Shown piece after piece: positions 1 through 64,000 of a stretch of DNA of 64,000 nt. The translations under genes and the position numbers were made by a program. Numbering within the stretch: position 1 is the first letter of the stretch; each line of letters opens with the position of its first letter. This stretch comes from Methanolinea mesophila (lineage in GTDB: Archaea; Halobacteriota; Methanomicrobia; Methanomicrobiales; Methanospirillaceae): positions 992,001 through 1,056,000 of the forward strand of contig NZ_JAGGKR010000001.1 of the NCBI RefSeq assembly GCF_017873855.1. The letters run 5' to 3'. The notes beneath the pieces are model-generated. The model saw only the letters and a list, made by a program, of their open reading frames with translations, was not told the DNA's origin and made no database searches.

Positions 1-762
1 GTGGCCGATCCGTGAGTCCATGCCTACCCCTTCAAACACCTCGTAGCTGTCGATACCGAGCTTCTTGCAGAGATTCCCGATCTCGTTCGCGAAACTGATC
101 TTGGTGGCGAGGAAGGCATTGCTGGTGTATTTTATCATTTCCGAGGTACGGAGTGTCGTGAAAAAAACCGGGGCGTCGAGAGGTTCGTAGACCTGCTCCA
201 TGACCTTCCTGCTCCTGTCGTCGTGTACCCCGATGACCACCCGGTCCGCGTAGAAGAAGTCCTCCACCGCGGTCCCTTCTTTCAGGAACTCGGGGTTGGA
301 TGCCACGCCGAAGTCGAGGAATGCCTTCTTCCCGGATTCACGTTCCAGTATCGGGATCACGATGGTCTCCGTGGTACCGGGGAGGACGGTACTCTTCATG
401 ATGATCGTGCGATAGTTCCCATCCGACCCGAGACTTTTCCCTATCGTCCGGGATACCTCTTCCACCTGGCCCAGATCGATCGATCCGTCCTCCAGTGAAG
501 GGGTACCGACGCAGACGAACGTGACCTCCGAATCGCGGACCGCACCGGCGAGATCGGTCGTGGTCCGGATCCTCGCCGTGTTCCTCTCCAGCAGGTCGTC
601 GAGCCCCTTCTCGAAGATGGGGCTCACCCCGGAGCTGATCAGGTCGAGCTTCCTCTGGTCACGACCCACGAACACGACATTGTGCCCCATTTCCGCGAGG
701 CACGCTCCGGTGACGGCTCCGACATACCCGGTCCCTATCACGGTGATATGCATCGTGTTCAT
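1..762 (-). CDS. UDP-glucose/GDP-mannose 6-dehydrogenase family protein (partial, C-terminus outside window)
   Basis: Nucleotide-sugar 6-dehydrogenase, which oxidises a UDP- or GDP-sugar to the uronate for surface glycans. The gene runs off the left edge, so only about 254 N-terminal residues are visible. The N-terminus is a Rossmann fold with the motif GTGYVGAVTGACLAEMGH. Further on come NPEFLKEGTA and the substrate-binding helix NAFLATKISFANE with its conserved Lys. The catalytic Cys region lies beyond the edge. The ATG at 762 is the upstream one of two in-frame starts (MNTMHITVIG). Which sugar it uses cannot be told from this part. The epimerase at 8294-9250 and the FkbM gene next door fit a glycan role. 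Confidence 0.88.
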   Translation of the reverse strand, partial: MNTMHITVIGTGYVGAVTGACLAEMGHNVVFVGRDQRKLDLISSGVSPIFEKGLDDLLERNTARIRTTTDLAGAVRDSEVTFVCVGTPSLEDGSIDLGQVEEVSRTIGKSLGSDGNYRTIIMKSTVLPGTTETIVIPILERESGKKAFLDFGVASNPEFLKEGTAVEDFFYADRVVIGVHDDRSRKVMEQVYEPLDAPVFFTTLRTSEMIKYTSNAFLATKISFANEIGNLCKKLGIDSYEVFEGVGMDSRIGH

Positions 763-1055
763 AGACGTACGCCCCCCGTTCGAGAAGGAGACGACCCTGT
801 GGAAGGAAAAAAAATCATTATTTGTCCGGGAGTGCAGCGTTTCATTCTCAAAACCTTCCCGTTATTGTTCGTAGTATGAAATTATAATAATTCTTCAATT
901 TTTTCAGATCGTGCGGCCGCTTCATCCGGGAAGCATCTGTCTCTCCCGTTCACCAGAAGCATCCCGGGATTCAGGTTCATTTTTCGCCCGATACCTCACC
1001 TTTATTGAGCCCGGACAATCACTAAAGGTTAAATGCTACCCTGATGACCTAGTAG

Positions 1056-1913
1056 ATGAGGGGAGCGTTGAGGTTATTATCAGGAAGCAAGGAATATGGA
1101 GGCAAATTCCTCGGTCTTTGCACCCGCTTATTGTCCGGGAAAGAACCAGGACAGGAGCAGTATTGTGAAGAGGAGATCCGGTTATTGCCCTGTTTATGCG
1201 ACAAAAATAAGATTTCCCTCGATATCGGGGCCCATTGGGGAGAATATACCTTCTGGCTGGAGAAATATTCGAAATGCACCTATGCCTTCGAACCCCACCC
1301 GGATATGATCGAAAAACTCCATGAAAGATTTTCACAATATCCCAATGTGAAAATTATTCCCTATGCGGTATCGGACAGGAATGGTAGTGCCGAGCTTTAT
1401 ACTCCGTCGGTACACGGGGAAGAGATCATCGGCCTGTCCACGATCAACCTGGAAAAGAACAAACTGGACGGTTTTCCAATCGTAAAAAATCCGGTGAAAA
1501 CGATCCGGCTGGACGATTGTCACCTGGATGAGGTCGGGTTCATCAAAATTGACGTCGAAGGGAACGAACGGGAAGTCCTCGAAGGAGCACAGAATATCCT
1601 TGAAAAGTACCACCCTGGCATTATGGTCGAGCTGGAAAACAGGCATCACCCCGGTGCAATCGATTCCATCGGTCGGTTCATGGAAGAATTCCATTATATG
1701 GGCTATTTCTTTTTCGAGGGAAAATTATTCGAAATGGTACATTTTCAACCCGAAGACCACCAGAATATAAAAAATCTGAATGAGACCGGCACCGGCAGGC
1801 GGGAAAATACCATCTACATTAACAATTTCATTTTCATACACAATTCGGACCGATCCACACTCAGGAAACTTACGAAATTCCTGAAACCGAAGGAACCCAT
1901 AAAATTACACTGA
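1056..1913 (+). CDS. FkbM family methyltransferase
   Basis: SAM-dependent O-methyltransferase of the FkbM family, commonly acting on sugars of surface glycans. The core shows SAM motif I (ISLDIGAHWGEYTFWLEK, about residues 53-70), the acidic ribose-binding position in YAFEPHP, and the family signature FIKIDVEGNEREVLEGA near residue 163. The C-terminal ~70 residues show no recognised motif. The length of 285 aa is normal for the family. It is divergent from the dehydrogenase on its left, which suggests one small glycan-modification locus. The substrate is not predictable. Confidence 0.85.
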   Translation: MRGALRLLSGSKEYGGKFLGLCTRLLSGKEPGQEQYCEEEIRLLPCLCDKNKISLDIGAHWGEYTFWLEKYSKCTYAFEPHPDMIEKLHERFSQYPNVKIIPYAVSDRNGSAELYTPSVHGEEIIGLSTINLEKNKLDGFPIVKNPVKTIRLDDCHLDEVGFIKIDVEGNEREVLEGAQNILEKYHPGIMVELENRHHPGAIDSIGRFMEEFHYMGYFFFEGKLFEMVHFQPEDHQNIKNLNETGTGRRENTIYINNFIFIHNSDRSTLRKLTKFLKPKEPIKLH

Positions 1914-1978
1914 GTTTCGAGGGGTTGTCCCCCCGGGCGGGAGAATAATCAGGATTATTTTTTCAGAATGCCTCCGAT

Positions 1979-2043
1979 TGTAGTTCTCCGCACGTTACTA
2001 AAAAAGAGGACATGTTGTAGTTCCCCGCAGGTTACTAAAAAAA
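1979..2043. repeat. Two near-identical 27-nt direct repeats
   Basis: Two copies of a unit reading roughly tgtagttcNccgcaNgttac followed by an A-run lie at 1979-2005 and 2016-2043, downstream of the FkbM gene. A related string (gaaccgcacgttac) occurs near 3684. They look like remnants of a small repeat. No function can be assigned. Confidence 0.55.
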
Positions 2044-2062
2044 TAAGGGACTCTCCCTTCAT

Positions 2063-2443
2063 TCACCCCGCTCCCTTCTTCGCGTACATCCCTCCTCCCT
2101 TGATCAGCCCGTACTCGATCTCGTAGTAAGCCCCGGGGACAGAGATCACATAGTTAATCTTCTTCTCGGCCTCGGCATTACAGATCTGCTGCAGGAGCGA
2201 GGCCTGATCAGTCTGCGAATGTCCGCAGATCACCCAACGACGGGTCTCGTCGGTCATCTTCCAGGACCGCCCCGGGACCGCTGCAGGAGGTGACGTAATC
2301 TTCTCGTCCCCGGGGTCGAAGAAAGATATCACATCCCCGGCTCTCTCTTCGGCCTTTTTCTTCCCGGAATGCTGCCAGAGCGCCGCCAGGGAAGCCCCGG
2401 CGGCGGCAGTCAGCTCAACGATCTGCAGGATCCCTGGATCCAT
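2063..2443 (-). CDS. Hypothetical protein with N-terminal membrane segment (third gene of unidentified cassette)
   Basis: Not recognised. A 126-residue protein starting at MDPGILQIVELTAAAG: a short hydrophobic N-terminal helix, a basic turn (GKKKAEER), then a soluble part with a single Cys in WVICGHSQTD and a tyrosine-rich C-terminus (PGAYYEIEYGLIKGGG). The reading frame stays open upstream, but the extension is low-complexity Ser/Arg/Pro and overlaps the upstream gene, so the inner ATG at 2443 is preferred. It overlaps the end of the 61-aa gene by 29 bp, implying co-translation with it and with the gene at 2882-3385. Confidence 0.55.
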   Translation of the reverse strand: MDPGILQIVELTAAAGASLAALWQHSGKKKAEERAGDVISFFDPGDEKITSPPAAVPGRSWKMTDETRRWVICGHSQTDQASLLQQICNAEAEKKINYVISVPGAYYEIEYGLIKGGGMYAKKGAG

Positions 2444-2600
2444 AGGCAATCCCCACGGCAACGATCTCGTGGTCTTCGCAGTGTCTGGTGAACTCCTCGC
2501 AGACCCGGTCGAACCTCCCGATCTTCTGGTAGATGCTCCAGAGGGCCGGGTAGATGGGGAGGATGGCCGCAAGAAGGAGTGCTGTCAGTTCATAATCCAT
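2415..2600 (-). CDS. Small single-span membrane protein (second gene of unidentified cassette)
   Basis: A 61-residue protein: about five polar residues, one hydrophobic span (LTALLLAAILPIYPALWSIY), then a charged tail with Cys (RVCEEFTRHCEDHE). The ATG at 2600 has GGTGA 8 nt upstream. Two further copies of its start region lie in tandem just upstream (2645-2750). Size and topology resemble holin-like or small anchor proteins, but I do not recognise a family. It overlaps the next gene (2063-2443) by 29 bp. Confidence 0.55.
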   Translation of the reverse strand: MDYELTALLLAAILPIYPALWSIYQKIGRFDRVCEEFTRHCEDHEIVAVGIAYGSRDPADR

Positions 2601-2750
2601 TGTCAGTCACCCCGGTGTCGATGAGAGAGAAACTGCTCCGAAGAGTGAGTGCTGTCATTTCATAGTCCATTATGGTCACCCCGGTGTCGATGAGAGAGAA
2701 CTGCTCCGAGGAGGAGCGCTGTGAGTTCGTAGTCCATTGTCGATCACCTC
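2578..2750 (-). repeat. Three tandem copies of a gene-start unit (period about 67-70 bp)
   Basis: Read on the minus strand, each unit carries a GGTGA-type ribosome-binding site, an ATG, and codons for MDYE(L/M)TAL, then a Leu-rich or related stretch and the sequence CATCGACACCGGGGTGA leading into the next unit. Units begin near 2750, 2711 and 2643. The last one is the functional start of the gene at 2415-2600. The upstream two read as short ORFs that stop at the next unit (MDYELTALLLGAVLSHRHRG... and MDYEMTALTLRSSF...). Confidence 0.85.
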
Positions 2751-2762
2751 GTTTTCAACAGA

Positions 2763-2885
2763 ATATGGAAAGGGAGCAGGAATATCGGGAAGATGAGAAA
2801 TGGAGAGGGGGACCGATGAGGGGAACGCAGAGGGTTGGTTCTCTCCTCTCCTCATCTTCCGGTTCCCTTTCCCGTTCCCGTTCAG
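2763..2885. repeat. Imperfect long inverted repeat in cassette spacer
   Basis: One arm (ggaaagggagcaggaatat, then gggaagatgagaaatggaga) is matched on the other strand near 2840-2885 (gggaaagggaaccggaagat, then gaggagaggaga). Transcribed leftward from the gene at 2882-3385 it would form a large stem just after the stop codon. It may be an mRNA-stabilising or terminating element between the first cassette gene and the two small membrane genes. Confidence 0.5.
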
Positions 2886-3385
2886 GCCAGGGCGGGCAGT
2901 GCGTCCGCCCAGGTCTCGAGTGCGGTCACGATGCCGTCGTCCGAGTAGGAGGAGACGGTCACCCGGTCCCTTGCGAAGGCAACGTAGTAGATCTCTCCTG
3001 CAGCGCTATGGCACTTCAGGGTGCAGGAGAAGCGGTCCGCTTCGGTATCCCGCACCGGGTCACCCCCCATAGCGGTGGCGAACGCCTCGTTTGCCATGAT
3101 CTCGGCGATGTTCCCGGAGAATGCCCCGATCGTCGGGGCCCGGGCGGTGATCTGGCCCACGGTGGCTGCTTCGTTATCCTGGAACAGGACCCTTGCGGTG
3201 TAGTATTCCCGGCTCTTCATGACCGGTGCCTGCTCCACGTCGTTCTGAATGTAGGAGGTGCACCCCCAGGGGTTGTCGTCGAGGATTCCCTGGACGATCC
3301 CGTTAAAGGCGTTCACATCTGCGATCGGTGCCGCCAGTTCACGAACGGCGGTCTTCTGGTTATTGGTCTGGACAAAATTTGCCAT
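2882..3385 (-). CDS. Hypothetical soluble protein (first gene of unidentified cassette)
   Basis: Not recognised as a named family. The start MANFVQTNNQKTAV at 3385 is chosen over an upstream in-frame start because the extra ten residues look non-coding. The 167-residue product has no signal peptide or membrane span and is rich in Ala, Thr and Val. It contains three Cys (NPWGCTSY, FSCTLKCHS) and alternating beta-like stretches (EIYYVAFARDRVTVSSYSDD). It heads a leftward cassette with two small single-span membrane proteins. Composition and context would suit an abundant structural protein such as a particle or tail subunit, but that is inference only. Confidence 0.6.
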   Translation of the reverse strand: MANFVQTNNQKTAVRELAAPIADVNAFNGIVQGILDDNPWGCTSYIQNDVEQAPVMKSREYYTARVLFQDNEAATVGQITARAPTIGAFSGNIAEIMANEAFATAMGGDPVRDTEADRFSCTLKCHSAAGEIYYVAFARDRVTVSSYSDDGIVTALETWADALPALA

Positions 3386-3621
3386 TTTTTTACCTACTGC
3401 CTCTTTTGGAGGCACATACCAGGTAAGCAGGGGATATCAAGGGGTTTCTCCGGGGTGGAGAAACGGATGGCTCTATGACGCGGGATTTTTGAACCCGGGA
3501 CAACGATGGGGAGGAAAATGAAAAAGATGGAAAATATCGAAATTTTCCACTCTTGTAGAGTGAAAATTTGAACCGGCAATGAAAGACCTGGCTGCCAAAA
3601 AGGTCGTTATTGATACCCTTG

Positions 3622-3660
3622 TACTGTCACCCCGCCGCTGGCGGCGCCCTCATGGGATAG
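3622..3660 (-). repeat. Copy of dispersed GC-rich palindromic repeat
   Basis: On the minus strand it reads TATCCCATGAGGGCGCCGCC followed by AGCGGCGGGGTGACAG, matching the TATCCTGT-GGGGCGCC-GC-AGCGGCGGGG core of the repeats near 9541, 18490 and 49786. Confidence 0.6.
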
Positions 3661-3772
3661 TCCATGGCCGGTCGAATGCAGTGAACCGCACGTTACGAAC
3701 ACATTGTGAAAATAAACCAAAAATAATTAATATTTTAGCTTTCACTTCTATTAACAAGTAATAGTGATTACC

Positions 3773-3928
3773 ATGATTCCGCAACCATACGAAGTGGTGG
3801 AGCGAACGGTGAAATCAAGGGGCAAAGCGGGGTAGGTGTACCTCCCGAAGGAGTGGACCGGAAAACGGGTCCGGATCCTCCTCCTCGATCCCCTTGATAT
3901 CGAAGAGAAAGAACTGCCCGCAGAATAA
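3773..3928 (+). pseudogene. DUF2080-type transposon-associated protein, interrupted by an in-frame TAG
   Basis: Reading from ATG 3773 gives MIPQPYEVVERTVKSRGKAG, a TAG at 3833-3835, then VYLPKEWTGKRVRILLLDP and DIEEKELPAE to TAA at 3926. The conserved core (GxxGRVYLPKEWxGKxV) marks DUF2080, a small protein usually found beside archaeal transposases. The stop replaces the expected Arg (AGG or CGG to TAG). No transposase follows, so this is probably the remnant of a lost insertion sequence. A TATA-like stretch (aattaatatttt) precedes it. Pyrrolysine read-through is a remote alternative. Confidence 0.7.
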
Positions 3929-4076
3929 GAACCTGCCCATGTTCCCTTTTCCTGGCCCTTAGGTCATAGATTAATCCGGGAATTTCCTATTCAATAACAA
4001 AAAAGATTCTCATCGGCCAAAATTGGGGATTAGTCTTTTTGCCAACACATATTCGGGCTCTTGTCGCGTGAAAATT

Positions 4077-4532
4077 TCATTCGCGTTCTTCTTCTCCGTC
4101 CAGGGAGGACCCGGCACTCCGCATACGCTGCAGTGGCGGGGAGGGTGTCCGGAACAGCTCCCCGATACTGACTCCCTCTCCGCGGGGCGCGAACTCTTCG
4201 TGCACTATCGATCGAAGCCCGCCCGGGAATACTTCGTAGAACCTCCAGCCGAAAGGAGGTGCCAGGGTCCAGAGTTCCCTCGAGCATTTTCCCGAATGCC
4301 TGAATTTTCGGAACGCATCCAGGTCCTCCCGGCAGCGGAAGGACACCGCCTGGGCATCAGGAACTGCGGCATGGAATCCCCGGACCATGATGAGCATGTA
4401 GTCGCCGTCGGGTGCGTTCACCTGCAGATCGGGCGGGGCTCCTTCCTTTCGTCGGGTCACCTGGTATCCGCGGGACTTGAGCATCCGGATGGCCTCGAAC
4501 TCTGCCCGGCATCCTTTCCGGTATGCCTTCAT
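4077..4532 (-). CDS. PD-(D/E)XK nuclease-fold protein, Hjc/RecB-like, probably catalytically degenerate
   Basis: 151 residues. The N-terminal ~90 follow the Holliday-junction-resolvase/Mrr-like nuclease pattern: Glu in GCRAEFEA, the substrate-facing LKSRGYQVTRR, the metal-binding Asp in PPDLQV, then the strand DYMLIMVRGF where the usual E-x-K appears as M-V-R. That loss suggests a binding protein or divergent chemistry. The C-terminal half (FGWRFYEVFPGG..., acidic end GEEERE) has no recognised domain. The ATG at 4532 has GGTGATG a few bases upstream. It stands alone, between a decayed DUF2080 gene and a gene-poor stretch. Confidence 0.6.
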   Translation of the reverse strand: MKAYRKGCRAEFEAIRMLKSRGYQVTRRKEGAPPDLQVNAPDGDYMLIMVRGFHAAVPDAQAVSFRCREDLDAFRKFRHSGKCSRELWTLAPPFGWRFYEVFPGGLRSIVHEEFAPRGEGVSIGELFRTPSPPLQRMRSAGSSLDGEEERE

Positions 4533-5385
4533 ACTGCATCACCACCCGTATACCGGGTGCCATCCGCGACGCGGTTCATCGATGTTCCTCCCCGGTCCGG
4601 GAGGCTCGGCGTGATTTGGGGTCCATAAGTCTTCGTATTGTGGTTTTTTCCACGGAAACATCCCGGAATAAAATTCGGGACATGTCCGGGAGCGTTTATC
4701 TGACGTTTCGAATTCAGTGACGCCCGTTGGAAAGGACGCAGCAGGGTTCAAGGGCGGGAAAGCCCTTGAAAAAAAAGTGCCGGAACCCGGAAGAACTTCG
4801 AATCTTTGAGAGTCGCGATGGCGACGTACCGGGAACGGTGACATCGGAAGGATACGGGTGAACCGTCGACGTGGATGCGATTCCCGGAAAAGATCTCCCG
4901 GAAGAGCCGGCATTTCATCGTTGCAGGATAAGTACAGGCCGGAAAAAGAGGGAAGGAAATGAAGAGGAGCTCTGCCGCTCCGGCAGGGGGAGTTGCTCCT
5001 CCTTGTCCGTCCCTCCTCCCAGGAAGACCCGGAGCGTTATCATGAGGGGGGAGAAGAACCCGAAGAAACCCCACGTACGAGGGCGTATCGAAGGGTCCTT
5101 CATCCCGAGCCTCCATAATCGCATTCCGAGCTCGCTGACCATGTATACAGGAAAAATACCTCCGATACATATGAATTTATCGAACTCATGAGTTATATGG
5201 ACCTGATTTTTAAAAAAACGGGATATCTGAATCGAATGACCTGATTCATGGAAACTGAGTTCTCCAAAAAAATTTAGGTCCCGGTCCGGACAAGTTATTT
5301 CCCGCGTTAGCTGGTAAGACGGCCCCTAAACCCCGCCCATGAAAAAATGAGAGTATGCCCTGTACAGGGCCAGGTCGGGAGATCT
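4533..5385. other. Gene-poor spacer with one clean hairpin
   Basis: No convincing gene. A perfect hairpin with 8-bp arms (tcaagggc/gcccttga, 4748-4769) is followed by an A-run on the plus strand. A possible 75-codon leftward frame (4915-5142, ...RTWGFFGFFSPLMITLRVFL) contains a hydrophobic stretch but ends in low-complexity Ser/Pro and has no clear ribosome-binding site, so it is not called as a gene. Confidence 0.4.
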
Positions 5386-5598
5386 CTACGCCGCGGGAAG
5401 TTCGCCAGGCCTGAACTCATCACCCGACGTGGAGATATCCAGGAACGGCGAATCGGGAACTTCGCCCCCCTTCCCGAGACAGTCTCCGCAATAATAACGT
5501 GGTCGCTCTTCGGAACCGTTCTCCCGGCACATAAGCACATAGATCTTCGTCCAGGATCCGCACTGCTCGCAGCAGCCAAGGATGGTGTGTATTGTCAA
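5386..5598 (-). CDS. Small Cys-rich protein, possible zinc ribbon
   Basis: A 70-residue protein starting at TTG (5598), preceded by a G-rich ribosome-binding-like run and TTAA. It has CCEQC near residue 9, a further Cys (VLMCRENG) and YYCGDCLGKGG near residue 37, so two CxxC-type pairs that could bind zinc. The C-terminus is acidic and unstructured. No named family recognised. The regular Cys spacing argues that it is a real gene. Confidence 0.5.
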   Translation of the reverse strand: MTIHTILGCCEQCGSWTKIYVLMCRENGSEERPRYYCGDCLGKGGEVPDSPFLDISTSGDEFRPGELPAA

Positions 5599-5800
5599 TT
5601 AACCCCCCCGGGTAAAACACAGATATACCGATGCCAGCATAAATGTTTTGAAATCAAAGTAATTAAATAAAAAACGGATTTTCGGACCTGATTTTACGTC
5701 TAACGGTAAAATTCTTCAGAATTAGAGCGCGGCGAAAAAATGGTTGTCCCGGGTGCTCCAGGCCCGGAAAGGAATTGACGCGACATTTCCTGTGCGCGGG

Positions 5801-7078
5801 CTACCAGAGCTTCGGGAAGGCGATCTTCCAGGGGAACGGGAAGAACCCCAGGAAGGTCTCCTCTCCGTTGGATTCGGTTATATTGACCATCGAAACAGAG
5901 GTAAAGTTGTCCGGACTCGTTGCGTTCACCTCCGGGAAAGAGATCTCTTCCGCGACCACGGGTTCGGAAACGGTCTCGAAATATTCCAGTACCCGGTCGT
6001 TCGCCACCACCGCGAGTGCGCGTCCGTCGGAGGAAAACTCCATGCGGGTGACCGCCCCCGTGGGGAATACGTCGAGTTCGTGCTGCCAGATTATTGTACC
6101 GTTCCGGTCGAACACCCTCAGGTCTCCCTCATCGTTGCCTGCGGCAAGGACCCCCGCCCCCGGTGCATAAGAGAGTCTCCCGGCAGGCGCCCCTGACTGG
6201 TACGCCCATTCGAGGTCTCCCGAGCGGTTGTAACAGGAGACATTCCCGTCCCCGCCGGCGATAAACACACATCCCCCCTGCCCGTCCAGGGCCAGGTCGT
6301 TGATCCGGGCGAGATCCTTCGACCAGAGCCGGGTCCCGTTCCTCGCATAGAAGTTCAGCACCCCGTGGCTCCCCTCACCTCCCGCGGTGGCGATATATGC
6401 GCCGTCACCCGAGAGCTCGATCTGCCGGATTGGTTCAAGATATCCGTAAGTTCCTGTATAGGCGAAGTCCTTGGCAAACGACTTTTTCGAGCCGCTGCTC
6501 ACCGTGACGAACTTCACCTGGGGGTTGCTCTCCTCCAAGGCGTATGCGAAATACTTTCCGTCCGCCGAAAGCGCCAGGTCCGCGATAATGTAGGTCTTGG
6601 GGAGGTCGTTCCACGTCCGCACTTCAAGTCCTCCCCCGTCCAGCATCACCACATTCCCCGCCCGGTCACCGGTGACGATCCGGTCGGTCCCCTGGCAGAA
6701 GTCCATGGAGGTGATCCACCCCGAGTTCCAGAACCACTGCGCGTCGCCCTCCGCGTCGAAGAGCCGGAGCGTCCCCTTGTTCTTCTCCCGGTCCTCCTGG
6801 GACGCCACCAGGTAGGCGCTCCCGTTCTGCAGGATCCCTACCTGCGCCGTACCGGGGACCCGGACTTCCATGCAGACACTCCCGTTCGGGTCATACACCC
6901 GCACCTGGCCGGTGTTGGTCCCTACCATGACCCGGGAACCGTCGTCCGAGAGGGCAAGCCCGGATATCCCCGGGATCCCCTCCTCCCACCTGAAATCCAG
7001 GGTCGTTCCCTGCGCGGAACCAGCGAGGAGCGCAATAAGCACCCCTACAAGCAACAATTTTCCCCCCCCTCGCGCCAT
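5801..7078 (-). CDS. Secreted WD40/PQQ-like beta-propeller protein
   Basis: Starts at MARGGGKLLLVGVLIALLAG, a signal peptide cleaved near AQG-TT. An in-frame start 45 bp upstream is possible but would place 15 extra residues before the signal. The remaining ~400 residues form about seven or eight blade repeats such as ISGLALSDDGSRVMVGTNTG, LALSADGKYFAYALE, IELSGDGAYIATAGGEG and MEFSSDGRALAVVAND. This is the usual cell-surface beta-propeller of Methanomicrobiales. N-glycosylation sequons (NGS, NGT, NVS, NAT, NFT, NIT) occur throughout. The C-terminus is short and hydrophobic (GFFPFPWKIAFPKLW) with no clear anchor. The ligand is unknown. Confidence 0.75.
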   Translation of the reverse strand: MARGGGKLLLVGVLIALLAGSAQGTTLDFRWEEGIPGISGLALSDDGSRVMVGTNTGQVRVYDPNGSVCMEVRVPGTAQVGILQNGSAYLVASQEDREKNKGTLRLFDAEGDAQWFWNSGWITSMDFCQGTDRIVTGDRAGNVVMLDGGGLEVRTWNDLPKTYIIADLALSADGKYFAYALEESNPQVKFVTVSSGSKKSFAKDFAYTGTYGYLEPIRQIELSGDGAYIATAGGEGSHGVLNFYARNGTRLWSKDLARINDLALDGQGGCVFIAGGDGNVSCYNRSGDLEWAYQSGAPAGRLSYAPGAGVLAAGNDEGDLRVFDRNGTIIWQHELDVFPTGAVTRMEFSSDGRALAVVANDRVLEYFETVSEPVVAEEISFPEVNATSPDNFTSVSMVNITESNGEETFLGFFPFPWKIAFPKLW

Positions 7079-7573
7079 CGGATCGATATTGCCGGGAAAC
7101 AGAGAAATAATTTTCGAGAGCATAGATACTAATAACCAGGACGTATTTTATTAAATAAGGCAATTTTATCGCTTTTTCATTCCCAGTGGTTGCTGCGTCG
7201 GTCTTTCTTTCCGACGCAGGGAACCCCCGGCATATATGCGCGTGGTCAGGGAGCATCCAATCCTGACCTTCTGATTTTTCAGGCAGCCGGCACCCTCACT
7301 GATATCCCGATGGTTCAGGGAACATCCTCTCTCGACCTTCCAGTCAGATGTCCCCGGGAAATTCCCGAACTTTTGAAACCTGCGATTGAACAACAACGAC
7401 GTCTCGGATCTTTCCCCGATAAACCGGTTTTTGGGAAAAACCATCGAATCATCTCCCGGTTTTCCTGGAACTCCCCCCTCGTATCCGGACTTTCGCTCAC
7501 GAACCCCGGGGTTAACCCTCTGAAATTCATGGTTCCGATAGGAATATACCGGAATTCGACAATAGGACTTACC
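7079..7573. other. Intergenic region with imperfect direct repeat and promoter-like AT stretch
   Basis: An AT-rich segment (tattttattaaataagg, 7142-7158) lies upstream of the propeller gene and could serve as its promoter. An imperfect ~28-bp direct repeat occurs at 7241-7268 (ggtcagggagcatcc...cctgacc, itself with palindromic 7-bp ends) and 7312-7341 (ggttcagggaacatcc...cgacctt). The frame extending the downstream lipoprotein gene through this region is not considered coding. Confidence 0.4.
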
Positions 7574-8032
7574 ATGAAACGCATCGCCTTAATCCTTGCA
7601 CTGGCGTTCGCCGCCGGAATGCTCTTCACCGCAGGGTGCGTGCAGAGTCCCGGAATCCCCGGAATCCCGACTGCATCTCCCACTTCGGGTGCCCCCGGAA
7701 CACTGACCACCGGGCCCACCCAGCAGCTCCCGGCAGACTATTCAATGGAGTTCCAGGTGCAGAGCAACGGCAACAACGTCAACCCCATGATGGAGGTCTC
7801 CCTCCGGGGCGGCAACGGGTTCAACCTCGACACCCGGATCGACGTCACCCAGACCGAGCCTGACGGGAGCGTCCAGACCGCGACCATGCTCCCGCCGTTC
7901 TACCAGGGACAGACCGTCACGTTCCCCTGCAGCGCCGACAAGAACCGGATAGAGATCTGGGTCACCGCCCCCACAGGCCAGTACAAGGTATACGACCAGG
8001 TCATCCCCTTCAAGACCCTGAATCCCTACTAG
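7574..8032 (+). CDS. Predicted lipoprotein
   Basis: 152 residues from the ATG at 7574. Residues 1-22 are a lipoprotein signal (MKRIALILALAFAAGMLFTA, then GC), giving a lipidated Cys22. A Pro/Gly/Ser/Thr linker (PGIPGIPTASPTSGAPGTL) follows, then a ~100-residue beta-sandwich-like domain (YSMEFQVQSNGNNVNPMMEV...NRIEIWVTAPTGQYKVYDQV). Typical of small surface lipoproteins in Methanomicrobiales, ligand unknown. A T-rich stretch just after the stop (8040-8048, attttttt) is a likely terminator. Confidence 0.7.
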   Translation: MKRIALILALAFAAGMLFTAGCVQSPGIPGIPTASPTSGAPGTLTTGPTQQLPADYSMEFQVQSNGNNVNPMMEVSLRGGNGFNLDTRIDVTQTEPDGSVQTATMLPPFYQGQTVTFPCSADKNRIEIWVTAPTGQYKVYDQVIPFKTLNPY

Positions 8033-8293
8033 GGAGATCAATTTTTTTCTCTTGTCCTTTAGTTCTCTCCCCCGAAACGGGTAATATCTCCCGTATTATC
8101 AAAACTATGCATGGGTGTCTTCTTCCGCAATCTATTGGTCTGATGGAAAACTTTCCGGGGGTAATGATCTCAGGGCTCACCCCCCGGGAACCCGGAGAAT
8201 CGTTATTTGATAGCGCTGAAGGAAGCGCGAGGGGTACCGGGGAAGGGGTGGATCCGAAAAGGGGCGAAAAAAAAGATCGGAGGATATCCTGGG

Positions 8294-9250
8294 TTACTTA
8301 TGCTGCCCTAGCGCGTTCCTCTCCTGCCGGTCGTAGTATTCGAGTGTTTCGGAGAGTCCCCACTCCAGTTTGCACTCCGGCGAGTAGCCGAAGTCCTTCT
8401 CCGCCCGGCTGATATCCGCCACCGAATGCTTCACCTCGCCGGGACGCTCCCCGGTATGTTTCGGCGAAAAAGACAACCCGAAGAGGGCCATCATCGTCTC
8501 CGCCAGGTTATTCACGCTGGTCTCCTCCCCGCACCCCACGTTATAAACCCCGGTCGCACCGCTCTGCATCGCCTTCACGTTCGCCTGCACCACGTCCTTC
8601 ACGTATACGAAGTCCCTGGTCTGGTCCCCGTCGCCATAGATCAACGGCGGCTCCCCCTCGGCGAGATGAGCGATGAACTTGGGGATTACCGCCGCATAAT
8701 CGGAATGCAGGTCCTGCCGGGGGCCGTAGACATTGAAATAGCGCAACGCCACCGTGGGGAGGCCGTAGAGGCTTGTAAAGAGCCGGCAGTAATATTCTCC
8801 GCCAAGCTTGGCCAGTGCATAGGGGGAGAGCGGGTCCGGGGTCATCCCTTCGTTCTTGGGCTGTTCCGGGATGTTCCCGTAGATCGCGGCCGACGAGGCG
8901 AAGACCACTTTCTTCACTCCCGCGTCACGGGCCGCGAGGAGGACGTTCAGGGTTCCGGTCAGGTTGACGTCGTGGTTTACCATAGGGTGCATGATGGATT
9001 TCTGCACCGAGACCATCGCCGCCTGGTGAAACACCCCGTCCGCCCCCCGGAACGTCTCCGCGAGGAACGCGAAGTCGGCGATCGTGTCCTGGTAAAAAGT
9101 GACCTTCTTCTGCTCCAGGAGGGGCGCGATGAACTCCTTTCTGCCCGACGAAAGGTCGTCGACAATCGCCACCTCGTGTCCCGCACCCGCGAGCGCCTCG
9201 CAGAGGTGCGACCCGATGAACCCGGCCCCGCCGGTCACGATATACCGCAT
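8294..9250 (-). CDS. NAD-dependent epimerase/dehydratase (UDP-sugar 4-epimerase type)
   Basis: Extended short-chain dehydrogenase that interconverts nucleotide sugars for glycans. From ATG 9250 it begins MRYIVTGGAGFIGSHLCEAL (NAD-binding TGGxGFIGSH). It has the catalytic SSAAIYG serine strand and YALAK (the Y-x-x-x-K pair) near residue 148, then RYFNVYGPRQ, as in UDP-glucose or UDP-N-acetylglucosamine 4-epimerases. It is 318 aa, normal for the family. A longer frame to 9451 exists, but its extra N-terminus comes from a dispersed repeat (9401-9450). Works with the dehydrogenase at 1-762 by inference. Confidence 0.87.
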   Translation of the reverse strand: MRYIVTGGAGFIGSHLCEALAGAGHEVAIVDDLSSGRKEFIAPLLEQKKVTFYQDTIADFAFLAETFRGADGVFHQAAMVSVQKSIMHPMVNHDVNLTGTLNVLLAARDAGVKKVVFASSAAIYGNIPEQPKNEGMTPDPLSPYALAKLGGEYYCRLFTSLYGLPTVALRYFNVYGPRQDLHSDYAAVIPKFIAHLAEGEPPLIYGDGDQTRDFVYVKDVVQANVKAMQSGATGVYNVGCGEETSVNNLAETMMALFGLSFSPKHTGERPGEVKHSVADISRAEKDFGYSPECKLEWGLSETLEYYDRQERNALGQHK

Positions 9251-9400
9251 GATACTCCGAGATACCATACCCGAAGAAACCAGATAAAGTTCACGCTCTG
9301 CGGGCGCGGGTAGTCTCTCTTCTTTCCGGGAGATGTATAATGATAGTCGGGATCTTACGGGGGATGCATCTGGGTTACACTCTTTATTTCCGGAACATTC

Positions 9401-9450
9401 CCGATCAGGATGGTTCCGCCGCTCCCGAAGGGCCCCCCGGCGGCGGATCA
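9401..9450 (-). repeat. Dispersed palindromic repeat, subtype with CCGCCGCCGGGG core
   Basis: On the minus strand: GATCCGCCGCCGGGG, GGCCCTTCGGGAGCGGCGG, AACCATCCTGATCGGGAA. It is about 85% identical by eye to 50200-50252 over ~48 bp. The two arms CCGCCGCC and GGCGGCGG or GCGGCGG pair around CCCTTCGGG. Confidence 0.75.
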
Positions 9451-9540
9451 AGAACTCAATCCGGCGATTTTCCTGTCACATATTTTACAATCGATACTTA
9501 TGAAATCACTAAGTTATTTTCCAGAATATTCTGCAGCCAA

Positions 9541-9630
9541 CAGTCCATGCCATATCCTGTTGAGGCGCCACGTGGCGGGGCGCAGCCTCGGGAGCGTTAT
9601 ATTCTGTAAATTGTCTTTCGATAATCCTGT
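9541..9630 (+). repeat. Dispersed GC-rich palindromic repeat (reference copy 1)
   Basis: Reads cagtccatgccatatcctgt, tgaggcgccacgtggcgggg, cgcagcctcgggagcg, then a less conserved tail containing tgtaaatt and ataatcctgtcgggg. Co-linear with the copy at 18490-18590 over about 90 bp, including the tail (gtaaatt, ttctttgatgatcctg). The central part folds as GGCGCCACGTGGCGGGGCGCAGCC. Confidence 0.8.
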
Positions 9631-9757
9631 CGGGGAGTAAAAAATGTTCATCGCTCGCCAGGTGGGAATACCCCACAAGTTCCTGGAAAACGAAAAATGC
9701 GAGTTCTTCTCCCCACCGGTCCAACGGTCCCTGGAGAAGCAGGGCGGGGATCGCGGG

Positions 9758-10201
9758 TTACAGTTCCCGGAACCTTCCCCAGGCCGAATATCCCTTCGTG
9801 AGCAGGTAGCAGACGATCAGCACGATCAGGAGGATCCCGTCGAAAAGGGCGGTGGCCGCTGCGTCGGTCGCCGCCCCGAGGAGAATGATCCCGCTCAGTG
9901 CGAGCGCCGCCTTGTGGAACATGGAGACCTCCCACACCCCCGGATAGGCCCGCGGATTTGCGGCCAGCATGAAGAAGAGCCCGGCAAAGACCAGGTACCC
10001 GAACTCCCGCCAGAGCTCGACCATCACCGTCGAAGGCGGATACGAAGTCATGGTGAGCAGGGGGGCCATGAAGGCATACACCGCCGCGAGACCCGCGAGG
10101 GTCATCAGCACGGTGGCGACCCTGTCCCGCCAGATCCCGGGGGCGCGGATGCACATTCTTCGTTCCGGTTGATCGGTGTCGCACTCTTCCAGATCGGTCA
10201 T
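9758..10201 (-). CDS. Four-span membrane protein, unknown function
   Basis: About 147 residues. A soluble N-terminus with one Cys pair (EECDTDQPERRMC) precedes four hydrophobic segments: TVLMTLAGLAAVYAFMAPLL, EFGYLVFAGLFFMLAAN, ALALSGIILLGAATDAAATA and LFDGILLIVLIVCYLLTKGY. No family recognised. Three ATGs lie close together (10210, 10207, 10201); the last is chosen because GAGG sits about 9 nt before it. No operon partner. Confidence 0.6.
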   Translation of the reverse strand: MTDLEECDTDQPERRMCIRAPGIWRDRVATVLMTLAGLAAVYAFMAPLLTMTSYPPSTVMVELWREFGYLVFAGLFFMLAANPRAYPGVWEVSMFHKAALALSGIILLGAATDAAATALFDGILLIVLIVCYLLTKGYSAWGRFREL

Positions 10202-10620
10202 ACTCATCATCCTCTGGAGAGGGAAACCGATAAAGGTTCCACCGGCCTGACCCCGCCGCGAAGGTCTCTAGAAACATTCCTGTCTTCGCTTCCGAGCTTC
10301 GCACAATTTCAACCGGAAAAGTTCGCGATCCTCCGACAGCACGGACTTATCTTGTTGGGACACCGCAGGGGCAGGGCGTAGATCCCGGAGCGTCCTGTAC
10401 TGCAGGTTTGTCTTCACCGGCAAACCCCCTGGGTCGGCAATATCCCCCACCCTTACCGATGCGTGGCTTTTCCGGGTGACAATCGCGGCAAGTCCCACGG
10501 CTCCACTGCCCATTCGGTTCCATGTGCCCGTGACGGGCTCTGTAAGTCCTCCCTGGCCTTTTTCCGGCTACCAATTCACAATGTTTTAGGGTTCTTCCGG
10601 GAACCACTGTTACGAACGTC
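10202..10620. other. Intergenic, nothing recognised
   Basis: About 420 bp between a leftward membrane gene and the rightward exporter gene. No convincing reading frame, RNA or copy of the dispersed repeat seen. Confidence 0.4.
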
Positions 10621-12042
10621 ATGGACGATCCCCCCGCCTCCGGTACGCCGTCGAACCGCCTTCTCCTGCTTACCGTCGGTATCGCCGTCTTCATGACCTC
10701 GCTCGACATCACTATCGTTAATATCAGCCTCCCCACCATCTCCCTGGAGTTCGGAGTCTCCACCGCGACCATCTCGTGGGTGATCATGGGGTACCTGCTG
10801 GTGATGTGCAGTTTTCTTCCCGCCTTCGGCAAACTGGGGGATCTGAAAGGGTATCACCGCATCTTCTCCACCGGCTACCTGGTCTTCGTGGCCGGATCGT
10901 TCCTCTGCGGGATATCGGGAAGCGCGGCGATGCTGATCGGGTCCCGGCTCCTCCAGGGGGTCGGGGCATCGATGCTCTCGGCCCTCACCACCGCGATCGT
11001 GATGATCGCGCTCCCTCGCGCCGCCAGAGGGAAGGGACTCGGGATCGTGGCCATGTTCGCCTCGCTCGGGATCGCCCTCGGGCCGGCGATCGGGGGGTTC
11101 ATCACCACCTACCTCACCTGGCACTGGATATTCTTCATCAACGTCCCGGTGGGGATCGCCGGCTTCTTCATCGCGCTCCGTACCGTACCGAAAAATTCCC
11201 TGCCCGGGAGGCAGAAGTTCGACTATGCAGGAGCAGTCCTCATCTTTTTCGCAATCCTCGGTATCCTGTTCGTCCTAAACCAGGGCCAGGCGCTCGGCTG
11301 GACCTCCTTTCCCGTCGTTCTCTCGCTCCTCGGGGCGTTTGTGTTCGCCGCCCTCTTTATCCGGCGTGAACGCTCCATCCCGTACCGGGTCTTTAACATC
11401 GGCCTCTTCCGGGTCCGGGACTACGCCCTGTCAAACCTGGCCACCCTGATGGTCATGCTCGTCTTTTCCGGGGCGCTCTTTCTCCTCCCCTTCTATCTGG
11501 AGTATGTCCGGGGGCTCCCTCCCGATATCGCGGGGCTTGTGCTCACCATCCCCTCCGGGGCGATATTCCTCGCCGGACCGCTCTTCGGGGCGCTCTCCGA
11601 CCGGATCGGGCCCCGCATTCCGTCCGCGGCCTCCGCGGTGGCCCTGGCCCTGGGATTCATCGCCATCGCCCGACCGGGTGTGACCGGGGACGACGCACTC
11701 CTCTATGGGGGCCTGGTACTGATCGGGCTCGGGGTCGGCGGGTTCATCCCTTCGAACAGCGTGCAGGTGATGGCGCTTGCCCCCGAAGGAGAGGTCGGGT
11801 CGGTCTCTTCCATGCTCCTTACCATACGGAACCTTGGCTCGACGCTGGGGGTCGCGGTATTCGAGGCGGTCCTGGCGGGGGTCGTCCTTGCCGGGATCAC
11901 CGGTCCCTTCGTGGCAGATGCCATCCCTCCCGGACTCCTGCTGGATGCGTTCAGGGTCGCGTTCCTCTTTGGAGGGTTTACCTCGGTCCTGGCCTTCATC
12001 ACCGTAATGGCCACGAGGAAAAAAAGAAAATTCGCGGCGTAA
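10621..12042 (+). CDS. MFS transporter, DHA2 (EmrB/QacA) drug-exporter type
   Basis: Proton-coupled efflux carrier of 473 aa. Span 1 carries TSLDITIVNISLPTI (the DHA2 motif with Asp), followed by WVIMGYLLV and the loop motif GKLGDLKGYHR (motif A). Motif C appears as GIALGPAIGGFI near residue 150. Length and hydrophobic pattern agree with 14 transmembrane segments. The C-terminus is basic (ATRKKRKFAA). Substrate unknown; such carriers export lipophilic compounds. It stands alone, without a neighbouring repressor gene. Confidence 0.87.
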   Translation: MDDPPASGTPSNRLLLLTVGIAVFMTSLDITIVNISLPTISLEFGVSTATISWVIMGYLLVMCSFLPAFGKLGDLKGYHRIFSTGYLVFVAGSFLCGISGSAAMLIGSRLLQGVGASMLSALTTAIVMIALPRAARGKGLGIVAMFASLGIALGPAIGGFITTYLTWHWIFFINVPVGIAGFFIALRTVPKNSLPGRQKFDYAGAVLIFFAILGILFVLNQGQALGWTSFPVVLSLLGAFVFAALFIRRERSIPYRVFNIGLFRVRDYALSNLATLMVMLVFSGALFLLPFYLEYVRGLPPDIAGLVLTIPSGAIFLAGPLFGALSDRIGPRIPSAASAVALALGFIAIARPGVTGDDALLYGGLVLIGLGVGGFIPSNSVQVMALAPEGEVGSVSSMLLTIRNLGSTLGVAVFEAVLAGVVLAGITGPFVADAIPPGLLLDAFRVAFLFGGFTSVLAFITVMATRKKRKFAA

Positions 12043-12187
12043 CAATAAAAATCACCCAATTTGGTCTCGCAAAATTCCGGCACCACAGTGAAAATGCCCT
12101 TGAAACACCAAATGACCGAATTTCTCGGTAATTCAGATTTTTTGCGTTCATCAATAAATGGTAAGAATAGCCAAAAAAAGGAAATTA

Positions 12188-13024
12188 TCATTCCGGCAGA
12201 TCAAAAGTGGGCAGGGGCCCCGAGACCTTCGAGTCGTACCCCATTACCTTCTGGAACAGGGTGATGTCCCCGCTCGCGGTGGTGAATTCGGAATACGTCA
12301 GGTCCTCCGCCTTTGCGGCTCCAATGTCATCGATGACCGGTCCCTCCCTGGCCTCCTGGACATGCACGTTGATATACGCATCCGCGCTTCCCATTGCAGG
12401 AACGTCGCCGAAACCGGTAAGCTTCACGGAATAATCCATGGAGACGCCGGGGTCAGCCGCGTAGCCCAGGAAGTGCTCGCCAGTGGTAGTGGTGAGGGAA
12501 CCTAATGTGAGGTCCATGTCGCTTCCCATCTCCTCGATGTTACAGAACGCGGGGATGAACGAGTCGACAGTTGCCGCGAAAGGACAAATGAAGTTTTCCT
12601 CCCCCTCGAATCCGGAACTTGCCCCGTCGAGGACTACGTTCTCTGACGAGGTCATCCTCCCGGTATCGAGCCCGATAAATTCCACGACTTTCGAGGTCGC
12701 GACGTTGTCAACCCCGACAGCCTGTTCGGCAGTATCGATGGACGCCGTTTTCACGTACGAGACCAGCCCCTGGTCCGCGATGGTGTCCTCGCTATACGAC
12801 GTGGTGTAATAAATGAAAAGCAGATCCTCCGGCGGTATGGTGTCGCTGGAGATGATCCAGGTAAGTCCGTCGGTCTCCGTCACCGTCCCCAGTGCCTGGA
12901 TCGTGGTCCCGGTGGAGAACCCCTGCGTCTCGGGGGTTTGGAAGATCCCCGTGTCGGCGAATACTCCGCCGGTCACGACTGCCAGCGTGACGATGGTCAG
13001 TAGTGCTAATGTGAAAGATTTCAT
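12188..13024 (-). CDS. Secreted surface-type protein, paralogue of 13205-14044
   Basis: 278 residues starting at MKSFTLALLTIVTLAVVTGG, a signal peptide ending near VFA-DTG. The ATG at 13024 has a perfect AGGAGGAG ribosome-binding site. The mature part is beta-rich and acidic, with the conserved string TETDGLTW, YYTTSYSEDTIADQGLV, DYSVKLTGFGD and ITLFQKVMGYDSKV, all shared with its neighbour. Two Cys occur (FICPF, AFCNIE). There is no membrane anchor, so it is released or binds another surface component. Not a named family to my knowledge. TATA box at 13074-13085. Confidence 0.72.
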   Translation of the reverse strand: MKSFTLALLTIVTLAVVTGGVFADTGIFQTPETQGFSTGTTIQALGTVTETDGLTWIISSDTIPPEDLLFIYYTTSYSEDTIADQGLVSYVKTASIDTAEQAVGVDNVATSKVVEFIGLDTGRMTSSENVVLDGASSGFEGEENFICPFAATVDSFIPAFCNIEEMGSDMDLTLGSLTTTTGEHFLGYAADPGVSMDYSVKLTGFGDVPAMGSADAYINVHVQEAREGPVIDDIGAAKAEDLTYSEFTTASGDITLFQKVMGYDSKVSGPLPTFDLPE

Positions 13025-13040
13025 TACTCCTCCTAAATTC

Positions 13041-13053
13041 GCCGGATTTCGGC
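13041..13053 (-). promoter_or_regulatory. 5'-UTR hairpin shared with the paralogue
   Basis: The inverted repeat gccg-gattt-cggc lies about 17 nt upstream of the start codon, just before the Shine-Dalgarno. The paralogous gene carries gccga-ttttc-tcggc (14062-14076) at the same relative place. Confidence 0.5.
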
Positions 13054-13073
13054 AAAATACAGTCTTATAAAGA

Positions 13074-13085
13074 GATATATATAAC
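13074..13085 (-). promoter_or_regulatory. TATA box of the secreted-protein gene
   Basis: Minus-strand GTTATATATATC lies ~50 bp ahead of the ATG at 13024. A start site ~25 nt downstream would give a leader of about 25 nt that contains the hairpin and ribosome-binding site. Confidence 0.6.
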
Positions 13086-13204
13086 TTCTTGATTGATCCG
13101 CAAAAGACCAGCGATCCCTGCATGAAGAGGCGTGTTCAGGACAAGCAAGGGGCCGGATCGAAGAGATCGGATCCTGAAGGACCCTATCGGAAAAAAGGGA
13201 AGAA

Positions 13205-14044
13205 TTATCCTGTAAGTTCAGTCGGAAGCGCACCGGTAACCTTCGAGTCGAAACCCATCACTTTCTGGAAGAGCGTGATCTCGCCGGCCGCGGTGGTCGT
13301 TTCCCCGTAGACAAGGTCCTCGGCCTTGAGGAATTCTCCTTCATCGTCCCCGAGCGTCCGTGCTTCCTGTATGTGCACGTTTATGAATGCAGTTGCACTC
13401 CCCATCGCCGGGATGTCACCAAAGCCCGTGAGCTTGACAGAATAGTCCATGGCCACGCCGGGGTCACCCGACTTCGCCACATGGCGTTCATCCGTCGTGG
13501 TGGCGAGCGATCCGATGGTCAGATCCGCAGTGCTTCCCATCTGTTCGATGTTGCAGAACGTGGGAATGTACGATTCCGGTAACGACAGGAACGGACAGAT
13601 GAACACTTCATCCGCATTGGGCATATACCCCATCGCTCCGTCGATGACCTCGTCTTCACTGGTTATCATTCTCCCCGTATCAAGCCCCACGAACTCGACC
13701 ACTTTCGCGGTCTTGAAATTATACTGGCCCGCCACCATGGGACCGGTATCGAGTGCGGCAGACTTGGTATAAGTCACCAAGCCCTGATCGGCAATGGTAT
13801 CCTCGCTATAGGACGTGGTGTAGATGATCTCTCTCATGAGGGGGAGATCGGGCGGGAGCTGATCGGTGTCGAGGGTCCAGACCAGCCCGTCCGTCTCGGT
13901 CACTGTGCCCAGCGCCTGGATCGTGGTCCCGGTGGTCAGGCCCTGGGTCTCAGGCATGTTAATCGTTCCCGTATCGGCTACAGCAGCCCCCACGAGGAAC
14001 ATCAGGGCGATAACGGCAGGTACGAATATCTTTTGTAACTCCAT
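13205..14044 (-). CDS. Secreted surface-type protein, paralogue of 12188-13024
   Basis: 279 residues; start MELQKIFVPAVIALMFLVGA, signal peptide ending near AVA-DTG. Ribosome-binding site AGGAGGAGG just upstream of ATG 14044. By eye about 55-60% identical to the downstream neighbour over its full length, with the same two Cys (FICPF, TFCNIE) and the motifs TTSYSEDTIADQGLV and DYSVKLTGFGD, so a tandem duplication. Differences cluster in the middle (GYMPNADEV against GFEGEEN) and near HIQEARTLGDDEGE. It has its own TATA-like box (TTTAAATAAA, minus strand, 14097-14106), so the two genes may be regulated separately. Confidence 0.72.
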   Translation of the reverse strand: MELQKIFVPAVIALMFLVGAAVADTGTINMPETQGLTTGTTIQALGTVTETDGLVWTLDTDQLPPDLPLMREIIYTTSYSEDTIADQGLVTYTKSAALDTGPMVAGQYNFKTAKVVEFVGLDTGRMITSEDEVIDGAMGYMPNADEVFICPFLSLPESYIPTFCNIEQMGSTADLTIGSLATTTDERHVAKSGDPGVAMDYSVKLTGFGDIPAMGSATAFINVHIQEARTLGDDEGEFLKAEDLVYGETTTAAGEITLFQKVMGFDSKVTGALPTELTG

Positions 14045-14061
14045 TCCTCCTCCTGTTAAAC

Positions 14062-14076
14062 GCCGATTTTCTCGGC
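14062..14076 (-). promoter_or_regulatory. 5'-UTR hairpin, counterpart of 13041-13053
   Basis: Inverted repeat gccga-ttttc-tcggc between the TATA-like box (14097-14106) and the ribosome-binding site of the 13205-14044 gene. Confidence 0.5.
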
Positions 14077-14229
14077 AAATAGAGATTTTTTTGGGTTTAT
14101 TTAAATCTTCCCCTGATCTCGCCCGTAATTTTCCATGGATGACCCTGTTTCACGGAAAAAATTCGATTGCGACTCACACAGGGGACCGGATGAAAAAAAG
14201 AAAATTTCCGGATGTGTTCTGCGTGCAAT

Positions 14230-15381
14230 TTACCCGTACCATATCCGGTAGATCGCTCCCGCCTGGTCGTCGGAGACCAGCAGGGACCCGTCTGGAAGGG
14301 TAAGCACGTCCACCGGTCTCCCCCACGCCGAAGCCCCCTGCAGCCATCCCGACGCGAACGGCTCCCAGGAGACCGCGGTCCCGTTCTCCATGGTCACGCT
14401 CACCACCTGGTACCCGACCGGCACCACCCGGTTCCAGGACCCGTGCTCGGCGATGAAGATCCTTCCCCGGTATTCTGCGGGGAACATGCTCCCCCGGTAG
14501 AACTCCATCCCCAGGGGGGCGACATGGGCCGGCAGTTCCAGGGCGGGAGGTATCGCTCCCGGGCACCCGTTGCCCTGAACGGCAGGATCGGGAATATTAT
14601 CTCCGTAACAGAGAGGAAAACCGAAGTTCTGGCCGTGTGTTGTGGCGACGTTCAGCTCGTCGGGAGGGAGGTCCTCCCCGAGAAAGTCCTGACCGTTATC
14701 CGTGAACCACACAAAACCCGTCTCCGGGTCCCAGTCGAACCCCACCGTGTTCCGAATCCCCGAGGCATAGATCTCAAGGTCCGAGCCGTCGGGGTTCATC
14801 CGCATGATGGTGCCGTACAGGGGCGTATCCTCGATGCAGATATTGCAGGGCATCCCCACCGGGACGTAGAGCTTCCCGTCCGGCCCGAACGCGATGAACT
14901 TCCATCCGTGGGTCGTGTCCGAGGGGAAGTTGCCGTTGACCACTACCGGCGGCGGAGGGGTGTCGAGCCGGGAGGAGATGTCGTCGTACCTGAGCACCCG
15001 GTTCACTTCCGCCACGTACAGCGCACCGTCCCGGTAGGCGACACCGTTCGGGAGGTAGAGGTTCCCGGCAACGATCTCCACCCGGTCTGCCACGGAGTCG
15101 TTGTTCTCGTCGATTACCGCGTAGACCTTCCCCTCCCCCCTGGTCCCGACAAAGATCATCCCTTCAGGGCCAAGGGCCATCTCGCGAGCCCCTGGAACGT
15201 CGGGGGTATACACCCCGATGTGGAACCCTGCCGGGAGATTGATCATGGAAAGCCGGGAGTCCGCAGGCGGTCCTCCCGGGGGGAGCATCAGGGGAACGAT
15301 GCTGATGAACGCCAGGGCAATGACGACTACCAGCACCACCATGAGGGCGATCTTCTTCCAGGGCATCTTCCCGTTCACCAA
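14230..15381 (-). CDS. Membrane-anchored glucose/sorbosone dehydrogenase-like (PQQ-type six-bladed propeller) protein
   Basis: 383 residues. The N-terminus MVNGKMPWKKIALMVVLVVV has a basic start and one membrane span, so the propeller faces outside. The rest matches the soluble aldose/sorbosone dehydrogenase family: LPAGFHIGVYTPDVPGAREM, LPNGVAYRDGALYVAEVNRV, YASGIRNTVGFDWDPETG (the family GxRNxxG motif), WFTDNGQDFLGEDLPPDELN and IFIAEHGSWNR (AEHGSWNR is diagnostic). Family enzymes oxidise sugars with PQQ, but no PQQ synthesis genes are visible here and methanogens are not known to make PQQ, so the substrate and cofactor are open. Confidence 0.8.
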   Translation of the reverse strand: MVNGKMPWKKIALMVVLVVVIALAFISIVPLMLPPGGPPADSRLSMINLPAGFHIGVYTPDVPGAREMALGPEGMIFVGTRGEGKVYAVIDENNDSVADRVEIVAGNLYLPNGVAYRDGALYVAEVNRVLRYDDISSRLDTPPPPVVVNGNFPSDTTHGWKFIAFGPDGKLYVPVGMPCNICIEDTPLYGTIMRMNPDGSDLEIYASGIRNTVGFDWDPETGFVWFTDNGQDFLGEDLPPDELNVATTHGQNFGFPLCYGDNIPDPAVQGNGCPGAIPPALELPAHVAPLGMEFYRGSMFPAEYRGRIFIAEHGSWNRVVPVGYQVVSVTMENGTAVSWEPFASGWLQGASAWGRPVDVLTLPDGSLLVSDDQAGAIYRIWYG

Positions 15382-15717
15382 ACCCCGATGGAGTGCCGGG
15401 AGTATAAAGTTCCTCCCCCGTCATACCGGGACGATCCCGGTGCCGGTCGGGGCGCGGTATCACCAGGAAAAACGGTAACTTCAGCGGGAGCGATTCACCT
15501 TTGCAGGATATCCGGCCTTTCTCACCTCCCTTTAGGTACTTTGCAGGCGGACCGGCTTTGTTAACATCCCTTCTTCATGACGTTCCTGGGGGATCAGATG
15601 TCCCGGGTCCCTCAGCATATACCCTTCCCGAGGCCGTTCCGGGAGGAGCCCGCGGTCATCCCGGGTAATCTTAAATATTACTTCCTCCTTCACACTCGAC
15701 GAAGGAGTGATGCTCTG

Positions 15718-16137
15718 ATGACTATTCTTGAATGCTGCAGGGCGGCGGTCATTACCGCTTCCCCGGACGCCACTGCCCACGAAGTGGCCAGGCTGATGAG
15801 CGAGGCGGGGGTCGGATCGGTGGTGATCACCGGTCCGGACGACTGCCCGCTGGGGATTGTCACCGACCGGGACCTGGTGCTCCGGGTGCTCGCCGAAGAC
15901 CTGGACGGGAAGAAGGTAAAGGCGAAGGATATCATGACCGGCGACCTGCTGGTAGTCGAGGACGGGACCGGCATCTATGAGGCCGTCCGCTGTGCGAGGG
16001 CTGAAGGCGTCCGTCGGCTCCCCATCGTGGACACCGGCGGGAGGCTGGTGGGGATCATCACTGCCGACGACATCGTTCGCCTCCTCGCCGAAGAGCTCCG
16101 GTGCGTGACCGACATCATACAGGAAGAATCTCCCTGA
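15718..16137 (+). CDS. CBS-domain pair protein
   Basis: 139 residues holding two CBS domains: residues 1-60 (ASPDATAHEVARLMSEAGVG, GIVTDRDL) and 70-130 (DIMTGDLLVVEDGTGIYEAV, RRLPIVDTGGRLVGIITADD). Such pairs bind adenosine nucleotides or SAM and sense energy state. The ATG at 15718 is preferred to the longer frame from 15577 because a TATA-like box (cttaaatatta, about 15668-15678) lies ~40 nt upstream. It sits 29 bp before the threonine dehydratase gene, perhaps in one transcript. Partner unknown. Confidence 0.82.
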   Translation: MTILECCRAAVITASPDATAHEVARLMSEAGVGSVVITGPDDCPLGIVTDRDLVLRVLAEDLDGKKVKAKDIMTGDLLVVEDGTGIYEAVRCARAEGVRRLPIVDTGGRLVGIITADDIVRLLAEELRCVTDIIQEESP

Positions 16138-16166
16138 TCTTCTGATCTTTTTGGAGGACTGAACCC

Positions 16167-17369
16167 TTGGTCACCCTTGTCGATATCAGGGAAGCCGAAT
16201 CGAGGATACGGGGAAAGATCATCCGCACCCCGCTGGTGTACTCCCCCACCTTCTCGTCCATGAGCGGGGCGGAGGTCTATCTCAAACTCGAATCCATGCA
16301 AAAGGCGGGGTCGTTCAAAGTCCGGGGCGCCACCAATCGTATCCTCTCATCGCGCGATGCCATCGGGCCCGCCGGAGTTATTGCCGCCTCGGCAGGAAAC
16401 CATGCACAGGGGGTAGCGGTGGCCGCCGGCCTCGCCGGTGTTCCCGCTGCCATCGTGATGCCCGAGTGGACCTCGCTCTCCAAGCAGGAGGCCTCCCGGG
16501 GCTACGGGGCCCGGGTTATTCTCGCAGGTACCAGCCTCGAGGAGAGCATCGTCCGGGCGAAGGAACTGGCCGGAACCGAAGGGATGATGTTCATCCATCC
16601 GTACGACGACCCCGCGGTCGTCGCCGGGCAGGGTACGATCGGGCTCGAGATCCTCGCCGACCTCCCGGACGTCGACCGGGTGCTGGTCCCGGTAGGAGGA
16701 GGGGGGTTGATCGCGGGGATCGCCCTGGCAGTCAGGGGGCTCCGGAGAAGCGCCCGGGTCACCGGGGTGCAGGCCTCGGCGTGCCCCTCCGCCATCGCCT
16801 CGCGGGAGCGCGGAGGCCCGGTCGCCGTTGACGCCGAGTCCACCATCGCCGACGGTATCAGGGTGAAACGGACGGGCGACCTGACCTTTCCCCTCATCCG
16901 GGACCTCGTGGACCAGGTGGTGGCGGTTGAGGAGCAGGCGATCCTCGACGCGGTCCTCCTCCTCCTGGAGCGGAAAAAAGTGCTCGCGGAGGGAGCCGGC
17001 GCCGTCCCCCTCGCGGCGCTTCTTTCCGGAGCGGTTGCAGTAACCCCCGGGGAGAAGGTGGTGCTGGTGATCTCCGGCGGCAACGTCGATACCTTCCTGC
17101 TGGAACGAATCCTCAAGCGGGGCCTTTTTGATTCCGGCCGGATAGCCCGTATCGCGGTTCTTATTAAGGAAGACTCCCGGTCGCTTCCCGCACTTCTCGA
17201 AGTAGTCTCCCGGGAAGGAGGAGTGATCGGCGCGGTAGACCAGGACCGCGACGACCCCGGCGTACCTCTCGACCGGATGCGGGTCAGGATTGAGGTTGAG
17301 ACCCGGGGTCCTGATCACCGGGACCGGATTCTGTCGGCACTTCAGCGGGCGGGGTATCGGCCCCTTTAA
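16167..17369 (+). CDS. ilvA: Threonine dehydratase (threonine ammonia-lyase) with C-terminal ACT-like domain
   Basis: PLP enzyme that deaminates threonine to 2-oxobutanoate, feeding isoleucine synthesis. It has the PLP lysine in KAGSFKVRGA (about residue 51), SAGNHAQGVA, and the phosphate-binding loop GGGGLIAG near residue 178. The last ~80 residues (RIARIAVLIKEDSRSLPALL ... RVRIEVETRG) form an ACT-like regulatory domain, as in the ~400-aa archaeal/TdcB-like type. The start is TTG at 16167, with TTGGAGGA 7-14 nt upstream. Its 3' end overlaps the convergent kinase gene by 86 bp. Confidence 0.9.
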   Translation: MVTLVDIREAESRIRGKIIRTPLVYSPTFSSMSGAEVYLKLESMQKAGSFKVRGATNRILSSRDAIGPAGVIAASAGNHAQGVAVAAGLAGVPAAIVMPEWTSLSKQEASRGYGARVILAGTSLEESIVRAKELAGTEGMMFIHPYDDPAVVAGQGTIGLEILADLPDVDRVLVPVGGGGLIAGIALAVRGLRRSARVTGVQASACPSAIASRERGGPVAVDAESTIADGIRVKRTGDLTFPLIRDLVDQVVAVEEQAILDAVLLLLERKKVLAEGAGAVPLAALLSGAVAVTPGEKVVLVISGGNVDTFLLERILKRGLFDSGRIARIAVLIKEDSRSLPALLEVVSREGGVIGAVDQDRDDPGVPLDRMRVRIEVETRGPDHRDRILSALQRAGYRPL

Positions 17370-18339
17370 GTTCCCCGCCCGAGAAGGTGAGCCGCAGCGT
17401 CCCCACCTGCACCGAGCTCACCTCTTCCGGAGCGAACGGCGGGGCGAAGAGTTCGAGGGTGTCCCCCCGGAGGTCGAGGCTGACCACGATTGCGAGCCTG
17501 ATCACCATAAGGGCCGGGTCGCAGAGGGCAACCACCCGGAAGATCCAGTCCTGCTGGCGGAAGCTCCGGGGGATATTGCCGTGAATTGCGAGGCCCGCCA
17601 GGGGAAGGCGGTGAAGGGTTGCCCCCCGGAAGTACTCCGCGAACCGTTCTTCCCTGTACCTCTTCCTCCAGGCGGTGTTCCGGGGGATCACGGAAGGAGA
17701 AGGACGGATGCGGTGCACCACCGCCCCGGACCGGGCAAAGGGTGCGAGAATGGGTTCGAGCTCGCGTTCCTGTTCGATGCCCACGAGGTACTGCGGGGCG
17801 AGCAGGTCGATCATCCTGATATGGAACTCCTGTGCGGCCTCGTCCTGCACGTACCCGGGGGAGTCCACCAGGATCAGGCCGGCCCGTTTCTGGAGCGCGA
17901 TGTCGTGCAGCCGGGCCGCACCGGTCATCAGGGGGAGAAAATGCCCCGAAGGGCTGGTGGAGCCCACGAATTTCAGCAGCGGACGGTGAAGGTTCACGAG
18001 GCGGAGGCCGACCGTGGCAGGCGGACCGACGGTCGACTGGCCCGGGTCGCAGTCGAGGACCGCCACGGACCCGGTGCCGGGGGAGAGTTCCTGGAGCACC
18101 GTGCAGAGGGTGGTCTTCCCCCGGTCGGTGCCCCCGAGGATGTACACGGTCCCCCGGGGGTCTTTTCCAAGCTCTTCCAGAAGAGGCGTCCAGCCGGGAG
18201 GGATGTCGATCGGCACGGATGAGAATACGATGAGATCGGATATAGGCATTCCCGGCGGAAGTGGAGAAAAACCCACGGCAACAGTCACCCGCTGTCCCGC
18301 AAGAAAGCCCGGCACCGTGATTTTGGGATTGCTGACCAT
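17284..18339 (-). CDS. Clp1/Grc3-family polyribonucleotide 5'-hydroxyl kinase
   Basis: ATP-dependent kinase that phosphorylates the 5'-hydroxyl of RNA, in archaea linked to RNA processing or repair. 351 aa. Walker A is ILGGTDRGKTTL (P-loop residues 69-77), followed by the Clp1-type VLDCDPGQSTVGPPATV (about 94-110), LKFVGSTSPSGHFLPLMTG and the lid region. The Walker B-like ILVDSPGYVQDEAA follows. The C-terminal ~100 residues match the Clp1 C-domain only loosely. The start ATG at 18339 gives a typical archaeal length. The 3' end lies inside the ilvA coding region, on the opposite strand. Confidence 0.85.
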   Translation of the reverse strand: MVSNPKITVPGFLAGQRVTVAVGFSPLPPGMPISDLIVFSSVPIDIPPGWTPLLEELGKDPRGTVYILGGTDRGKTTLCTVLQELSPGTGSVAVLDCDPGQSTVGPPATVGLRLVNLHRPLLKFVGSTSPSGHFLPLMTGAARLHDIALQKRAGLILVDSPGYVQDEAAQEFHIRMIDLLAPQYLVGIEQERELEPILAPFARSGAVVHRIRPSPSVIPRNTAWRKRYREERFAEYFRGATLHRLPLAGLAIHGNIPRSFRQQDWIFRVVALCDPALMVIRLAIVVSLDLRGDTLELFAPPFAPEEVSSVQVGTLRLTFSGGELKGADTPPAEVPTESGPGDQDPGSQPQS

Positions 18340-18489
18340 CCTTTTTATTAGGGCAAAAGAACTCCCTGCCTTATTGGCGTAGTATATCGCGTGACATTCC
18401 GGGCGTATCCCATTTGGCCCCGATATCGCCGGAAACGTGTGCTCGGCTGATAATTGTTCATTATCAAATCAAAAAAATCCCGGAACTAC

Positions 18490-18590
18490 GACAGTCCTGG
18501 CATATCCTGTCGGGGCGCCGCAGCGGCGGGGCGGAGCCCCTGGAGGGGCATACAAAGTAAATTAGAGTTCTTTGATGATCCTGGAGGGTA
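18490..18590 (+). repeat. Dispersed GC-rich palindromic repeat (reference copy 2)
   Basis: Reads acagtcctggcatatcctgt, cggggcgccgcagcggcggg, gcggagcccctggagggg, then a tail with gtaaatt and ttctttgatgatcctgg. The core folds as GGGGC-GCCGC-AGCGGC-GGGGCGGAGCCCC. It matches 9541-9630 along its whole length and 49786-49850 (opposite orientation) over the first ~65 bp. Confidence 0.85.
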
Positions 18591-18718
18591 TTTTCAAAAG
18601 TGCTCGTCAATAATCCGCTTCGAGTGAGCGCGCAGGGGAATCACGGAAAATACCCGCACCACCACCCTCCCCTTAGAATGCACCGGAAATACCCTTTTTC
18701 CTGTCCGTTTGCCAGGTA

Positions 18719-19147
18719 TTACCCGCATCCTTCGTGGTGTCGTTCTTTCACCATGGTAAGATGGTTGGTCCCGCCCTGGTAGCGGTAGGACACCTGGTCG
18801 GTCATGCTCCGGATCAGGTGGATCCCGAGTCCCCCGATCTTCCGGTGGTCCACATCCGCTGCGATGTCCGGCGGAGGGACCGTGAGCGGGTCAAAAGGGA
18901 CGCCGCGGTCTGAGATAGTGACTTCCACCTGGTGGTTACGGACGCACGACGAAACACTGATATTCCCACCCCCCTCCCGGTAGCCATAGAGGATGATGTT
19001 TGCGCAGGCTTCGTCCACCGCGAGCCCGATCTCGAAGATATCCTTCTCTCCGACACCGGATTCTCTCAGATGATCCTCGAGCAGGGCGGCGATTTCAGAA
19101 AGGCTCTCCATCGCTGCCTCGACCGTGAATTCCCTGCACGCCTTCAT
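18719..19147 (-). CDS. RsbW-like anti-sigma-type serine kinase (GHKL ATPase)
   Basis: 142 residues in the HATPase_c/RsbW fold: N-box IGLAVDEACANIILYGY (about residues 40-56, with Glu and Asn for ATP-Mg), G1 box ISDRGVPFDPL, G2 box KIGGLGIHLIRSMTD. The ATG at 19147 follows GGAAGGTCAG. In bacteria such kinases phosphorylate a STAS-domain antagonist and sequester sigma factor. Archaea have no sigma70, so the target here must be different. The partner gene lies 168 bp upstream (19316-19669), as expected for a partner-switching pair. Confidence 0.82.
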   Translation of the reverse strand: MKACREFTVEAAMESLSEIAALLEDHLRESGVGEKDIFEIGLAVDEACANIILYGYREGGGNISVSSCVRNHQVEVTISDRGVPFDPLTVPPPDIAADVDHRKIGGLGIHLIRSMTDQVSYRYQGGTNHLTMVKERHHEGCG

Positions 19148-19315
19148 TCTGACCTTCCTCCCCTGGTGACCGCCGGCGGGCCGGAGAAACCCGGTCACCG
19201 TGCCTTTTGTACTAGCTGATTCTTTCTCTACCCTTATCAAGAATCCCAAAAAAGGAGGGGATGCAGGCAACCCGTGCAAAATTGAAATTTTTCCCGGGAT
19301 CGCGCGTGGTCCCTG

Positions 19316-19669
19316 CTACGGCCTGGAGAGCGCTTCGATGGCGTCATTATACCGGTCATAAAATACGAACATCCGGTCAAATCCCGCAACCTCGAGTATT
19401 TTCTTGATCGGGGGCTGGAGACAGGCAATGAGGAATTTTCCCTCCCGCTCTCTCATGAGTTTAAGCCCGGTGACGAGCATTCTCAAGCCCTCGCTGTTGA
19501 TATAATGGAGTCCGGTAAAATTCAGCAGGATTCTCCGTTCCCCCTCAAGGATAGCATCCTTTACCTGACCGGCGGCCATCGGGGTGGTGATATCGTCCAG
19601 CCGGCCGGTAAGGTCAAAGACCAGCACCGGTCCTTCCCGGCGGGAACAGAGCGTGAGATCCTCCCCCAT
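19316..19669 (-). CDS. STAS-domain anti-sigma-factor-antagonist-like protein
   Basis: 117 residues forming one STAS domain: VLVFDLTGRLDDITTPMAAG, then ILLNFTGLHYINSEGLRMLV, where Ser59 in the INSEG loop is the likely phosphorylated residue, and LKLMREREGKFLIACLQPPI near the end. Starts at ATG 19669. The longer upstream frame is Pro/Ser-rich and unlike coding sequence. Located just before the RsbW-like kinase gene on the same strand, so the two probably form a phosphorylation-controlled switch. Confidence 0.82.
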   Translation of the reverse strand: MGEDLTLCSRREGPVLVFDLTGRLDDITTPMAAGQVKDAILEGERRILLNFTGLHYINSEGLRMLVTGLKLMREREGKFLIACLQPPIKKILEVAGFDRMFVFYDRYNDAIEALSRP

Positions 19670-20935
19670 TACCCGAATAGTCCCCCTGCCAGATGATGAG
19701 TGTTCCGGCGGGAGCGGAGCGCGGGGAATATAAATCCCATAAATAACAGACAATTTTTGAAAATAAGGCCATTTATCCCCTATAATCCTCTCAACGGATG
19801 TTCAAAAAATTATCATGATCGATATATCTCAGCTGAGTGATGCAGTGACTCCGGGTTCGGATCCCTACTCCAACCCCCCTCTGAAGATGAAATTTGGTAT
19901 CCTCATTGCATATAGCATCATATGGTTTATGTAATAAAAATACCGATAATTTTGCATTATTTCATGGATTCAGGCGTAATTTTTCGAGATTTATTTCCAA
20001 TTTCTTTGACACTTGTCCCGGGCAGGAAGATCGGGGCGATTTGTGTTGAGTGATTCGCGCTCATTAAAGTGGTGAAAATTAAAAATAACAGGAATTGTTC
20101 ACATTTTTATTCCGGAAGATGCGATTGGAAAAGGCATCGAGCACCCCCTACCCGGGGCCCATGGAGGGATCGAGGTCCCGAGAATCCCTGCCTTTCACCT
20201 CCCATCTATCCGGGAACATGGGGAAAGCAGGGATATCCCCTGGCCATCCATTCCTCCGTGTTGCACCGGGAGGGATTATTTCCTGACGTTTTTTTGAGAA
20301 ATACACCCGTAATAACGTTAATTCGTCCGCCAGGAATGAGCTGACGGAGTTCATCGATATCAGATACCAAATCAATTTCAATTAATAAACTGTCCCGGAA
20401 CAACGTGAAAATCAGGCTACGTCCTGCTGGAGCGCGATATCTCTGAAAAAGAGTTCTTTCTGGCGGGGAATCCCGGAAAACCCTGCCGAATATCAGTACG
20501 CTGCATATTGTCAATACCAATCGACAGTAAAGACAGTGGTACTACGATTCACAAGACCTACCTGGTCTGGACACCGGAGCTGCGGGGAGCAGCCGGGGCG
20601 ACCGCCAAATAATGCAGATTCATCATCCTGGGCGATCCCTGGAGATTTCCTTGTTCACGTTAAGGGAAAAAGACCCGAAAATTTCCATAGGACCTCCCAT
20701 TTCACGAATAAAAGAAATCCGCGATTTTTCGATAACCAGGAATATTTCCTGGAAAGTACGAAAAACCCGGTACCTCACCCGGGAACGAATATATGGTTCT
20801 CCTCCCTATCAAGGGCCGTAAAGCCCGGTTACTTCTCCGGGGGCCTCTGATATGGTCGTTTCTTCGGATCAGGAGCCCTGATACCCCATGTTTTTTTCTG
20901 CGACCGACTATCCGGCCTCCCTACCTCCAGCGGTG
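19670..20935. other. Gene-poor region with one degenerate repeat copy
   Basis: About 1.27 kb without a convincing gene. Short frames here (for example 20536-20850) have no ribosome-binding site or sensible protein sequence. At 20571-20610 a degenerate copy of the dispersed repeat reads caccggagctgcggggagca, gccggggcgaccgcc. The remainder shows no tRNA, CRISPR or IS signature. Confidence 0.5.
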
Positions 20936-21892
20936 CTAGTGCTCCGGGGATTCATCCCTGGGGCGTTTCTTCACCGGTTCGTGATTTCCTTCCGACAGGG
21001 GGAAGAACTCCTGGTAGACGCGTTTCCGCTCGTCCAGGTCGGTATGCAGGTAGATCTCGGTGGTTTTGATGGAGGTGTGACCCAGGTTCTCCTGGACCAC
21101 CCGCAGGTTCTTTGACCTGCGGTAGAGTTCGCTCGCGTAACTGTGCCGGATTTTGTGAGGCGTTATGCCCGGCGGGGCATATTTCTTGAAGATATGTTGT
21201 ACCGAGCGGGGAGAGATATGGTGCCCCTGCTGGCCGGCGAAAAGCGGCCCCTCGATGTGGTTCCCGATGAAGCGGGAGAGCTCTTCGAGGGTCTCGGGGT
21301 CCACGAACACGATCCTGATCTTGCCCCCTTTTCCCTTAACCCGGATGGTCTCGTCCTCGAAATCGATGTCCTCGATGTTTATTGTGCAGAGCTCCGATAC
21401 GCGGACGCCGGTGGCGTAGATGGTACGCACGATAAGCCGGTCACGGGGGTCTTCTATGGAGGCGATCAGCCGCAGCACCTGGCTGTGTTTAAGATAACGG
21501 AGCTCCTGGTCCTTGATCTTCGGCCGTTCCACTCCGAGCATGGGGTTGTTCTCGATGACCCCCTGGGCGTAGAGGAACCGGTAAAAGGAGCTCAAGGTGG
21601 AGATGACCCGGTGGAGTGTCTTCGCCTTGTAGGTCCGCTGGGAACTCATGAAGGTGAGATAATCGCTGATCATGGCCGGCTTGACGTTCACCTCGGTGTC
21701 CAGCCGGGCCGGAGCGAGCTCGTCCCAGAAGACCTGGAGCTTCTCCGGGTCGGCGGTGCGCCGGAGCCAGACATAGTAGCCGAAGTTCCGGACCACCTGC
21801 TCGTAACTCTGGATGGTCCGGGCCGAATAATTGCGCATCCGGAGGTAATGGCGATACTTTCCGAGCCACTCTGAAAAAAAACCTCCGTGCAT
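20936..21892 (-). CDS. xerA: Tyrosine recombinase XerA (XerC/D family)
   Basis: Site-specific recombinase of 318 aa that resolves chromosome dimers at dif in archaea. N-terminal SAM-like core-binding domain (residues 5-120: EWLGKYRHYLRMRNYSARTI). Catalytic domain with the full set: Arg164 (TGVRVSEL), Lys191 (GKGGKIR), His246 and Arg249 (HKIRHSYASEL), His272 (LGHTSIKTTEIY) and nucleophile Tyr281. The C-terminal tail is charged (KKRPRDESPEH). It stands alone, like housekeeping xerA and unlike integrases next to att sites. A 28-bp dif-like inverted repeat sits 34 bp upstream of the start. Confidence 0.9.
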   Translation of the reverse strand: MHGGFFSEWLGKYRHYLRMRNYSARTIQSYEQVVRNFGYYVWLRRTADPEKLQVFWDELAPARLDTEVNVKPAMISDYLTFMSSQRTYKAKTLHRVISTLSSFYRFLYAQGVIENNPMLGVERPKIKDQELRYLKHSQVLRLIASIEDPRDRLIVRTIYATGVRVSELCTINIEDIDFEDETIRVKGKGGKIRIVFVDPETLEELSRFIGNHIEGPLFAGQQGHHISPRSVQHIFKKYAPPGITPHKIRHSYASELYRRSKNLRVVQENLGHTSIKTTEIYLHTDLDERKRVYQEFFPLSEGNHEPVKKRPRDESPEH

Positions 21893-21925
21893 GCTCTATT
21901 CTTTATTACATCAAATAATTAAATT

Positions 21926-21953
21926 TTTGCGCAGAATCTCTCTTCTGCGCAAG
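21926..21953. other. dif-like inverted repeat (candidate XerA binding site or operator)
   Basis: Eleven-base arms tttgcgcagaa and ttctgcgcaag flank the 6-bp spacer tctctc; ten of the eleven arm positions are perfectly symmetrical (21927-21936 against 21943-21952). An 11-6-11 layout is that of archaeal and bacterial dif sites. It is placed just upstream of an AT-rich TATA-like stretch (21915-21928) of xerA, so a repressor operator is the main alternative. Confidence 0.5.
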
Positions 21954-22793
21954 TTATGGATTCGGGAGTGCGATCCGGCGCCGGAGCTTCCCGGGCCCCC
22001 CGGGCCACCTGTTACGATGCCGGTACCGCGCCCGGAGCCGGTGAAAACGTCCTTGCGAAGAGCCTGACATTCGACACTCTGGGGACCTAAGATTCATGAC
22101 CCGGAATGGTAATTGTGGCCCGCGGATTATATCGTGATCTCATAACTCCCGATCCCGACCCGTACTACAGGACCCCTGACCCTTCCCGTGTGCGGATTAG
22201 GCGTAATCGTAGCGGAAAGAAATCTCGAAAATACGGGCTTTTTATCGTGCCGAGACGGGACTTTTTCGAAGAAGATATGTTATCCATCGATAATTTGCAA
22301 TTAGTCGTTAATTTGCCTTCTACGTGCGAATCGGGGATCTTGAGGGGGGTGGACAGGCGATCCGGAGATCACGACGGTCCGATCACCTGTCCGGGCCGCT
22401 CCTTCAAAAATTTCAGGGAGGTCCCCACCCTCCCGGGGGGGATTTGGATATCAGAACTGCAATGTTCCGGAGATGGTCCGGCTATCTCGGACATCCCCAC
22501 AGGCGTTGAACCCGCCCGAGCGTAGTACATCTGGATGGACTCCCTGGTCCCAATGATAACGCCGGGTAGTCCGGTTCGGGGCTTTGAGGGTCCCTTGCCT
22601 CACCACGAGATATATCTTCGATGAGATATCGAACCAGGGCGGGCGCTAAAGAGTACATACGCTCCGCCCCGGGCTCCCGCTCGTCGAAAAATCCGAAATA
22701 TTTCGGTCGCATCCCTCCCTGCAGACGGAAGGTATGAGATGCTAACACCGCCGTTTCAGCAGCGTCCCTGTCACGAACATCCCTGCGAGAATC
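21954..22793. other. Gene-poor spacer
   Basis: About 840 bp. Possible frames (22106-22525 plus; 22482-22748 minus) lack ribosome-binding sites and have protein sequences that look random. No repeat copy or RNA recognised. Confidence 0.4.
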
Positions 22794-24099
22794 TCAACGG
22801 CGACGACGAAAGGATGTGTTCCCGCGCTTGTTGCCGGGTTCCACCCTGATGATCTCTGTGGCCCGGTCGGATCCGTCAGGCCCGGCCACTTCGAGGACTA
22901 CCGTGTACATGCCGGGATTCCGGAAAATATGGGTCGTATTTGGCGTGGCGGCACGGCTCCCGTCCCCAAAGTCCCAGGACCATGCGGTTATATCTCCGGT
23001 CCAGGCACCCGTGTATTCAACCGCCAGGGGAACAGTTCCTCCGCTGACATTCGACCGGAACGATACCTCCGGGGGCACCTGCAACGGTCCATAATACCAG
23101 ACATCGTTCAACGGAATGTCGGCGGAGCCGCCGATGACCCACAGGCCGCCTTTAAATGCCGCAACTCCCTGGCCGTAACGCGGGGAAAACCCGGCATGCT
23201 CGGTGTCCATGGTCCAGGTTATTCCGTCTCCGGAATGCCACACACTGTCGAAGGCATACCTCGGGGGATATTTGACGTCACAAAACGGGGGAGGACCTCC
23301 GCCCCCGGCGATCCACCGACTGTCGTTGAATACGGCAAGCGGGACGAATTCACGATCCCCGAATGCGGGTGAGGAATTTTCCAGGCGCCACGAGCGCCCG
23401 TCGGTCGTCGACCATACGTCATTGAGCCACTGCATGATTGTAGAGCCCCTGCTGTTCTCGGTCCTGGAATAGCCCCCGATTATCCAGGGGCGGGCGTCGT
23501 ATGCCACGACACCCGGTCCATGACGGGGAAGGAACTCTGCGTGATCCTTCTCACGCGTCCAGTTCTTTCCATCTTCCGACGACCATACGTCGTTCGCAAA
23601 GCCATTTGGCGTTTCGCCGCCGATGATCCAGATTCGTCCGTCAAATACTGCAACTCTGTGCCATACCCGCGGGGAAAAAGCTGCATATGCGGTCTCCCGG
23701 GTCCAGTGTTTTCCATCGGCCGACGACCATACCCCGTTATCATAACCAGTTTCGGTGTACCCCCGATTACCCGGATACGCTCGTCGAATACCACGACCCC
23801 GTGCCCGAACCGGGAGGGAAGGCCCGCATCCTCCGTTTCCAGTGACCAGGTCTTCCCATCCGTAGAAGACCACACGTCGTTGTAGGTCCCATTCATTTCA
23901 GGGGTGAACGGTGGGAGGGAGGTCCCGCCAATTACCCATAATTTACCGTCGAACACGGTGGTGCCGTGCCAGCCCGGGGTGAAAAGCCGGCATCGGGGTT
24001 TACCTGCGACCAATACAGGTCATTCTCCGCACCGGATAAAGTCGGGAGAAGAACGAAGAAACAACAAAGGACCGCAAATAGAAGTGCCCGTTGCGGAGT
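22794..24099 (-). pseudogene. Decayed secreted Kelch-like/PKD-domain protein
   Basis: Three conceptual fragments join into one gene. The N-terminus is a signal peptide (QRALLFAVLCCFFVLLPTLS) leading into NDLYWSQVNPDAGFSPR; a one-base loss near 23972 shifts the frame into WHGTTVFDGKLWVIGGTS... NDVWSSTDGKTWSLETEDAG; a second one-base loss in the C-run at 23760-23764 shifts into GYTETGYDNGVWSSADGKHW. About six repeats of the form NDVWSS-DGK-WT-E--A-F-PR--H-VAVFDGRIWIIGG follow, then one PKD domain (WSWDFGDGSRAATPNTTHIF). No ATG/GTG/TTG follows the GGAGG at 24100-24105. Sequencing error could explain one lesion but hardly all three. Confidence 0.75.
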
Positions 24100-25723
24100 T
24101 CCTCCGGGCGATATTATAAAAAATACTATTCGTATATTTTTATTTATTTTTCGATTTTGTAAGGTCTCTTGTGGCGCCTTCCGGCCCGAAGGCGTTTAAA
24201 GGGATATGTTCGTGAGGGCGCGACGGTCGATATCATGAATTCGTTCATATTTTTTGGAAAATGAAATAACCAGATATTTACCGGAAATGGTAATTCTTCC
24301 GGAGCTGATAAGCTGCCCTTAACCTGGGGACGGCGTTCACAACACCGCTCGTATTCATGCAGGATCAGGCAGGATTGTAATTTTTCTCCCGGAAACATCC
24401 TGAATCCGGAGCCCCTGCTTCCTTGATCTTGAACGCGTTGATTCTCGTTGGTCGACCGATGGGATGAAATAACAAGTCCCTTTAAACGTTGAAACCCGGG
24501 ACAACCCATGATTTCTCGAATGGAAGTCGCGACTTTGCGAGTGTAAAAAACGCCCCTCATTATTCGAACCGGCCCCGGAGTGGCGCGAACCGTCCTGGAA
24601 TTGAGAGGGATCGCCGGCTTTTACAGAATCGGGATGAATGTCACCGAAACCAGATCCGCGGTAGAAACGCCTGCTTCCTCGATGTACGCACCCTGAGCCT
24701 TAGTATTTGACGGAACACTTCCTGCTGATTACTTATACTACGGCTACGGACTCATCTCTATCCTTTTATGATCCGCAAGATCATCTCCCGGGATTCAGAT
24801 GATTGTTTTTGAAATAGTCGGTTCATAACAAAATTCTCGCAGATCTCTCTCTCTGTCCTGACTTGAACCGTCGAATTCGGTCGCCATGGAGCAGGAGTCC
24901 TGTTTCCGGACCCTTCCGGGTCCCTGTTCGTTAAGATCACTCTCTGTTCCGGAACTCCCCTTTACCCGTGAGCCGGGCTTTTACACTTTCACGCCCTGCC
25001 CGCCGATCGTTCAAATAACCATCCGTTGACATTCGATCTGCCTGCATGGCACGACTTCGTGCAGGCACTGCAGCACGTGTATATCCTGACACAGCAAAAA
25101 ATGGGCCAGACGGTGAATTACCCCCTCACCCGGCCTCTTTTTTCCCCGGGACGTACCTGGAGTTTCCCTCTTACGTTCTTTTTTTCGCATGTTCCGGGCT
25201 GACCGGAAATCATGGAGTCAGTAACAAACCCACCGGAATCTGCCACGTTTAGGCCCAATGATCGACCCATGAGTCGTACCCGCCCGGGACTGCCAGGGAC
25301 TCGATAAAAGATTTATATGAATTCGTGTTCGGACCCGGGAAGACCCCCCGGTCTGGAGAAGGATTTTCAACAGTTGTCACTGTTCTTATTGAAAAATTCC
25401 CTGGTTTTGCGACCCTGATTCGCGTTCGTGCGAATAAAAAAAACAAAGGGAAAAATATCATATAAGTTGAAAACTACTGTTATATTGCTCAATTCAAGGT
25501 GGCATACCCCGGGCAACGTGATAATTAGCATAAACCGTATGATGCTATACAATGAAGGAGTCACAGAGCATCGCGGAAACGGTTCAAAAGGAAAAATACT
25601 AGGAGATTGTTGAGAAAGAGAACAAAGGGATACTTCCCGCTGCGTCTTCAAAGCCCGGGAGATCCACACGATCCACCCCGGCCGCGAGATTTATAATATC
25701 AGGCTGCTATTCCCGCATTCATC
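24100..25723. other. Gene-poor region (1.6 kb)
   Basis: No convincing gene, tRNA or repeat array. A GC hairpin cgccttccggcccgaaggcg lies at 24174-24193. A 138-codon leftward frame (24144-24560) has unnatural composition and no ribosome-binding site. A TATA box (atttataatat, about 25689-25699) at the right end belongs to the next gene. Together with 19.7-20.9 and 22.0-22.8 kb this looks like a degraded accessory island. Confidence 0.5.
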
Positions 25724-26446
25724 ATGATCACCGTGCTGTTTGTCGATGACGAGCCCGCACTCCTGGACCTCTCCAGAATATTCTTGGAAAGGACGGGTGA
25801 AGTGAAGGTCGATACCTGCGGGACGGCAATCGAGGCCCTTAAACAGCTCACCGGGAGGCGGTACGATGCCATCATCTCGGATTACGATATGCCGGGAATG
25901 GATGGCCTGGATTTTCTGAAGAAGATCCGGAATTCGGGTGATACCACCCCCTTCATCATGTTCACCGGAAAGGGACAGGAACAGGTGATGATGGAATCGC
26001 TGCGGAACGGTGCCGATTTTTATATCCAGAAAGAGGGCTCTCCGAAACCCCAGTTCGCCCAGCTGGTGCATTACCTGAAGATCGCCGTGGTCCAGAGGAG
26101 GGCGCTCGAGGATCTTACTATTGCTCAGTACGCCCTGGAAAAGTCCCCAGTTTCGGCATTCATCATGGATGGATTCGGAAGGATACTCCAGAGCAACGAG
26201 CATTTCAGAAACTGCCTCGGATACGGGCCGGAACAGCTTCGCCTGAACGGGCTTTCGGACCTCGACCCCTGTTTCGAGGGCGAGGCGCTTGCCAGGTTCC
26301 TCGACCGCTTAAAAGAAGAGCGACACGTGGAGTGCTCCGTCTCGTTCAGGTCGAGGGCGGGCGGACAGGTTCCTTTCCTGATCCGATGCACTATCAAAGA
26401 ATTCGGGGACAAGACGGTTATTTTCGTGTATGCCCAGGAAGTATGA
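25724..26446 (+). CDS. Response regulator with REC and PAS domains
   Basis: 240 residues. REC domain 1-120 with acidic pocket Asp8/Asp9 (VLFVDDEP), phospho-acceptor Asp53 (ISDYDMPGMDGL), Thr81 (MFTGKG) and Lys103 (IQKEG). A PAS domain follows (about 130-238: QYALEKSPVSAFIMDGFGRI, LGYGPEQLRLNG). No kinase or DNA-binding domain, a layout common among Methanomicrobiales signalling proteins, where such proteins relay within larger phosphorelays. The cognate kinase is not in this window. The TATA box atttataatat lies ~30 bp upstream of the ATG, so the leader is very short. Confidence 0.87.
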   Translation: MITVLFVDDEPALLDLSRIFLERTGEVKVDTCGTAIEALKQLTGRRYDAIISDYDMPGMDGLDFLKKIRNSGDTTPFIMFTGKGQEQVMMESLRNGADFYIQKEGSPKPQFAQLVHYLKIAVVQRRALEDLTIAQYALEKSPVSAFIMDGFGRILQSNEHFRNCLGYGPEQLRLNGLSDLDPCFEGEALARFLDRLKEERHVECSVSFRSRAGGQVPFLIRCTIKEFGDKTVIFVYAQEV

Positions 26447-26751
26447 AGGTCCGGGGCCCCTCTTGGACGAGATGCACCGGAGAATAAATCGTTCCCTTCG
26501 TTTTTCGTTCATTGGTAAGGAATGGTACCGGTGAATGCTCCCGTAACACCCGGACCCGAGACTCATTACGACTGGAATCCCCCGGGCTATAGTCCCGGAA
26601 CCACACGGTTTCTCTTCTTGAATCGCATCCATGCAAGCAGGCAACCGTACCCGCGAACGCTCCTGTTATCTCCGGACCCGCACGGCGCCGACCTGTCCCG
26701 GGGGGACGCTGCCTCATGCTATATTAAAGGGTCCGTTCCAACTATGATCAG

Positions 26752-27300
26752 ATGCGCAACCGATTCGGCCCGGATGATGTGAACAAGTACAAGAAATTCA
26801 AGAAGGTTGACGGTGCGACCTACCGCAGGGTGAACCAGTTCCTGCGGAAACGCACCTATATCACCGCGAGGGAATGGGCGATCGCCCGGCTCTGCACCGA
26901 CTTCCGGACGCGGGGAGGGGCTGAAATGACATTCATTGGCCAGCATCTCCCCGAACTCGTCCCTTTCATGAAAGAGCCCTATACCCCCCAGGCGGTCAAC
27001 CAGGCGAGGAACTCTTTCAAGAAAAAGGTCTACAAATCGGGCGCTACTTTTTTCTACGGTGCGATGTGCGGGTTTTTCACCACCGACGAGCTCGACGACC
27101 TCCTCTTTGAGGCCTCCGAGGTCGCACGGTTCCTCCTCGAGGTGGAGCGGAGCACCCTCGATATCGACGAGGAGATTGATGTAGAGGACAGGATCACCGA
27201 GGTGATGAGGAGCGTGGGAGAGGCAGCAAAGACAATCCTCCGCACCCGGGTCAGGAAAGACGAGGAAGACGAATACGACGGGGAAGAGGTCGTGGAATGA
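26752..27300 (+). CDS. DUF5806-family protein
   Basis: 182 residues, conserved in methanogens and haloarchaea, function unknown. It is basic at first (VNKYKKFKKVDGATYRRVNQ, FLRKRTYITAREWAIARLCT), with an aromatic middle (YKSGATFFYGAMCGFFTTDE) and a long acidic C-terminal tail (KDEEDEYDGEEVVE). The basic N-terminal half could contact nucleic acid, but that is speculation. A TATA-like box (gctatattaaag, 26717-26728) lies ~25 bp ahead, implying a nearly leaderless mRNA. Its stop overlaps the mobB start by 4 bp (ATGA), so the two are translationally coupled. Confidence 0.75.
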   Translation: MRNRFGPDDVNKYKKFKKVDGATYRRVNQFLRKRTYITAREWAIARLCTDFRTRGGAEMTFIGQHLPELVPFMKEPYTPQAVNQARNSFKKKVYKSGATFFYGAMCGFFTTDELDDLLFEASEVARFLLEVERSTLDIDEEIDVEDRITEVMRSVGEAAKTILRTRVRKDEEDEYDGEEVVE

Positions 27301-28001
27301 GGGTTATCCACGTCGCCGGCCTGTCGGGATCCGGAAAGACCCGGTTCATCTCGCAGTTGGTACCCCCTCTTCGGGAACGCGGCCCTGTCGCAGTGGTCAA
27401 ACACCTGGGACACCACCAGTGGGACCTCCAGGAAGGAAAGGATACCACGGTATTCTTCGAATCCGGGGCGGTTTCGGTGGGGATAGACTCCCGTAAATCG
27501 GTAATGGTCATGGAAGAGCACGACCTGGAAACGGTGCTCGGAATGCTGGACCGTATCGGGATGGCGTTCGCGGTCATCGAGGGGTTCAAGCAAAAGCCCT
27601 TCCCGAAGATCGCAATCGGCGGGCTGCCGCATCCCGAAAATGTCCTGTTTGAGGACCCTCCGGTCGAACTGGTCCTTGACCACCTGGACATGTTCCCGGA
27701 ATTCCACGGAAGCTCCGCACCTGGGGTCAACCAGGTGGCCGGAAACGACCCGTTCACTCTGAAACTGGAAATCCCCGCGGGAGGCCCGGAATGGGATCCG
27801 GATGAATTCTCCCGGTCAGTCCTCGCCGGCATGGACCAGGACTACCCCGGCCTCCGCGGGTCCCTTGTCCGTTCCGGCCCGGGCGAAAAGAAGGTATCCC
27901 TTCAGATCTCGGCCCCCGACCCCCGGTCGGCATATTCGGCAATGAACAGGGTCTTGGAAAAAATGAGAGAAGCAATCCCATATTCCTCATCCACTGGATA
28001 A
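27297..28001 (+). CDS. mobB: Molybdopterin-guanine dinucleotide biosynthesis protein MobB
   Basis: GTP-binding adaptor for guanylation of the molybdenum/tungsten pterin cofactor, needed for formylmethanofuran and formate dehydrogenases. P-loop HVAGLSGSGKTRFISQLVPP (about residues 5-24), then VAVVKHLGHHQWDLQEGKDT (MobB-type KH...D), and the G-domain core VIEGFKQKPFPKIAIGG. It is 234 aa, longer than the minimal MobB (~165); the extra C-terminal ~75 residues (SLQISAPDPRSAYSAMNRVL) are of unknown function. Overlaps the upstream DUF5806 gene by 4 bp and lies 19 bp before the mutase gene. Confidence 0.85.
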   Translation: MRVIHVAGLSGSGKTRFISQLVPPLRERGPVAVVKHLGHHQWDLQEGKDTTVFFESGAVSVGIDSRKSVMVMEEHDLETVLGMLDRIGMAFAVIEGFKQKPFPKIAIGGLPHPENVLFEDPPVELVLDHLDMFPEFHGSSAPGVNQVAGNDPFTLKLEIPAGGPEWDPDEFSRSVLAGMDQDYPGLRGSLVRSGPGEKKVSLQISAPDPRSAYSAMNRVLEKMREAIPYSSSTG

Positions 28002-28020
28002 CGAAAGGACTGACCTGGCA

Positions 28021-29376
28021 ATGAGCGTAACAAAACTGGAAAAGAAACTCTTCGGCACCAACGGGGTGCGTGGAGTCACCGGCGTGGACATGACCCCGGA
28101 ACTTGCCCTGACCATCGGCATGGCATTCGGGTCGATGCGAAAAGGACGGATCGCGATCGGGAGAGACACGAGGACCTCGGGCCCGGCGCTTTCCAGCGCC
28201 GTGGCCGCAGGATTACTCGCCACCGGGTGCGACGTGGTGGACTGCGGGGTGCTCCCCACCCCGGCGCTGCAGTTCATCGTCCGGGAGAAATTCGCCGGGG
28301 GAGTGATGATCACCGCGTCTCATAACCCTCCCGAATACAACGGGATCAAGGTCATCGAACCGGATGGGACCGAGATGGGGGACGATGCGACCGTTGCGCT
28401 AGAACACCGGGTCTTCTCAAGGGACTTTGTGCTCGCCGACTGGGACGGGGTCGGGATGGAAGAGCGCGCACCCCGGGCGGTGGATGACTATATCCGGGCC
28501 ATTATCTCCCGTTTCAAACCCGGTATCGGGAAGGGGATCACCGTTGTGGTCGACCCGGGGTGCGGGGCGGCTGCGTGGACCACTGCGAAGATCCTCACCG
28601 GGCTCGGGTGCCGGGTGCTGACCATCAACGCACTCGAAGACGGCACGTTCCCGGGAAGGATGCCTGAGCCCTCCATCGAGGGGTTGTCCGGGCTCGCGGA
28701 CCTCGTCCGTTCGACCGGTGCCGCATTCGGGGTAGCCCATGACGGCGACGCCGACAGGGCGGTTTTTGTCGATGAAACCGGGACCTACGTGGAAGAGAAC
28801 AGGGAGTTCGCCCTGGTGGAACGGTACATCTGCGCCCGGTCGAAAGGAGCGGTGGTCACCCCGGTCAGTTCCTCGCTGCTGATAGAGACCGTCGCCAGGG
28901 AATCAGGCTGCACCACAGTCTATACCCCGGTCGGGAGCATCTATGTCGCCAGGACCATGATCGACCTCATCGCCGGGGGGACCCCGGTGGTGTTCGGCGG
29001 TGAAGGAAACGGGGGGCTGATCTTCCCGGACCACCAGTTCTGCCGGGACGGCGGGATGACCGCCGCGACCATGGTGGCCATCCTCGCAGGGGAAAAGCGG
29101 GCGCTTTCAGCCCTCGTCGCTGAGCTCCCTCCGTTCCACCTGATCAAGGACAAGCGCCGGGTGGATGACCCGGGATCCCTGGTGAAAAAGGTGCAGGAGG
29201 TATTTTCCAGGGATCGGCTCGACCTCACCGACGGGGTTCGCATCAACCGGGACCTGACCTGGGCCCTCGTCCGTCCCTCCGGCACCGAACCGCTCGTACG
29301 GGTGCTGGTCGAGTCGGAGGACCCGCAAAAGGCCGAGGCCCTGTACAAGGAAATCCTGACACTCTTCAAGAATTAG
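28021..29376 (+). CDS. glmM: Phosphoglucosamine mutase/phosphomannomutase (GlmM-type)
   Basis: Alpha-D-phosphohexomutase of 451 aa supplying sugar-1-phosphates for nucleotide sugars. Order of motifs: FGTNGVRGVTG at the N-terminus, the phosphoserine loop ITASHNPPEYNGIK (about residues 97-110), the metal loop AHDGDADRAVFVD (about 240-252), the sugar-specificity loop VFGGEGNGG and the phosphate-binding RPSGTEPLVRV near the C-terminus. The archaeal group acts on glucosamine-phosphate or mannose/glucose-phosphate; sequence alone does not settle which. Third gene of the DUF5806-mobB-glmM run. Confidence 0.9.
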   Translation: MSVTKLEKKLFGTNGVRGVTGVDMTPELALTIGMAFGSMRKGRIAIGRDTRTSGPALSSAVAAGLLATGCDVVDCGVLPTPALQFIVREKFAGGVMITASHNPPEYNGIKVIEPDGTEMGDDATVALEHRVFSRDFVLADWDGVGMEERAPRAVDDYIRAIISRFKPGIGKGITVVVDPGCGAAAWTTAKILTGLGCRVLTINALEDGTFPGRMPEPSIEGLSGLADLVRSTGAAFGVAHDGDADRAVFVDETGTYVEENREFALVERYICARSKGAVVTPVSSSLLIETVARESGCTTVYTPVGSIYVARTMIDLIAGGTPVVFGGEGNGGLIFPDHQFCRDGGMTAATMVAILAGEKRALSALVAELPPFHLIKDKRRVDDPGSLVKKVQEVFSRDRLDLTDGVRINRDLTWALVRPSGTEPLVRVLVESEDPQKAEALYKEILTLFKN

Positions 29377-29627
29377 GAGCCTTCCGGAAGCATCCCGTTA
29401 AAAACCACGTCCCTTTTCTTTTTTCGCCATAAAGGCCCTTTCATGACGATTTTTCGAACATTCCATGCACATGGCCGCCCGTATTGATAAACCATATAAT
29501 GCTATACCTTAACCTTCCCTGACCGGATAAGGCGTATCGGACCCTTCGTGCCTTTATCCGGGCGGCAACACCTGAAAGGAGCGAGTGGAAAAGAACTTAT
29601 AACCCGGTCAGGAATAGTCTCAAAGGG

Positions 29628-29942
29628 ATGAATCCGAACAAGGGAGGAGAGGGACCCCTGCATAAGACCATCGAAATACGGATCTCGGGCCGGGTGCAGA
29701 AGGTGGGGCTTCGAAACTGCATCCGGCGCATCGCCGCGAAACTGAACGTGCACGGCGAAGTGATGAACCTCCCTGACGGAACGGTGAGGGCCGTGGCGAG
29801 CGGAGACCCTATCCTTCTCGAGAAATTCCTGTCGATGATCTACGGATGCCCCCGTGCCCTGATCCGGGACGTCGAGGTCAGGGATCACGAGCCGGCCACC
29901 TACGACGATTTTATCATCCGGAGAGGGGGACTCCCGCCCTGA
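29628..29942 (+). CDS. Acylphosphatase-like protein
   Basis: 104 residues. Hydrolyses acyl phosphates in the classic family. The active-site signature GRVQKVGLRNCIRRIA corresponds to GRVQGVGFRxFxxxxA with the phosphate-binding Arg29; the second residue, Asn47, lies in GEVMNLPDGTVRA (G-x-V-x-N-x-x-D-G). Two signature positions deviate (Lys for Gly, Leu for Phe), so activity may be altered. TATA box acttataac (about 29594-29602) ~30 bp upstream of the ATG. It converges tail-to-tail with the orphan cas1 (1-bp gap). Confidence 0.82.
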   Translation: MNPNKGGEGPLHKTIEIRISGRVQKVGLRNCIRRIAAKLNVHGEVMNLPDGTVRAVASGDPILLEKFLSMIYGCPRALIRDVEVRDHEPATYDDFIIRRGGLPP

Positions 29943-29943
29943 C

Positions 29944-30870
29944 CTATTTTACAATGTAGAACTCGGACTTCTTTTGCAGGGCTTCGATGAGGACCATGAC
30001 CTGGGCGTCGATCATATCCTGGTCGATCGAGGCATGGAAGATCTGGGTCAGTCTGCGCCGCAGGCCATCCGAAATGTGGCACCGGGTCTCCCCGCATTCG
30101 AACTCCCACTCAGATAGCCCGTCCCTGATCAGGGCGAGGACCGGGCGGTCGATCATCTCCGACTTGAACGGATCCATTACGTCGTATACCAGTCCTTTCG
30201 GCCCCCGATGGAGGAACCCGTAGCCGGGATCGAGGTGGGCCCCCAGCACCGCCACCGCCGTATTCCCAAAGAGCATATTATACCCCACCGAGAGGATGGT
30301 GTTGACTACATCGAGATAAGGACTCCCGGTCCTCCTGCGGAACCCGAGACTCCCAGGCAGGGTACGGGAGAGGATCTCGTAGTACATGTCCGAGGTGAGA
30401 CGGTGCACCCTCCGGATCTCCTCCACCCTGACCAGGAACTCGAGCTCGTCCATCGTCTGGTGGAGGATTTGCAGCTCGCCCTCGTAGAGAAGATTCCCCC
30501 CCTGCATCCGTTCCAGCCGCTCGATCTCCAGGAGTCGGGCGCTCAGTGCACCCCTGGCGATCGCTACCGCGTAGCTGTGGCCGAACACCGAATGCTGTGC
30601 ATCGTGGACTTCCCTGTCGAGAGTTCCCCCGAACGGTCGCGTTATCCCCAGCGGTTCGCCGTCTGCGGCAAAAAATGAGATATACGCCCCTTCCCTGAGG
30701 AGGCGGGAGACCGCAGAGGTGTGAAGTGAATGCCCTCCCATTACCATGAGGTGCTTCACCTTCGCGAGAGGAATCTCCTCCGACCTGCCGTCCTGCTGGA
30801 CCACCAGGGTACTGCCGGTGGCGCGAATATGAGCCCCGAAACCACTTACACAATACCAGGGAACCTGCAC
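29944..30870 (-). CDS. cas1: Orphan Cas1-like integrase (no CRISPR-Cas context)
   Basis: 308 residues with the Cas1 two-domain plan. The N-terminal beta domain (1-85) contains the strand LAKVKHLMVMGGHSLHTSAV. The helical domain has Glu165 (DMYYEILSR), the Cas1 signature FRRRTGSPYLDVVNTILSVG with YNMLFG, His221 (DPGYGFLHRG) and Asp230 (LVYDVMDPFK), the three metal ligands. The usual DLMEpFR Glu is Asp233, and the H-D loop is about four residues shorter than usual. Start GTG at 30870. There is no Cas2, other cas gene, array, PolB or HNH gene in the 64 kb. Cas1-solo proteins are known in Methanomicrobiales; their role is not established. Confidence 0.88.
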   Translation of the reverse strand: MQVPWYCVSGFGAHIRATGSTLVVQQDGRSEEIPLAKVKHLMVMGGHSLHTSAVSRLLREGAYISFFAADGEPLGITRPFGGTLDREVHDAQHSVFGHSYAVAIARGALSARLLEIERLERMQGGNLLYEGELQILHQTMDELEFLVRVEEIRRVHRLTSDMYYEILSRTLPGSLGFRRRTGSPYLDVVNTILSVGYNMLFGNTAVAVLGAHLDPGYGFLHRGPKGLVYDVMDPFKSEMIDRPVLALIRDGLSEWEFECGETRCHISDGLRRRLTQIFHASIDQDMIDAQVMVLIEALQKKSEFYIVK

Positions 30871-31264
30871 GGACCACTACCCGGGTCATCCCGGGGGACA
30901 ACCCTTTGGTAAGATATTTGCCCCATGTATCTACATCAATTCATCGATTGGAAGCCGAATCATAGAATATGTCCCAGGGAGAGCCGCTTAAGGAATTACC
31001 GGGCGGGGCGGACAGATCGCGGGCCCCGTGTTCTCGCGGGGTTTCCCCTGACACGTCATGCTCCATAGGAACTTCGAGGGTTAATGCGCGGAATATTCGG
31101 GATTACCTGCGTGGAGCGGGACACGCCAGGGGGATCCCGGGTGCCACTGCCATGCCATGTCATAGCATTTTTGGCCCCCGGGGGCCTAATATCTGGTATC
31201 CCTGCACGGGAGTCCCCGCTCACGGGATCCCCGTGACCGATACTCTGTGGTACCGGGAGATTGA
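30871..31264. other. Intergenic, divergent promoter region of cas1 and the ligase operon
   Basis: About 390 bp between divergent genes. A small inverted motif (gggatcccgggtgcc) occurs near 31130-31144. No gene, RNA or repeat copy recognised. Confidence 0.35.
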
Positions 31265-32560
31265 ATGACCATGTTCTGGAATGAGAAGATAGAGACCATG
31301 CCGCCCGCGGAACTCGCGGCGCTCCAGCTGGACCGTTTGAAACAGACCCTCCTGCAGGTGCAGAATGTTGAATTCTATCGGATTAAATTGAAAGAGGCGG
31401 GAATCCGGCCCGGGGATATCAGGACCCTGGACGACGTGCAGAAACTCCCCTTCACCGTGAAGCAGGATCTCCGCAACGGGTATCCCTTCGGGTTTTTCGC
31501 GGTCCCCCTGCAGAAAGTGGTGCGGATCCACACCACCTCCGGCACCACCGGGAAACCTACGGTGGTGGGATACACCTGTAACGACCTCGAGACATGGGCG
31601 GACTTAATCGCCCGGAATCTTACCATGGTAGGCCTTACCGACCGGGATATCTTCCAGAACATGGTCAACTACGGAATGTTCACCGGCGGTCTGGGGTTCC
31701 ATTACGGGGCGGAAAAGGTCGGGATGACGGTGATCCCGAGCGCCACGGGCAATACCAGGAGGCAGATCGAGATGATCCAGGACTTCGGGGTGACCGCGAT
31801 CCACTGCACCCCCAGTTATGCCATGCACCTCGCCGAAGTGGCTGAAGAGATGAACGCCCCGCTGGAGAGCCTGAAGACCGGCCTTTTCGGGGCAGAGCCC
31901 TGGTCGAACTCCATGAGAAAGGAGCTCGAGTCTAAGCTCGGGGTCACCGCCTACGACTCGTACGGGCTCTCCGAGCTCTTCGGGCCGGGGGTTGCCTTCG
32001 AGTGCACGGAGCGGGACGGGTTGCATATCTGGCACGACTGCTACCTGGTGGAGATTATCAACCCGGTCACGGGCGAGGTGCTCGGTGACGGGGAGCGGGG
32101 GGAGCTGGTGGTCACCCCGCTCAAAAAGGAGGCCATGCCCCTGCTCCGTTACCGCACCGGGGACATTACCATGAAGTTCGAGGACGGGTGCCTCTGCCGG
32201 AGAGGCCAGAAGATCGCCAGGATCACCGGGCGGAGCGATGATATGCTGGTAATTCGGGGGATCAACGTGTTTCCCTCCCAGATCGAACACGTCCTGCTCC
32301 GGATTCCGGAGGTAGGCAATCAGTTTATGGTTTATGTAGACAGAATCAATCATCTGGACGAAATGACAATCGAGGTGGAGATTAACCGGAATTACTTCAG
32401 CGGAGAGCTTGCAGACCTGGCGCGGATCCAGAAGAAAGTGGTGAAGGAGCTCCGGGATACCCTCGAGCTCCGGACTACGGTAAAACTGGTCGAACCCGGA
32501 TCCCTGCCCCGGTTCGAGGGGAAAGCAAAGAGGGTCGTCGACCGCCGGGGGGAGATGTAG
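31265..32560 (+). CDS. paaK: Phenylacetate-CoA ligase-type AMP-forming ligase (copy 1)
   Basis: Activates aryl or aryl-acetic acids to CoA thioesters with ATP. 431 aa. The AMP-binding P-loop is HTTSGTTGKPTVVGYT (about residues 82-97), with YDSYGLSELFGPGVAFEC (adenine-binding), RYRTGDIT and the hinge ITGRSDDMLVIRGINVFPSQ, followed by the C-terminal lid ending FEGKAKRVVDRR. In archaea PaaK homologues salvage aryl acids for aromatic amino acid synthesis. First of three abutting genes; the second copy follows with no gap. Confidence 0.88.
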   Translation: MTMFWNEKIETMPPAELAALQLDRLKQTLLQVQNVEFYRIKLKEAGIRPGDIRTLDDVQKLPFTVKQDLRNGYPFGFFAVPLQKVVRIHTTSGTTGKPTVVGYTCNDLETWADLIARNLTMVGLTDRDIFQNMVNYGMFTGGLGFHYGAEKVGMTVIPSATGNTRRQIEMIQDFGVTAIHCTPSYAMHLAEVAEEMNAPLESLKTGLFGAEPWSNSMRKELESKLGVTAYDSYGLSELFGPGVAFECTERDGLHIWHDCYLVEIINPVTGEVLGDGERGELVVTPLKKEAMPLLRYRTGDITMKFEDGCLCRRGQKIARITGRSDDMLVIRGINVFPSQIEHVLLRIPEVGNQFMVYVDRINHLDEMTIEVEINRNYFSGELADLARIQKKVVKELRDTLELRTTVKLVEPGSLPRFEGKAKRVVDRRGEM

Positions 32561-33862
32561 GTGCACTTCTGGGATCCGCGGATCGAGGAGATGCCGCTCG
32601 AAGAACTCAGGAAGATGCAGTACCGCCTGTTAAAGACCCTTGTCTATCGGCTCTACAGTTTCTCTCCCTTCTACCACGAACGGATGCGGGAGCAGAAGGT
32701 GCACCCCGACGACATCCGCTCGCTCGGGGATATCGGGAAACTGCCCTATATGTACAAGCGAGACCTCCGGGACAACTACCCGGACCGGATCTTCACTGCA
32801 TCGCAGGACGACCTGGTCCGGTATCACGTCTCCTCGGGGACTACAGGAAAGCCGACGGTGGTGGGATACACCCAGGCGGACCTGAACAACTGGACCACTT
32901 CGCTTGCCCGGGGGCTCACGTCGTGCGGTCTCGGGAGGGGCGACGTGATCCAGGTGAGTTACGGGTACGGCCTCTTCACCGGCGGGCTCGGGCTCCACTA
33001 CGGGGCGGAACGGATCGGGGCGACCGTGCTCCCCACCAGCGTGGGGAACACCGAACGCCAGATCGAGCTGATGCAGGACCTGCACGCGACTGCGATAGCC
33101 TGCACCCCCTCTTACCTGCTCCATATGGGCGAAGTAGCGGAGAAGATGGGGGTTTCAATAAAGAACGATACGGATCTCCGGGCCGGGATCCTCGGTGCCG
33201 AACCGTGGTCGGCCACCATGAAGACCCGGATCGAGGAGGGGCTCGGGATCAAGGCCTACGACATCTACGGCACGAGCGAGCTCTCCGGTCCCATGTTCTG
33301 CGAGTGCTCGGCCCAGAAAGGGTTCCACGTATGGGGTGACCTCGCATACGTCGAGGTCCTCGACCCGGAGACCGGAGAACCGCTTCCTTCCGGGGAGAAG
33401 GGCGAGCTCGTGATCACCATGCTCCAGAAGGAGGCGCTCCCCATGATCCGGTACAAGATCGGGGATATAAGCTCGGTCGAGGACGAGGTCTGTCCCTGCG
33501 GGCGGACCCATCCCCGGGTGCAGCGGATCTCGGGCCGGGTCGACGATATGCTGATCATCCGGGGGATCAACGTCTTCCCCTCCCAGATCGAGCATGCCCT
33601 GATGAATATCCCGGAGGTCGGGGACCATTTCCAGATCGTGGTCGACCGGAAGGGAGCCCTCGACGAGATGCTCGTCCGGGTCGAGGTCTCGCCGGAAGCA
33701 TTCTCCGACAAGATCACCGACCTGATGAAGATAGGAAAGCTGGTCGAACACCGGCTCCGGAACTCCCTCAACGTAGCGGTGAATGTGGAACTGGTGGAAC
33801 CAGGCTCCCTGCCCCGCTTCGAGGGGAAAGCAAAGAGAGTGATTGACAGGAGGTCGCTCTGA
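32561..33862 (+). CDS. paaK: Phenylacetate-CoA ligase-type AMP-forming ligase (copy 2)
   Basis: 433 aa, starting at GTG immediately after the previous stop. All PaaK motifs are present: HVSSGTTGKPTVVGYT, YDIYGTSELSGPMFCECSAQ, RYKIGDIS, a second Cys-containing stretch CPCGRTHPRVQRISGRVDDM, LIIRGINVFPSQIEH and the end FEGKAKRVIDRR. By eye about half the residues are identical to copy 1, so a tandem duplication with divergence, possibly for a different acid. Followed directly by the ACT-domain gene. Confidence 0.88.
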   Translation: MHFWDPRIEEMPLEELRKMQYRLLKTLVYRLYSFSPFYHERMREQKVHPDDIRSLGDIGKLPYMYKRDLRDNYPDRIFTASQDDLVRYHVSSGTTGKPTVVGYTQADLNNWTTSLARGLTSCGLGRGDVIQVSYGYGLFTGGLGLHYGAERIGATVLPTSVGNTERQIELMQDLHATAIACTPSYLLHMGEVAEKMGVSIKNDTDLRAGILGAEPWSATMKTRIEEGLGIKAYDIYGTSELSGPMFCECSAQKGFHVWGDLAYVEVLDPETGEPLPSGEKGELVITMLQKEALPMIRYKIGDISSVEDEVCPCGRTHPRVQRISGRVDDMLIIRGINVFPSQIEHALMNIPEVGDHFQIVVDRKGALDEMLVRVEVSPEAFSDKITDLMKIGKLVEHRLRNSLNVAVNVELVEPGSLPRFEGKAKRVIDRRSL

Positions 33863-34297
33863 ATGGACGAATCACAGTTTATCATAAAACAGATCTCGGT
33901 GTTCTCCGAGAACAGGCCCGGGAGGCTGGCGGCCATCGCCCATGCCCTTGAAGAGGAAAAGATCAATATCCTGGCGTTTTCCATCGCCGAAGCGAACGGG
34001 TTCGGGGTAGTACGAGCCCTTGTCGACTTTCCCCAGAAGGCCTACAAGAAGCTGACCGGGCTCGGGTTCAACGTGGCCTTCACCGATGTTATCGCGGTGA
34101 AGATGCGGGACGAACCGGGAGGACTCTACGAGATCGCCAACATGCTCGGAGAAGGGGCGATCAATATCGAATACTCCTACGCCTATAGCGGAAAGGACGG
34201 CGCGGTGCTGATCCTGCGGGTGGACGATGCGAAAAAGGCGATCACTTCCATCCTCTCCCGCGGGGGAACGCTCATTCCCAGTTCCACCTTCCAGTAA
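33863..34297 (+). CDS. Tandem ACT-domain protein, likely amino-acid sensor of the ligase operon
   Basis: 144 residues composed of two ACT domains: residues 6-70 (IKQISVFSENRPGRLAAIAH, ALEEEKINILAFSIAEANGF) and 75-140 (IAVKMRDEPGGLYEIANMLG, INIEYSYAYSGKDGAVLILR). The ATG at 33863 directly follows the TGA of paaK copy 2. ACT proteins of this size often accompany paaK in archaea and strict anaerobes and are thought to bind an aromatic amino acid and adjust the pathway. There is no DNA-binding domain. Confidence 0.85.
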   Translation: MDESQFIIKQISVFSENRPGRLAAIAHALEEEKINILAFSIAEANGFGVVRALVDFPQKAYKKLTGLGFNVAFTDVIAVKMRDEPGGLYEIANMLGEGAINIEYSYAYSGKDGAVLILRVDDAKKAITSILSRGGTLIPSSTFQ

Positions 34298-34843
34298 CCC
34301 GGTCCCGGTCCCATCACTTTTTCCACGGATTCCCTGTCTTCGACGACCTCCCCGGTCCTGACACCCGGACAAATCCGAACACCGGGCATGACCGGATGCA
34401 ATTGCTGGTTTCATGATGCATATCATCAATTTTTCAAAGACCCTACCGTCAGGTTCATTCACCGGTCATTCCCGCAACGCGTGCAGGTACAGGCACGCTC
34501 ATCCGGTTCACCGTGCGTGGGAGGTTCCCCACGGCATAAAGTACCTGCGGTCATCCGGATCGTCCCGTATCAGGGGCAAAAGGGCCTCCCGCATCAGGAT
34601 TCCCGGCTATATTCGCCGGTCGGGTGGTCTCCGGGAGGTTATTGGTGCCCGGACTTTCGTAGCTCTTGGATTTTTGCATTAATCTGATAATACGCAATAT
34701 CAGCCGAAGTTGACCAGTACACGAAGATATCGCGTCGGCGCCTGCCGCAGTGCCGGGGGCGAGGCCCCGAAGAACGTCACGTTGTACGGAAGTCAGAGCA
34801 ATACCCGGAAAAAAAAGAGAAAAGAAATTGGCTTGGAATAAGC
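34298..34843. other. Intergenic with palindromic repeat
   Basis: About 545 bp between convergent genes. Apart from the dispersed repeat at 34722-34795 there is no convincing gene. A short T-rich segment follows the ACT gene (34316-34323) and may terminate that operon. Confidence 0.45.
34722..34795 (+). repeat. Dispersed palindromic repeat, ATATCGCG subtype
   Basis: Reads gaagatatcgcgtcggcgcc, tgccgcagtgccgggggcga, ggccccgaagaacgtcac. Nearly the same string occurs at 49908-49985 (aaatatcgcgccgggggctg, ccgcagtggcgggggcgaag, cccccaagaacgtcac). Confidence 0.8.
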
Positions 34844-36151
34844 CTATTTTTTCATCTCCCACCTGACCAGGTCGGCCACTTTGGAGAGCGTGCTCCCCCT
34901 GCGGATCTCCTCGCGGATCCGTTCTTCGTTCTTCCGAACCTCGAGCGCCCTCCGGGCAACCTCGTACACACGTTCCTTCGGGATCACCACCACACCGGAC
35001 TCGTCCCCCACGATCCAGTCCCCAGGCCGGACCTCCTGCCCTGCGCACCTGATCCCGGTATTGATCTCCCCGAACCCTTTGGGATCGCCCGCGTTGGGGA
35101 CGACGGCTCTGGCAAAGACCGGAAACTTCATTCTCCGGATATCGTCCACGTCGCGGACGCTCCCGTCGATTACCACTCCGGAGATGCCCCGTTGGATGCA
35201 GGAGAGCGTCGCCAGCTCTCCCCAGGGGGCGATGCTGGTGGAGCCCTCGTTGTTGACCACCAGTACGTCCCCCTTCCCCGCGACATCGATGGCTTCAACG
35301 GGTTTTGCCCAGTCGCCCGCAAACGACTGCACGGTGACTGCAGGGCCGGCCATCTTCACGTCCCCGCAGATCGACCAGATCCCCGACATGGCACCCTGCC
35401 GGTGCATCGCATCCGAGATGTTCGGTGTGGAGACCTCGGCAAGGATGGTGCGGATCTGCTCCTCCCTGGACCTGGTGACCACGACAGGCGGTCCCGGGCG
35501 GTCGATCGCCTCCCGCACACTGCGGGCGGACGCTTCGACATCGGCTGAATGGGTGATCGAGCCTCCGACGATGATGATATCGGCTCCGTTCTCCACTGCC
35601 TGGGCTGCGGTAACCGGGTTAAGTCCGCCGGCGACGGCGATCGGGATGCCTACCGTACCCTTGAGGGTCGCGAGGAGTTCGAGTGAACTCCTGCCGATCA
35701 TCTGCTGGTCTATACCGACGTGAGCATTGAGGATATGCACTCCCAGGGACTCGAGCTCCTGCCCACGTTCAACGGGCCGCGGGACGTTGATCAGGTCGGC
35801 CATCAGGCGCACCCCGAACCGGGTTGCGGTCCGGACCGCCTCGGCGATCACCGTATCATCGGCGTCTGCAAGGACGCATACGACCGATGCCCCCGCTTTC
35901 GCCGCCATCTCGACCTCCAGAGCCCCCGTATCCGCGATCTTCATATCGGCCACTATCGGCCGGTCCGGAAAACGGGACGCGAGAACCCGGACTGCTTCCA
36001 TCCCCTCGCTCTTGATCAGGGGGGTGCCTGCCTCGATCCAGTCTGCACCGCCCCTCACCGCCTCGCTCCCGATCTGGACCGCACGGGGGAGTTCCAGGAG
36101 GTCCAGGGCCACCTGAAGGATGGGTCGTGTCATACAGAAAGGTGGTGACAC
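34844..36151 (-). CDS. Fused 3-hexulose-6-phosphate synthase / RraA-like protein
   Basis: 435 aa. Residues 8-215 are the orotidine-decarboxylase-type Hps barrel (LQVALDLLELPRAVQIGSEA, IVADMKIADTGALE, LNAHVGIDQQM, IAVAGGLNPVTA, IIIVGGSITHSADV), which condenses formaldehyde with ribulose-5-phosphate or runs backward to supply pentoses. Residues 240-425 are an RraA/HMG-aldolase-like domain (STPNISDAMHRQGAMSGI, GVVIDGSVRDVDDIRRMKFP, PGDWIVGDESGVVVIP). The fusion is common in methanogens. The start may be GTG 36151 or ATG 36133 (MTRPILQVALD); the GTG has AAGG just upstream. No hexulose isomerase gene nearby. Confidence 0.87.
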   Translation of the reverse strand: MSPPFCMTRPILQVALDLLELPRAVQIGSEAVRGGADWIEAGTPLIKSEGMEAVRVLASRFPDRPIVADMKIADTGALEVEMAAKAGASVVCVLADADDTVIAEAVRTATRFGVRLMADLINVPRPVERGQELESLGVHILNAHVGIDQQMIGRSSLELLATLKGTVGIPIAVAGGLNPVTAAQAVENGADIIIVGGSITHSADVEASARSVREAIDRPGPPVVVTRSREEQIRTILAEVSTPNISDAMHRQGAMSGIWSICGDVKMAGPAVTVQSFAGDWAKPVEAIDVAGKGDVLVVNNEGSTSIAPWGELATLSCIQRGISGVVIDGSVRDVDDIRRMKFPVFARAVVPNAGDPKGFGEINTGIRCAGQEVRPGDWIVGDESGVVVIPKERVYEVARRALEVRKNEERIREEIRRGSTLSKVADLVRWEMKK

Positions 36152-36529
36152 AACGCCTTATTCCTGTTCCCCGGCCGGGATGAAAACGCAGGATGTAGCA
36201 TCTCGGTGATCGGCAGTCCTGCAGCCTCGATATAGCGGGATCTCAAGAAAATATCCGTTATTACCACAGTTCCTGATGCCTGGATTTTCGGACGATGGTG
36301 GTGGAGCGGTGTACAGGAGATCACCTTTTGGGTGGTGGAGTGGATGACGTCGCGGACGCCCTGAAAGCACCTGATACCCGGGTCCCTTCCCTGGCTGAAC
36401 CGGGCGATATCCGCCCCCGCGTCTTCTCATGAGACGCAGATCCCGCTCACCCTATTCGTGTGTTTCGACGGAAAATGCCCATGTTCCGGGAAGGTTTAAC
36501 ACCCACCCCATCGACCTGATACCAGATCC
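36152..36529. other. Divergent intergenic region, nothing recognised
   Basis: About 380 bp between the Hps-RraA gene and the TerC-like gene. No open frame with a ribosome-binding site, no repeat copy and no riboswitch-like structure that I can recognise. Confidence 0.35.
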
Positions 36530-37453
36530 ATGGATATCGTCTCCATCGTCCTGGTGGTAGCAGGGCTCTGCCTCTTCGAGACCATCAGCAGCATCGACAA
36601 CGCCATCATCAATGCAGAGGTCCTCTCCACGATGGCCGACTGGGCACGGAGATGGTTCCTTGTCTGGGGGCTCCTTTTTGCGGTCGTAGTGGTGCGGGGG
36701 GTTCTTCCCTGGCTTATCGTGTGGCTCTCCGCCCCCTCGCTCGGCCCGGTGGGAGCATTCACCGCAACCTTCTCGAGCGACCCGGCGGTGATCGCGGCCA
36801 TCGAGGAATCGGCCCCCATGCTTCTTATCGGCGGCGGCACGTTCCTGATCTTTCTCTTCCTGCACTGGATCTTTCTGGAAGAGAAAAACTACGGGCTCCG
36901 GGGTGAAAAATACGTTGAGTCCAAAGGAGTCTGGTTTTTCGCAGCAGTCTCGATACTCCTGCTTCTCCTGGTCTGGTTTGCCCTGGAGAAAGATCCCGTA
37001 ATGGCCTTCGGGGCAGTTGCCGGGTCCACCGCGTTCTTCATCGTGCACGGGTTCCGGCAGAACGCCGAGGAACAGGAGAGAAAGATGCTCGGCGGAAAAA
37101 TGTCCGATATCTCCAAGATATTTTATCTCGAGGTGATCGATGCCACCTTCTCCATCGACGGCGTGCTCGGGGCGTTTGCATTCACGCTCTCGGTCCCGCT
37201 CATCCTTATCGGGAACGGTCTGGGTGCCATCGTGGTCCGCCAGATCACGGTCGGGAACATCGACCGGATAAAGAGATACCTCTTCCTGAAGAATGGTGCG
37301 ATGTACTCGATCCTCTTCCTGGGGGTAATCATGGTGCTGGACAGTTTCGGGGTCAATATCCCGCCGTTCGTCTCTCCGGTGGTGACGTTCGCCGTAGTAG
37401 GGTTCTTCCTCGCAAAATCGATCAGGGCAAACAAGGAACCCGGTCCGTCCTGA
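36530..37453 (+). CDS. TerC-like integral membrane protein (DUF475 family)
   Basis: 307 residues with about nine hydrophobic segments. The two half-repeats carry the TerC-type acidic motifs: residues 16-26 FETISSIDNAI and residues 203-213 LEVIDATFSIDG, where Glu/Asp residues inside membrane spans are thought to bind divalent metal. TerC relatives move Mn2+/Ca2+ or support metallation of exported proteins, and tellurite resistance is a secondary phenotype. Basic C-terminus (KSIRANKEPGPS). The stop lies 1 bp from the convergent rhodanese gene. Confidence 0.82.
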   Translation: MDIVSIVLVVAGLCLFETISSIDNAIINAEVLSTMADWARRWFLVWGLLFAVVVVRGVLPWLIVWLSAPSLGPVGAFTATFSSDPAVIAAIEESAPMLLIGGGTFLIFLFLHWIFLEEKNYGLRGEKYVESKGVWFFAAVSILLLLLVWFALEKDPVMAFGAVAGSTAFFIVHGFRQNAEEQERKMLGGKMSDISKIFYLEVIDATFSIDGVLGAFAFTLSVPLILIGNGLGAIVVRQITVGNIDRIKRYLFLKNGAMYSILFLGVIMVLDSFGVNIPPFVSPVVTFAVVGFFLAKSIRANKEPGPS

Positions 37454-37454
37454 A

Positions 37455-37802
37455 TCACTTTTTTACGGGGAGGCCGGATTGTTTCCAGTTTTCTATGCCT
37501 CCCCTGATATTGACGACCCTGATAAAACCGCACGATCTCATCATGTCCCTCGTGCGTTCTCCACGATGCCCTTTTTTACAATATACCACGTAAATTCTCT
37601 CCCTGTCCCGGGTCTCGATCTTCGTCCTGAAGTCCGAACAGAAAAAGTCCAGGTTCTCCGCCCCGTTCAGGTGACCTTCGGAATATTCTCCGGGGGTTCT
37701 TACGTCCAGGATAACGCATCCGGGGGAAGAATCGATCAACTGCCTGCACCCGGCAGGATCAAGCTCGGCGGGAAACGTACCCGCGTCTCTTTGCGGGACC
37801 AT
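37455..37802 (-). CDS. Rhodanese-domain protein
   Basis: 115 residues, a single rhodanese domain: CVILDVRTPGEYSEGHLNGA (CH2A-type), then the active loop VVYCKKGHRGER with Cys75 as sulfur carrier, and the C-terminal RVVNIRGGIENWKQSGLPV. The ATG at 37802 is preferred. It lies between the TerC-like gene and superoxide reductase and is read with the latter (12-bp gap), so a role in sulfur relay or redox stress is likely. Confidence 0.85.
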   Translation of the reverse strand: MVPQRDAGTFPAELDPAGCRQLIDSSPGCVILDVRTPGEYSEGHLNGAENLDFFCSDFRTKIETRDRERIYVVYCKKGHRGERTRDMMRSCGFIRVVNIRGGIENWKQSGLPVKK

Positions 37803-37813
37803 GAGAAAAATAG

Positions 37814-38194
37814 TTATCCTATCTTGATCTCTTTCTTCGCCGACCAGAGCCCGTGCAGGTTGCAATATTCCACGGCATGGAGTACCCCGCTCTTGCCGAG
37901 CTTGACCTTGGCCGTCACCTCGGGATCGGTGGTCCCCGGGTTGAACGAGAATTTGCCGAGCATTATGGGATTAAACGCCCGTCCTTCTTCATAAAAGAAC
38001 AAATGAATCCAGCGGATGGAATGCTCCACCGTGTTCGGGTGGGGTCCGACCGAGACCTTCAGCATGAAGGGTTCTTCCGGCTTTGCCATCGCGGGCGCCT
38101 CGATCTTCGGGGTGTGACTCTCTCGCTTTCCCAGGGCTTCACCTGCGGCCATATCGTACGTATTGATAATGGCTCCGATATCTTTCATTTCCAT
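37814..38194 (-). CDS. Superoxide reductase (neelaredoxin-type, class II)
   Basis: 126 residues. Reduces superoxide to peroxide at a mononuclear Fe(His)4Cys centre. Ligands: His27 (RESHTPKIEAP), His52 and His58 (GPHPNTVEHSIRWI), Cys111 and His114 (YCNLHGLW). The N-terminal desulforedoxin domain of class I is missing. The position next to the glutamate ligand, usually Lys in E-K-H, is Ser26 here. ATG 38194 (MEMKDIG) is chosen over a GTG 15 bp upstream. With the rhodanese downstream and the nitroreductase upstream it forms an oxidative-stress cluster. Confidence 0.88.
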   Translation of the reverse strand: MEMKDIGAIINTYDMAAGEALGKRESHTPKIEAPAMAKPEEPFMLKVSVGPHPNTVEHSIRWIHLFFYEEGRAFNPIMLGKFSFNPGTTDPEVTAKVKLGKSGVLHAVEYCNLHGLWSAKKEIKIG

Positions 38195-38266
38195 AATCGG
38201 TTGCACCACATGGCTAGAGGCAGACCAGAAATATAAAAGTTTGGATCTGAAGGGAATAAAAGTGAT

Positions 38267-38770
38267 TTATGGGGAGAACCTGTCGTAAAAGACCAGGTCT
38301 TCGGGATTTTTCTTCTCCACGAGAGTCAGGTCGGCGGGGTACCCGGCAGGCAGGAGCGACACCAGTGTATACTGGTCCGGAACCATGAGCAATTTCCGGA
38401 CCTGCTCCGCATAACCCTTTTTCTCACCCGCCACCCAGCAGGACCCCACCCCGTAGGACTGGAGGGCGATGATCAGGTTCTCCGTTGCGGCACAGCAGTC
38501 CTCGAGGTAATACTTCTCTTCGCGGAGCCCGAAGACCGCAAAGCAGACCGGAGCGTCGGCGATGAACTTCCCGCTGTCGGTCAGCCCTGCGATCTCTTTC
38601 CGGAGAGTTTCGTCCCGGATCACCCCGAAGAGCCAGGGCTGCTCGTTCCGGGCCGAAGGGGCAAGGCGGGCGCATTCGAGGGCATCCCGTATCACCAGGT
38701 CGTCGACCGGCTCGGCCTTGTAAGACCGGACGCTGTGGCGGCATTTCAGGATGGTCGTTCCAACATTCAT
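38267..38770 (-). CDS. Nitroreductase-family flavoprotein
   Basis: 167 residues. FMN-dependent NAD(P)H-type oxidoreductase. N-terminal CRHSVRSYKAEPVDDLVIRD (FMN phosphate-binding RxSxRxY), APSARNEQPWLFGVIRDE, the middle EKYYLEDCCAATENLIIALQ and GVGSCWVAGE. The ATG at 38770 has AGGAAAG 3-9 nt before it. Length is at the short end of the family. Same strand as the superoxide reductase gene, 72 bp upstream. Substrate not predictable. Confidence 0.85.
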   Translation of the reverse strand: MNVGTTILKCRHSVRSYKAEPVDDLVIRDALECARLAPSARNEQPWLFGVIRDETLRKEIAGLTDSGKFIADAPVCFAVFGLREEKYYLEDCCAATENLIIALQSYGVGSCWVAGEKKGYAEQVRKLLMVPDQYTLVSLLPAGYPADLTLVEKKNPEDLVFYDRFSP

Positions 38771-39303
38771 GCTCTTTCCTGGCATTCGTACGAGAAAAGG
38801 ATTGCGAAGAACGGATGATCCGGTTTTCGGACTTCCGCATCCGGGAGACGGGCGCCCACTCCAATGAGTCATTTTCCCTTTAACGAGGGAAATTTTTCCA
38901 GAGCGACCGGTTTATTCCGCCGGACATCGATCCGGGCGTATTCCCCCATAAACCGATAGATGCGATATCGTAAATTCCCCCCCCCCAGGAACATATCGGG
39001 CCGTTCAGTGCCTCCATGCTGCGATCTCGGACATTAATCCCCTGAATGAACCGTGAAAGTAAGTGAATATCGGATCATTAACATCACGGTCCTTGTCGCA
39101 TACAGGCGGGGGCTTCTCCGAAGGTGCCCTGATTGCAGATTGCCAGAAATCCTGTAAACCCGGGAACACGTCACAGGGAAGCACATTCCTCCGGGAACCG
39201 GGTTACCAGGGAACCGTCCCGCTTTCACCCCGGTATTACAGTGACCACGCGTGGCCGGACACCGCGATATTCCGGTAATTCCGGTACTTCGCGAAAAAAA
39301 AAG
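38771..39303. other. Intergenic with a C10 run
   Basis: About 530 bp. Contains a homopolymer of ten C at 38977-38986 and no convincing gene. No copy of the palindromic repeat family seen. Confidence 0.4.
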
Positions 39304-40287
39304 TTATGACCTTCGTATTACGACAATTCCCGCTATAAAGGCCGCAATCCCCGCGAGCCAAATCCCGAAGCCTGGTGCGGTGGTGGGAGGCGTCGTGGGG
39401 GGGACGGTCGTGGGCGCGGAGGTCGGCGGAACGGTGCTCGGAACCGTCGTTATGGTGGTGGGCGGAGCGGTGGTGGGGGCCGTGCTCGGCACCGTCGTGA
39501 GCACGGTCGTGGGCCTCGTGGTAGGAGTAGTGGGAGTGATGGAACTGGTAATCAGCGGGTTTGTCACGGAAAGCAGGAAGGATACCGGTTCGGAGACGGT
39601 CCTTCCCACGACGTCGTAGTTGTCCTTCATACTGTTGGCATTGCACTCCGCGGTCACGGTGTAGTCGCCGCGTGCGTACGCTGAACTTCCGGTGGCCCAG
39701 ACTGCCCCGGTGTTGAAGGGGGAGGACGATACGGGGATATTGGTCAGGCTGTACCCGTCCACCGACGAATATTGCACTCCTCCCGGTCCGTTCAGCTTAA
39801 TCGTGACCGGAGCGCCGCTCACACCGGGCCTGTTCGCCATGGTGTAGAGGTTGGTGTCGATCCGGAAGCCTGCGGTATCTCCCACCGGGAGCCAGTAGGC
39901 GGTGGGGCTCAGGGTAAACCCTGCCGTATAGTCGATGACCCGGATCCCGATCGTGGGGTCGTTCACGTAAAACGCAAGGTTGTTGCCCGGCTGGGTGAAC
40001 CAGGGACCGGTCTTGCCCTGGAACGTCGCGGGGATGACGTAGAACGACCCGGCATTGTCGACGGTCACCGTGGCCTGGGGGACATTGGTGACGCTTCCTC
40101 CCGGACCGTACCACGCGATGTTCGAGCCGCTGGTGACGCCAGTGTCGGTGATATCCAGCCCCTGTTCGCCGATAAATACCGTCCCTCCTGGCGGAATGGT
40201 ATTAAGTGCACCTGCTGCCGGCAGGACCATGATGATGCAGGCAAGGAATGCGATGCACCCGGAGATGATATGCTTCATCTTCATCAT
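39304..40287 (-). CDS. DUF3821 surface protein with Thr/Pro-rich stalk and C-terminal sorting/anchor segment
   Basis: 327 aa. Signal peptide 1-27 (MMKMKHIISGCIAFLACIIM...AAG-AL), DUF3821 ectodomain about 28-240 (NTIPPGGTVFIGEQGLDITD), then a ~60-residue Thr/Pro stalk (TPTTPTTRPTTVLTTVPSTA and similar), which is typically O-glycosylated. The end is APGFG, the hydrophobic IWLAGIAAFIAGIVV and IRRS, resembling a PGF-CTERM archaeosortase signal. Likely an S-layer-associated surface protein. It follows traB by 47 bp on the same strand but has a TATA-like AAGTTTTAAT of its own. Confidence 0.82.
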   Translation of the reverse strand: MMKMKHIISGCIAFLACIIMVLPAAGALNTIPPGGTVFIGEQGLDITDTGVTSGSNIAWYGPGGSVTNVPQATVTVDNAGSFYVIPATFQGKTGPWFTQPGNNLAFYVNDPTIGIRVIDYTAGFTLSPTAYWLPVGDTAGFRIDTNLYTMANRPGVSGAPVTIKLNGPGGVQYSSVDGYSLTNIPVSSSPFNTGAVWATGSSAYARGDYTVTAECNANSMKDNYDVVGRTVSEPVSFLLSVTNPLITSSITPTTPTTRPTTVLTTVPSTAPTTAPPTTITTVPSTVPPTSAPTTVPPTTPPTTAPGFGIWLAGIAAFIAGIVVIRRS

Positions 40288-40334
40288 ACGTGTGAAGATG
40301 GCCTGTCCGGATTAAAACTTTTCTCCGGCCGGGG

Positions 40335-41540
40335 TTATGCCTGGCCGAAGAGCCCGGTGATGGCCAGCCACATGTTGGCCAGCCCCTGGGAAATGACCGT
40401 CGCCGGGTCGATTCCGAGTACCGGGAAGATGAAGAAGAAATATGCGATCGTCCCGATCGTCGACCCCAGGTTCGCGAGGGCGGCTACCATGACCACCCGG
40501 AAGAGCGGGATCTTCATCATTGCCGAGAAACTCTCCGCCTCGAAGATCTTCCGGAAGTCCGAGGGTGCCGGCTTCCGGATCTTCGCCTCCACTATTGCGG
40601 CGAACCATCCGGCCGCGATCAGGGGGTTCAACGCCGTGAGCCAGGAGACGGCAAACCCGGTGGCGGCAGAGAGCGGGTGACCCCGGGCGAGCAGGGTGAA
40701 CGCGGCGGTGAGCACCCCGTGGATCAGGACCCAGTAGACGAGTGCCATGCCCAGTACTTCCAGGCCCACACCGGAGAACGCGATCGTCGCCAGCAGGAAA
40801 ACGAACAGCGCCGTGACAATGACTCCGAAGATCAGGCCCCATCGCCGGGTCTTGACATCCTGGACAAGCCCTTCAAGAGGCGGGATGGTATCAGGAGCGG
40901 CGAGATAGCGCTCCACTCCCTGGACATGTCCGGCCCCCATCACCGCGAGCACCTTTTCGTGGCCCTGCCGCAACCGGTCAAGGTTATACGCAAGATACGC
41001 ATCCCTCTCATCGATCAGCGCATGGGCCCCGTTGGGAGAGAACTTACGAAACTCCTCCATGGCGACCGAGATCATGTCCTGCTGCTTGAGCTCTTCAACA
41101 TCGATCTCCTGGCCGTCGACCGTGGCCACCGAGGCTGCAAGAGCATAGAACATCTTGATCTTCTCGAAAAATGAGAGGGATCGCCAGAAGCGGTGCAGGG
41201 TGACCCGGATGTCCCGGTCAACCAGTGCAAGGGGCGTTCCGGTCGCCTCCGATTCCTCAATGGCGGCCTTCATCTCCGCGCCCGGCTCCACTCCCATGTC
41301 CATCCCGATACGCCGCTGCAGGTATGCCAGGACCCACTGCACCAGGAGCTGCGTGAAGTTCTTGGCCTCCAGGACCTCGTTCACCGAGGGGTCGTGGACC
41401 TGTTTTTTCAGGGCGGCATACCGTCCCTGGTCGAGCTCGATCGCCACCACGTCGGGTTTATAGTCCCGGATAGCCTCTCTCACCTCGTCCACGCTCGCCT
41501 GGGAGACGTGGGCGGTACCTACGATCCTGATCTCACCCAT
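40335..41540 (-). CDS. TraB/PrgY-family membrane protein
   Basis: 401 aa. N-terminal TraB domain: MGEIRIVGTAHVSQASVDEV (GTAHVS motif), VVAIELDQGRYAAL, and AVMGAGHVQGVERYL (the second conserved GxxHxxG). C-terminal half has about four hydrophobic spans (GLIFGVIVTALFVFLLATIA, MALVYWVLIHGVLTAAFTLL and further). The family relates to PrgY/Tiki-like peptide-inactivating proteins; the archaeal role is unknown. Its start overlaps the stop of the YkgJ-like gene by 8 bp, so it is the last gene of a coupled guaA(a)-ykgJ-traB run. Confidence 0.85.
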   Translation of the reverse strand: MGEIRIVGTAHVSQASVDEVREAIRDYKPDVVAIELDQGRYAALKKQVHDPSVNEVLEAKNFTQLLVQWVLAYLQRRIGMDMGVEPGAEMKAAIEESEATGTPLALVDRDIRVTLHRFWRSLSFFEKIKMFYALAASVATVDGQEIDVEELKQQDMISVAMEEFRKFSPNGAHALIDERDAYLAYNLDRLRQGHEKVLAVMGAGHVQGVERYLAAPDTIPPLEGLVQDVKTRRWGLIFGVIVTALFVFLLATIAFSGVGLEVLGMALVYWVLIHGVLTAAFTLLARGHPLSAATGFAVSWLTALNPLIAAGWFAAIVEAKIRKPAPSDFRKIFEAESFSAMMKIPLFRVVMVAALANLGSTIGTIAYFFFIFPVLGIDPATVISQGLANMWLAITGLFGQA

Positions 41541-42126
41541 GCAGCACCTTCATTCCATCGCCGTCGATCACGACCCTGCCCTGCGGGAGGGGACTTCCCT
41601 CGAAGACCTTCCTGACACGTTCCTCTTCTTCGCGCTCGAAACACTGTCTGGCGAGGAGATCTGCGGCCATTGCTTCCGCCTCCATCGTCGCCTCTGCCCG
41701 GGACAGCCCGGGGCAGGGGTAGACCAGCAGATCTTCTCCCTCTAGCACGAACGGATAGGTGCGGCAGATCCAGGGACGCGAGAGATACACGCTGCAGGCA
41801 GGGAAGCCTCCCCGTTCGCGAAGGAAACGACAGCGGTCCCCTTCCCGCCGCAGGCACCATTCGAACGTGTGGGAACCCGCGGATCCGTGGGGGGTAAAAC
41901 AGGGGAACGGTTCTGCGACCGATTCCCAGGAGCCCCCGCCGGCCACGGCGATCTCCCGCACCTCGTCCGGGCTTACCAGCACCAGATGCTCATCCCCTGA
42001 TTTTGCCCGGCAGCACTCCCCGCAGCGGATACAGGAGAACCCGAGGGCCCGGATCAGGTCCGCCAGCGCTCCTTCCGTCCGGGGGACGTGAAGACGGAAC
42101 GGGAATTCAATGCTACGAGGATCCAT
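41533..42126 (-). CDS. YkgJ-type cysteine-cluster protein (putative Fe-S or zinc protein)
   Basis: 197 residues. The N-terminal Cys cluster CIRCGECCRAKSGDEHLVLV (CxxCxxCC) is followed by distant Cys in FEWCLRREGDRCRFL, ACSVYLSRPWICRTYPF and YPCPGL, the CxxxCxxxP pattern of the YkgJ/UPF0153 family, thought to bind an iron-sulfur cluster. Function unknown. The ATG at 42126 gives a 14-bp overlap with the end of guaA(a), and the 3' end overlaps traB by 8 bp. Confidence 0.83.
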   Translation of the reverse strand: MDPRSIEFPFRLHVPRTEGALADLIRALGFSCIRCGECCRAKSGDEHLVLVSPDEVREIAVAGGGSWESVAEPFPCFTPHGSAGSHTFEWCLRREGDRCRFLRERGGFPACSVYLSRPWICRTYPFVLEGEDLLVYPCPGLSRAEATMEAEAMAADLLARQCFEREEEERVRKVFEGSPLPQGRVVIDGDGMKVLHG

Positions 42127-42679
42127 GCTCCCTGCAGATGCGATCGAAGTTCTCATAGACTCTTCTCCCGTCGGGGGTGTGGCTCACCTCAGGGTGCCAC
42201 TGAAGCCCGTAGATATGCCGGTCAGGGTCGGCGATGGCCTCGTTCTCGCAGATGGAGGAGCGTGCAAGCCGTATATATCCGGGAGGGACCTTCTCCACCT
42301 CGTCGGCATGGGAGGCCCACACCTGGATCCGGTCCGGATACCCCGCAAGGATCTCGTCGTGTTCCAGGATCTCGACGTCCACGTGGCCGTATCCTCCGGA
42401 GGTTCCCGGGTGGACGGACCCACCGCGGGAGACGGCAATAGTGTGCAGCCCGAGACAGATCCCGAGCACCGGCAGGCCCAGGTCGAGGTACCTCGCGCCG
42501 TTCCCTATCCGGTCGAGGGTCGGGCCTCCTCCGAGGATGATCCCCCTGCACCCCCCCGCGACCTCTTCAGGCGGCAGGGTATTGGCGACCATCCGCACCT
42601 CGATCTCGAGGTCACGGAGCATCCGCTGGATGAGATGGTTGAACTGCCCGAAATTATTCACCACGAATATGGGAAGCAT
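42113..42679 (-). CDS. guaAa: GMP synthase, glutamine amidotransferase subunit
   Basis: 188 residues. Class-I glutaminase that supplies ammonia to the separate ATP-pyrophosphatase subunit, the split arrangement of archaeal GMP synthase. Catalytic triad: Cys75 (VLGICLGLHT), His162 and Glu164 (QWHPEVSHT). The oxyanion loop IILGGGPTLDRIG precedes it. The partner subunit gene (guaAb) is not in this window. Confidence 0.9.
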   Translation of the reverse strand: MLPIFVVNNFGQFNHLIQRMLRDLEIEVRMVANTLPPEEVAGGCRGIILGGGPTLDRIGNGARYLDLGLPVLGICLGLHTIAVSRGGSVHPGTSGGYGHVDVEILEHDEILAGYPDRIQVWASHADEVEKVPPGYIRLARSSICENEAIADPDRHIYGLQWHPEVSHTPDGRRVYENFDRICREHGSS

Positions 42680-42717
42680 TGTATATCACTTGTTATTCTG
42701 GGATTATAAGACCTGTT

Positions 42718-43728
42718 TTAGTCATAGAACCGCACAAATTCAAATATCTTCTCCCGTATGGCCTCAGGGGAGTGCCCGAGGAGCGCGGCGAGGAACATCG
42801 CTCCTCCTGCCCCCATTCCCTCTTTAACCTCCCCGATGCAGTAACGGGCGAGGCCGGAATGGCCGAGGTCACCGAAACCCGGGTCCACGTAATATGCCTC
42901 CGCGCCGATCTCCCCGGCAAGGCCGGCGAAATTTGCGGATGCATCGTCCCTCACGTAACAGGTGGTGACCACCCGGGGGGCCGGGAGACCGAGCCTCTTT
43001 GCCACGGCAGCCACCGCGAGCATCTGAGTCCCACCCGCGAGGATGAGGGTTCCCTGATACGCGGAATAAATTCCCGCCGAGAGGGCGATCATCGGGTCAC
43101 CGCAGACCCGCACCACGTCGAGCGGTCCGTCCCCTGGATCCGCATCAAGGCGCCGCATGACCTCGTCCCATACCTCTTCCTTCATCCGTACCGGGTTTTC
43201 CGAGAAACTGCTGCTTACCCTCGCGTGGTACCCGAGACCCCGGAGGACGCACATCGCCGTGGTCGTCCCTCCCGGGACGCACTCCCCGAGCACCAGCAGG
43301 TCGCTTACCCGCCCGAGGAACATTCCAATTGCTTTCCCGCGGCCGAACAGTTCCTCCGCCCTGGGCACCGCATCGGCGAACCTGGGATCGCCCCCGGGCT
43401 CCCCGTAGGCATCCAGGCAGGGAACCGTGGGGCGGTGCACCAGCCCCGCGTTGATGAACAGGGCGTGCAGGCCTGAGAGTTCCATCATCGACCGGGTGAT
43501 GGAGGCCGGTGTGGGGCATCCGGTAGGGGTGTTCGGCTTCACCGGCATGCTGGTGATCTCTCCCAAGGTAATCAGTTCCGCGTCCAGGACGGGGGTGAGA
43601 AGCGTCTTCTCCGGGCTCGGGCCGGCGCCGGAGATCCCGGGTACGGTAGAGAGCAGGGTGTTGGCAAGGACTGCAGAGAAGAGCGGTTGCCTGGTAGCGA
43701 TACGGGGAACTCCGGAGATAAACGGCAT
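42718..43728 (-). CDS. cobT: Nicotinate-nucleotide-dimethylbenzimidazole phosphoribosyltransferase-like protein (archaeal CobT, TIGR00303)
   Basis: 336 aa. Activates the lower-ligand base of cobamides by transfer of phosphoribose. Matches the archaeal TIGR00303 family: PGISGAGPSPEKTLLTPVLD, the glycine-rich GECVPGGTTTAMCVLRGLG, the catalytic-region Glu in AELITLGEITSMPVKPNTPT, and GGTQMLAVAAV. Divergent from and 42 bp away from cobZ; with cobZ and cobS it forms a cobamide late-step cluster. Confidence 0.85.
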   Translation of the reverse strand: MPFISGVPRIATRQPLFSAVLANTLLSTVPGISGAGPSPEKTLLTPVLDAELITLGEITSMPVKPNTPTGCPTPASITRSMMELSGLHALFINAGLVHRPTVPCLDAYGEPGGDPRFADAVPRAEELFGRGKAIGMFLGRVSDLLVLGECVPGGTTTAMCVLRGLGYHARVSSSFSENPVRMKEEVWDEVMRRLDADPGDGPLDVVRVCGDPMIALSAGIYSAYQGTLILAGGTQMLAVAAVAKRLGLPAPRVVTTCYVRDDASANFAGLAGEIGAEAYYVDPGFGDLGHSGLARYCIGEVKEGMGAGGAMFLAALLGHSPEAIREKIFEFVRFYD

Positions 43729-43770
43729 GTAGGGCCTCTTTCTTATATATCTGGCCCGGTTTTCCCATAA

Positions 43771-44268
43771 ATGCTCTCCATGCGGTTGGCAACCCTAATC
43801 ACCACCCGGGGCGACGTAAGTATGATGTTTGAGATCGAGCAGAGGCTGGAGGAGAAGGGAGTCACCATGGACATCATCGTCGCCACCGCGATGGAGCTTT
43901 ATGTTCCCCACGGGATGGAGTCCGCGGAGGCCGCCCCGCGGATCCGGGAGAAGATCAGCCGGGCCCTCGGGGATCCCAACGTCTCCTCGCTCCTCCTTGG
44001 CGCGATCCTGCTGGAGGACGAGCTCTACTGGAAGCGGAAGAACTCCGAGATCCAGGACGACCCGGTCTTCCTGTTGAGCGACGAGATCATCGGCATGGCA
44101 ATTGCCGAATGCATCGGCGGGACCTACGCCCGGTTTGAGTTTACCCGTTACGACCAGAAAAAACCCGGAATTTTAAAGACCCTGGGCCCGTTCCTGGACG
44201 ACGCGGTGGCCGGGCTTATCGCCGGGTGCACTTCCAGGTTCTACAGCGAATGTTTCCAGCCTCTGTAA
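43771..44268 (+). CDS. cobZ: Alpha-ribazole phosphatase CobZ (PgpA-like fold)
   Basis: 165 residues. A phosphatidylglycerophosphatase-A-like protein; methanogen members (CobZ) remove the 5'-phosphate of alpha-ribazole phosphate or adenosylcobamide phosphate. Conserved stretches: MRLATLITTRGDVSMMFEIE, VTMDIIVATAMELYVPHGME, LLLGAILLEDELYWKRKNSE, SDEIIGMAIAEC and the C-terminal PFLDDAVAGLIAGC. The context between cobT and cobS strongly supports CobZ. ATG 43771 or 43780 are both possible. Overlaps cobS by 19 bp. Confidence 0.84.
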   Translation: MLSMRLATLITTRGDVSMMFEIEQRLEEKGVTMDIIVATAMELYVPHGMESAEAAPRIREKISRALGDPNVSSLLLGAILLEDELYWKRKNSEIQDDPVFLLSDEIIGMAIAECIGGTYARFEFTRYDQKKPGILKTLGPFLDDAVAGLIAGCTSRFYSECFQPL

Positions 44269-44966
44269 AGGCCCTGTTCCAGTGGACCACGGTGCTCCCC
44301 CTGGGAGCGCCCGCGGACTTCGAGGCGTTTGCGAAACGGTCGTACCTCTACCCTCTTGCCGGATGGCTCATCGGTGGTATCGTCGGCGCCGTCATCTTTT
44401 TCGTGCCCTACAATGGCCTTGCTGCGGCCTTCGCCCTGGCGGGGGTGCTGCTCCTCTCGGGCTGCAACCACTTCGACGGGTTAATCGATCTCGGGGACGG
44501 GATGATGGCACACGGGAGCAGGGAGAAACGGATCGCGGCGCTCACCGATCGGAACGTGGGAGCAGGAGGGGTCGCGTTCGGGTTGATCTTCTCCCTCATC
44601 GCTTTTGCCGGACTCCTGTCCGCAAGTGTTCCCGCCTTCGCCATCCTCATCGCGGAGGTGGGGGCGAAGCTCGCCATGTCGGTGGTAACCACCTTCGGCA
44701 GCCCGTTCCGGGAAGGGATCCAGTCCTACATGCATGCCCGTTCCAGGAAGTATTTCCCGTTCCTCTCGGTCCTGTTGTTCCTGCCGCTATTCTTCCTCCC
44801 GGTGAACACGGTTGCGGTTTCCGTTGCAATGGTACTGGCGGTCGTCACTCCGCTCGCACTTGTTGCACTATCGTCAAGGCTCTTCGGCGGGGTAAACGGA
44901 GACGTTGCCGGGGCGGCGAACGAGATCACCCGGGCGGTAATCCTCGCGGCCCTTATTCTGGCCTGA
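44250..44966 (+). CDS. cobS: Cobalamin-5'-phosphate synthase CobS
   Basis: 238 residues, about six membrane segments. Joins adenosyl-GDP-cobinamide with alpha-ribazole (phosphate) at the membrane. Diagnostic motif GCNHFDGLIDLGDGMMAHGS (HFDGLxDxxD, where Asp/His coordinate Mg2+), then REKRIAALTDRNVGAGG. The start MFPASVKALFQW at 44250 is preferred to the longer in-frame start at 44226; the first 19 bp overlap cobZ, so translation is probably coupled. Confidence 0.9.
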   Translation: MFPASVKALFQWTTVLPLGAPADFEAFAKRSYLYPLAGWLIGGIVGAVIFFVPYNGLAAAFALAGVLLLSGCNHFDGLIDLGDGMMAHGSREKRIAALTDRNVGAGGVAFGLIFSLIAFAGLLSASVPAFAILIAEVGAKLAMSVVTTFGSPFREGIQSYMHARSRKYFPFLSVLLFLPLFFLPVNTVAVSVAMVLAVVTPLALVALSSRLFGGVNGDVAGAANEITRAVILAALILA

Positions 44967-44973
44967 TTCCGGG

Positions 44974-45927
44974 TTGCAACCTATTAAGACTGATGCCCGG
45001 AACCTAGATCTGATGTTTCCGAACCAGGGCGTTCACATGAAGGGAGGGGTGATCACCGAGCGGAACCCCGAGTTCTGCACGATCCGGACCAGGATACCGG
45101 CCGGAGTGGTGACTACCGACCAGCTCCGGGGGCTCGCGGATATCGCCGAGAAGAACGGGGTAACGGATCTCCACCTCACTACCAGGCAGACCGTGGAGAT
45201 CCCTCACATGGACCCCTCGGTGCTGAAGGAGATCGCCGCCGATCTCGCCGCGAACGGGACTCCTGTGGGTTCCGAGCGGGATGAGGTGGTCAACATCATC
45301 TCCTGTCCCGGGCTGGAGCGATGTGTCTTCGCGAATATCGACTCCATCCACCTTGCACAGGAGCTGGACCGGAGGCTTTTTGGAAAGGAGATGCCGGTCA
45401 AGGTCAGGATCGCTATCTCCTCCTGCCCCAACGCCTGCACCAGCCCCATGCTCAACGAGATCGGGATCGTAGGAAGGATGGCGCCGGTGCGGGTCCCGGG
45501 CATGTGTACCGGATGCGGGACCTGCGCCCAGTATTGCAAGGAATCGGCGATCATCATCAAACGGGGGATTTCGACGCTGGAGCCGGACAGGTGTGTGCAG
45601 TGCGGGACCTGCGTGCGCTCGTGCCCGTTCGACCTCCTGAAGACCTCGGGCCAGCAGTACCTGATCATGATCGGGGGGCGGAGGGGCCGCCACCCCCATA
45701 TCGGCAGGGAACTGGTCGCGGTTAACTCGGAAGAGACCGCGATAGGGGTGGTGGAGAAAGTGATTAACTGGGTCTACCGGAGGGCATGGAGCGGGAGGCT
45801 CCTCTCGGACCAGATGGACGAGATCCAGTTCGAAACGTTCCAAAAAGAAATACGGGACCAGATCCCCGAATCTGCACTGATCGGTGATGCACCGCCGGAG
45901 AAATTCTCGGGGAACGGAACAGAGTAG
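44974..45927 (+). CDS. Dissimilatory sulfite reductase-like protein (siroheme/[4Fe-4S] plus ferredoxin domain)
   Basis: 317 aa if started at TTG 44974, or 304 from ATG 45013. An Nir/Sir half-repeat (FCTIRTRIPAGVVTTDQLRG, LTTRQTVEI) leads to the siroheme-[4Fe-4S] ligands C111-x5-C117 (SCPGLERC) and C151-x3-C155 (CPNAC). An inserted ferredoxin domain has C178-C181-C184-C188 and C207-C210-C213-C217. This is the Dsr-like protein layout known from methanogens, where sulfite or an unknown electron acceptor is the proposed substrate. It starts 7 bp after cobS. Confidence 0.85.
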   Translation: MQPIKTDARNLDLMFPNQGVHMKGGVITERNPEFCTIRTRIPAGVVTTDQLRGLADIAEKNGVTDLHLTTRQTVEIPHMDPSVLKEIAADLAANGTPVGSERDEVVNIISCPGLERCVFANIDSIHLAQELDRRLFGKEMPVKVRIAISSCPNACTSPMLNEIGIVGRMAPVRVPGMCTGCGTCAQYCKESAIIIKRGISTLEPDRCVQCGTCVRSCPFDLLKTSGQQYLIMIGGRRGRHPHIGRELVAVNSEETAIGVVEKVINWVYRRAWSGRLLSDQMDEIQFETFQKEIRDQIPESALIGDAPPEKFSGNGTE

Positions 45928-45941
45928 CGCTACGGTCCCCG

Positions 45942-46235
45942 TTATCTCGATTTGAATCCCTTATTTTCGTCGTCGTCGCATTCGATGGCGAAGCCGTCCC
46001 GGACAAGGGTATTGAACTGGAGCTGGGCGTTGAGCAGGAGGTCCTCGGCCCCTCGGCCCCGGGACATGTCCTGCATCGCCTTCTCCTGGGGTGCCGGGTA
46101 CACCCTCGCTCCCACCCGGATCCCCTTGCAGTGGAGGCAATAGGCACAGGCGCGGTAGACCTGTACTTCCCCGGTGGCGCACTCCACCGCCGCGCGGATA
46201 TTTTTTTCGTCCCGGTGAATAGTCAGTGTCTTCAT
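45942..46235 (-). CDS. Small conserved hypothetical protein with CxxCxxC motif
   Basis: 97 residues. MKTLTIHRDEKNIRAAVECA...RACAYCLHCKGIRVG: Cys pattern C-x2-C-x2-C plus an earlier Cys, possibly binding metal; then a helical part (AEDLLLNAQLQFNTLVRDGF) and acidic end (AIECDDDENKG). Family not recognised. It converges on the sulfite-reductase-like gene. Confidence 0.6.
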   Translation of the reverse strand: MKTLTIHRDEKNIRAAVECATGEVQVYRACAYCLHCKGIRVGARVYPAPQEKAMQDMSRGRGAEDLLLNAQLQFNTLVRDGFAIECDDDENKGFKSR

Positions 46236-46411
46236 ACTCTGGAGCTAACATTTTAATCCATCGGATATCAGAGTGTCGGTTCTGCGCATTATTTGGCGAA
46301 ATCCCTCAAAATAGCGCCCATCGAAATGATTAATATGGATCCGTTTCCAATAAGTTATACTCGCATAAATAGGCTGTACTCTGACAGTCGGGTATTTATA
46401 GGAGGTATGTT

Positions 46412-47689
46412 ATGGCAAGTGAGAAGCCCCACATGAATCTGGCGGTCATTGGACACATCGACCACGGAAAGTCAACCATGGTCGGCAGGCTGATGTTCGA
46501 GACCGGAACCGTCCCTGCGCACATCATCGAGGGATACCGGAAGGAGGCCGAGTCCAAGGGCAAGGCGACTTTCGAGTTTGCATGGGTTATGGACAACCTC
46601 AAGGAAGAGCGTGAGAGAGGTATCACCATCGATATCGCGCACAAGAGGTTCGACACCCCGAAGTTCTATTTCACCGTGGTGGACTGCCCCGGGCACAGAG
46701 ACTTCGTAAAGAACATGATTACCGGTGCATCCCAGGCCGATGCCGCGATCCTCGTGGTCGCAGCCCCTGACGGTGTGATGGAGCAGACCAAGGAGCACGT
46801 CTTCCTTGCGAGGACCCTTGGTATCAACCAGATCATCATTGCACTCAACAAGATGGACGCGGTAAAGTACGACCAGAAGCGCTTCGAAGAGGTCAAGAAG
46901 GACCTGTCCGGGCTGCTGCAGATGGTCGGGTACAAGCCCGCGGAGATCCTGTTCATCCCCACCAGCGCACTCGCAGGGGTCAACATCTCCAAGAAGGCTC
47001 CCGAAACTCCCTGGTACACCGGCCCGTCACTCCTCGAGGCCCTGGACACCCTTAAGGAACCCGAGAAACCGATCGACAAGCCGCTCCGGCTGCCCATCCA
47101 GGACGCCTACAGCATCAGCGGTATCGGCACCGTGCCCGTAGGGCGCGTAGAGACCGGAGTAATGAAGAAGGGAATGAAGGTCTCCTTCATGCCGGCCAAC
47201 AAGGAAGGCGAGGTCAAGTCCATCGAGATGCACCACGAGGAGATCCCCCAGGCACTTCCCGGCGACAACGTAGGGTTCAACGTGCGTGGTATCGCCAAGG
47301 GTGACATCAGGCGTGGCGACGTCTGCGGACCCGCAGATGCACCGCCGACGGTTGCGGACGAGTTCACCGCCCAGATCGTGGTGCTCCAGCACCCCAGCGC
47401 CATCACCGTGGGATACACCCCGGTGTTCCACTGCCACACCACACAGACTGCCTGCACCTTCATCGAGCTGCAGAAGAAGCTCGACCCCAGGTCCGGGCAG
47501 ACCAAGGAAGAGAACCCCACCTTCCTGAAGAGCGGTGACGCAGCCATCGTCAAGATCAAGCCGACCAAGCCGATGGTAATCGAGAATGTCAAGGAACTCC
47601 CTCAGCTGGGCAGGTTCGCAATCCGGGATATGGGCTCAACCATTGCAGCCGGAATGTGCATCGCAATTACGCCCAAGCAGATGAGATAA
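46412..47689 (+). CDS. tuf: Translation elongation factor 1-alpha (aEF1A)
   Basis: 425 aa GTPase that delivers aminoacyl-tRNA to the ribosome. G1 GHIDHGKST (about residues 14-22), switch [20 protein letters not shown]3 DCPGHRDF, G4 NKMD, and domain II/III with CGPADAPP and [11 protein letters not shown] (archaeal/eukaryal EF1A hallmark). Followed by rps10 as in many Euryarchaeota (the remnant of the str operon). Strong ribosome-binding site taggaggtatgtt before ATG 46412. Confidence 0.97.
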
Positions 47690-47713
47690 CCCAATATTTT
47701 TTTGGTGACCATA

Positions 47714-48022
47714 ATGCAGAAGGCCAGAATTCGCCTGACCGGTACAGACTACAAGAAAGTTGAGATGGTCTGTGAACGAATCAAGGAGATTGCTGAACGA
47801 ACGGGTGTCAATCTGGCCGGTCCGATCCCCCTGCCGACCAAGAAGATGGTGGTCACCGTCCGCAAGAGTCCGGACGGAGAGGGGACCGCGACATGGGACC
47901 GCTGGCAGATGAGAGTCCATAAAAGACTGATCGATATCGACGCGGATGAGCGTGCACTTCGCCAGCTTATGCGCACCCAGGTACCGAAAGATATCGGAAT
48001 CGAGATAGTTCTCGAGAGTTAG
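47714..48022 (+). CDS. rps10: Small-subunit ribosomal protein S10
   Basis: 102 residues; [20 protein letters not shown], and the S10 signature [20 protein letters not shown] near residue 38-57. The ATG at 47714 has GGTGA just upstream; a TTG 12 bp upstream in frame is not needed. 24 bp after tuf, cotranscribed. Confidence 0.97.
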
Positions 48023-48037
48023 GGAGGACTCCCGCAG

Positions 48038-49648
48038 TTGAGCGCTGCATATCCGAGGTTAACGCGCTGGTTCTCAGTCGAGAATCTCTTTATTTTAATT
48101 TTTATTCTCACCTTTCTACTGCGGTTCCTGTTCCTGGACCTGAAACTGTTTCATCACGACGAGTCGATTCATGCCTGGTTTTCCTACGATCTCCTGACCA
48201 AGGGGTCCTACACGTATGACCCCATGTATCACGGGCCGTTCCTGTACTACGTCACCGCCGGGATGTTCTACCTCTTCGGCCAGTCCGATCTGGTAGCGAG
48301 GATACTTCCCGCCCTGTTCGGGGCGCTCCTGGTCCCCCTGGTCTATGCAATCTACCGGCTGGGATACCTTGACGCCCGCCAGGGCCTTGTCGCCGCGGCG
48401 TTCGTCGCGGTCTCCCCCGACCTGGTCTATTTCTCCCGGTTCCTGCGGCACGACATATTCCAGCTCTTCTTCACCCTGCTGATCGTGGTGGCACTCCTCT
48501 ATTACCTGGAGCGAAAGAAGCTCTGGTTCGCACTTGTCGCGGGCCTCGCCGTAGGAGGCGGTATGACGCTCAAGGAGGATATGCCGCTCTTCCTGGTCAT
48601 CCTGATCACTTTCGCCATCTTCCTGTGGTGGAGACGGAAGATCCACCTTCCTCCCACCTGGAAACGGGATCTTATCCTGGGGCTCGTCGTAGCAGGTGCG
48701 ATAATCGTCGCATTCTACTCATCGTTCGGAGGGCAATGGGAGATCCTGTATACCGGGCTCATAAAGGCGTGGAACCACTGGACCGCAATGCATGAAGCGT
48801 GTCGTATCTGCGGGCCGCCGTATTTCTACATCCTGTTGCTGCTCCTTTACGAGGTGCCGATCTTCATCCTGGCCATCTTCGGGATCATGCAGTTCATAGA
48901 CCGCCACAACCCCTTCCCCGGATGGATTGAGAAGATCCGGGAGTACCGGAACCGTGAACCGGCGAAAACCTTCGAGATCGATGAGGTCACCGGGAAAAAC
49001 GCGGGTCACGGCAACGTCCCGTGGGACAAGAAGGAACTCTTCTTCGCGTTCTCCATCTGGTGGATGGTGGTGACCATGGCGGCATATGCCTACATCGGCG
49101 AAAAGGTCCCCTGGCTGATAATCCACCAGCTGCTCCCCATGATCTTCGTCGCGGTCTATCTTATGACCCCGAACAAGACCATCGTGGCGGTGATCGGGAT
49201 CATTTTCCTTCTGTTCATGACCTGGCACGTCGCATTTACGCCGGGCGATATCAACGAGCCGATCGTACAGGTACAAAACTCCGAGGAGTTGCGGGAGGTG
49301 ATGGCCCAGATCGACAACTCCAGCGTGGTAATGATCGCATCGAAAGACTACTGGCCGCTTCCCTGGTACTACCGGGGCGATAAATGGGACAAGATGAAGT
49401 TCTACGGCCAGATAGTAGACCAGACTACGATAGAGCAGGTCAATCCCGACATGATCATCACCCACGATCTGGAGAGCTATCCCTGCCTGCCCGGGTACGA
49501 CAAGGCGACCTACAAACTCTCATACTGGTTCTCCATCTACGACCAGGAGTCCCGGTTACCTGAGTATTATTTCCAGCGGGATGGGAAACTGGGGAGCATT
49601 AACATAGACGTATTCACCCGGAACGCGAGCGCGACGGGCTGCTATTGA
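48038..49648 (+). CDS. TIGR03663 glycosyltransferase-39-like membrane protein (Agl23 family)
   Basis: 536 aa with ~11 membrane spans, starting at TTG 48038 (GGGAGG 10-15 nt ahead). The first extracytoplasmic loop has LFHHDESIHAWFSYDLL (the HDES acid pair as in GT39/PMT), then YDPMYHGPFLYYVTAGMFYL. The C-terminal ~140 residues form a soluble outer domain (VVMIASKDYWPLPWYYRGD). TIGR03663 proteins transfer or handle lipid-linked sugars in N-glycosylation. Placed 15 bp after rps10, an unusual tail to a translation operon. Confidence 0.83.
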   Translation: MSAAYPRLTRWFSVENLFILIFILTFLLRFLFLDLKLFHHDESIHAWFSYDLLTKGSYTYDPMYHGPFLYYVTAGMFYLFGQSDLVARILPALFGALLVPLVYAIYRLGYLDARQGLVAAAFVAVSPDLVYFSRFLRHDIFQLFFTLLIVVALLYYLERKKLWFALVAGLAVGGGMTLKEDMPLFLVILITFAIFLWWRRKIHLPPTWKRDLILGLVVAGAIIVAFYSSFGGQWEILYTGLIKAWNHWTAMHEACRICGPPYFYILLLLLYEVPIFILAIFGIMQFIDRHNPFPGWIEKIREYRNREPAKTFEIDEVTGKNAGHGNVPWDKKELFFAFSIWWMVVTMAAYAYIGEKVPWLIIHQLLPMIFVAVYLMTPNKTIVAVIGIIFLLFMTWHVAFTPGDINEPIVQVQNSEELREVMAQIDNSSVVMIASKDYWPLPWYYRGDKWDKMKFYGQIVDQTTIEQVNPDMIITHDLESYPCLPGYDKATYKLSYWFSIYDQESRLPEYYFQRDGKLGSINIDVFTRNASATGCY

Positions 49649-49785
49649 TTTTTTTTCCGGATTTCACCTATCCTGCTATTTTTACCTTATTTCGGCTCTG
49701 TTGACATCCTCGATCTCCTTCATTTATGATCATATTCTCGAGGCTTTGCCAGGGTAGCATAAGAGCACGAATCTATTGCATATGA

Positions 49786-49850
49786 CGCTCCAGGGACTGC
49801 GCCCCGCCGCTGAGGCGCCCCAACAGGATATGCCAGGACTGTCGCAGGCC
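49786..49850 (-). repeat. Dispersed palindromic repeat, copy 3
   Basis: Minus strand: GACAGTCCTGGCATATCCTG, TTGGGGCGCCTCAGCGGCGG, GGCGCAGTCCCTGGAGCG. About 90% identical by eye to 18490-18555. Confidence 0.85.
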
Positions 49851-49907
49851 CAGAATCTTTTTTTTAATTGACATTAAGCGACTTCAGCCCGGGGTAGTGT
49901 TATCAAG

Positions 49908-49985
49908 AAATATCGCGCCGGGGGCTGCCGCAGTGGCGGGGGCGAAGCCCCCAAGAACGTCACATGGTAAGATGTCAACAGAGCC
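49908..49985 (+). repeat. Dispersed palindromic repeat, ATATCGCG subtype
   Basis: Reads aaatatcgcgccgggggctg, ccgcagtggcgggggcgaag, cccccaagaacgtcacatgg. Matches 34722-34795. Confidence 0.8.
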
Positions 49986-50199
49986 GATATTTCTTATACG
50001 CTGACGCCCCCGGGAGCTATTGCCCCCCGACTGTAATGTCTGGACTGTCGCATATCCAGGATTTTTTATCGATTGATTGGGAGATATCAGCCGGGTTACA
50101 CTTTGGCCAGAGATATTCGCGAAAAGACAAGGCCGTTAAATGCCCAATATCAATTTTGTTAAAGAAGATTTGAGTGGATTAACTCAATTCAGTGTAGTA

Positions 50200-50252
50200 A
50201 TGTGATCCGCCGCCGGGGCGCCCTTCGGGGGCGGCGGAACTATCCTGTTGAA
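50200..50252 (+). repeat. Dispersed palindromic repeat, CCGCCGCCGGGG subtype
   Basis: Reads gtgatccgccgccggggcgc, ccttcgggggcggcggaact, atcctgttgaag. Matches 9401-9450 (opposite strand). Its frame extends the downstream gene artificially to 50202. Confidence 0.8.
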
Positions 50253-50372
50253 GAAATGGATTCAGTTTCGGTTTTTTTAAAGAATGAAAAATTCTCGACG
50301 ACGCCCGGGCCCAGGTCCCCCGCTATCCGTCTCAATTATAGGGATCCCCCCCTATACATCTTGACGACAGCC

Positions 50373-51179
50373 ATGACCGGTCCGGGAATCGATGAGAAAT
50401 TGCGAAGGCTACATGAATACCTTGCAGACCATTCGCCGATGATTATATCATTCTCGGGGGGTGTCGACAGCGGGGTCATGGCCGCGGTGGCACGGGACGA
50501 GCTGGGTGATGACGCCCTTGCGGTGCTTTTAAAAAGCCCGGTTATCCCGGAACGGGAGATCGAATCCGCGATCAAAATAGCGGAATCAATCGGAATCGGA
50601 CTGGAGGTGCTCCCTGTCCCGCTCCTCGAAGACCCGGCGTTCTGTTCCAACCCTCCTGATCGCTGCTACCTGTGCAAGAAACATCATGCAGGCGTCCTGA
50701 GCGCGTATGCCAGGGACCACGGGTACTCGTTCATTGCCGACGGGCTGAATGCCTCCGACCTGGGGGAACGCCGGCCGGGAAAGCGTGCCGGTGACGAGGA
50801 GGGGATCCTCCATCCCTTCATCGCCGCAGGGATCTCCAAACCGGAAGTACGTGAGATCGCCAGGATAATGCGGCTCTCCTTCGCTGAAAAGCTCCCCTTC
50901 TCCTGCCTTTGTACCCGGGTCCCCTACGGCGAATCCATATCCCCGGACCTGCTGGCCAGGATCGGTCGGGCAGAGGATGTACTCGGCGAACTTGGTTTCA
51001 CGCAGTTCAGGGTCAGGGCCCATGGCCCGGTAGCCCGGGTCGAAGTGATCCCAGGGGAGATGGAAATGGCGATGGAACACCGGGTATGGATAGTGCGGCG
51101 TATGAAGGAGACCGGGTTCATCTACGTCACGCTCGACCTCGAAGGGTTCCGGTCCGGAAGCATGGACGAGGTGTTCTGA
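50373..51179 (+). CDS. larE: LarE-like ATP-dependent sulfur transferase (PP-loop)
   Basis: 268 residues from ATG 50373 (MTGPGIDEK). PP-loop IISFSGGVDSGVMAAV (residues 24-39) adenylates a substrate. Cys occur in FCSNPPDRCYLCKKHHAGV and FSCLCTRVPYGESIS (C-L-C), and the conserved IADGLNASDLGERRPG is present. LarE donates sulfur to pyridinium bis-thiocarboxylate for nickel-pincer cofactor; members with several Cys can carry an Fe-S cluster instead. No larB or larC nearby, so another sulfurated product is possible. The upstream frame start at 50202 lies in a repeat. Confidence 0.8.
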   Translation: MTGPGIDEKLRRLHEYLADHSPMIISFSGGVDSGVMAAVARDELGDDALAVLLKSPVIPEREIESAIKIAESIGIGLEVLPVPLLEDPAFCSNPPDRCYLCKKHHAGVLSAYARDHGYSFIADGLNASDLGERRPGKRAGDEEGILHPFIAAGISKPEVREIARIMRLSFAEKLPFSCLCTRVPYGESISPDLLARIGRAEDVLGELGFTQFRVRAHGPVARVEVIPGEMEMAMEHRVWIVRRMKETGFIYVTLDLEGFRSGSMDEVF

Positions 51180-51336
51180 AAACCAGGGAGAAACAGCCCC
51201 CGATTCCGGTAAACGAGACTGGATTTCTGAAAAGTCGTCTCCCTGGTGCCTGGTATCCCCGGACTGCGGTGTAACCCGGATGTGGAGTTCAACAAGAAAA
51301 AAACAGGCTGGTCGAATAAATAATTGAAAATAAGGG

Positions 51337-52491
51337 TTATCCCAGCTCGTCCCAGCGCCGGCGGCGCCGGAAGAGCACGATACCAACCACTGCGACCACC
51401 ACGATCAGGACGATTACCCCGATATAGATGAGCACCCCGCCGATCGCACCACCCGCTCCCCCGAGGGCATTACCGATCCCCGAGAGGGGGTTGGAATCGA
51501 CCTCGGTTTTTAGGGCCTGGGCATCGGCAAGGGCTTCCTGACCCTTGGCCAGGGCTTCGTTCGCCTTATTCGTAGCCTCATCGTAGCTCCCCTGCGAAGA
51601 GAGGTCGCGGGCGTCTACAAGAAGATCCGCCGCACGTTCTCTCTTGGTGATGATGGGAGAGAGGCGGGCGTCGTTCGACATGCTCTTGTTGACCTGGAAA
51701 TAGGTGATGATCTCGTCCGTCTGGTCGATAGGAACGCTCGCCTTGTTGATCGCGTCCGTGGTCTGCAACTGCTTGAGCAGGGTATTGAGATCGGTTATCG
51801 ACTTCTGGACCTGGCTGACATACGTCTGGGCGTTCGAGTAATTGGTGGTCGATTCGGCCTTCTGTATGTTTGCCATCGCGTCGTTGTACTTGGTCTCCGC
51901 CGCGGATACGTCCACCCCGTCGGCATTCAGCTGGTCAATAACTGCCTTGATCCCGGCAAGGTCCGTCTTCAGCTTGGGAATGGCGGAGGTGATCTCGGAC
52001 GGGTTGAGCACCATCTTTTTCTTGATCACCTGGCTGCTGGCGTCCGCCTGGTTCCTCGCATTGAGATCCGCTACCTTGAATACCGTGATCTCCCCCGACT
52101 GGCTTACTGTGGGCGTTGTTCCTTCAAGACTGACCTTCAGCTGGACCTCCTTGTTGGAAGGATAGGAGAGGGTCCACCCGTTGATGTTCACATTGGGACC
52201 GATGTCGATGGGTTGGGGATTTTCCACTCCGTCCAGGAGCAGTACCTTGGTCCAGTGCGCATTGGACAGGTCGGTGGAAAGCTGCAGGGTATCTTCGCTC
52301 GGGAAGGTGTCACCCCCGCCGGCAATGAAATCGACCACGAAGGATGCGGTCACCGAGGTCTGCCCTGATACCAGGTCACCGCTCGGGGTGATGGCAATAT
52401 TCGATACGGAAATGCTGGCAGACGCTGCCTGCGCGATGCCGAGAAATAGGATACAAACGATGAGAATCTTCCAATACCTGGTCATTTTCAT
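51337..52491 (-). CDS. Membrane-anchored extracellular coiled-coil protein, partner of CetZ gene
   Basis: 384 aa. Signal peptide (ILIVCILFLGIAQAASAS, about residues 9-26), a beta-sandwich N-domain (about 27-150), a long helical stretch rich in Lys/Ala/Glu (160-330: AETKYNDAMANIQKAESTTN, AADLLVDARDLSSQGSYDEA), a Gly-rich linker, then a C-terminal span (LIYIGVIVLIVVVAVVGIVL) and a basic cytoplasmic tail FRRRRRWDELG. Its ATG directly follows the stop of the CetZ gene. No named family recognised. The cytoplasmic Arg-rich tail could touch a cytoskeletal filament at the membrane (inference). Confidence 0.72.
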   Translation of the reverse strand: MKMTRYWKILIVCILFLGIAQAASASISVSNIAITPSGDLVSGQTSVTASFVVDFIAGGGDTFPSEDTLQLSTDLSNAHWTKVLLLDGVENPQPIDIGPNVNINGWTLSYPSNKEVQLKVSLEGTTPTVSQSGEITVFKVADLNARNQADASSQVIKKKMVLNPSEITSAIPKLKTDLAGIKAVIDQLNADGVDVSAAETKYNDAMANIQKAESTTNYSNAQTYVSQVQKSITDLNTLLKQLQTTDAINKASVPIDQTDEIITYFQVNKSMSNDARLSPIITKRERAADLLVDARDLSSQGSYDEATNKANEALAKGQEALADAQALKTEVDSNPLSGIGNALGGAGGAIGGVLIYIGVIVLIVVVAVVGIVLFRRRRRWDELG

Positions 52492-53670
52492 TCACTCAAA
52501 CAATGGTTCAATATCATCCGCCACCAGGGATGGCTTCTGTTCCTGTGCAGATCGTGCAACGTCCTCTTTTGTCGAGCGGGCGATCTCCATGAGCTCCTTG
52601 ATCCGGGGTGCGTTGGATACCGTGGCGAGCATTACCACCGCGGCGACATAGTTGCTGTTAACCGGGTAATCTCCGCCACGGACCTCAACCCCCGCGATAT
52701 TCTCTTCCACCCAGCTCTTGGCTTTCTCGATTCCTTTCCGGTCGAGTTCGCCCGGCGGCCCGGCGACAAGCACCAGGGCCCGTTCGGCGGTGGAATAGTC
52801 GCAGGGTATGGTGAGACGCCCGAGCATGGCCCGGCGGACCAGGGAGATGATCTTTGCGGTCCGGTCCTCGCCGAGAAGAACCTCTTCGTTTGCTTCTTTC
52901 TTGCGAAGGCCCTTGATCCCCCCGATCAGGCTTCCCATTCCCGGCTTTCCCTTCCTGGTGACCACTTCGCTCACTGCGTACCCCACGGAGCTGATCCCGC
53001 CGCCGCGGAGCGTATTGATGATCTCGCTCGAGTCGACCACCATCTCGCCCACGCCGGCGCGACCGACCTCTCCTGCCCTGAAGAGGACTCCGAAACGGCG
53101 CACGATCTCGTCGTTCAAGCGCTGGAAGGCGCTCTTTACGCTTTCCCCCTCGTTCTTCCAGGCGCTGTTGTCGAAGATGAAAGTGTTGTCGGCCTCCTTG
53201 ATCAGAGTGGCGAGGCTCCTCGCCGCGTTGTAGGAATAGAGCCTTCCTTCCTCGGGGGCGGGGAGGATCCCGAGGACGTACACAGGCTCCCGGTAGATCT
53301 TCTTCAGCTGCCTGGCGAGAACCGGGGTACCCCCGGAACCCGTCCCGCCGCCAAGCCCGGCAACGATCATGAACGCATCGACATCGTGGGTTCCACGCTT
53401 GTCGATGGCACTGATGATCGCATCGGACTCCTCGAAGGTGATCTTTGCACCGGCGGCATTGTCCGTGCCTACACCGTGCCCTTTGACCGTCGTCTGGCCG
53501 ATAAGAATACGGTCCTTGAGCTCGATATTTTTCAGGCCCATGAGATCAGTGCGTGCCGTATTGACCGCAATTCCACGGAAACTGCTGGTGCCGAGACGTT
53601 TGTCCTGCTCGATGAACATGTCTACGATCTTCCCTCCCGCCTGGCCGAATCCAATGAAAAATATCCTCAT
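52492..53670 (-). CDS. cetZ: Tubulin/FtsZ-superfamily protein, CetZ type
   Basis: 392 residues. GTP-binding cytoskeletal protein: phosphate loop MRIFFIGFGQAGGKIVDMF, tubulin signature GLGGGTGSGGTPVL (GGGTGSG at 107-113), then FDNSAWKNEGESVKSAFQRL and INTLRGGGISSVGYAVSE. The T7-loop region is NSNYVAAVVMLATVS rather than the FtsZ NVDFxD form, fitting CetZ. CetZ proteins control cell shape in haloarchaea. The start ATG 53670 follows GGAG; a TATA box CTTTATAAGAAAG sits ~85 bp upstream (minus strand, 53752-53764). Confidence 0.88.
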   Translation of the reverse strand: MRIFFIGFGQAGGKIVDMFIEQDKRLGTSSFRGIAVNTARTDLMGLKNIELKDRILIGQTTVKGHGVGTDNAAGAKITFEESDAIISAIDKRGTHDVDAFMIVAGLGGGTGSGGTPVLARQLKKIYREPVYVLGILPAPEEGRLYSYNAARSLATLIKEADNTFIFDNSAWKNEGESVKSAFQRLNDEIVRRFGVLFRAGEVGRAGVGEMVVDSSEIINTLRGGGISSVGYAVSEVVTRKGKPGMGSLIGGIKGLRKKEANEEVLLGEDRTAKIISLVRRAMLGRLTIPCDYSTAERALVLVAGPPGELDRKGIEKAKSWVEENIAGVEVRGGDYPVNSNYVAAVVMLATVSNAPRIKELMEIARSTKEDVARSAQEQKPSLVADDIEPLFE

Positions 53671-53852
53671 GAGTAGAACTCCAGCTCCCCGTTGCTGCAC
53701 AGATAATCTGTGATTATCTTCTAAGAAGATTTTGCCCGTGAGTTCAAATACTTTCTTATAAAGGCGAATTTACGAAAGCCCGTATACCGGTTTTCACCTG
53801 ATGCGGAGCCTTTTTCTCCCTTATTTTCATATTAGTATTAGGAAGGAAAGGC

Positions 53853-55070
53853 ATGAAGATCTGCATCATCGGCGGAGGGTTGACCGGTCTTGCCGCCGCG
53901 TTTCGCCTGGCGGGATCCCACGAGGTGGACCTCGTGGAGAAGAGAGATCACCTTGGGGGGTGTCTCGCGTCCTATGACCGGGAACGCTACTGGATAGAGA
54001 AATTCTATCACCATTGTTTCGTGGGAGACGATGCACTTCTCGCCTTAATACGGGAACTCGGGATCGAGGACCGCCTGGAATGGCTGAAGGGGACCAGTGG
54101 ATATTACGTCGAAGGGAAGGTGTACCCGCTCAACACTCCCCTGGAGATCGCCCGGTACCCGTTCCTCACCCTCGGCGAAAAATACAGGCTCGCCATGCTC
54201 ACTCTCAGGGCAAAAAAACTCGACGTTGACGCACTCGACGGAGTGCGGGCCCGTGATTACGTGCTCGACAACCTAGGAGAAGGGATATACAGGTCATTCT
54301 TCGAGCCGCTCCTCAGGAGCAAATTCGGCGAGCGGAGCGGGGACGTCTCCGCGGCGTGGCTGATCTCGAGGATCGCGATCCGGTCCCACCGTGGACTCTC
54401 CGGGGAACGGCTGGGATATCTCAACGGGGGGTTCCAGGTACTCGTCGACGCTCTCGGGGACTGGATCGGAAAACACGCCACGTTCCGGCTGAACGACCCG
54501 GTAACCGTAATGGGGAGAACCGGAGACGGGTGGATGGTAAACGGGAGGCACTACGACCGGGTCGTCTCGACCATCCCCCCCCAGGAACTGGCCCGGATCA
54601 GCGGAATCCCGCTCGCACCGGTACCGTACCAGGGAGCGGCCTGCATGACCCTGGCCATCGACCGCGACGTGACCGACGGGGTGTACTGGCTGAACATGAG
54701 GGATCCGGCACCATACGGCGCAGTCGTATCGCACACCAACTTCGCACCGGTGGACCGGTACGGCGAACGCCTCGTATATCTTGCGTCATATTTCACCGGT
54801 GAACTCCCGCCCCGCCACGACCGGGTGATGCGGGAGGACTTCTGTAAGCGGTTCGGGGTCCGGGAGGAGGAGATCCGGTGGCAGCACATGGCGGTGGAGC
54901 CGTATGCCGGGCCGCTGTATACAACAGGTTACCGCGAGCGGCTCCCGGATTATGCCCAGGACGGGCTGTTCATCGCCGGGATGTTCTCCCGCCCCAATTA
55001 CCCCGAGCGGAGCATGGAAGGGTCAGTCCGTGCGGGCTACGAGGCGGCGGAACTGGCAGGCCGGATGTGA
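53853..55070 (+). CDS. FAD-dependent oxidoreductase (amine-oxidase/protoporphyrinogen-oxidase-like) of glycan cluster
   Basis: 405 aa. Dinucleotide-binding N-terminus MKICIIGGGLTGLAAAFRLA, VDLVEKRDHLGGCLASY, and the C-terminal FAD motif GLFIAGMFSRPNYPERSMEG followed by GYEAAELA. Family members often reduce or desaturate isoprenoids or act on UDP-sugars. In this gene run (GT2, flippase, DUF2298) a role on a lipid-linked glycan is likely. Overlaps the GT2 gene by 4 bp (ATGTGATC). Confidence 0.82.
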   Translation: MKICIIGGGLTGLAAAFRLAGSHEVDLVEKRDHLGGCLASYDRERYWIEKFYHHCFVGDDALLALIRELGIEDRLEWLKGTSGYYVEGKVYPLNTPLEIARYPFLTLGEKYRLAMLTLRAKKLDVDALDGVRARDYVLDNLGEGIYRSFFEPLLRSKFGERSGDVSAAWLISRIAIRSHRGLSGERLGYLNGGFQVLVDALGDWIGKHATFRLNDPVTVMGRTGDGWMVNGRHYDRVVSTIPPQELARISGIPLAPVPYQGAACMTLAIDRDVTDGVYWLNMRDPAPYGAVVSHTNFAPVDRYGERLVYLASYFTGELPPRHDRVMREDFCKRFGVREEEIRWQHMAVEPYAGPLYTTGYRERLPDYAQDGLFIAGMFSRPNYPERSMEGSVRAGYEAAELAGRM

Positions 55071-55792
55071 TCACCGTGGGCGAAATCGAGGTCAGTGCGG
55101 TGATCCCGGTCTTCAATGACCGGCCTGCGTTGGAAACGGCAATTCCCGAGTCGCTCGAAACACTCTCAGGCTGTTGCCAGAATTTCGAACTGATCGTCGC
55201 CGAGGACGGGAGCACGGACGGGAGCGCAGAGCTGGTCGGGGAATGGGAACGGAAAGACCCCAGGGTCCGGCTGCTCCACCGGGACACGCGACAGGGAAGA
55301 GGGACCGCATTAAATCGTGCTTTTACAGAATCCAATGGAACTATTGTCTGTTACTACGATGTGGACCTTGCGACCGACATGCAGCACCTTCCCCGGCTGA
55401 TCGGGGCCATCCGGGAGGGGTACGATATCGCCACGGGGTCGCGGCTCATGCCGGACAGCGAGATCACCCGGAGCGGCGGAAGGGAGATCGCCAGCAGGGG
55501 GTATAATACTCTTGTACGGCTCATTCTGAGAAGCAGACTCTATGATCACCAGTGCGGGTTCAAGGCATTTTCCAGGGAGCGGCTGATGCCGCTGATCCCT
55601 TCGGTGAAGGACGGACACTGGTTCTGGGACACGGAGGTTCTGGTAAGAGCCCAGAGGAAAGGATACCGTATCCTGGAATTCCCGGTCCACTGGACCGAAG
55701 GGAAAGGGACGACGGTGCGGAAAAACGACGTGATATCAATGGGTCGGGCGATCCTCCGCCTCTGGTGGCAGTTGCATGTGGAAAAAGATTAG
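55067..55792 (+). CDS. Family-2 glycosyltransferase (dolichyl-phosphate sugar synthase-like)
   Basis: 241 aa from GTG 55067, or 238 from GTG 55076. GT2 fold: VSAVIPVFNDRPALETAIPE, VAEDGSTDGSAELV (UDP/GDP-sugar-binding), DVDLATDMQHLPRL (DxD), then YDHQCGFKAFSRERL and HWFWDTEVLVRAQRKGYRI (DPM/AglJ-type). Lacks C-terminal spans, so soluble or peripheral. Overlaps the oxidoreductase by 4 bp and the flippase-like gene by 17 bp. Confidence 0.86.
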   Translation: MITVGEIEVSAVIPVFNDRPALETAIPESLETLSGCCQNFELIVAEDGSTDGSAELVGEWERKDPRVRLLHRDTRQGRGTALNRAFTESNGTIVCYYDVDLATDMQHLPRLIGAIREGYDIATGSRLMPDSEITRSGGREIASRGYNTLVRLILRSRLYDHQCGFKAFSRERLMPLIPSVKDGHWFWDTEVLVRAQRKGYRILEFPVHWTEGKGTTVRKNDVISMGRAILRLWWQLHVEKD

Positions 55793-56747
55793 TGCGGTCG
55801 TAATTCCTACCATCATCGCGGTAGGGATCATCGCGTATATGCTCTACCGCGTCTGGGACGACCTCCTGATCGCCCTGGAGCATATCGTCTGGGGGTTCCT
55901 TGCGGTGGCGGTCGCCATATGCCTGCTTGCCTGGTTCGTCCGCGGGTACCGCTACCAGGTCATCCTGAAGGGGATGGAGATACGGGTCGGTCTTTTCTTC
56001 TCGACGGCCACAATCTTCGTCTCCCAGACCGCAAACCTGATCATTCCCGCGAGGCTTGGAGACCTGGTCCGGGTATTCATTCTCAAGCATGAGAAAGGGA
56101 CGACCGTGTCCCAGGGCCTTTCATCCCTGGTAGTAGAACGGATCTTCGACATCGTCACCGTGGCGCTCATCGGGGCCCTTGCCCTGCCGTTCGTCCTGAA
56201 CGTGCCGGAATGGTTTACTACGGTGATCATCGTCCCCCTGGTCCTCGGAGCGGTCTTTTTCGGGGTTCTTCTTGTCAGCGGAAGACTGGCATCCAGGAAC
56301 AAGTACCTCCAGATAGTCCTGACCATGGCAGAGCAGATGCGCCAGGCGTCCCTTACGATCAGGTCGATGGTGCTCCTCTCGGCAAGTTCCATCCTCACCT
56401 GGGTGCTTGATATCCTGGTGTGCCTCTCGGTCGTGCTCATGTTCGGCCAGCAGATCCCCTTCGCGGTCATTGCGCTCGCGATCGTGATCGGCAACCTGGT
56501 CAAGGCAGTCCCGCTCACCCCCGGAGGAGTGGGGACCTACGAGCTGGCCCTGGCGCTTACCTTCTCCCTTGCGGGCGTGTCCCCCGCTGAGGCCACGCTG
56601 ATCGCGGTGATCGACCACCTGATCAAGAACCTCGTCACCCTTGCCGGTGGAATCGCCTCTATATACTACTTTGGCGGATGGGTACTGGATACTATCCGGT
56701 CCGCATTCAACCGGGAACTCGAGGGAGGGAAGAAATCTGGACTATGA
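55776..56747 (+). CDS. Lysylphosphatidylglycerol-synthase-type/UPF0104 flippase-like membrane protein
   Basis: 323 residues with ~8 spans. UPF0104 motifs: LAWFVRGYRYQVILKGMEIR, ATIFVSQTANLIIPARLGDL, VVERIFDIVTVALIGAL, and VKAVPLTPGGVGTYELALAL (PGGVGxxE). Family members include AglD-like C-terminal domains and lipid flippases. The stop overlaps the next gene's start (CTG 56737) by 11 bp. Confidence 0.84.
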   Translation: MWKKISAVVIPTIIAVGIIAYMLYRVWDDLLIALEHIVWGFLAVAVAICLLAWFVRGYRYQVILKGMEIRVGLFFSTATIFVSQTANLIIPARLGDLVRVFILKHEKGTTVSQGLSSLVVERIFDIVTVALIGALALPFVLNVPEWFTTVIIVPLVLGAVFFGVLLVSGRLASRNKYLQIVLTMAEQMRQASLTIRSMVLLSASSILTWVLDILVCLSVVLMFGQQIPFAVIALAIVIGNLVKAVPLTPGGVGTYELALALTFSLAGVSPAEATLIAVIDHLIKNLVTLAGGIASIYYFGGWVLDTIRSAFNRELEGGKKSGL

Positions 56748-58842
56748 ACTGCAGTTCCTGGCGGTAATCGTGTGGCTGGGGGTGGTGTTCCTCCTCCAGC
56801 TCTCCTTCTGGCCGTACCTGAAAAAATGGCTGGGAGACTATGCCTTCCCGGCCGCCTTCCCCGCCTCGCTCCTTGCGTTCACCCTCCTTTCGTGGTATTG
56901 CGGGTTGTTTTCCCTGCCCCTTCAGCTGGCCCTGATCCCCAATGCGGCCCTCTTCCTCTACGCCATCCGGAAGAGAACGATCACCTGGACCCTGCTGAAG
57001 AGGGAATGGAAATGGGTGGCGGTGTTCCTGCTCTTCTTCGTGTTCATGCTGGAAGTTCGGTTCGTCAACCCCAGCATATCTTACGCGGAGAAGTTCATGG
57101 ACCATGCGTTCATCGCCTCCATCATGCGTACCCCGGTGGTGCCTCCGCTCGATCCGTGGTTCCTCGGCGGGACGCTCGACGTCTATTACTACCTGGGCTA
57201 CTGGATCTTCGGGGCGCTCGGCGTGGTGACCGGGATACCCTCGAACATCGTCTTCAACCTGGCGCTCCCCACCGTCCTCGGAATGGCGGCGGTGAGCCTC
57301 TATGCCCTCGGCCACCTGCTCACCGACCGGTTCCGGTGGCTCCCCCTGGTCACACTGCTCATCGTCAACCCCTCGTTCGTCTACCAGGTCATCCAGGGAA
57401 AAGCGATCGGGGCGATCTTCTGGGACAGCACCAGGACCATTCCCAATGCCATCCAGGAATACCCCCTGTTCTCGTTCCTCTGGGGCGACGTACACGCCCA
57501 TGTGATAGGGATGTTCAACCAGCTGTTCATGATCTTCCTGCTGGTCTACGCCTGGATGAACTGGCAGAACGCAGGCCGGCGGACCCGGTGGGCGATCGTC
57601 CTGCTCTCATCGTTGTCGCTCGGGGCGATGCCCCTTATCAACTCCTGGGACGTGATCGTCTACGCCCCTGTCACCGTGCTCTCCGGGCTGATCCTGTGGT
57701 ACCGGAGCAGGAAATACCCGGCTCAGAATGATGAACCTCAACCGGGCACTTCCCGCGGCCACTGGTATCATCCCCTGAACTGGGTGTGTACGGGACCTTC
57801 GTACCTCGTCCTGGTCCCCGTGCTCGCGGTACTCTCTTACCTTCCCTCGTACTTCATGTTCAACACCCGGGGGATCATGGGGATCGGGCTGGTGACCACG
57901 CCCACGCCGGCATTCGAGTTCCTGCTTATCCACGGCCTGTTCATCGCCCTCTTCGTCGTCTACCTCGCCGGGGACATCATAAAAAGGCCGTACCTGCTTC
58001 TGGTGGCCATCCCGTTCGCCATCGCAGGGTATCCCGGGGCGGCAATCGCGGTGATCCCGCTCGCATATTTCCTCGCCCGGGGAGCGAAGAAGCCCGCCGA
58101 ACTCCTCGCGGTGCTCGGCCTTGTGATCATCATACTCACCGAGTTCTTCTATTTCAAGGACAACATGGGGGACGTCTATTACCGGATGAACACCATCTTC
58201 AAGTTTTATATCGCCGCCTGGCTGCTGATGGGTGCATCCTCGTTCGTAATGCTGGCCCAGGTGCTCGGGAGATTCATCCCCCGTGAAAAGATCCGGCCGG
58301 TGGTCACCAGGATCGGGCTGGTGATCGCGGTGGTCGTCCTCCTGGTCTGCCCCTTGGTGGTCCCCCTCGATTCCCCCTACCGGGATGCATCTCTCGACGG
58401 GCTCAACTACCTTAAGACGGCATACCCCGGGGACGCACTTGCAGTGGACTATCTCCGAAGCCTTCCCGGTTCGTTCGGGATCGTCGAGGCCCAGGGAGGG
58501 GACTATACCTACTTTTCGCGGATCTCCTCCTTCACCGGACTTCCCACCATCATTGGGATGCCCTTCCACGAGTACATGTGGAGGAACGACGATTCGGGGT
58601 GGTACGGGGAACGGATCAACGACATCAAGACCATTTACGAGGACCCGGGGGCGACCGCTGACCTGATGCGGAAGTATAACGCAACCATGGTCGTCGTGGG
58701 GAACCCGGAACGCGAGCAGTACCAGGTCCGTGTCGACCTGGCGGGCCTGACAGAGATCTATAACCGCGAAGGAGTGCAGATATATGCTCTCCCCGCGGGA
58801 AATGGGCCGGCAGCTCCCGTTACGGCCGGATTTCCGGCGTGA
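56737..58842 (+). CDS. DUF2298 (Chlor_Arch_YYY-type) multi-span membrane protein, probable CTG start
   Basis: About 701 aa with ~14 hydrophobic spans and a C-terminal extracytoplasmic part (GIVEAQGGDYTYFSRISSFT). Hallmarks: LDPWFLGGTLDVYYYLGYWI (YYY motif), IFWDSTRTIPNAIQEYPLFS, WGDVHAHVIGMFNQLF. Family function in archaeal glycan/cell-wall assembly is unknown. The frame has no good ATG/GTG/TTG at its start. GGGAGGGA at 56723-56730 lies 6 nt before CTG GAC TAT GAA (LDYELQFLAVIVWLG), so CTG is the likely initiator. Alternatives would have to be far inside or upstream in the flippase gene. Confidence 0.8.
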   Translation: MDYELQFLAVIVWLGVVFLLQLSFWPYLKKWLGDYAFPAAFPASLLAFTLLSWYCGLFSLPLQLALIPNAALFLYAIRKRTITWTLLKREWKWVAVFLLFFVFMLEVRFVNPSISYAEKFMDHAFIASIMRTPVVPPLDPWFLGGTLDVYYYLGYWIFGALGVVTGIPSNIVFNLALPTVLGMAAVSLYALGHLLTDRFRWLPLVTLLIVNPSFVYQVIQGKAIGAIFWDSTRTIPNAIQEYPLFSFLWGDVHAHVIGMFNQLFMIFLLVYAWMNWQNAGRRTRWAIVLLSSLSLGAMPLINSWDVIVYAPVTVLSGLILWYRSRKYPAQNDEPQPGTSRGHWYHPLNWVCTGPSYLVLVPVLAVLSYLPSYFMFNTRGIMGIGLVTTPTPAFEFLLIHGLFIALFVVYLAGDIIKRPYLLLVAIPFAIAGYPGAAIAVIPLAYFLARGAKKPAELLAVLGLVIIILTEFFYFKDNMGDVYYRMNTIFKFYIAAWLLMGASSFVMLAQVLGRFIPREKIRPVVTRIGLVIAVVVLLVCPLVVPLDSPYRDASLDGLNYLKTAYPGDALAVDYLRSLPGSFGIVEAQGGDYTYFSRISSFTGLPTIIGMPFHEYMWRNDDSGWYGERINDIKTIYEDPGATADLMRKYNATMVVVGNPEREQYQVRVDLAGLTEIYNREGVQIYALPAGNGPAAPVTAGFPA

Positions 58843-58904
58843 AAAACGGTATCTCGCAAACCTTTATTTCCGTTCCTGTTGAATTTATACAGCACATCGT
58901 CGTC

Positions 58905-58953
58905 ACTGACTGATGAGTGATGAGGGAGAACGCTACTCCTGAATGAGGTGAGT
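58905..58953 (+). promoter_or_regulatory. Box C/D-like (kink-turn candidate) leader of rpl7ae
   Basis: The leader has two overlapping box C-like strings (ctgatga at 58910-58916, gtgatga at 58917-58923) and one box D-like ctga (58939-58942), with ggag and ctcc between them able to pair. The gggag...ctcc stem and an outer cact/ggtg pairing would bury the gaggtgag ribosome-binding site (58945-58952). Because L7Ae binds box C/D kink-turns, this could be an autoregulatory site. Base pairing is only approximate by hand. Confidence 0.45.
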
Positions 58954-58954
58954 T

Positions 58955-59323
58955 ATGGCTAAATCGTACATGAAGTTTGAAGTCCCGGAAGAGCTCCAGA
59001 ACAAGGCGCTCGAAGCACTGGAGATCGCCCGAGACACCGGCAAGATCAAGAAAGGGGCCAACGAGGCGACGAAAGCAATAGAGAGAAGCATCGCGACTCT
59101 GGTCCTGATCGGCGGAGACGTGGAACCCGAAGAGATCGTGATGCACCTTCCCCCGCTCTGCGAAGAAAAGAAGATCCCCTACGTGTTTATCAGCAAGCAG
59201 AACGACATCGGGACCGCGAGCGGGCTTGACGTGGGCTCCACTGCTGCAGCCGTCGTCAAACCGGGCAAGGCAAAAGAAATTATCGACGAGCTGGCAAAGC
59301 AGCTCTCCGACCTGAGAGCGTGA
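58955..59323 (+). CDS. rpl7ae: Large-subunit ribosomal protein L7Ae
   Basis: 122 residues. L7Ae/L30e/S12e/Gadd45 fold: [40 protein letters not shown] (RNA-binding [12 protein letters not shown]-type signature with NEATK), [20 protein letters not shown]. Binds kink-turns in rRNA, box C/D and H/ACA sRNPs and RNase P. Start ATG 58955 with gaggtgag. First of the conserved L7Ae-S28e-L24e-NDK run. Confidence 0.97.
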
Positions 59324-59331
59324 AGTAGCCC

Positions 59332-59541
59332 ATGGCAGACGAAGCAGTGCCGGCAGAAGTGATCGAGGTCATCGGGTCCACCGGGATGCACGGCGAGGCG
59401 ATGCAGGTGAAATGCCGGATCCTTGACGGGATCAACAAGGGCAGGATCATCACCCGGAACACCGTGGGACCCATCCGGGAAGGCGATATCCTGATGCTGA
59501 TCGAGACCGAGCGTGAGGCGAAGAAGCTCTCACGGAGGTGA
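59332..59541 (+). CDS. rps28e: Small-subunit ribosomal protein S28e
   Basis: 69 residues; [40 protein letters not shown] and the C-terminal [18 protein letters not shown] are diagnostic for S28e (OB fold). 8 bp after rpl7ae. Confidence 0.97.
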
Positions 59542-59547
59542 AGCAAG

Positions 59548-59739
59548 ATGGTGGAGACCAAGATTTGCAGTTTCTGCGGAGAGCCTGTCGAACCCGGCAC
59601 GGGCAAAATGTATGTGCGCCGGGACGGCACCACGTATTATTTCTGCAGCAGCAAGTGCCAGAACAACCAGCGCCTGGGCCGCGCCCCGCGCCGGGTGGCC
59701 TGGACGAAGGCCGGAAGGAAGGCGCTCGGGAAGGAGTGA
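59548..59739 (+). CDS. rpl24e: Large-subunit ribosomal protein L24e
   Basis: 63 residues with the zinc-finger [20 protein letters not shown] and [15 protein letters not shown]-x2-C and C-x3-C pairs. The rest is typical ([15 protein letters not shown]). 6 bp after rps28e. Confidence 0.97.
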
Positions 59740-59745
59740 TCCGGG

Positions 59746-60201
59746 ATGGAGATGGATCGCACCTTCGTCATGGTGAAACCTGACGGTGTCGCCCGCGGGC
59801 TGGTGGGAGATATCGTCTCCCGGTTCGAGTCCAAAGGCCTGAAACTGGTGGCGGCGAAACTCGAGAAGCTCCCGGAGAAGCGGGTGCGGGAACAGTACCA
59901 GGAGCACCTGGAAAAGCCGTTCTATCCCTCGCTCCAGCACTACATCACCAGCGGTCCCTGCTTCCTTATGGTATGGGAGGGCAGGAACGTAGTGAAAGTG
60001 GCCCGGGCGATCATCGGGGCTACCAACCCGGCCGAAGCGGCCGCGGGGACCATCCGGGGAGATCTGGCAATGGATATCGGACGGAACGTGGTGCACGGTT
60101 CCGACTCCCCGGAAAGCGCGAAGCGCGAGATCGGGATTCACTTCGCGGGGACCGAGCTGGTCGCCTACAAGCGGATCGACGAGCCGGTCCTTTACGAGTG
60201 A
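59746..60201 (+). CDS. ndk: Nucleoside diphosphate kinase
   Basis: 151 residues; interconverts NDPs and NTPs. [20 protein letters not shown] at the N-terminus, RDxF-like [20 protein letters not shown] where the His near residue 115 is the phosphorylated catalytic residue. 6 bp after rpl24e. In many Euryarchaeota infB follows; here the operon ends at a T-rich tail (60226-60257). Confidence 0.96.
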
Positions 60202-60329
60202 TCGCGTCTGAAAACCGCTCCCCGGTTTTCATTTTTTTATTATTGTTTTTTTTGTTTGGATGTATTCTTGTCTATTGCCTCCGGCCCCAAAAAAACCAGG
60301 GTTTATCCTGCGAATCCTATTTCGAGACT

Positions 60330-60412
60330 TTCGTGCCTGGGGCAGCTGAAGTGCCGGGTGCGGAAGATTCCAGTAACGTACCGCCGCCGAAGGACGCCTT
60401 GGCGGCGATCTT
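60330..60412 (+). repeat. Degenerate palindromic repeat
   Basis: tgcctggggcagctgaagtg, ccgggtgcggaagattcc, then the hairpin ccgccgccgaaggacgcctt-ggcggcg. Resembles the ATATCGCG and CCGCCGCC subtypes fused. Confidence 0.5.
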
Positions 60413-60455
60413 AGGCCGTAAAGCGTGGAGAGTCACGACGGGTTAGTCAATACCA

Positions 60456-60512
60456 CAGGTATCCGGTCGGGGTTCGCCACAGTGGCAGGGGCGACCGCCC
60501 CGGAAACGTTGT
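60456..60512 (+). repeat. Degenerate palindromic repeat
   Basis: aggtatccggtcggggttcg, ccacagtggcaggggcgacc, gccccggaaacgttg. Keeps TATCC-GTCGGGG and the CAGTGGC-GGGGCGA-GCCCC core. Confidence 0.6.
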
Positions 60513-60651
60513 CGGAGAAAATCCGGTCCGCTCATATCCTGCTCTCCGAGCCATCACCCTGCACCACTTTTCGGGATGTACCCCCAAAAGACGTCCCGGC
60601 GGCGGCCCCGGAACTTGATCGGGAGACAGATAAACAGCATTCGATTCATTT

Positions 60652-60715
60652 CCACAGATATCCTGTGCGGAATGCCGCAGCAGCGGGACGGCACCCCTGG
60701 GAGCGTCGTCAGTAT
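60652..60715 (+). repeat. Degenerate palindromic repeat
   Basis: cacagatatcctgtgcggaa, tgccgcagcagcgggacggc, acccctgggagcgtcgtc. Keeps ATATCCTGT, GCCGCAGCAGCGGG and CCCCTGGGAGCGT of copies 1-3. Confidence 0.65.
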
Positions 60716-60822
60716 TCAACCTGCGTATGACCTCGACCCCGGCTTTTAGAGATCATGTGAGAAAACAAACGCCGGAACAGCCCACCAACAGTCTCATTAA
60801 AGGGAAAATCCATACTCTCCCC

Positions 60823-61470
60823 ATGGCAGGGGACCTGGTCACCTTTACGCTGCTCGCGTTTTCTTCGGTGATCATAATCGTGAACCCGCTCGCGGCCACG
60901 CTCATTTTCGTCTCCCTGACCGCCGGGGCGGACAACCCGACCCGGATGAAAGTCGCAAAGGAGTCGTGTCGTTATGCCCTCATCCTCCTGCTCGTATTTG
61001 CCTTATTAGGCGGGATAATCCTGCAGCTCTTCGGGATCACCCTCGATGCATTCCGAATCGCCGGAGGTATCCTCCTCTTCGGGATCGGTATGGAGATGGT
61101 CTACGCAAAGATCTCGCGGACCAAGCTGACCGCCACCGAGAAATATGAGAGTACCGATGCGGAGGACATCTCGGTGATGCCGCTCGCCACCCCGATGATC
61201 GCCGGGCCCGGAGCGATCACCACCACCATAGTGCTGATGAACGAAGCGGTGGGAGATTACGTCCAGGCGATCGCTATCCTTGCAGCGGTGGTGGTTGCCA
61301 TTCTCATCACGTACCTGATGATGATCCGGTCCGACGCGATCATGAAGAGAGTGGGGCAGCGTGAGTTCCGGGTGATCAACCGGATCATGGGTATGCTGCT
61401 CATCGCGATCGCGGTGCAGTTCGTGGTCACCGGGATCAAGGCGACGTTTCCCCTTCTGGCGGGAGGATAA
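60823..61470 (+). CDS. MarC-family integral membrane protein
   Basis: 215 residues, six spans. SVIIIVNPLAATLIFVSLTA at the N-terminus, the MarC signature MPLATPMIAGPGAITTTIVL (PLATPxxAGPGAI) near residue 117-136. Family function unresolved; earlier claims of antibiotic resistance were not upheld. ATG 60823 is chosen because the longer upstream frame passes through repeat DNA. Its stop abuts the start of the nitrilase gene. Confidence 0.86.
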   Translation: MAGDLVTFTLLAFSSVIIIVNPLAATLIFVSLTAGADNPTRMKVAKESCRYALILLLVFALLGGIILQLFGITLDAFRIAGGILLFGIGMEMVYAKISRTKLTATEKYESTDAEDISVMPLATPMIAGPGAITTTIVLMNEAVGDYVQAIAILAAVVVAILITYLMMIRSDAIMKRVGQREFRVINRIMGMLLIAIAVQFVVTGIKATFPLLAGG

Positions 61471-62277
61471 GTGCTCATGCCGGTGCTCCACTCTGTCCAG
61501 ATGTCCCCGGTGTGGGAAGATCCAAAAAAGGGGCTGGAAAAGGCGGAAATTTTCGTCGCGAAAGCCGCGACGAACAACGGGATGCTGGTAGCATTCCCCG
61601 AACAGTTCGCCACCGGGTGGGACCCCACCTCCCGGAAGAACCTCCAGGCCCGGGACGGTCAGATCGCAACAACACTCTCCCGGTTGGCGAAGGAATATGG
61701 CATCGCGGTACTGGGTTCGTTTCGCGAACGACACTCTCCTCTCCCCAGGAATACGGCGATGGTGTTCGATTCCGGAGGGGATGAGGTCGCGGCGTACTCG
61801 AAATGCCACCCTTTCTCGCCCGCCGGAGAGGAGTGCTGGTACGGGCCGGGCGACAATATCTCGGTTTTTACCCTGGGAGGCGTGACGTTCGGGATCGCGA
61901 TCTGCTACGACCTGCGGTTCTCCGATATATTTGCAGCCTATTCGCGGGCGGGAGTCGATGCCGTCGTGGTCCCTTCCGCGTGGCCGGGTTCAAGGCTGGA
62001 GCATTGGGAACTGTTCATCCGGGCACGGGCGGTGGAGTTCCAGATGTACGTCGCTGGGGTGAATACCACCGGGGTCACCCCGGTCGACACCTACCTCGGA
62101 GGGACCATGACGGCAAACCCCTGGGGGAAGATTATCTCCAGGGCCGGTGAGGAAGAAACAATCGTCGCTTCGGAGATCGACCCCTCGCTGGTCCTGGAAG
62201 TACGTTCCCGGTTTCCCGTAGAGAGGGACCGCCGCCCGGAACTCTACCTGCGGCTCCATGAGAGAGAAAAAGGATAA
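61471..62277 (+). CDS. Carbon-nitrogen hydrolase (nitrilase superfamily, omega-amidase-like)
   Basis: 268 residues. Catalytic triad Glu44 (AFPEQFATGW), Lys111 (AAYSKCHPFSPAGEE), Cys145 (AICYDLRFSDIFAAY). The CYDLRFPE-like motif points to omega-amidase/YafV-type enzymes, which deamidate 2-oxosuccinamate or similar repair substrates. GTG 61471 begins right at the end of the MarC gene, with GGAGG 5 nt upstream; ATG 61477 is an alternative. Confidence 0.85.
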   Translation: MLMPVLHSVQMSPVWEDPKKGLEKAEIFVAKAATNNGMLVAFPEQFATGWDPTSRKNLQARDGQIATTLSRLAKEYGIAVLGSFRERHSPLPRNTAMVFDSGGDEVAAYSKCHPFSPAGEECWYGPGDNISVFTLGGVTFGIAICYDLRFSDIFAAYSRAGVDAVVVPSAWPGSRLEHWELFIRARAVEFQMYVAGVNTTGVTPVDTYLGGTMTANPWGKIISRAGEEETIVASEIDPSLVLEVRSRFPVERDRRPELYLRLHEREKG

Positions 62278-62332
62278 TCCAGACACGAATCGGGAGAGCC
62301 TGCACAAATTGAAGAGATACATGCCTTAATGT

Positions 62333-63571
62333 ATGGGGATGGCGAATAAGTACACCATGTACCGCCTCGTGTGTGTGAAGTGCGGCGCCAGGTACCCTCC
62401 GGACGCGATCCTCTATAACTGCAGTGCGTGCGGCCATCTGCTCGCGGTAGAGTACGATCTCGACAAGGTATCGGTGGACAGGGCGGTATGGGATTCCCGC
62501 CCCCTCTCGGTATGGCGTTATCGTGAACTGCTCCCGGTGAACATCCCCCCGGTCACCCTCCAGGAAGGCGGCACCCCGCTCTACCACTTGAAAAGGATCG
62601 GGGAGGAGCTGGGTCTTCCCCACCTCTATGCCAAGCACGAGGGAATGAACCCCACCGGATCGTTCAAGGACCGGGGAATGACCGTAGGAGTGAGCATGGC
62701 CATCCAGCTTGGAAAGACCACCGTTGCCTGCGCAAGTACTGGGAATACCTCGGCAAGCCTGGCGGCTTACGCCGCACGGGCGGGGATCCCCGCGGTGGTG
62801 CTCCTCCCGGCGGGTAAGGTCGCCCTCGGAAAAGTGGCACAGGCCCTGATGCACGGGGCCCGGGTGATCTCGATCCGGGGTAACTTTGACCAGGCCCTGG
62901 AGATGGTTCACGAGCTCTGCCTGACCCATGGGCTCTACCTGCTCAACTCGGTGAACCCGTTCAGGCTCGAGGGCCAGAAGACCATAGGATTCGAAGCGAT
63001 CGACCAGCTGGGCGCGGTGCCCGACAGGATCGTCCTCCCCGTGGGCAATGCCGGCAATATCTCGGCAGTGCATAAGGGATTAAAGGAGCTTCTGGCTCTC
63101 GGGCTTATCGACAGGCTGCCGATGATGACCGGGATCCAGGCGGCGGGTTCCGCCCCGATCTACAGGGCGATCTGCGAGGATCTCCCCGAGGTGGTCCCTG
63201 AGCTGCATCCCGAGACCGTGGCCACCGCGATCCGCATCGGCGCCCCGGTAAACGCCGAGAAGGCACTCACTGCCATCCGGGAGACCGGTGGCACCGCCGG
63301 TGTGGTGAGCGACGAGGAGATCCTCGCCATGCAGAAGGCACTTGCGAGGAGAGAAGGGATCGGGGTCGAGCCCGCGTCCGCAGCATCGGTCGCAGGAGTG
63401 AAGAAACTCCTGGAATGCGGCGCTATCGATCGGGACGAATATATTGTGTGCGTGGTGACCGGACACCTGCTGAAAGATCCGGAGACGGTGATACGACAGT
63501 GCGAACCCCCGCTGGAGATAAATGCAGACCTGCCATCATTGGTCTCTGCATTGCAGTCCTCCTCATCGTAA
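62333..63571 (+). CDS. thrC: Threonine synthase
   Basis: 412 aa PLP enzyme converting O-phosphohomoserine to threonine. N-terminal zinc ribbon CVKCGARYPPDAILYNCSAC (CxxC...CxxC), VTLQEGGTPLYHLKRIGEEL, PLP Lys in TGSFKDRGMTVGVSMA, ASTGNTSASLAAYAARAG (phosphate loop) and LPVGNAGNISAVHKGLKEL. Archaeal class II threonine synthase. A downstream secreted-protein gene overlaps its last 73 bp. Confidence 0.93.
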   Translation: MGMANKYTMYRLVCVKCGARYPPDAILYNCSACGHLLAVEYDLDKVSVDRAVWDSRPLSVWRYRELLPVNIPPVTLQEGGTPLYHLKRIGEELGLPHLYAKHEGMNPTGSFKDRGMTVGVSMAIQLGKTTVACASTGNTSASLAAYAARAGIPAVVLLPAGKVALGKVAQALMHGARVISIRGNFDQALEMVHELCLTHGLYLLNSVNPFRLEGQKTIGFEAIDQLGAVPDRIVLPVGNAGNISAVHKGLKELLALGLIDRLPMMTGIQAAGSAPIYRAICEDLPEVVPELHPETVATAIRIGAPVNAEKALTAIRETGGTAGVVSDEEILAMQKALARREGIGVEPASAASVAGVKKLLECGAIDRDEYIVCVVTGHLLKDPETVIRQCEPPLEINADLPSLVSALQSSSS

Positions 63572-64000
63572 TCCCGGTACAGGCGCAGGTCGCCACCTAC
63601 ACGGTGATCGGGAACGGGACCGCCTTCCAGGCGGAGATACAGCTCGAGGACGCGAACGGGTTCGAGTTCTACACCACAGGGATGCTCGGGGAACGGGTCC
63701 CGGTCACGGTCAGGGATATCCGACTTTCAGGACCGTGCAACCCCTGCAACTACACCTCCACCAGCACGTCCGCCATATCCTTTCCCAGAGGAAATTACAC
63801 CCTCTCATACCGGGGGGACATCTCCGAGAGCCATATGACGGGCTCCTTTGCAACCCCCTATAAGGTCGAGGTGATCCTCCCACCGGGTCTCGACGTCCGG
63901 AACCCGCTGCTCGGCATGATCAGCCCGGGGGGCGAGGCGGTGAACGGGACCAATGGGACCGTCCTTGTGACGTGGGACGAGACCCGGACCTTCGAGATGA
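63499..64000 (+). CDS. Secreted protein with N-terminal signal (partial, C-terminus outside window)
   Basis: The frame from GTG 63499 reads MRTPAGDKCRPAIIGLCIAV LLIVIPVQA-QVATYTVIG: a signal peptide with cleavage near VQA-QV. About 140 residues follow without a stop to the window edge: NGTAFQAEIQLEDANGFEFY, LSGPCNPCNYTSTSTS, RGNYTLSYRGDISESHMTGS, FATPYKVEVILPPGLDVRNP, and many N-glycosylation sequons. It overlaps the thrC 3' end by 73 bp. A GGTGAT near 63488 may be the ribosome-binding site. Family not recognised. Confidence 0.6.
   Translation, partial: MRTPAGDKCRPAIIGLCIAVLLIVIPVQAQVATYTVIGNGTAFQAEIQLEDANGFEFYTTGMLGERVPVTVRDIRLSGPCNPCNYTSTSTSAISFPRGNYTLSYRGDISESHMTGSFATPYKVEVILPPGLDVRNPLLGMISPGGEAVNGTNGTVLVTWDETRTFEM

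Follow-up and report, generated by a model that had tools for sequence, protein, structure and literature searches.

Two tandem kink-turns in the rpl7ae leader of Methanolinea mesophila and other Methanomicrobiales, a probable L7Ae-responsive switch

The rpl7ae locus and its promoter

The window, that is, the whole 64,000-nt stretch of the Methanolinea mesophila genome analysed here, contains the gene rpl7ae (58955-59323, on the forward strand like all features described below), which encodes an L7Ae protein of 122 amino acids (Pfam Ribosomal_L7Ae, E = 8.9e-25). It is followed after 8 nt by rps28e (59332-59541; Ribosomal_S28e, E = 1.2e-31), after another 6 nt by rpl24e (59548-59739; Ribosomal_L24e, E = 2.2e-25) and, again after 6 nt, by ndk (59746-60201; NDK, E = 2e-53), behind which a terminator-like hairpin with a T-run is located at 60209. 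These four genes presumably constitute one operon ending at ndk. When aligned to a solved L7Ae, the encoded protein possesses the residues that read kink-turns (N36, E37, K40 and R44) and keeps the arrangement N-E-x-x-K-x-x-x-R; the corresponding residues of the A. fulgidus protein (N33, E34, K37 and R41) have the same spacing (PMC6298567).

The leader of rpl7ae is 112 nt long, from the stop of the upstream reading frame (58842) to the start codon (58955). A putative BRE/TATA-like promoter element, CAAACCTTTATTT, lies at 58857-58869, and its TTTAW box is conserved, being found 43-47 nt upstream of the outer helix of the element described below in 85 of 104 leaders (in the window, the element lies 46 nt downstream of the start of TTTATT). 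From the usual archaeal TATA spacing, transcription is expected to start at about 58888-58893. The first-pass annotation, which proposed an autoregulatory kink-turn for L7Ae at this place, had named a transcription start downstream of box C as one circumstance that would speak against it; instead, the conserved TATA-like box places the likely start ahead of both copies of box C.

Anatomy of the leader element

The element spans 58909-58951 in the 5' leader, close to the start codon at 58955. The motifs reported earlier are all present, namely ctgatga (58910-58916), gtgatga (58917-58923), ggag (58925-58928), ctcc (58936-58939) and ctga (58939-58942), and element and start together read ACU-GAU-GA-GU-GAU-GA-G-GGAG-AACGCUA-CUCC-U-GA-AU-GA-GGU-GAGUU-AUG. 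They had been taken for one kink-turn. Using the published geometry (a 3-nt bulge, G.A and A.G pairs and an NC helix; definitions as in PMC6298567), we likewise arrive at a kink-turn fold, except that the two 'box C' copies appear to form two of them in tandem with the same polarity, an outer K1 and an inner K2. Each consists of a three-nucleotide bulge followed by tandem G.A/A.G pairs and is flanked by helices, and both register and pairing are conserved.

In K1, the 5' strand of the C-helix, ACU (58909-58911), pairs with GGU (58947-58949), a helix of only 3 bp in which 97.6% of the cells are paired across 55 aligned sequences. The bulged strand that follows (58912-58916) is the first 'box C', composed of the bulge GAU (58912-58914) and GA (58915-58916), and CUGAUGA is invariant in this alignment. 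Next comes a helix of 2 bp, GU (58917-58918) with AU (58943-58944), that is common to both kink-turns and acts as the NC helix of K1 and the C helix of K2. The bulged strand of K2 (58919-58923; bulge GAU at 58919-58921, GA at 58922-58923) is the second 'box C', matching NATGA in 124 of 127 leaders. The NC helix of K2, G-GGAG/CUCC-U (58924-58940), shows compensatory changes at three pairs and encloses the apical loop AACGCUA (58929-58935), while the non-bulged GA of K2 (58941-58942), invariant in the alignment, corresponds to the earlier 'box D'. This ctga is thus present as described, except that its C (58939) pairs with 58925 within the hairpin stem. A second GA (58945-58946), located within the Shine-Dalgarno sequence, serves as partner to the first box C.

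The ribosome-binding site therefore overlaps the kink-turn itself, as the Shine-Dalgarno GAGGUGA (58945-58951), which is complementary to the 16S 3' end (GGATCACCTCCT, an anti-Shine-Dalgarno sequence found once in the genome), supplies with its core (58945-58949) the non-bulged GA and the C-helix strand GGU of K1. An outer cact/ggtg pairing, proposed earlier to cover this site, can be drawn in the window sequence but is not conserved; we rejected it owing to inconsistent pairing past the third C-helix pair in the leader alignment, the conserved outer helix being ACU with GGU. The signature of ion-induced folding (3b = C or 3n = G, with -1b:-1n = C:G) is absent from both kink-turns of the window, where 3b:3n is G.U in K1 and K2 alike and -1b:-1n is U:G or U:A.

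In the window, the full pattern, CTGATGANNNATGA-N8-30-GANNGAGG, has one match, compared with none in 100 dinucleotide shuffles. Scanning the 2.66 Mb genome with it gave a single match (reversed control pattern: 0), and a covariance model search pointed to the rpl7ae leader as the sole site, so that neither method detected further tandem elements in this genome.

Conservation among Methanomicrobiales

Leaders were taken from L7Ae orthologues in named genome contigs and in whole genomes of the family and the order, yielding 127 distinct Methanomicrobiales leaders (Methanolinea, Methanoregula, Methanospirillum, Methanofollis, Methanoculleus, Methanogenium, Methanomicrobium, Methanocorpusculum, Methanocalculus and others). 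The leader comparison suggested by the first-pass annotation bears out its motif, since the frame GATGA-NN-NATGA...GA-NN-GA-RG is kept in 124 of the 127, from six families, and the GGAG/CUCC stem shows compensatory changes. Among the exceptions, L174 has one changed bulge base. The others, L147 and L077 (= L149) of family f2, have a degenerate first CUGAUGA with the Shine-Dalgarno side and the second copy intact, and offer natural tests of K1. A stricter scan that also requires the pairs is passed by 115 leaders; 10 of the 12 that fail are of Methanoculleus type with an interrupted K2 stem.

The UGAUGA strands are near-invariant, whereas the columns of the upstream flank are free (0.04-0.7 bits), as is the sequence of the apical loop. 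Although not required by the search, the C and U of CUGAUGA never vary, and the 2-nt spacing between CUGAUGA and the second copy is near-invariant, with the matching 2-nt spacing of the two 3' GA dinucleotides also kept. The distance between the GA strands of K2 ranges from 13 to 102 nt among relatives. Large insertions in the apical loop, some with stems of their own, are found in Methanogenium, Methanomicrobium and relatives (L043, L044, L048, L049, L052-L056 and L191), and even at spans of up to 102 nt both halves of the tandem stay intact. A loop motif, ACGC or UACGCUA (58929-58935 in the window), is shared by 50 of 124 leaders belonging to several families; about 6 would be expected in shuffled loops, without correction for relatedness. 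A covariance model built on the order (R1) recovers the element in nearly every sampled Methanomicrobiales genome; the exception among those listed is G221, and a member of its genus group, G222, carries the element in a Methanomicrobium-type leader with a very long loop.

These data also bear on readings without any L7Ae switch, in which the conserved stretch would be a DNA site bound by a regulator, a guide RNA of box C/D type that overlaps with the leader, or a short uORF (AUGAGUGAUGAGGGA...). Each GAUGA does contain an AUG, and two of three sub-threshold Rfam matches are box C/D sRNAs. However, the lengths of the element fall in all three frames (44/36/26), hence no upstream reading frame is kept between species, and a translated uORF or leader peptide is excluded. 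In box C/D sRNAs, guide regions of about 12 nt lie between the C and D (and C' and D') boxes; here the C boxes are only 2 nt apart, leaving no guide, and we rejected this assignment. The large loop insertions and the compensatory changes point to a function as RNA, and the likely promoter precedes the element. An Rfam search, likewise proposed at first pass, assigned no family at the gathering score or at a relaxed E-value, the three matches just mentioned being below threshold. Taken as a group, these explanations are highly improbable.

Pairing, covariation and register

Pairing and covariation were counted in the alignment of 55 sequences. The tandem structure is paired in 92.4% of cells, compared with 40-54% for slid registers, and changes on both sides of a pair affect 27 cells, compared with 8.2 in shuffles. 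For K1 and the middle helix alone, 94.2% of cells are paired versus 24-55% when slid, but the shuffle control on this part is weak (43 of 500 shuffles reach its covariation score) because the variation is confined to one clade. The inner pair of the middle helix is U-A in 45 sequences, C-G in 9 and U.G in 1; the change from U-A to C-G took place in Methanocorpusculaceae, with the U.G intermediate preserved in L073, and the outer pair consists of G.U and non-standard pairs. Changes in the C-helix of K1 are confined to one strand, which is what would be seen if the Shine-Dalgarno sequence held its 3' strand constant, and for this reason the two-sided covariation of K1 comes from a single clade, Methanocorpusculaceae.

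An alternative reading is that only the inner K2 is an L7Ae site and that the first CUGAUGA is kept for other purposes, e.g. ribosome standby, stability of the mRNA 5' end or a weak duplex. K2 by itself indeed shows strong two-sided covariation, and the two f2 leaders with a degenerate first copy keep the rest. It is harder to reconcile with the near-invariance of CUGAUGA and of its exact 2-nt spacing, with the kept spacing of the 3' GA dinucleotides, with the constant pairing of the two bases preceding the bulge (C and U) to the Shine-Dalgarno sequence, and with the same double frame in 10 other families; we consider it unlikely.

The tandem register, and no other, is conserved in Methanomicrobiales. 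In the 115 leaders, the tandem register gives 100% pairing at the -1 and -2 pairs of K1 and at 4b:4n of K2. Joining the first bulged strand to the first GA (register b1+n1) gives 0% at both the -2 pair and 4b:4n, and joining the second bulged strand to the second GA (b2+n2) gives 9% and 0%, so that the alternative registers were rejected (0-9% versus 100%). Given that the scan itself demanded the -1 pair of K1, the middle pair and the K2 stem, only the -2 values and the lack of pairing in the other registers count as independent in this test. The same figures weigh against a single sliding kink-turn in register b1+n1, with the second copy placed in the loop or serving as an alternative. In its favour, the A. 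fulgidus element seems to have been drawn in this register, and its assignment in the literature (3b:3n A:U, -1b:-1n C:A, GAU bulge) agrees with b1+n1 when applied to the Archaeoglobus-like leader L269, but with b1+n1 pairing at 0% in the order this reading is very improbable. In a tandem reading, the first bulged strand of L269 would instead pair up with the second GA, giving C-G and C-G, which we put forward as a hypothesis and not as a correction of the printed assignment.

Distribution outside the order

The loop had been suggested to be specific for a lineage if conserved in Methanomicrobiales, yet tandem leaders are also possessed by other classes of the phylum. R1 yields weak matches there, most of which are l7ae leaders. 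A grammar scan identified the tandem in 24 of 51 leaders from outside the order (a set partly brought in by R1 itself, so that this share is not a prevalence), distributed over 10 family labels (f7, f8, f9, f11, f14, f15, f16, f19, f22 and f30), against 3 of 15,300 shuffles (0.02%). Every leader of f8 and f14 has it, and f12 contains near misses. In f9 (Archaeoglobus-like), K2 is a k-loop without a stem; names such as Archaeoglobus-like or Haloarchaea-like are attached to these labels by inference. The C-helix of K1 is often only 1-3 bp long outside the order, and C-G mostly takes the place of U.G at the -1 pair. No tandem element was detected in the scanned leaders of the Haloarchaea-like f13, f17, f21, f23 and f27. 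In f10 and f24 (L252, L254, L255, L257, L259, L260 and L263), no recognisable kink-turn precedes L7Ae, and the L7Ae feedback may have been lost or may be different in these two groups.

Folding and proposed regulation

Without protein, RNAalifold predicts only a 4-bp stem (-4.1 kcal/mol). Single-sequence folding predicts the Shine-Dalgarno sequence to be about half-paired (0.58 in the window leader), which makes a fully open ON state less certain. An arm upstream of CUGAUGA (58885-58908) is complementary to the bulged strands of the kink-turns and might form a competing ON hairpin, its duplex having a mean of -7.3 to -9 kcal/mol in four of five groups, where shuffled arms reach -3 to -5. An arm-swap test revealed no covariation for this hairpin, which is absent in Methanocorpusculaceae, and the complementarity in the window leader is not significant (P 0.53). 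As a lead only, the predicted duplexes hint at possible pairing between this arm and the bulged strands in certain lineages.

Judging from the sequence features and the comparative evidence, we regard the leader as a likely (probability roughly 0.8) L7Ae-responsive OFF switch for rpl7ae-rps28e-rpl24e-ndk, built from two tandem kink-turns of the same polarity. L7Ae would thereby very probably shut off its own production, as the first-pass annotation had supposed; leader conservation and covariation lend good support to this idea, and the regulatory effect is extrapolated from results published for other archaea. The trigger would be free L7Ae in excess of its rRNA, RNase P RNA and guide-RNA targets. 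Excess L7Ae would bind K2 and K1, and its binding would fold the otherwise weak leader and hide the Shine-Dalgarno sequence, leading to less translation of rpl7ae and probably of the closely spaced downstream genes as well. Two sites might make the repression steeper or stronger than one. For this particular leader we infer L7Ae binding, repression and the presence of two proteins per RNA.

More tentatively, and at somewhat less than even odds, the natural tandem may bind two L7Ae cooperatively, be ancestral to much of the phylum (Methanomicrobia, Archaeoglobus-like and Methanosarcina-like groups) and include the single kink-turn of A. fulgidus as one part. If true, cooperative binding of two L7Ae would make the threshold steeper than with a single kink-turn. 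The arrangement raises a testable question, namely whether L7Ae is cooperative in sensing its excess, and would also represent a compact two-site switch for synthetic circuits, where L7Ae is already used.

Comparison with known systems

In Sulfolobus, L7Ae acts on a kink-turn in the leader of its own mRNA to repress it (Daume et al. 2017, PMC5539422), and reporters with M. acetivorans and A. fulgidus leaders showed particularly strong repression by L7Ae (PMC5539422). The A. fulgidus leader alone is unstructured; L7Ae folds it, and the ribosome-binding site is protected (Huang et al. 2019, PMC6298567). The element described here shares with the published archaeal leaders the gene, the position before the start codon, the presumed ligand L7Ae, the GAU-type bulge with tandem G.A pairs and the location of the Shine-Dalgarno sequence in the C-helix. 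It differs in having two kink-turns in tandem with a common 2-bp helix, whereas each of the six drawings in print has a single one. Moreover, Daume et al. (PMC5539422) reported highly conserved leaders for Sulfolobales alone, while leader conservation in Methanomicrobiales is also very high. We found no report of a natural tandem kink-turn in l7ae leaders in the literature, the supplementary alignment of Daume et al. aside.

Two further systems are related. The kink-turn of box C/D sRNAs has the same RUGAUGA and CUGA strands, an L7Ae-type binding motif, but the leader element is distinguished by the lack of guide regions, C boxes only 2 nt apart, both D-side strands after one hairpin and a GGAG/CUCC stem instead of a short stem II. 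In yeast, L30e, a ribosomal protein of the L7Ae family, controls its own message by a kink-turn (PMC6298567); this pre-mRNA/mRNA element is eukaryotic, single and also involved in the control of splicing, unlike the tandem leader.

Kink-turns in L7Ae leaders and their wide occurrence are thus already known, and it is the conserved double arrangement that appears to be new. With it, a known ribosomal-protein feedback loop gains a new RNA form, a conserved element without a matching Rfam family, in which two kink-turns have a 2-bp helix in common and the outer one is made from the ribosome-binding site itself.
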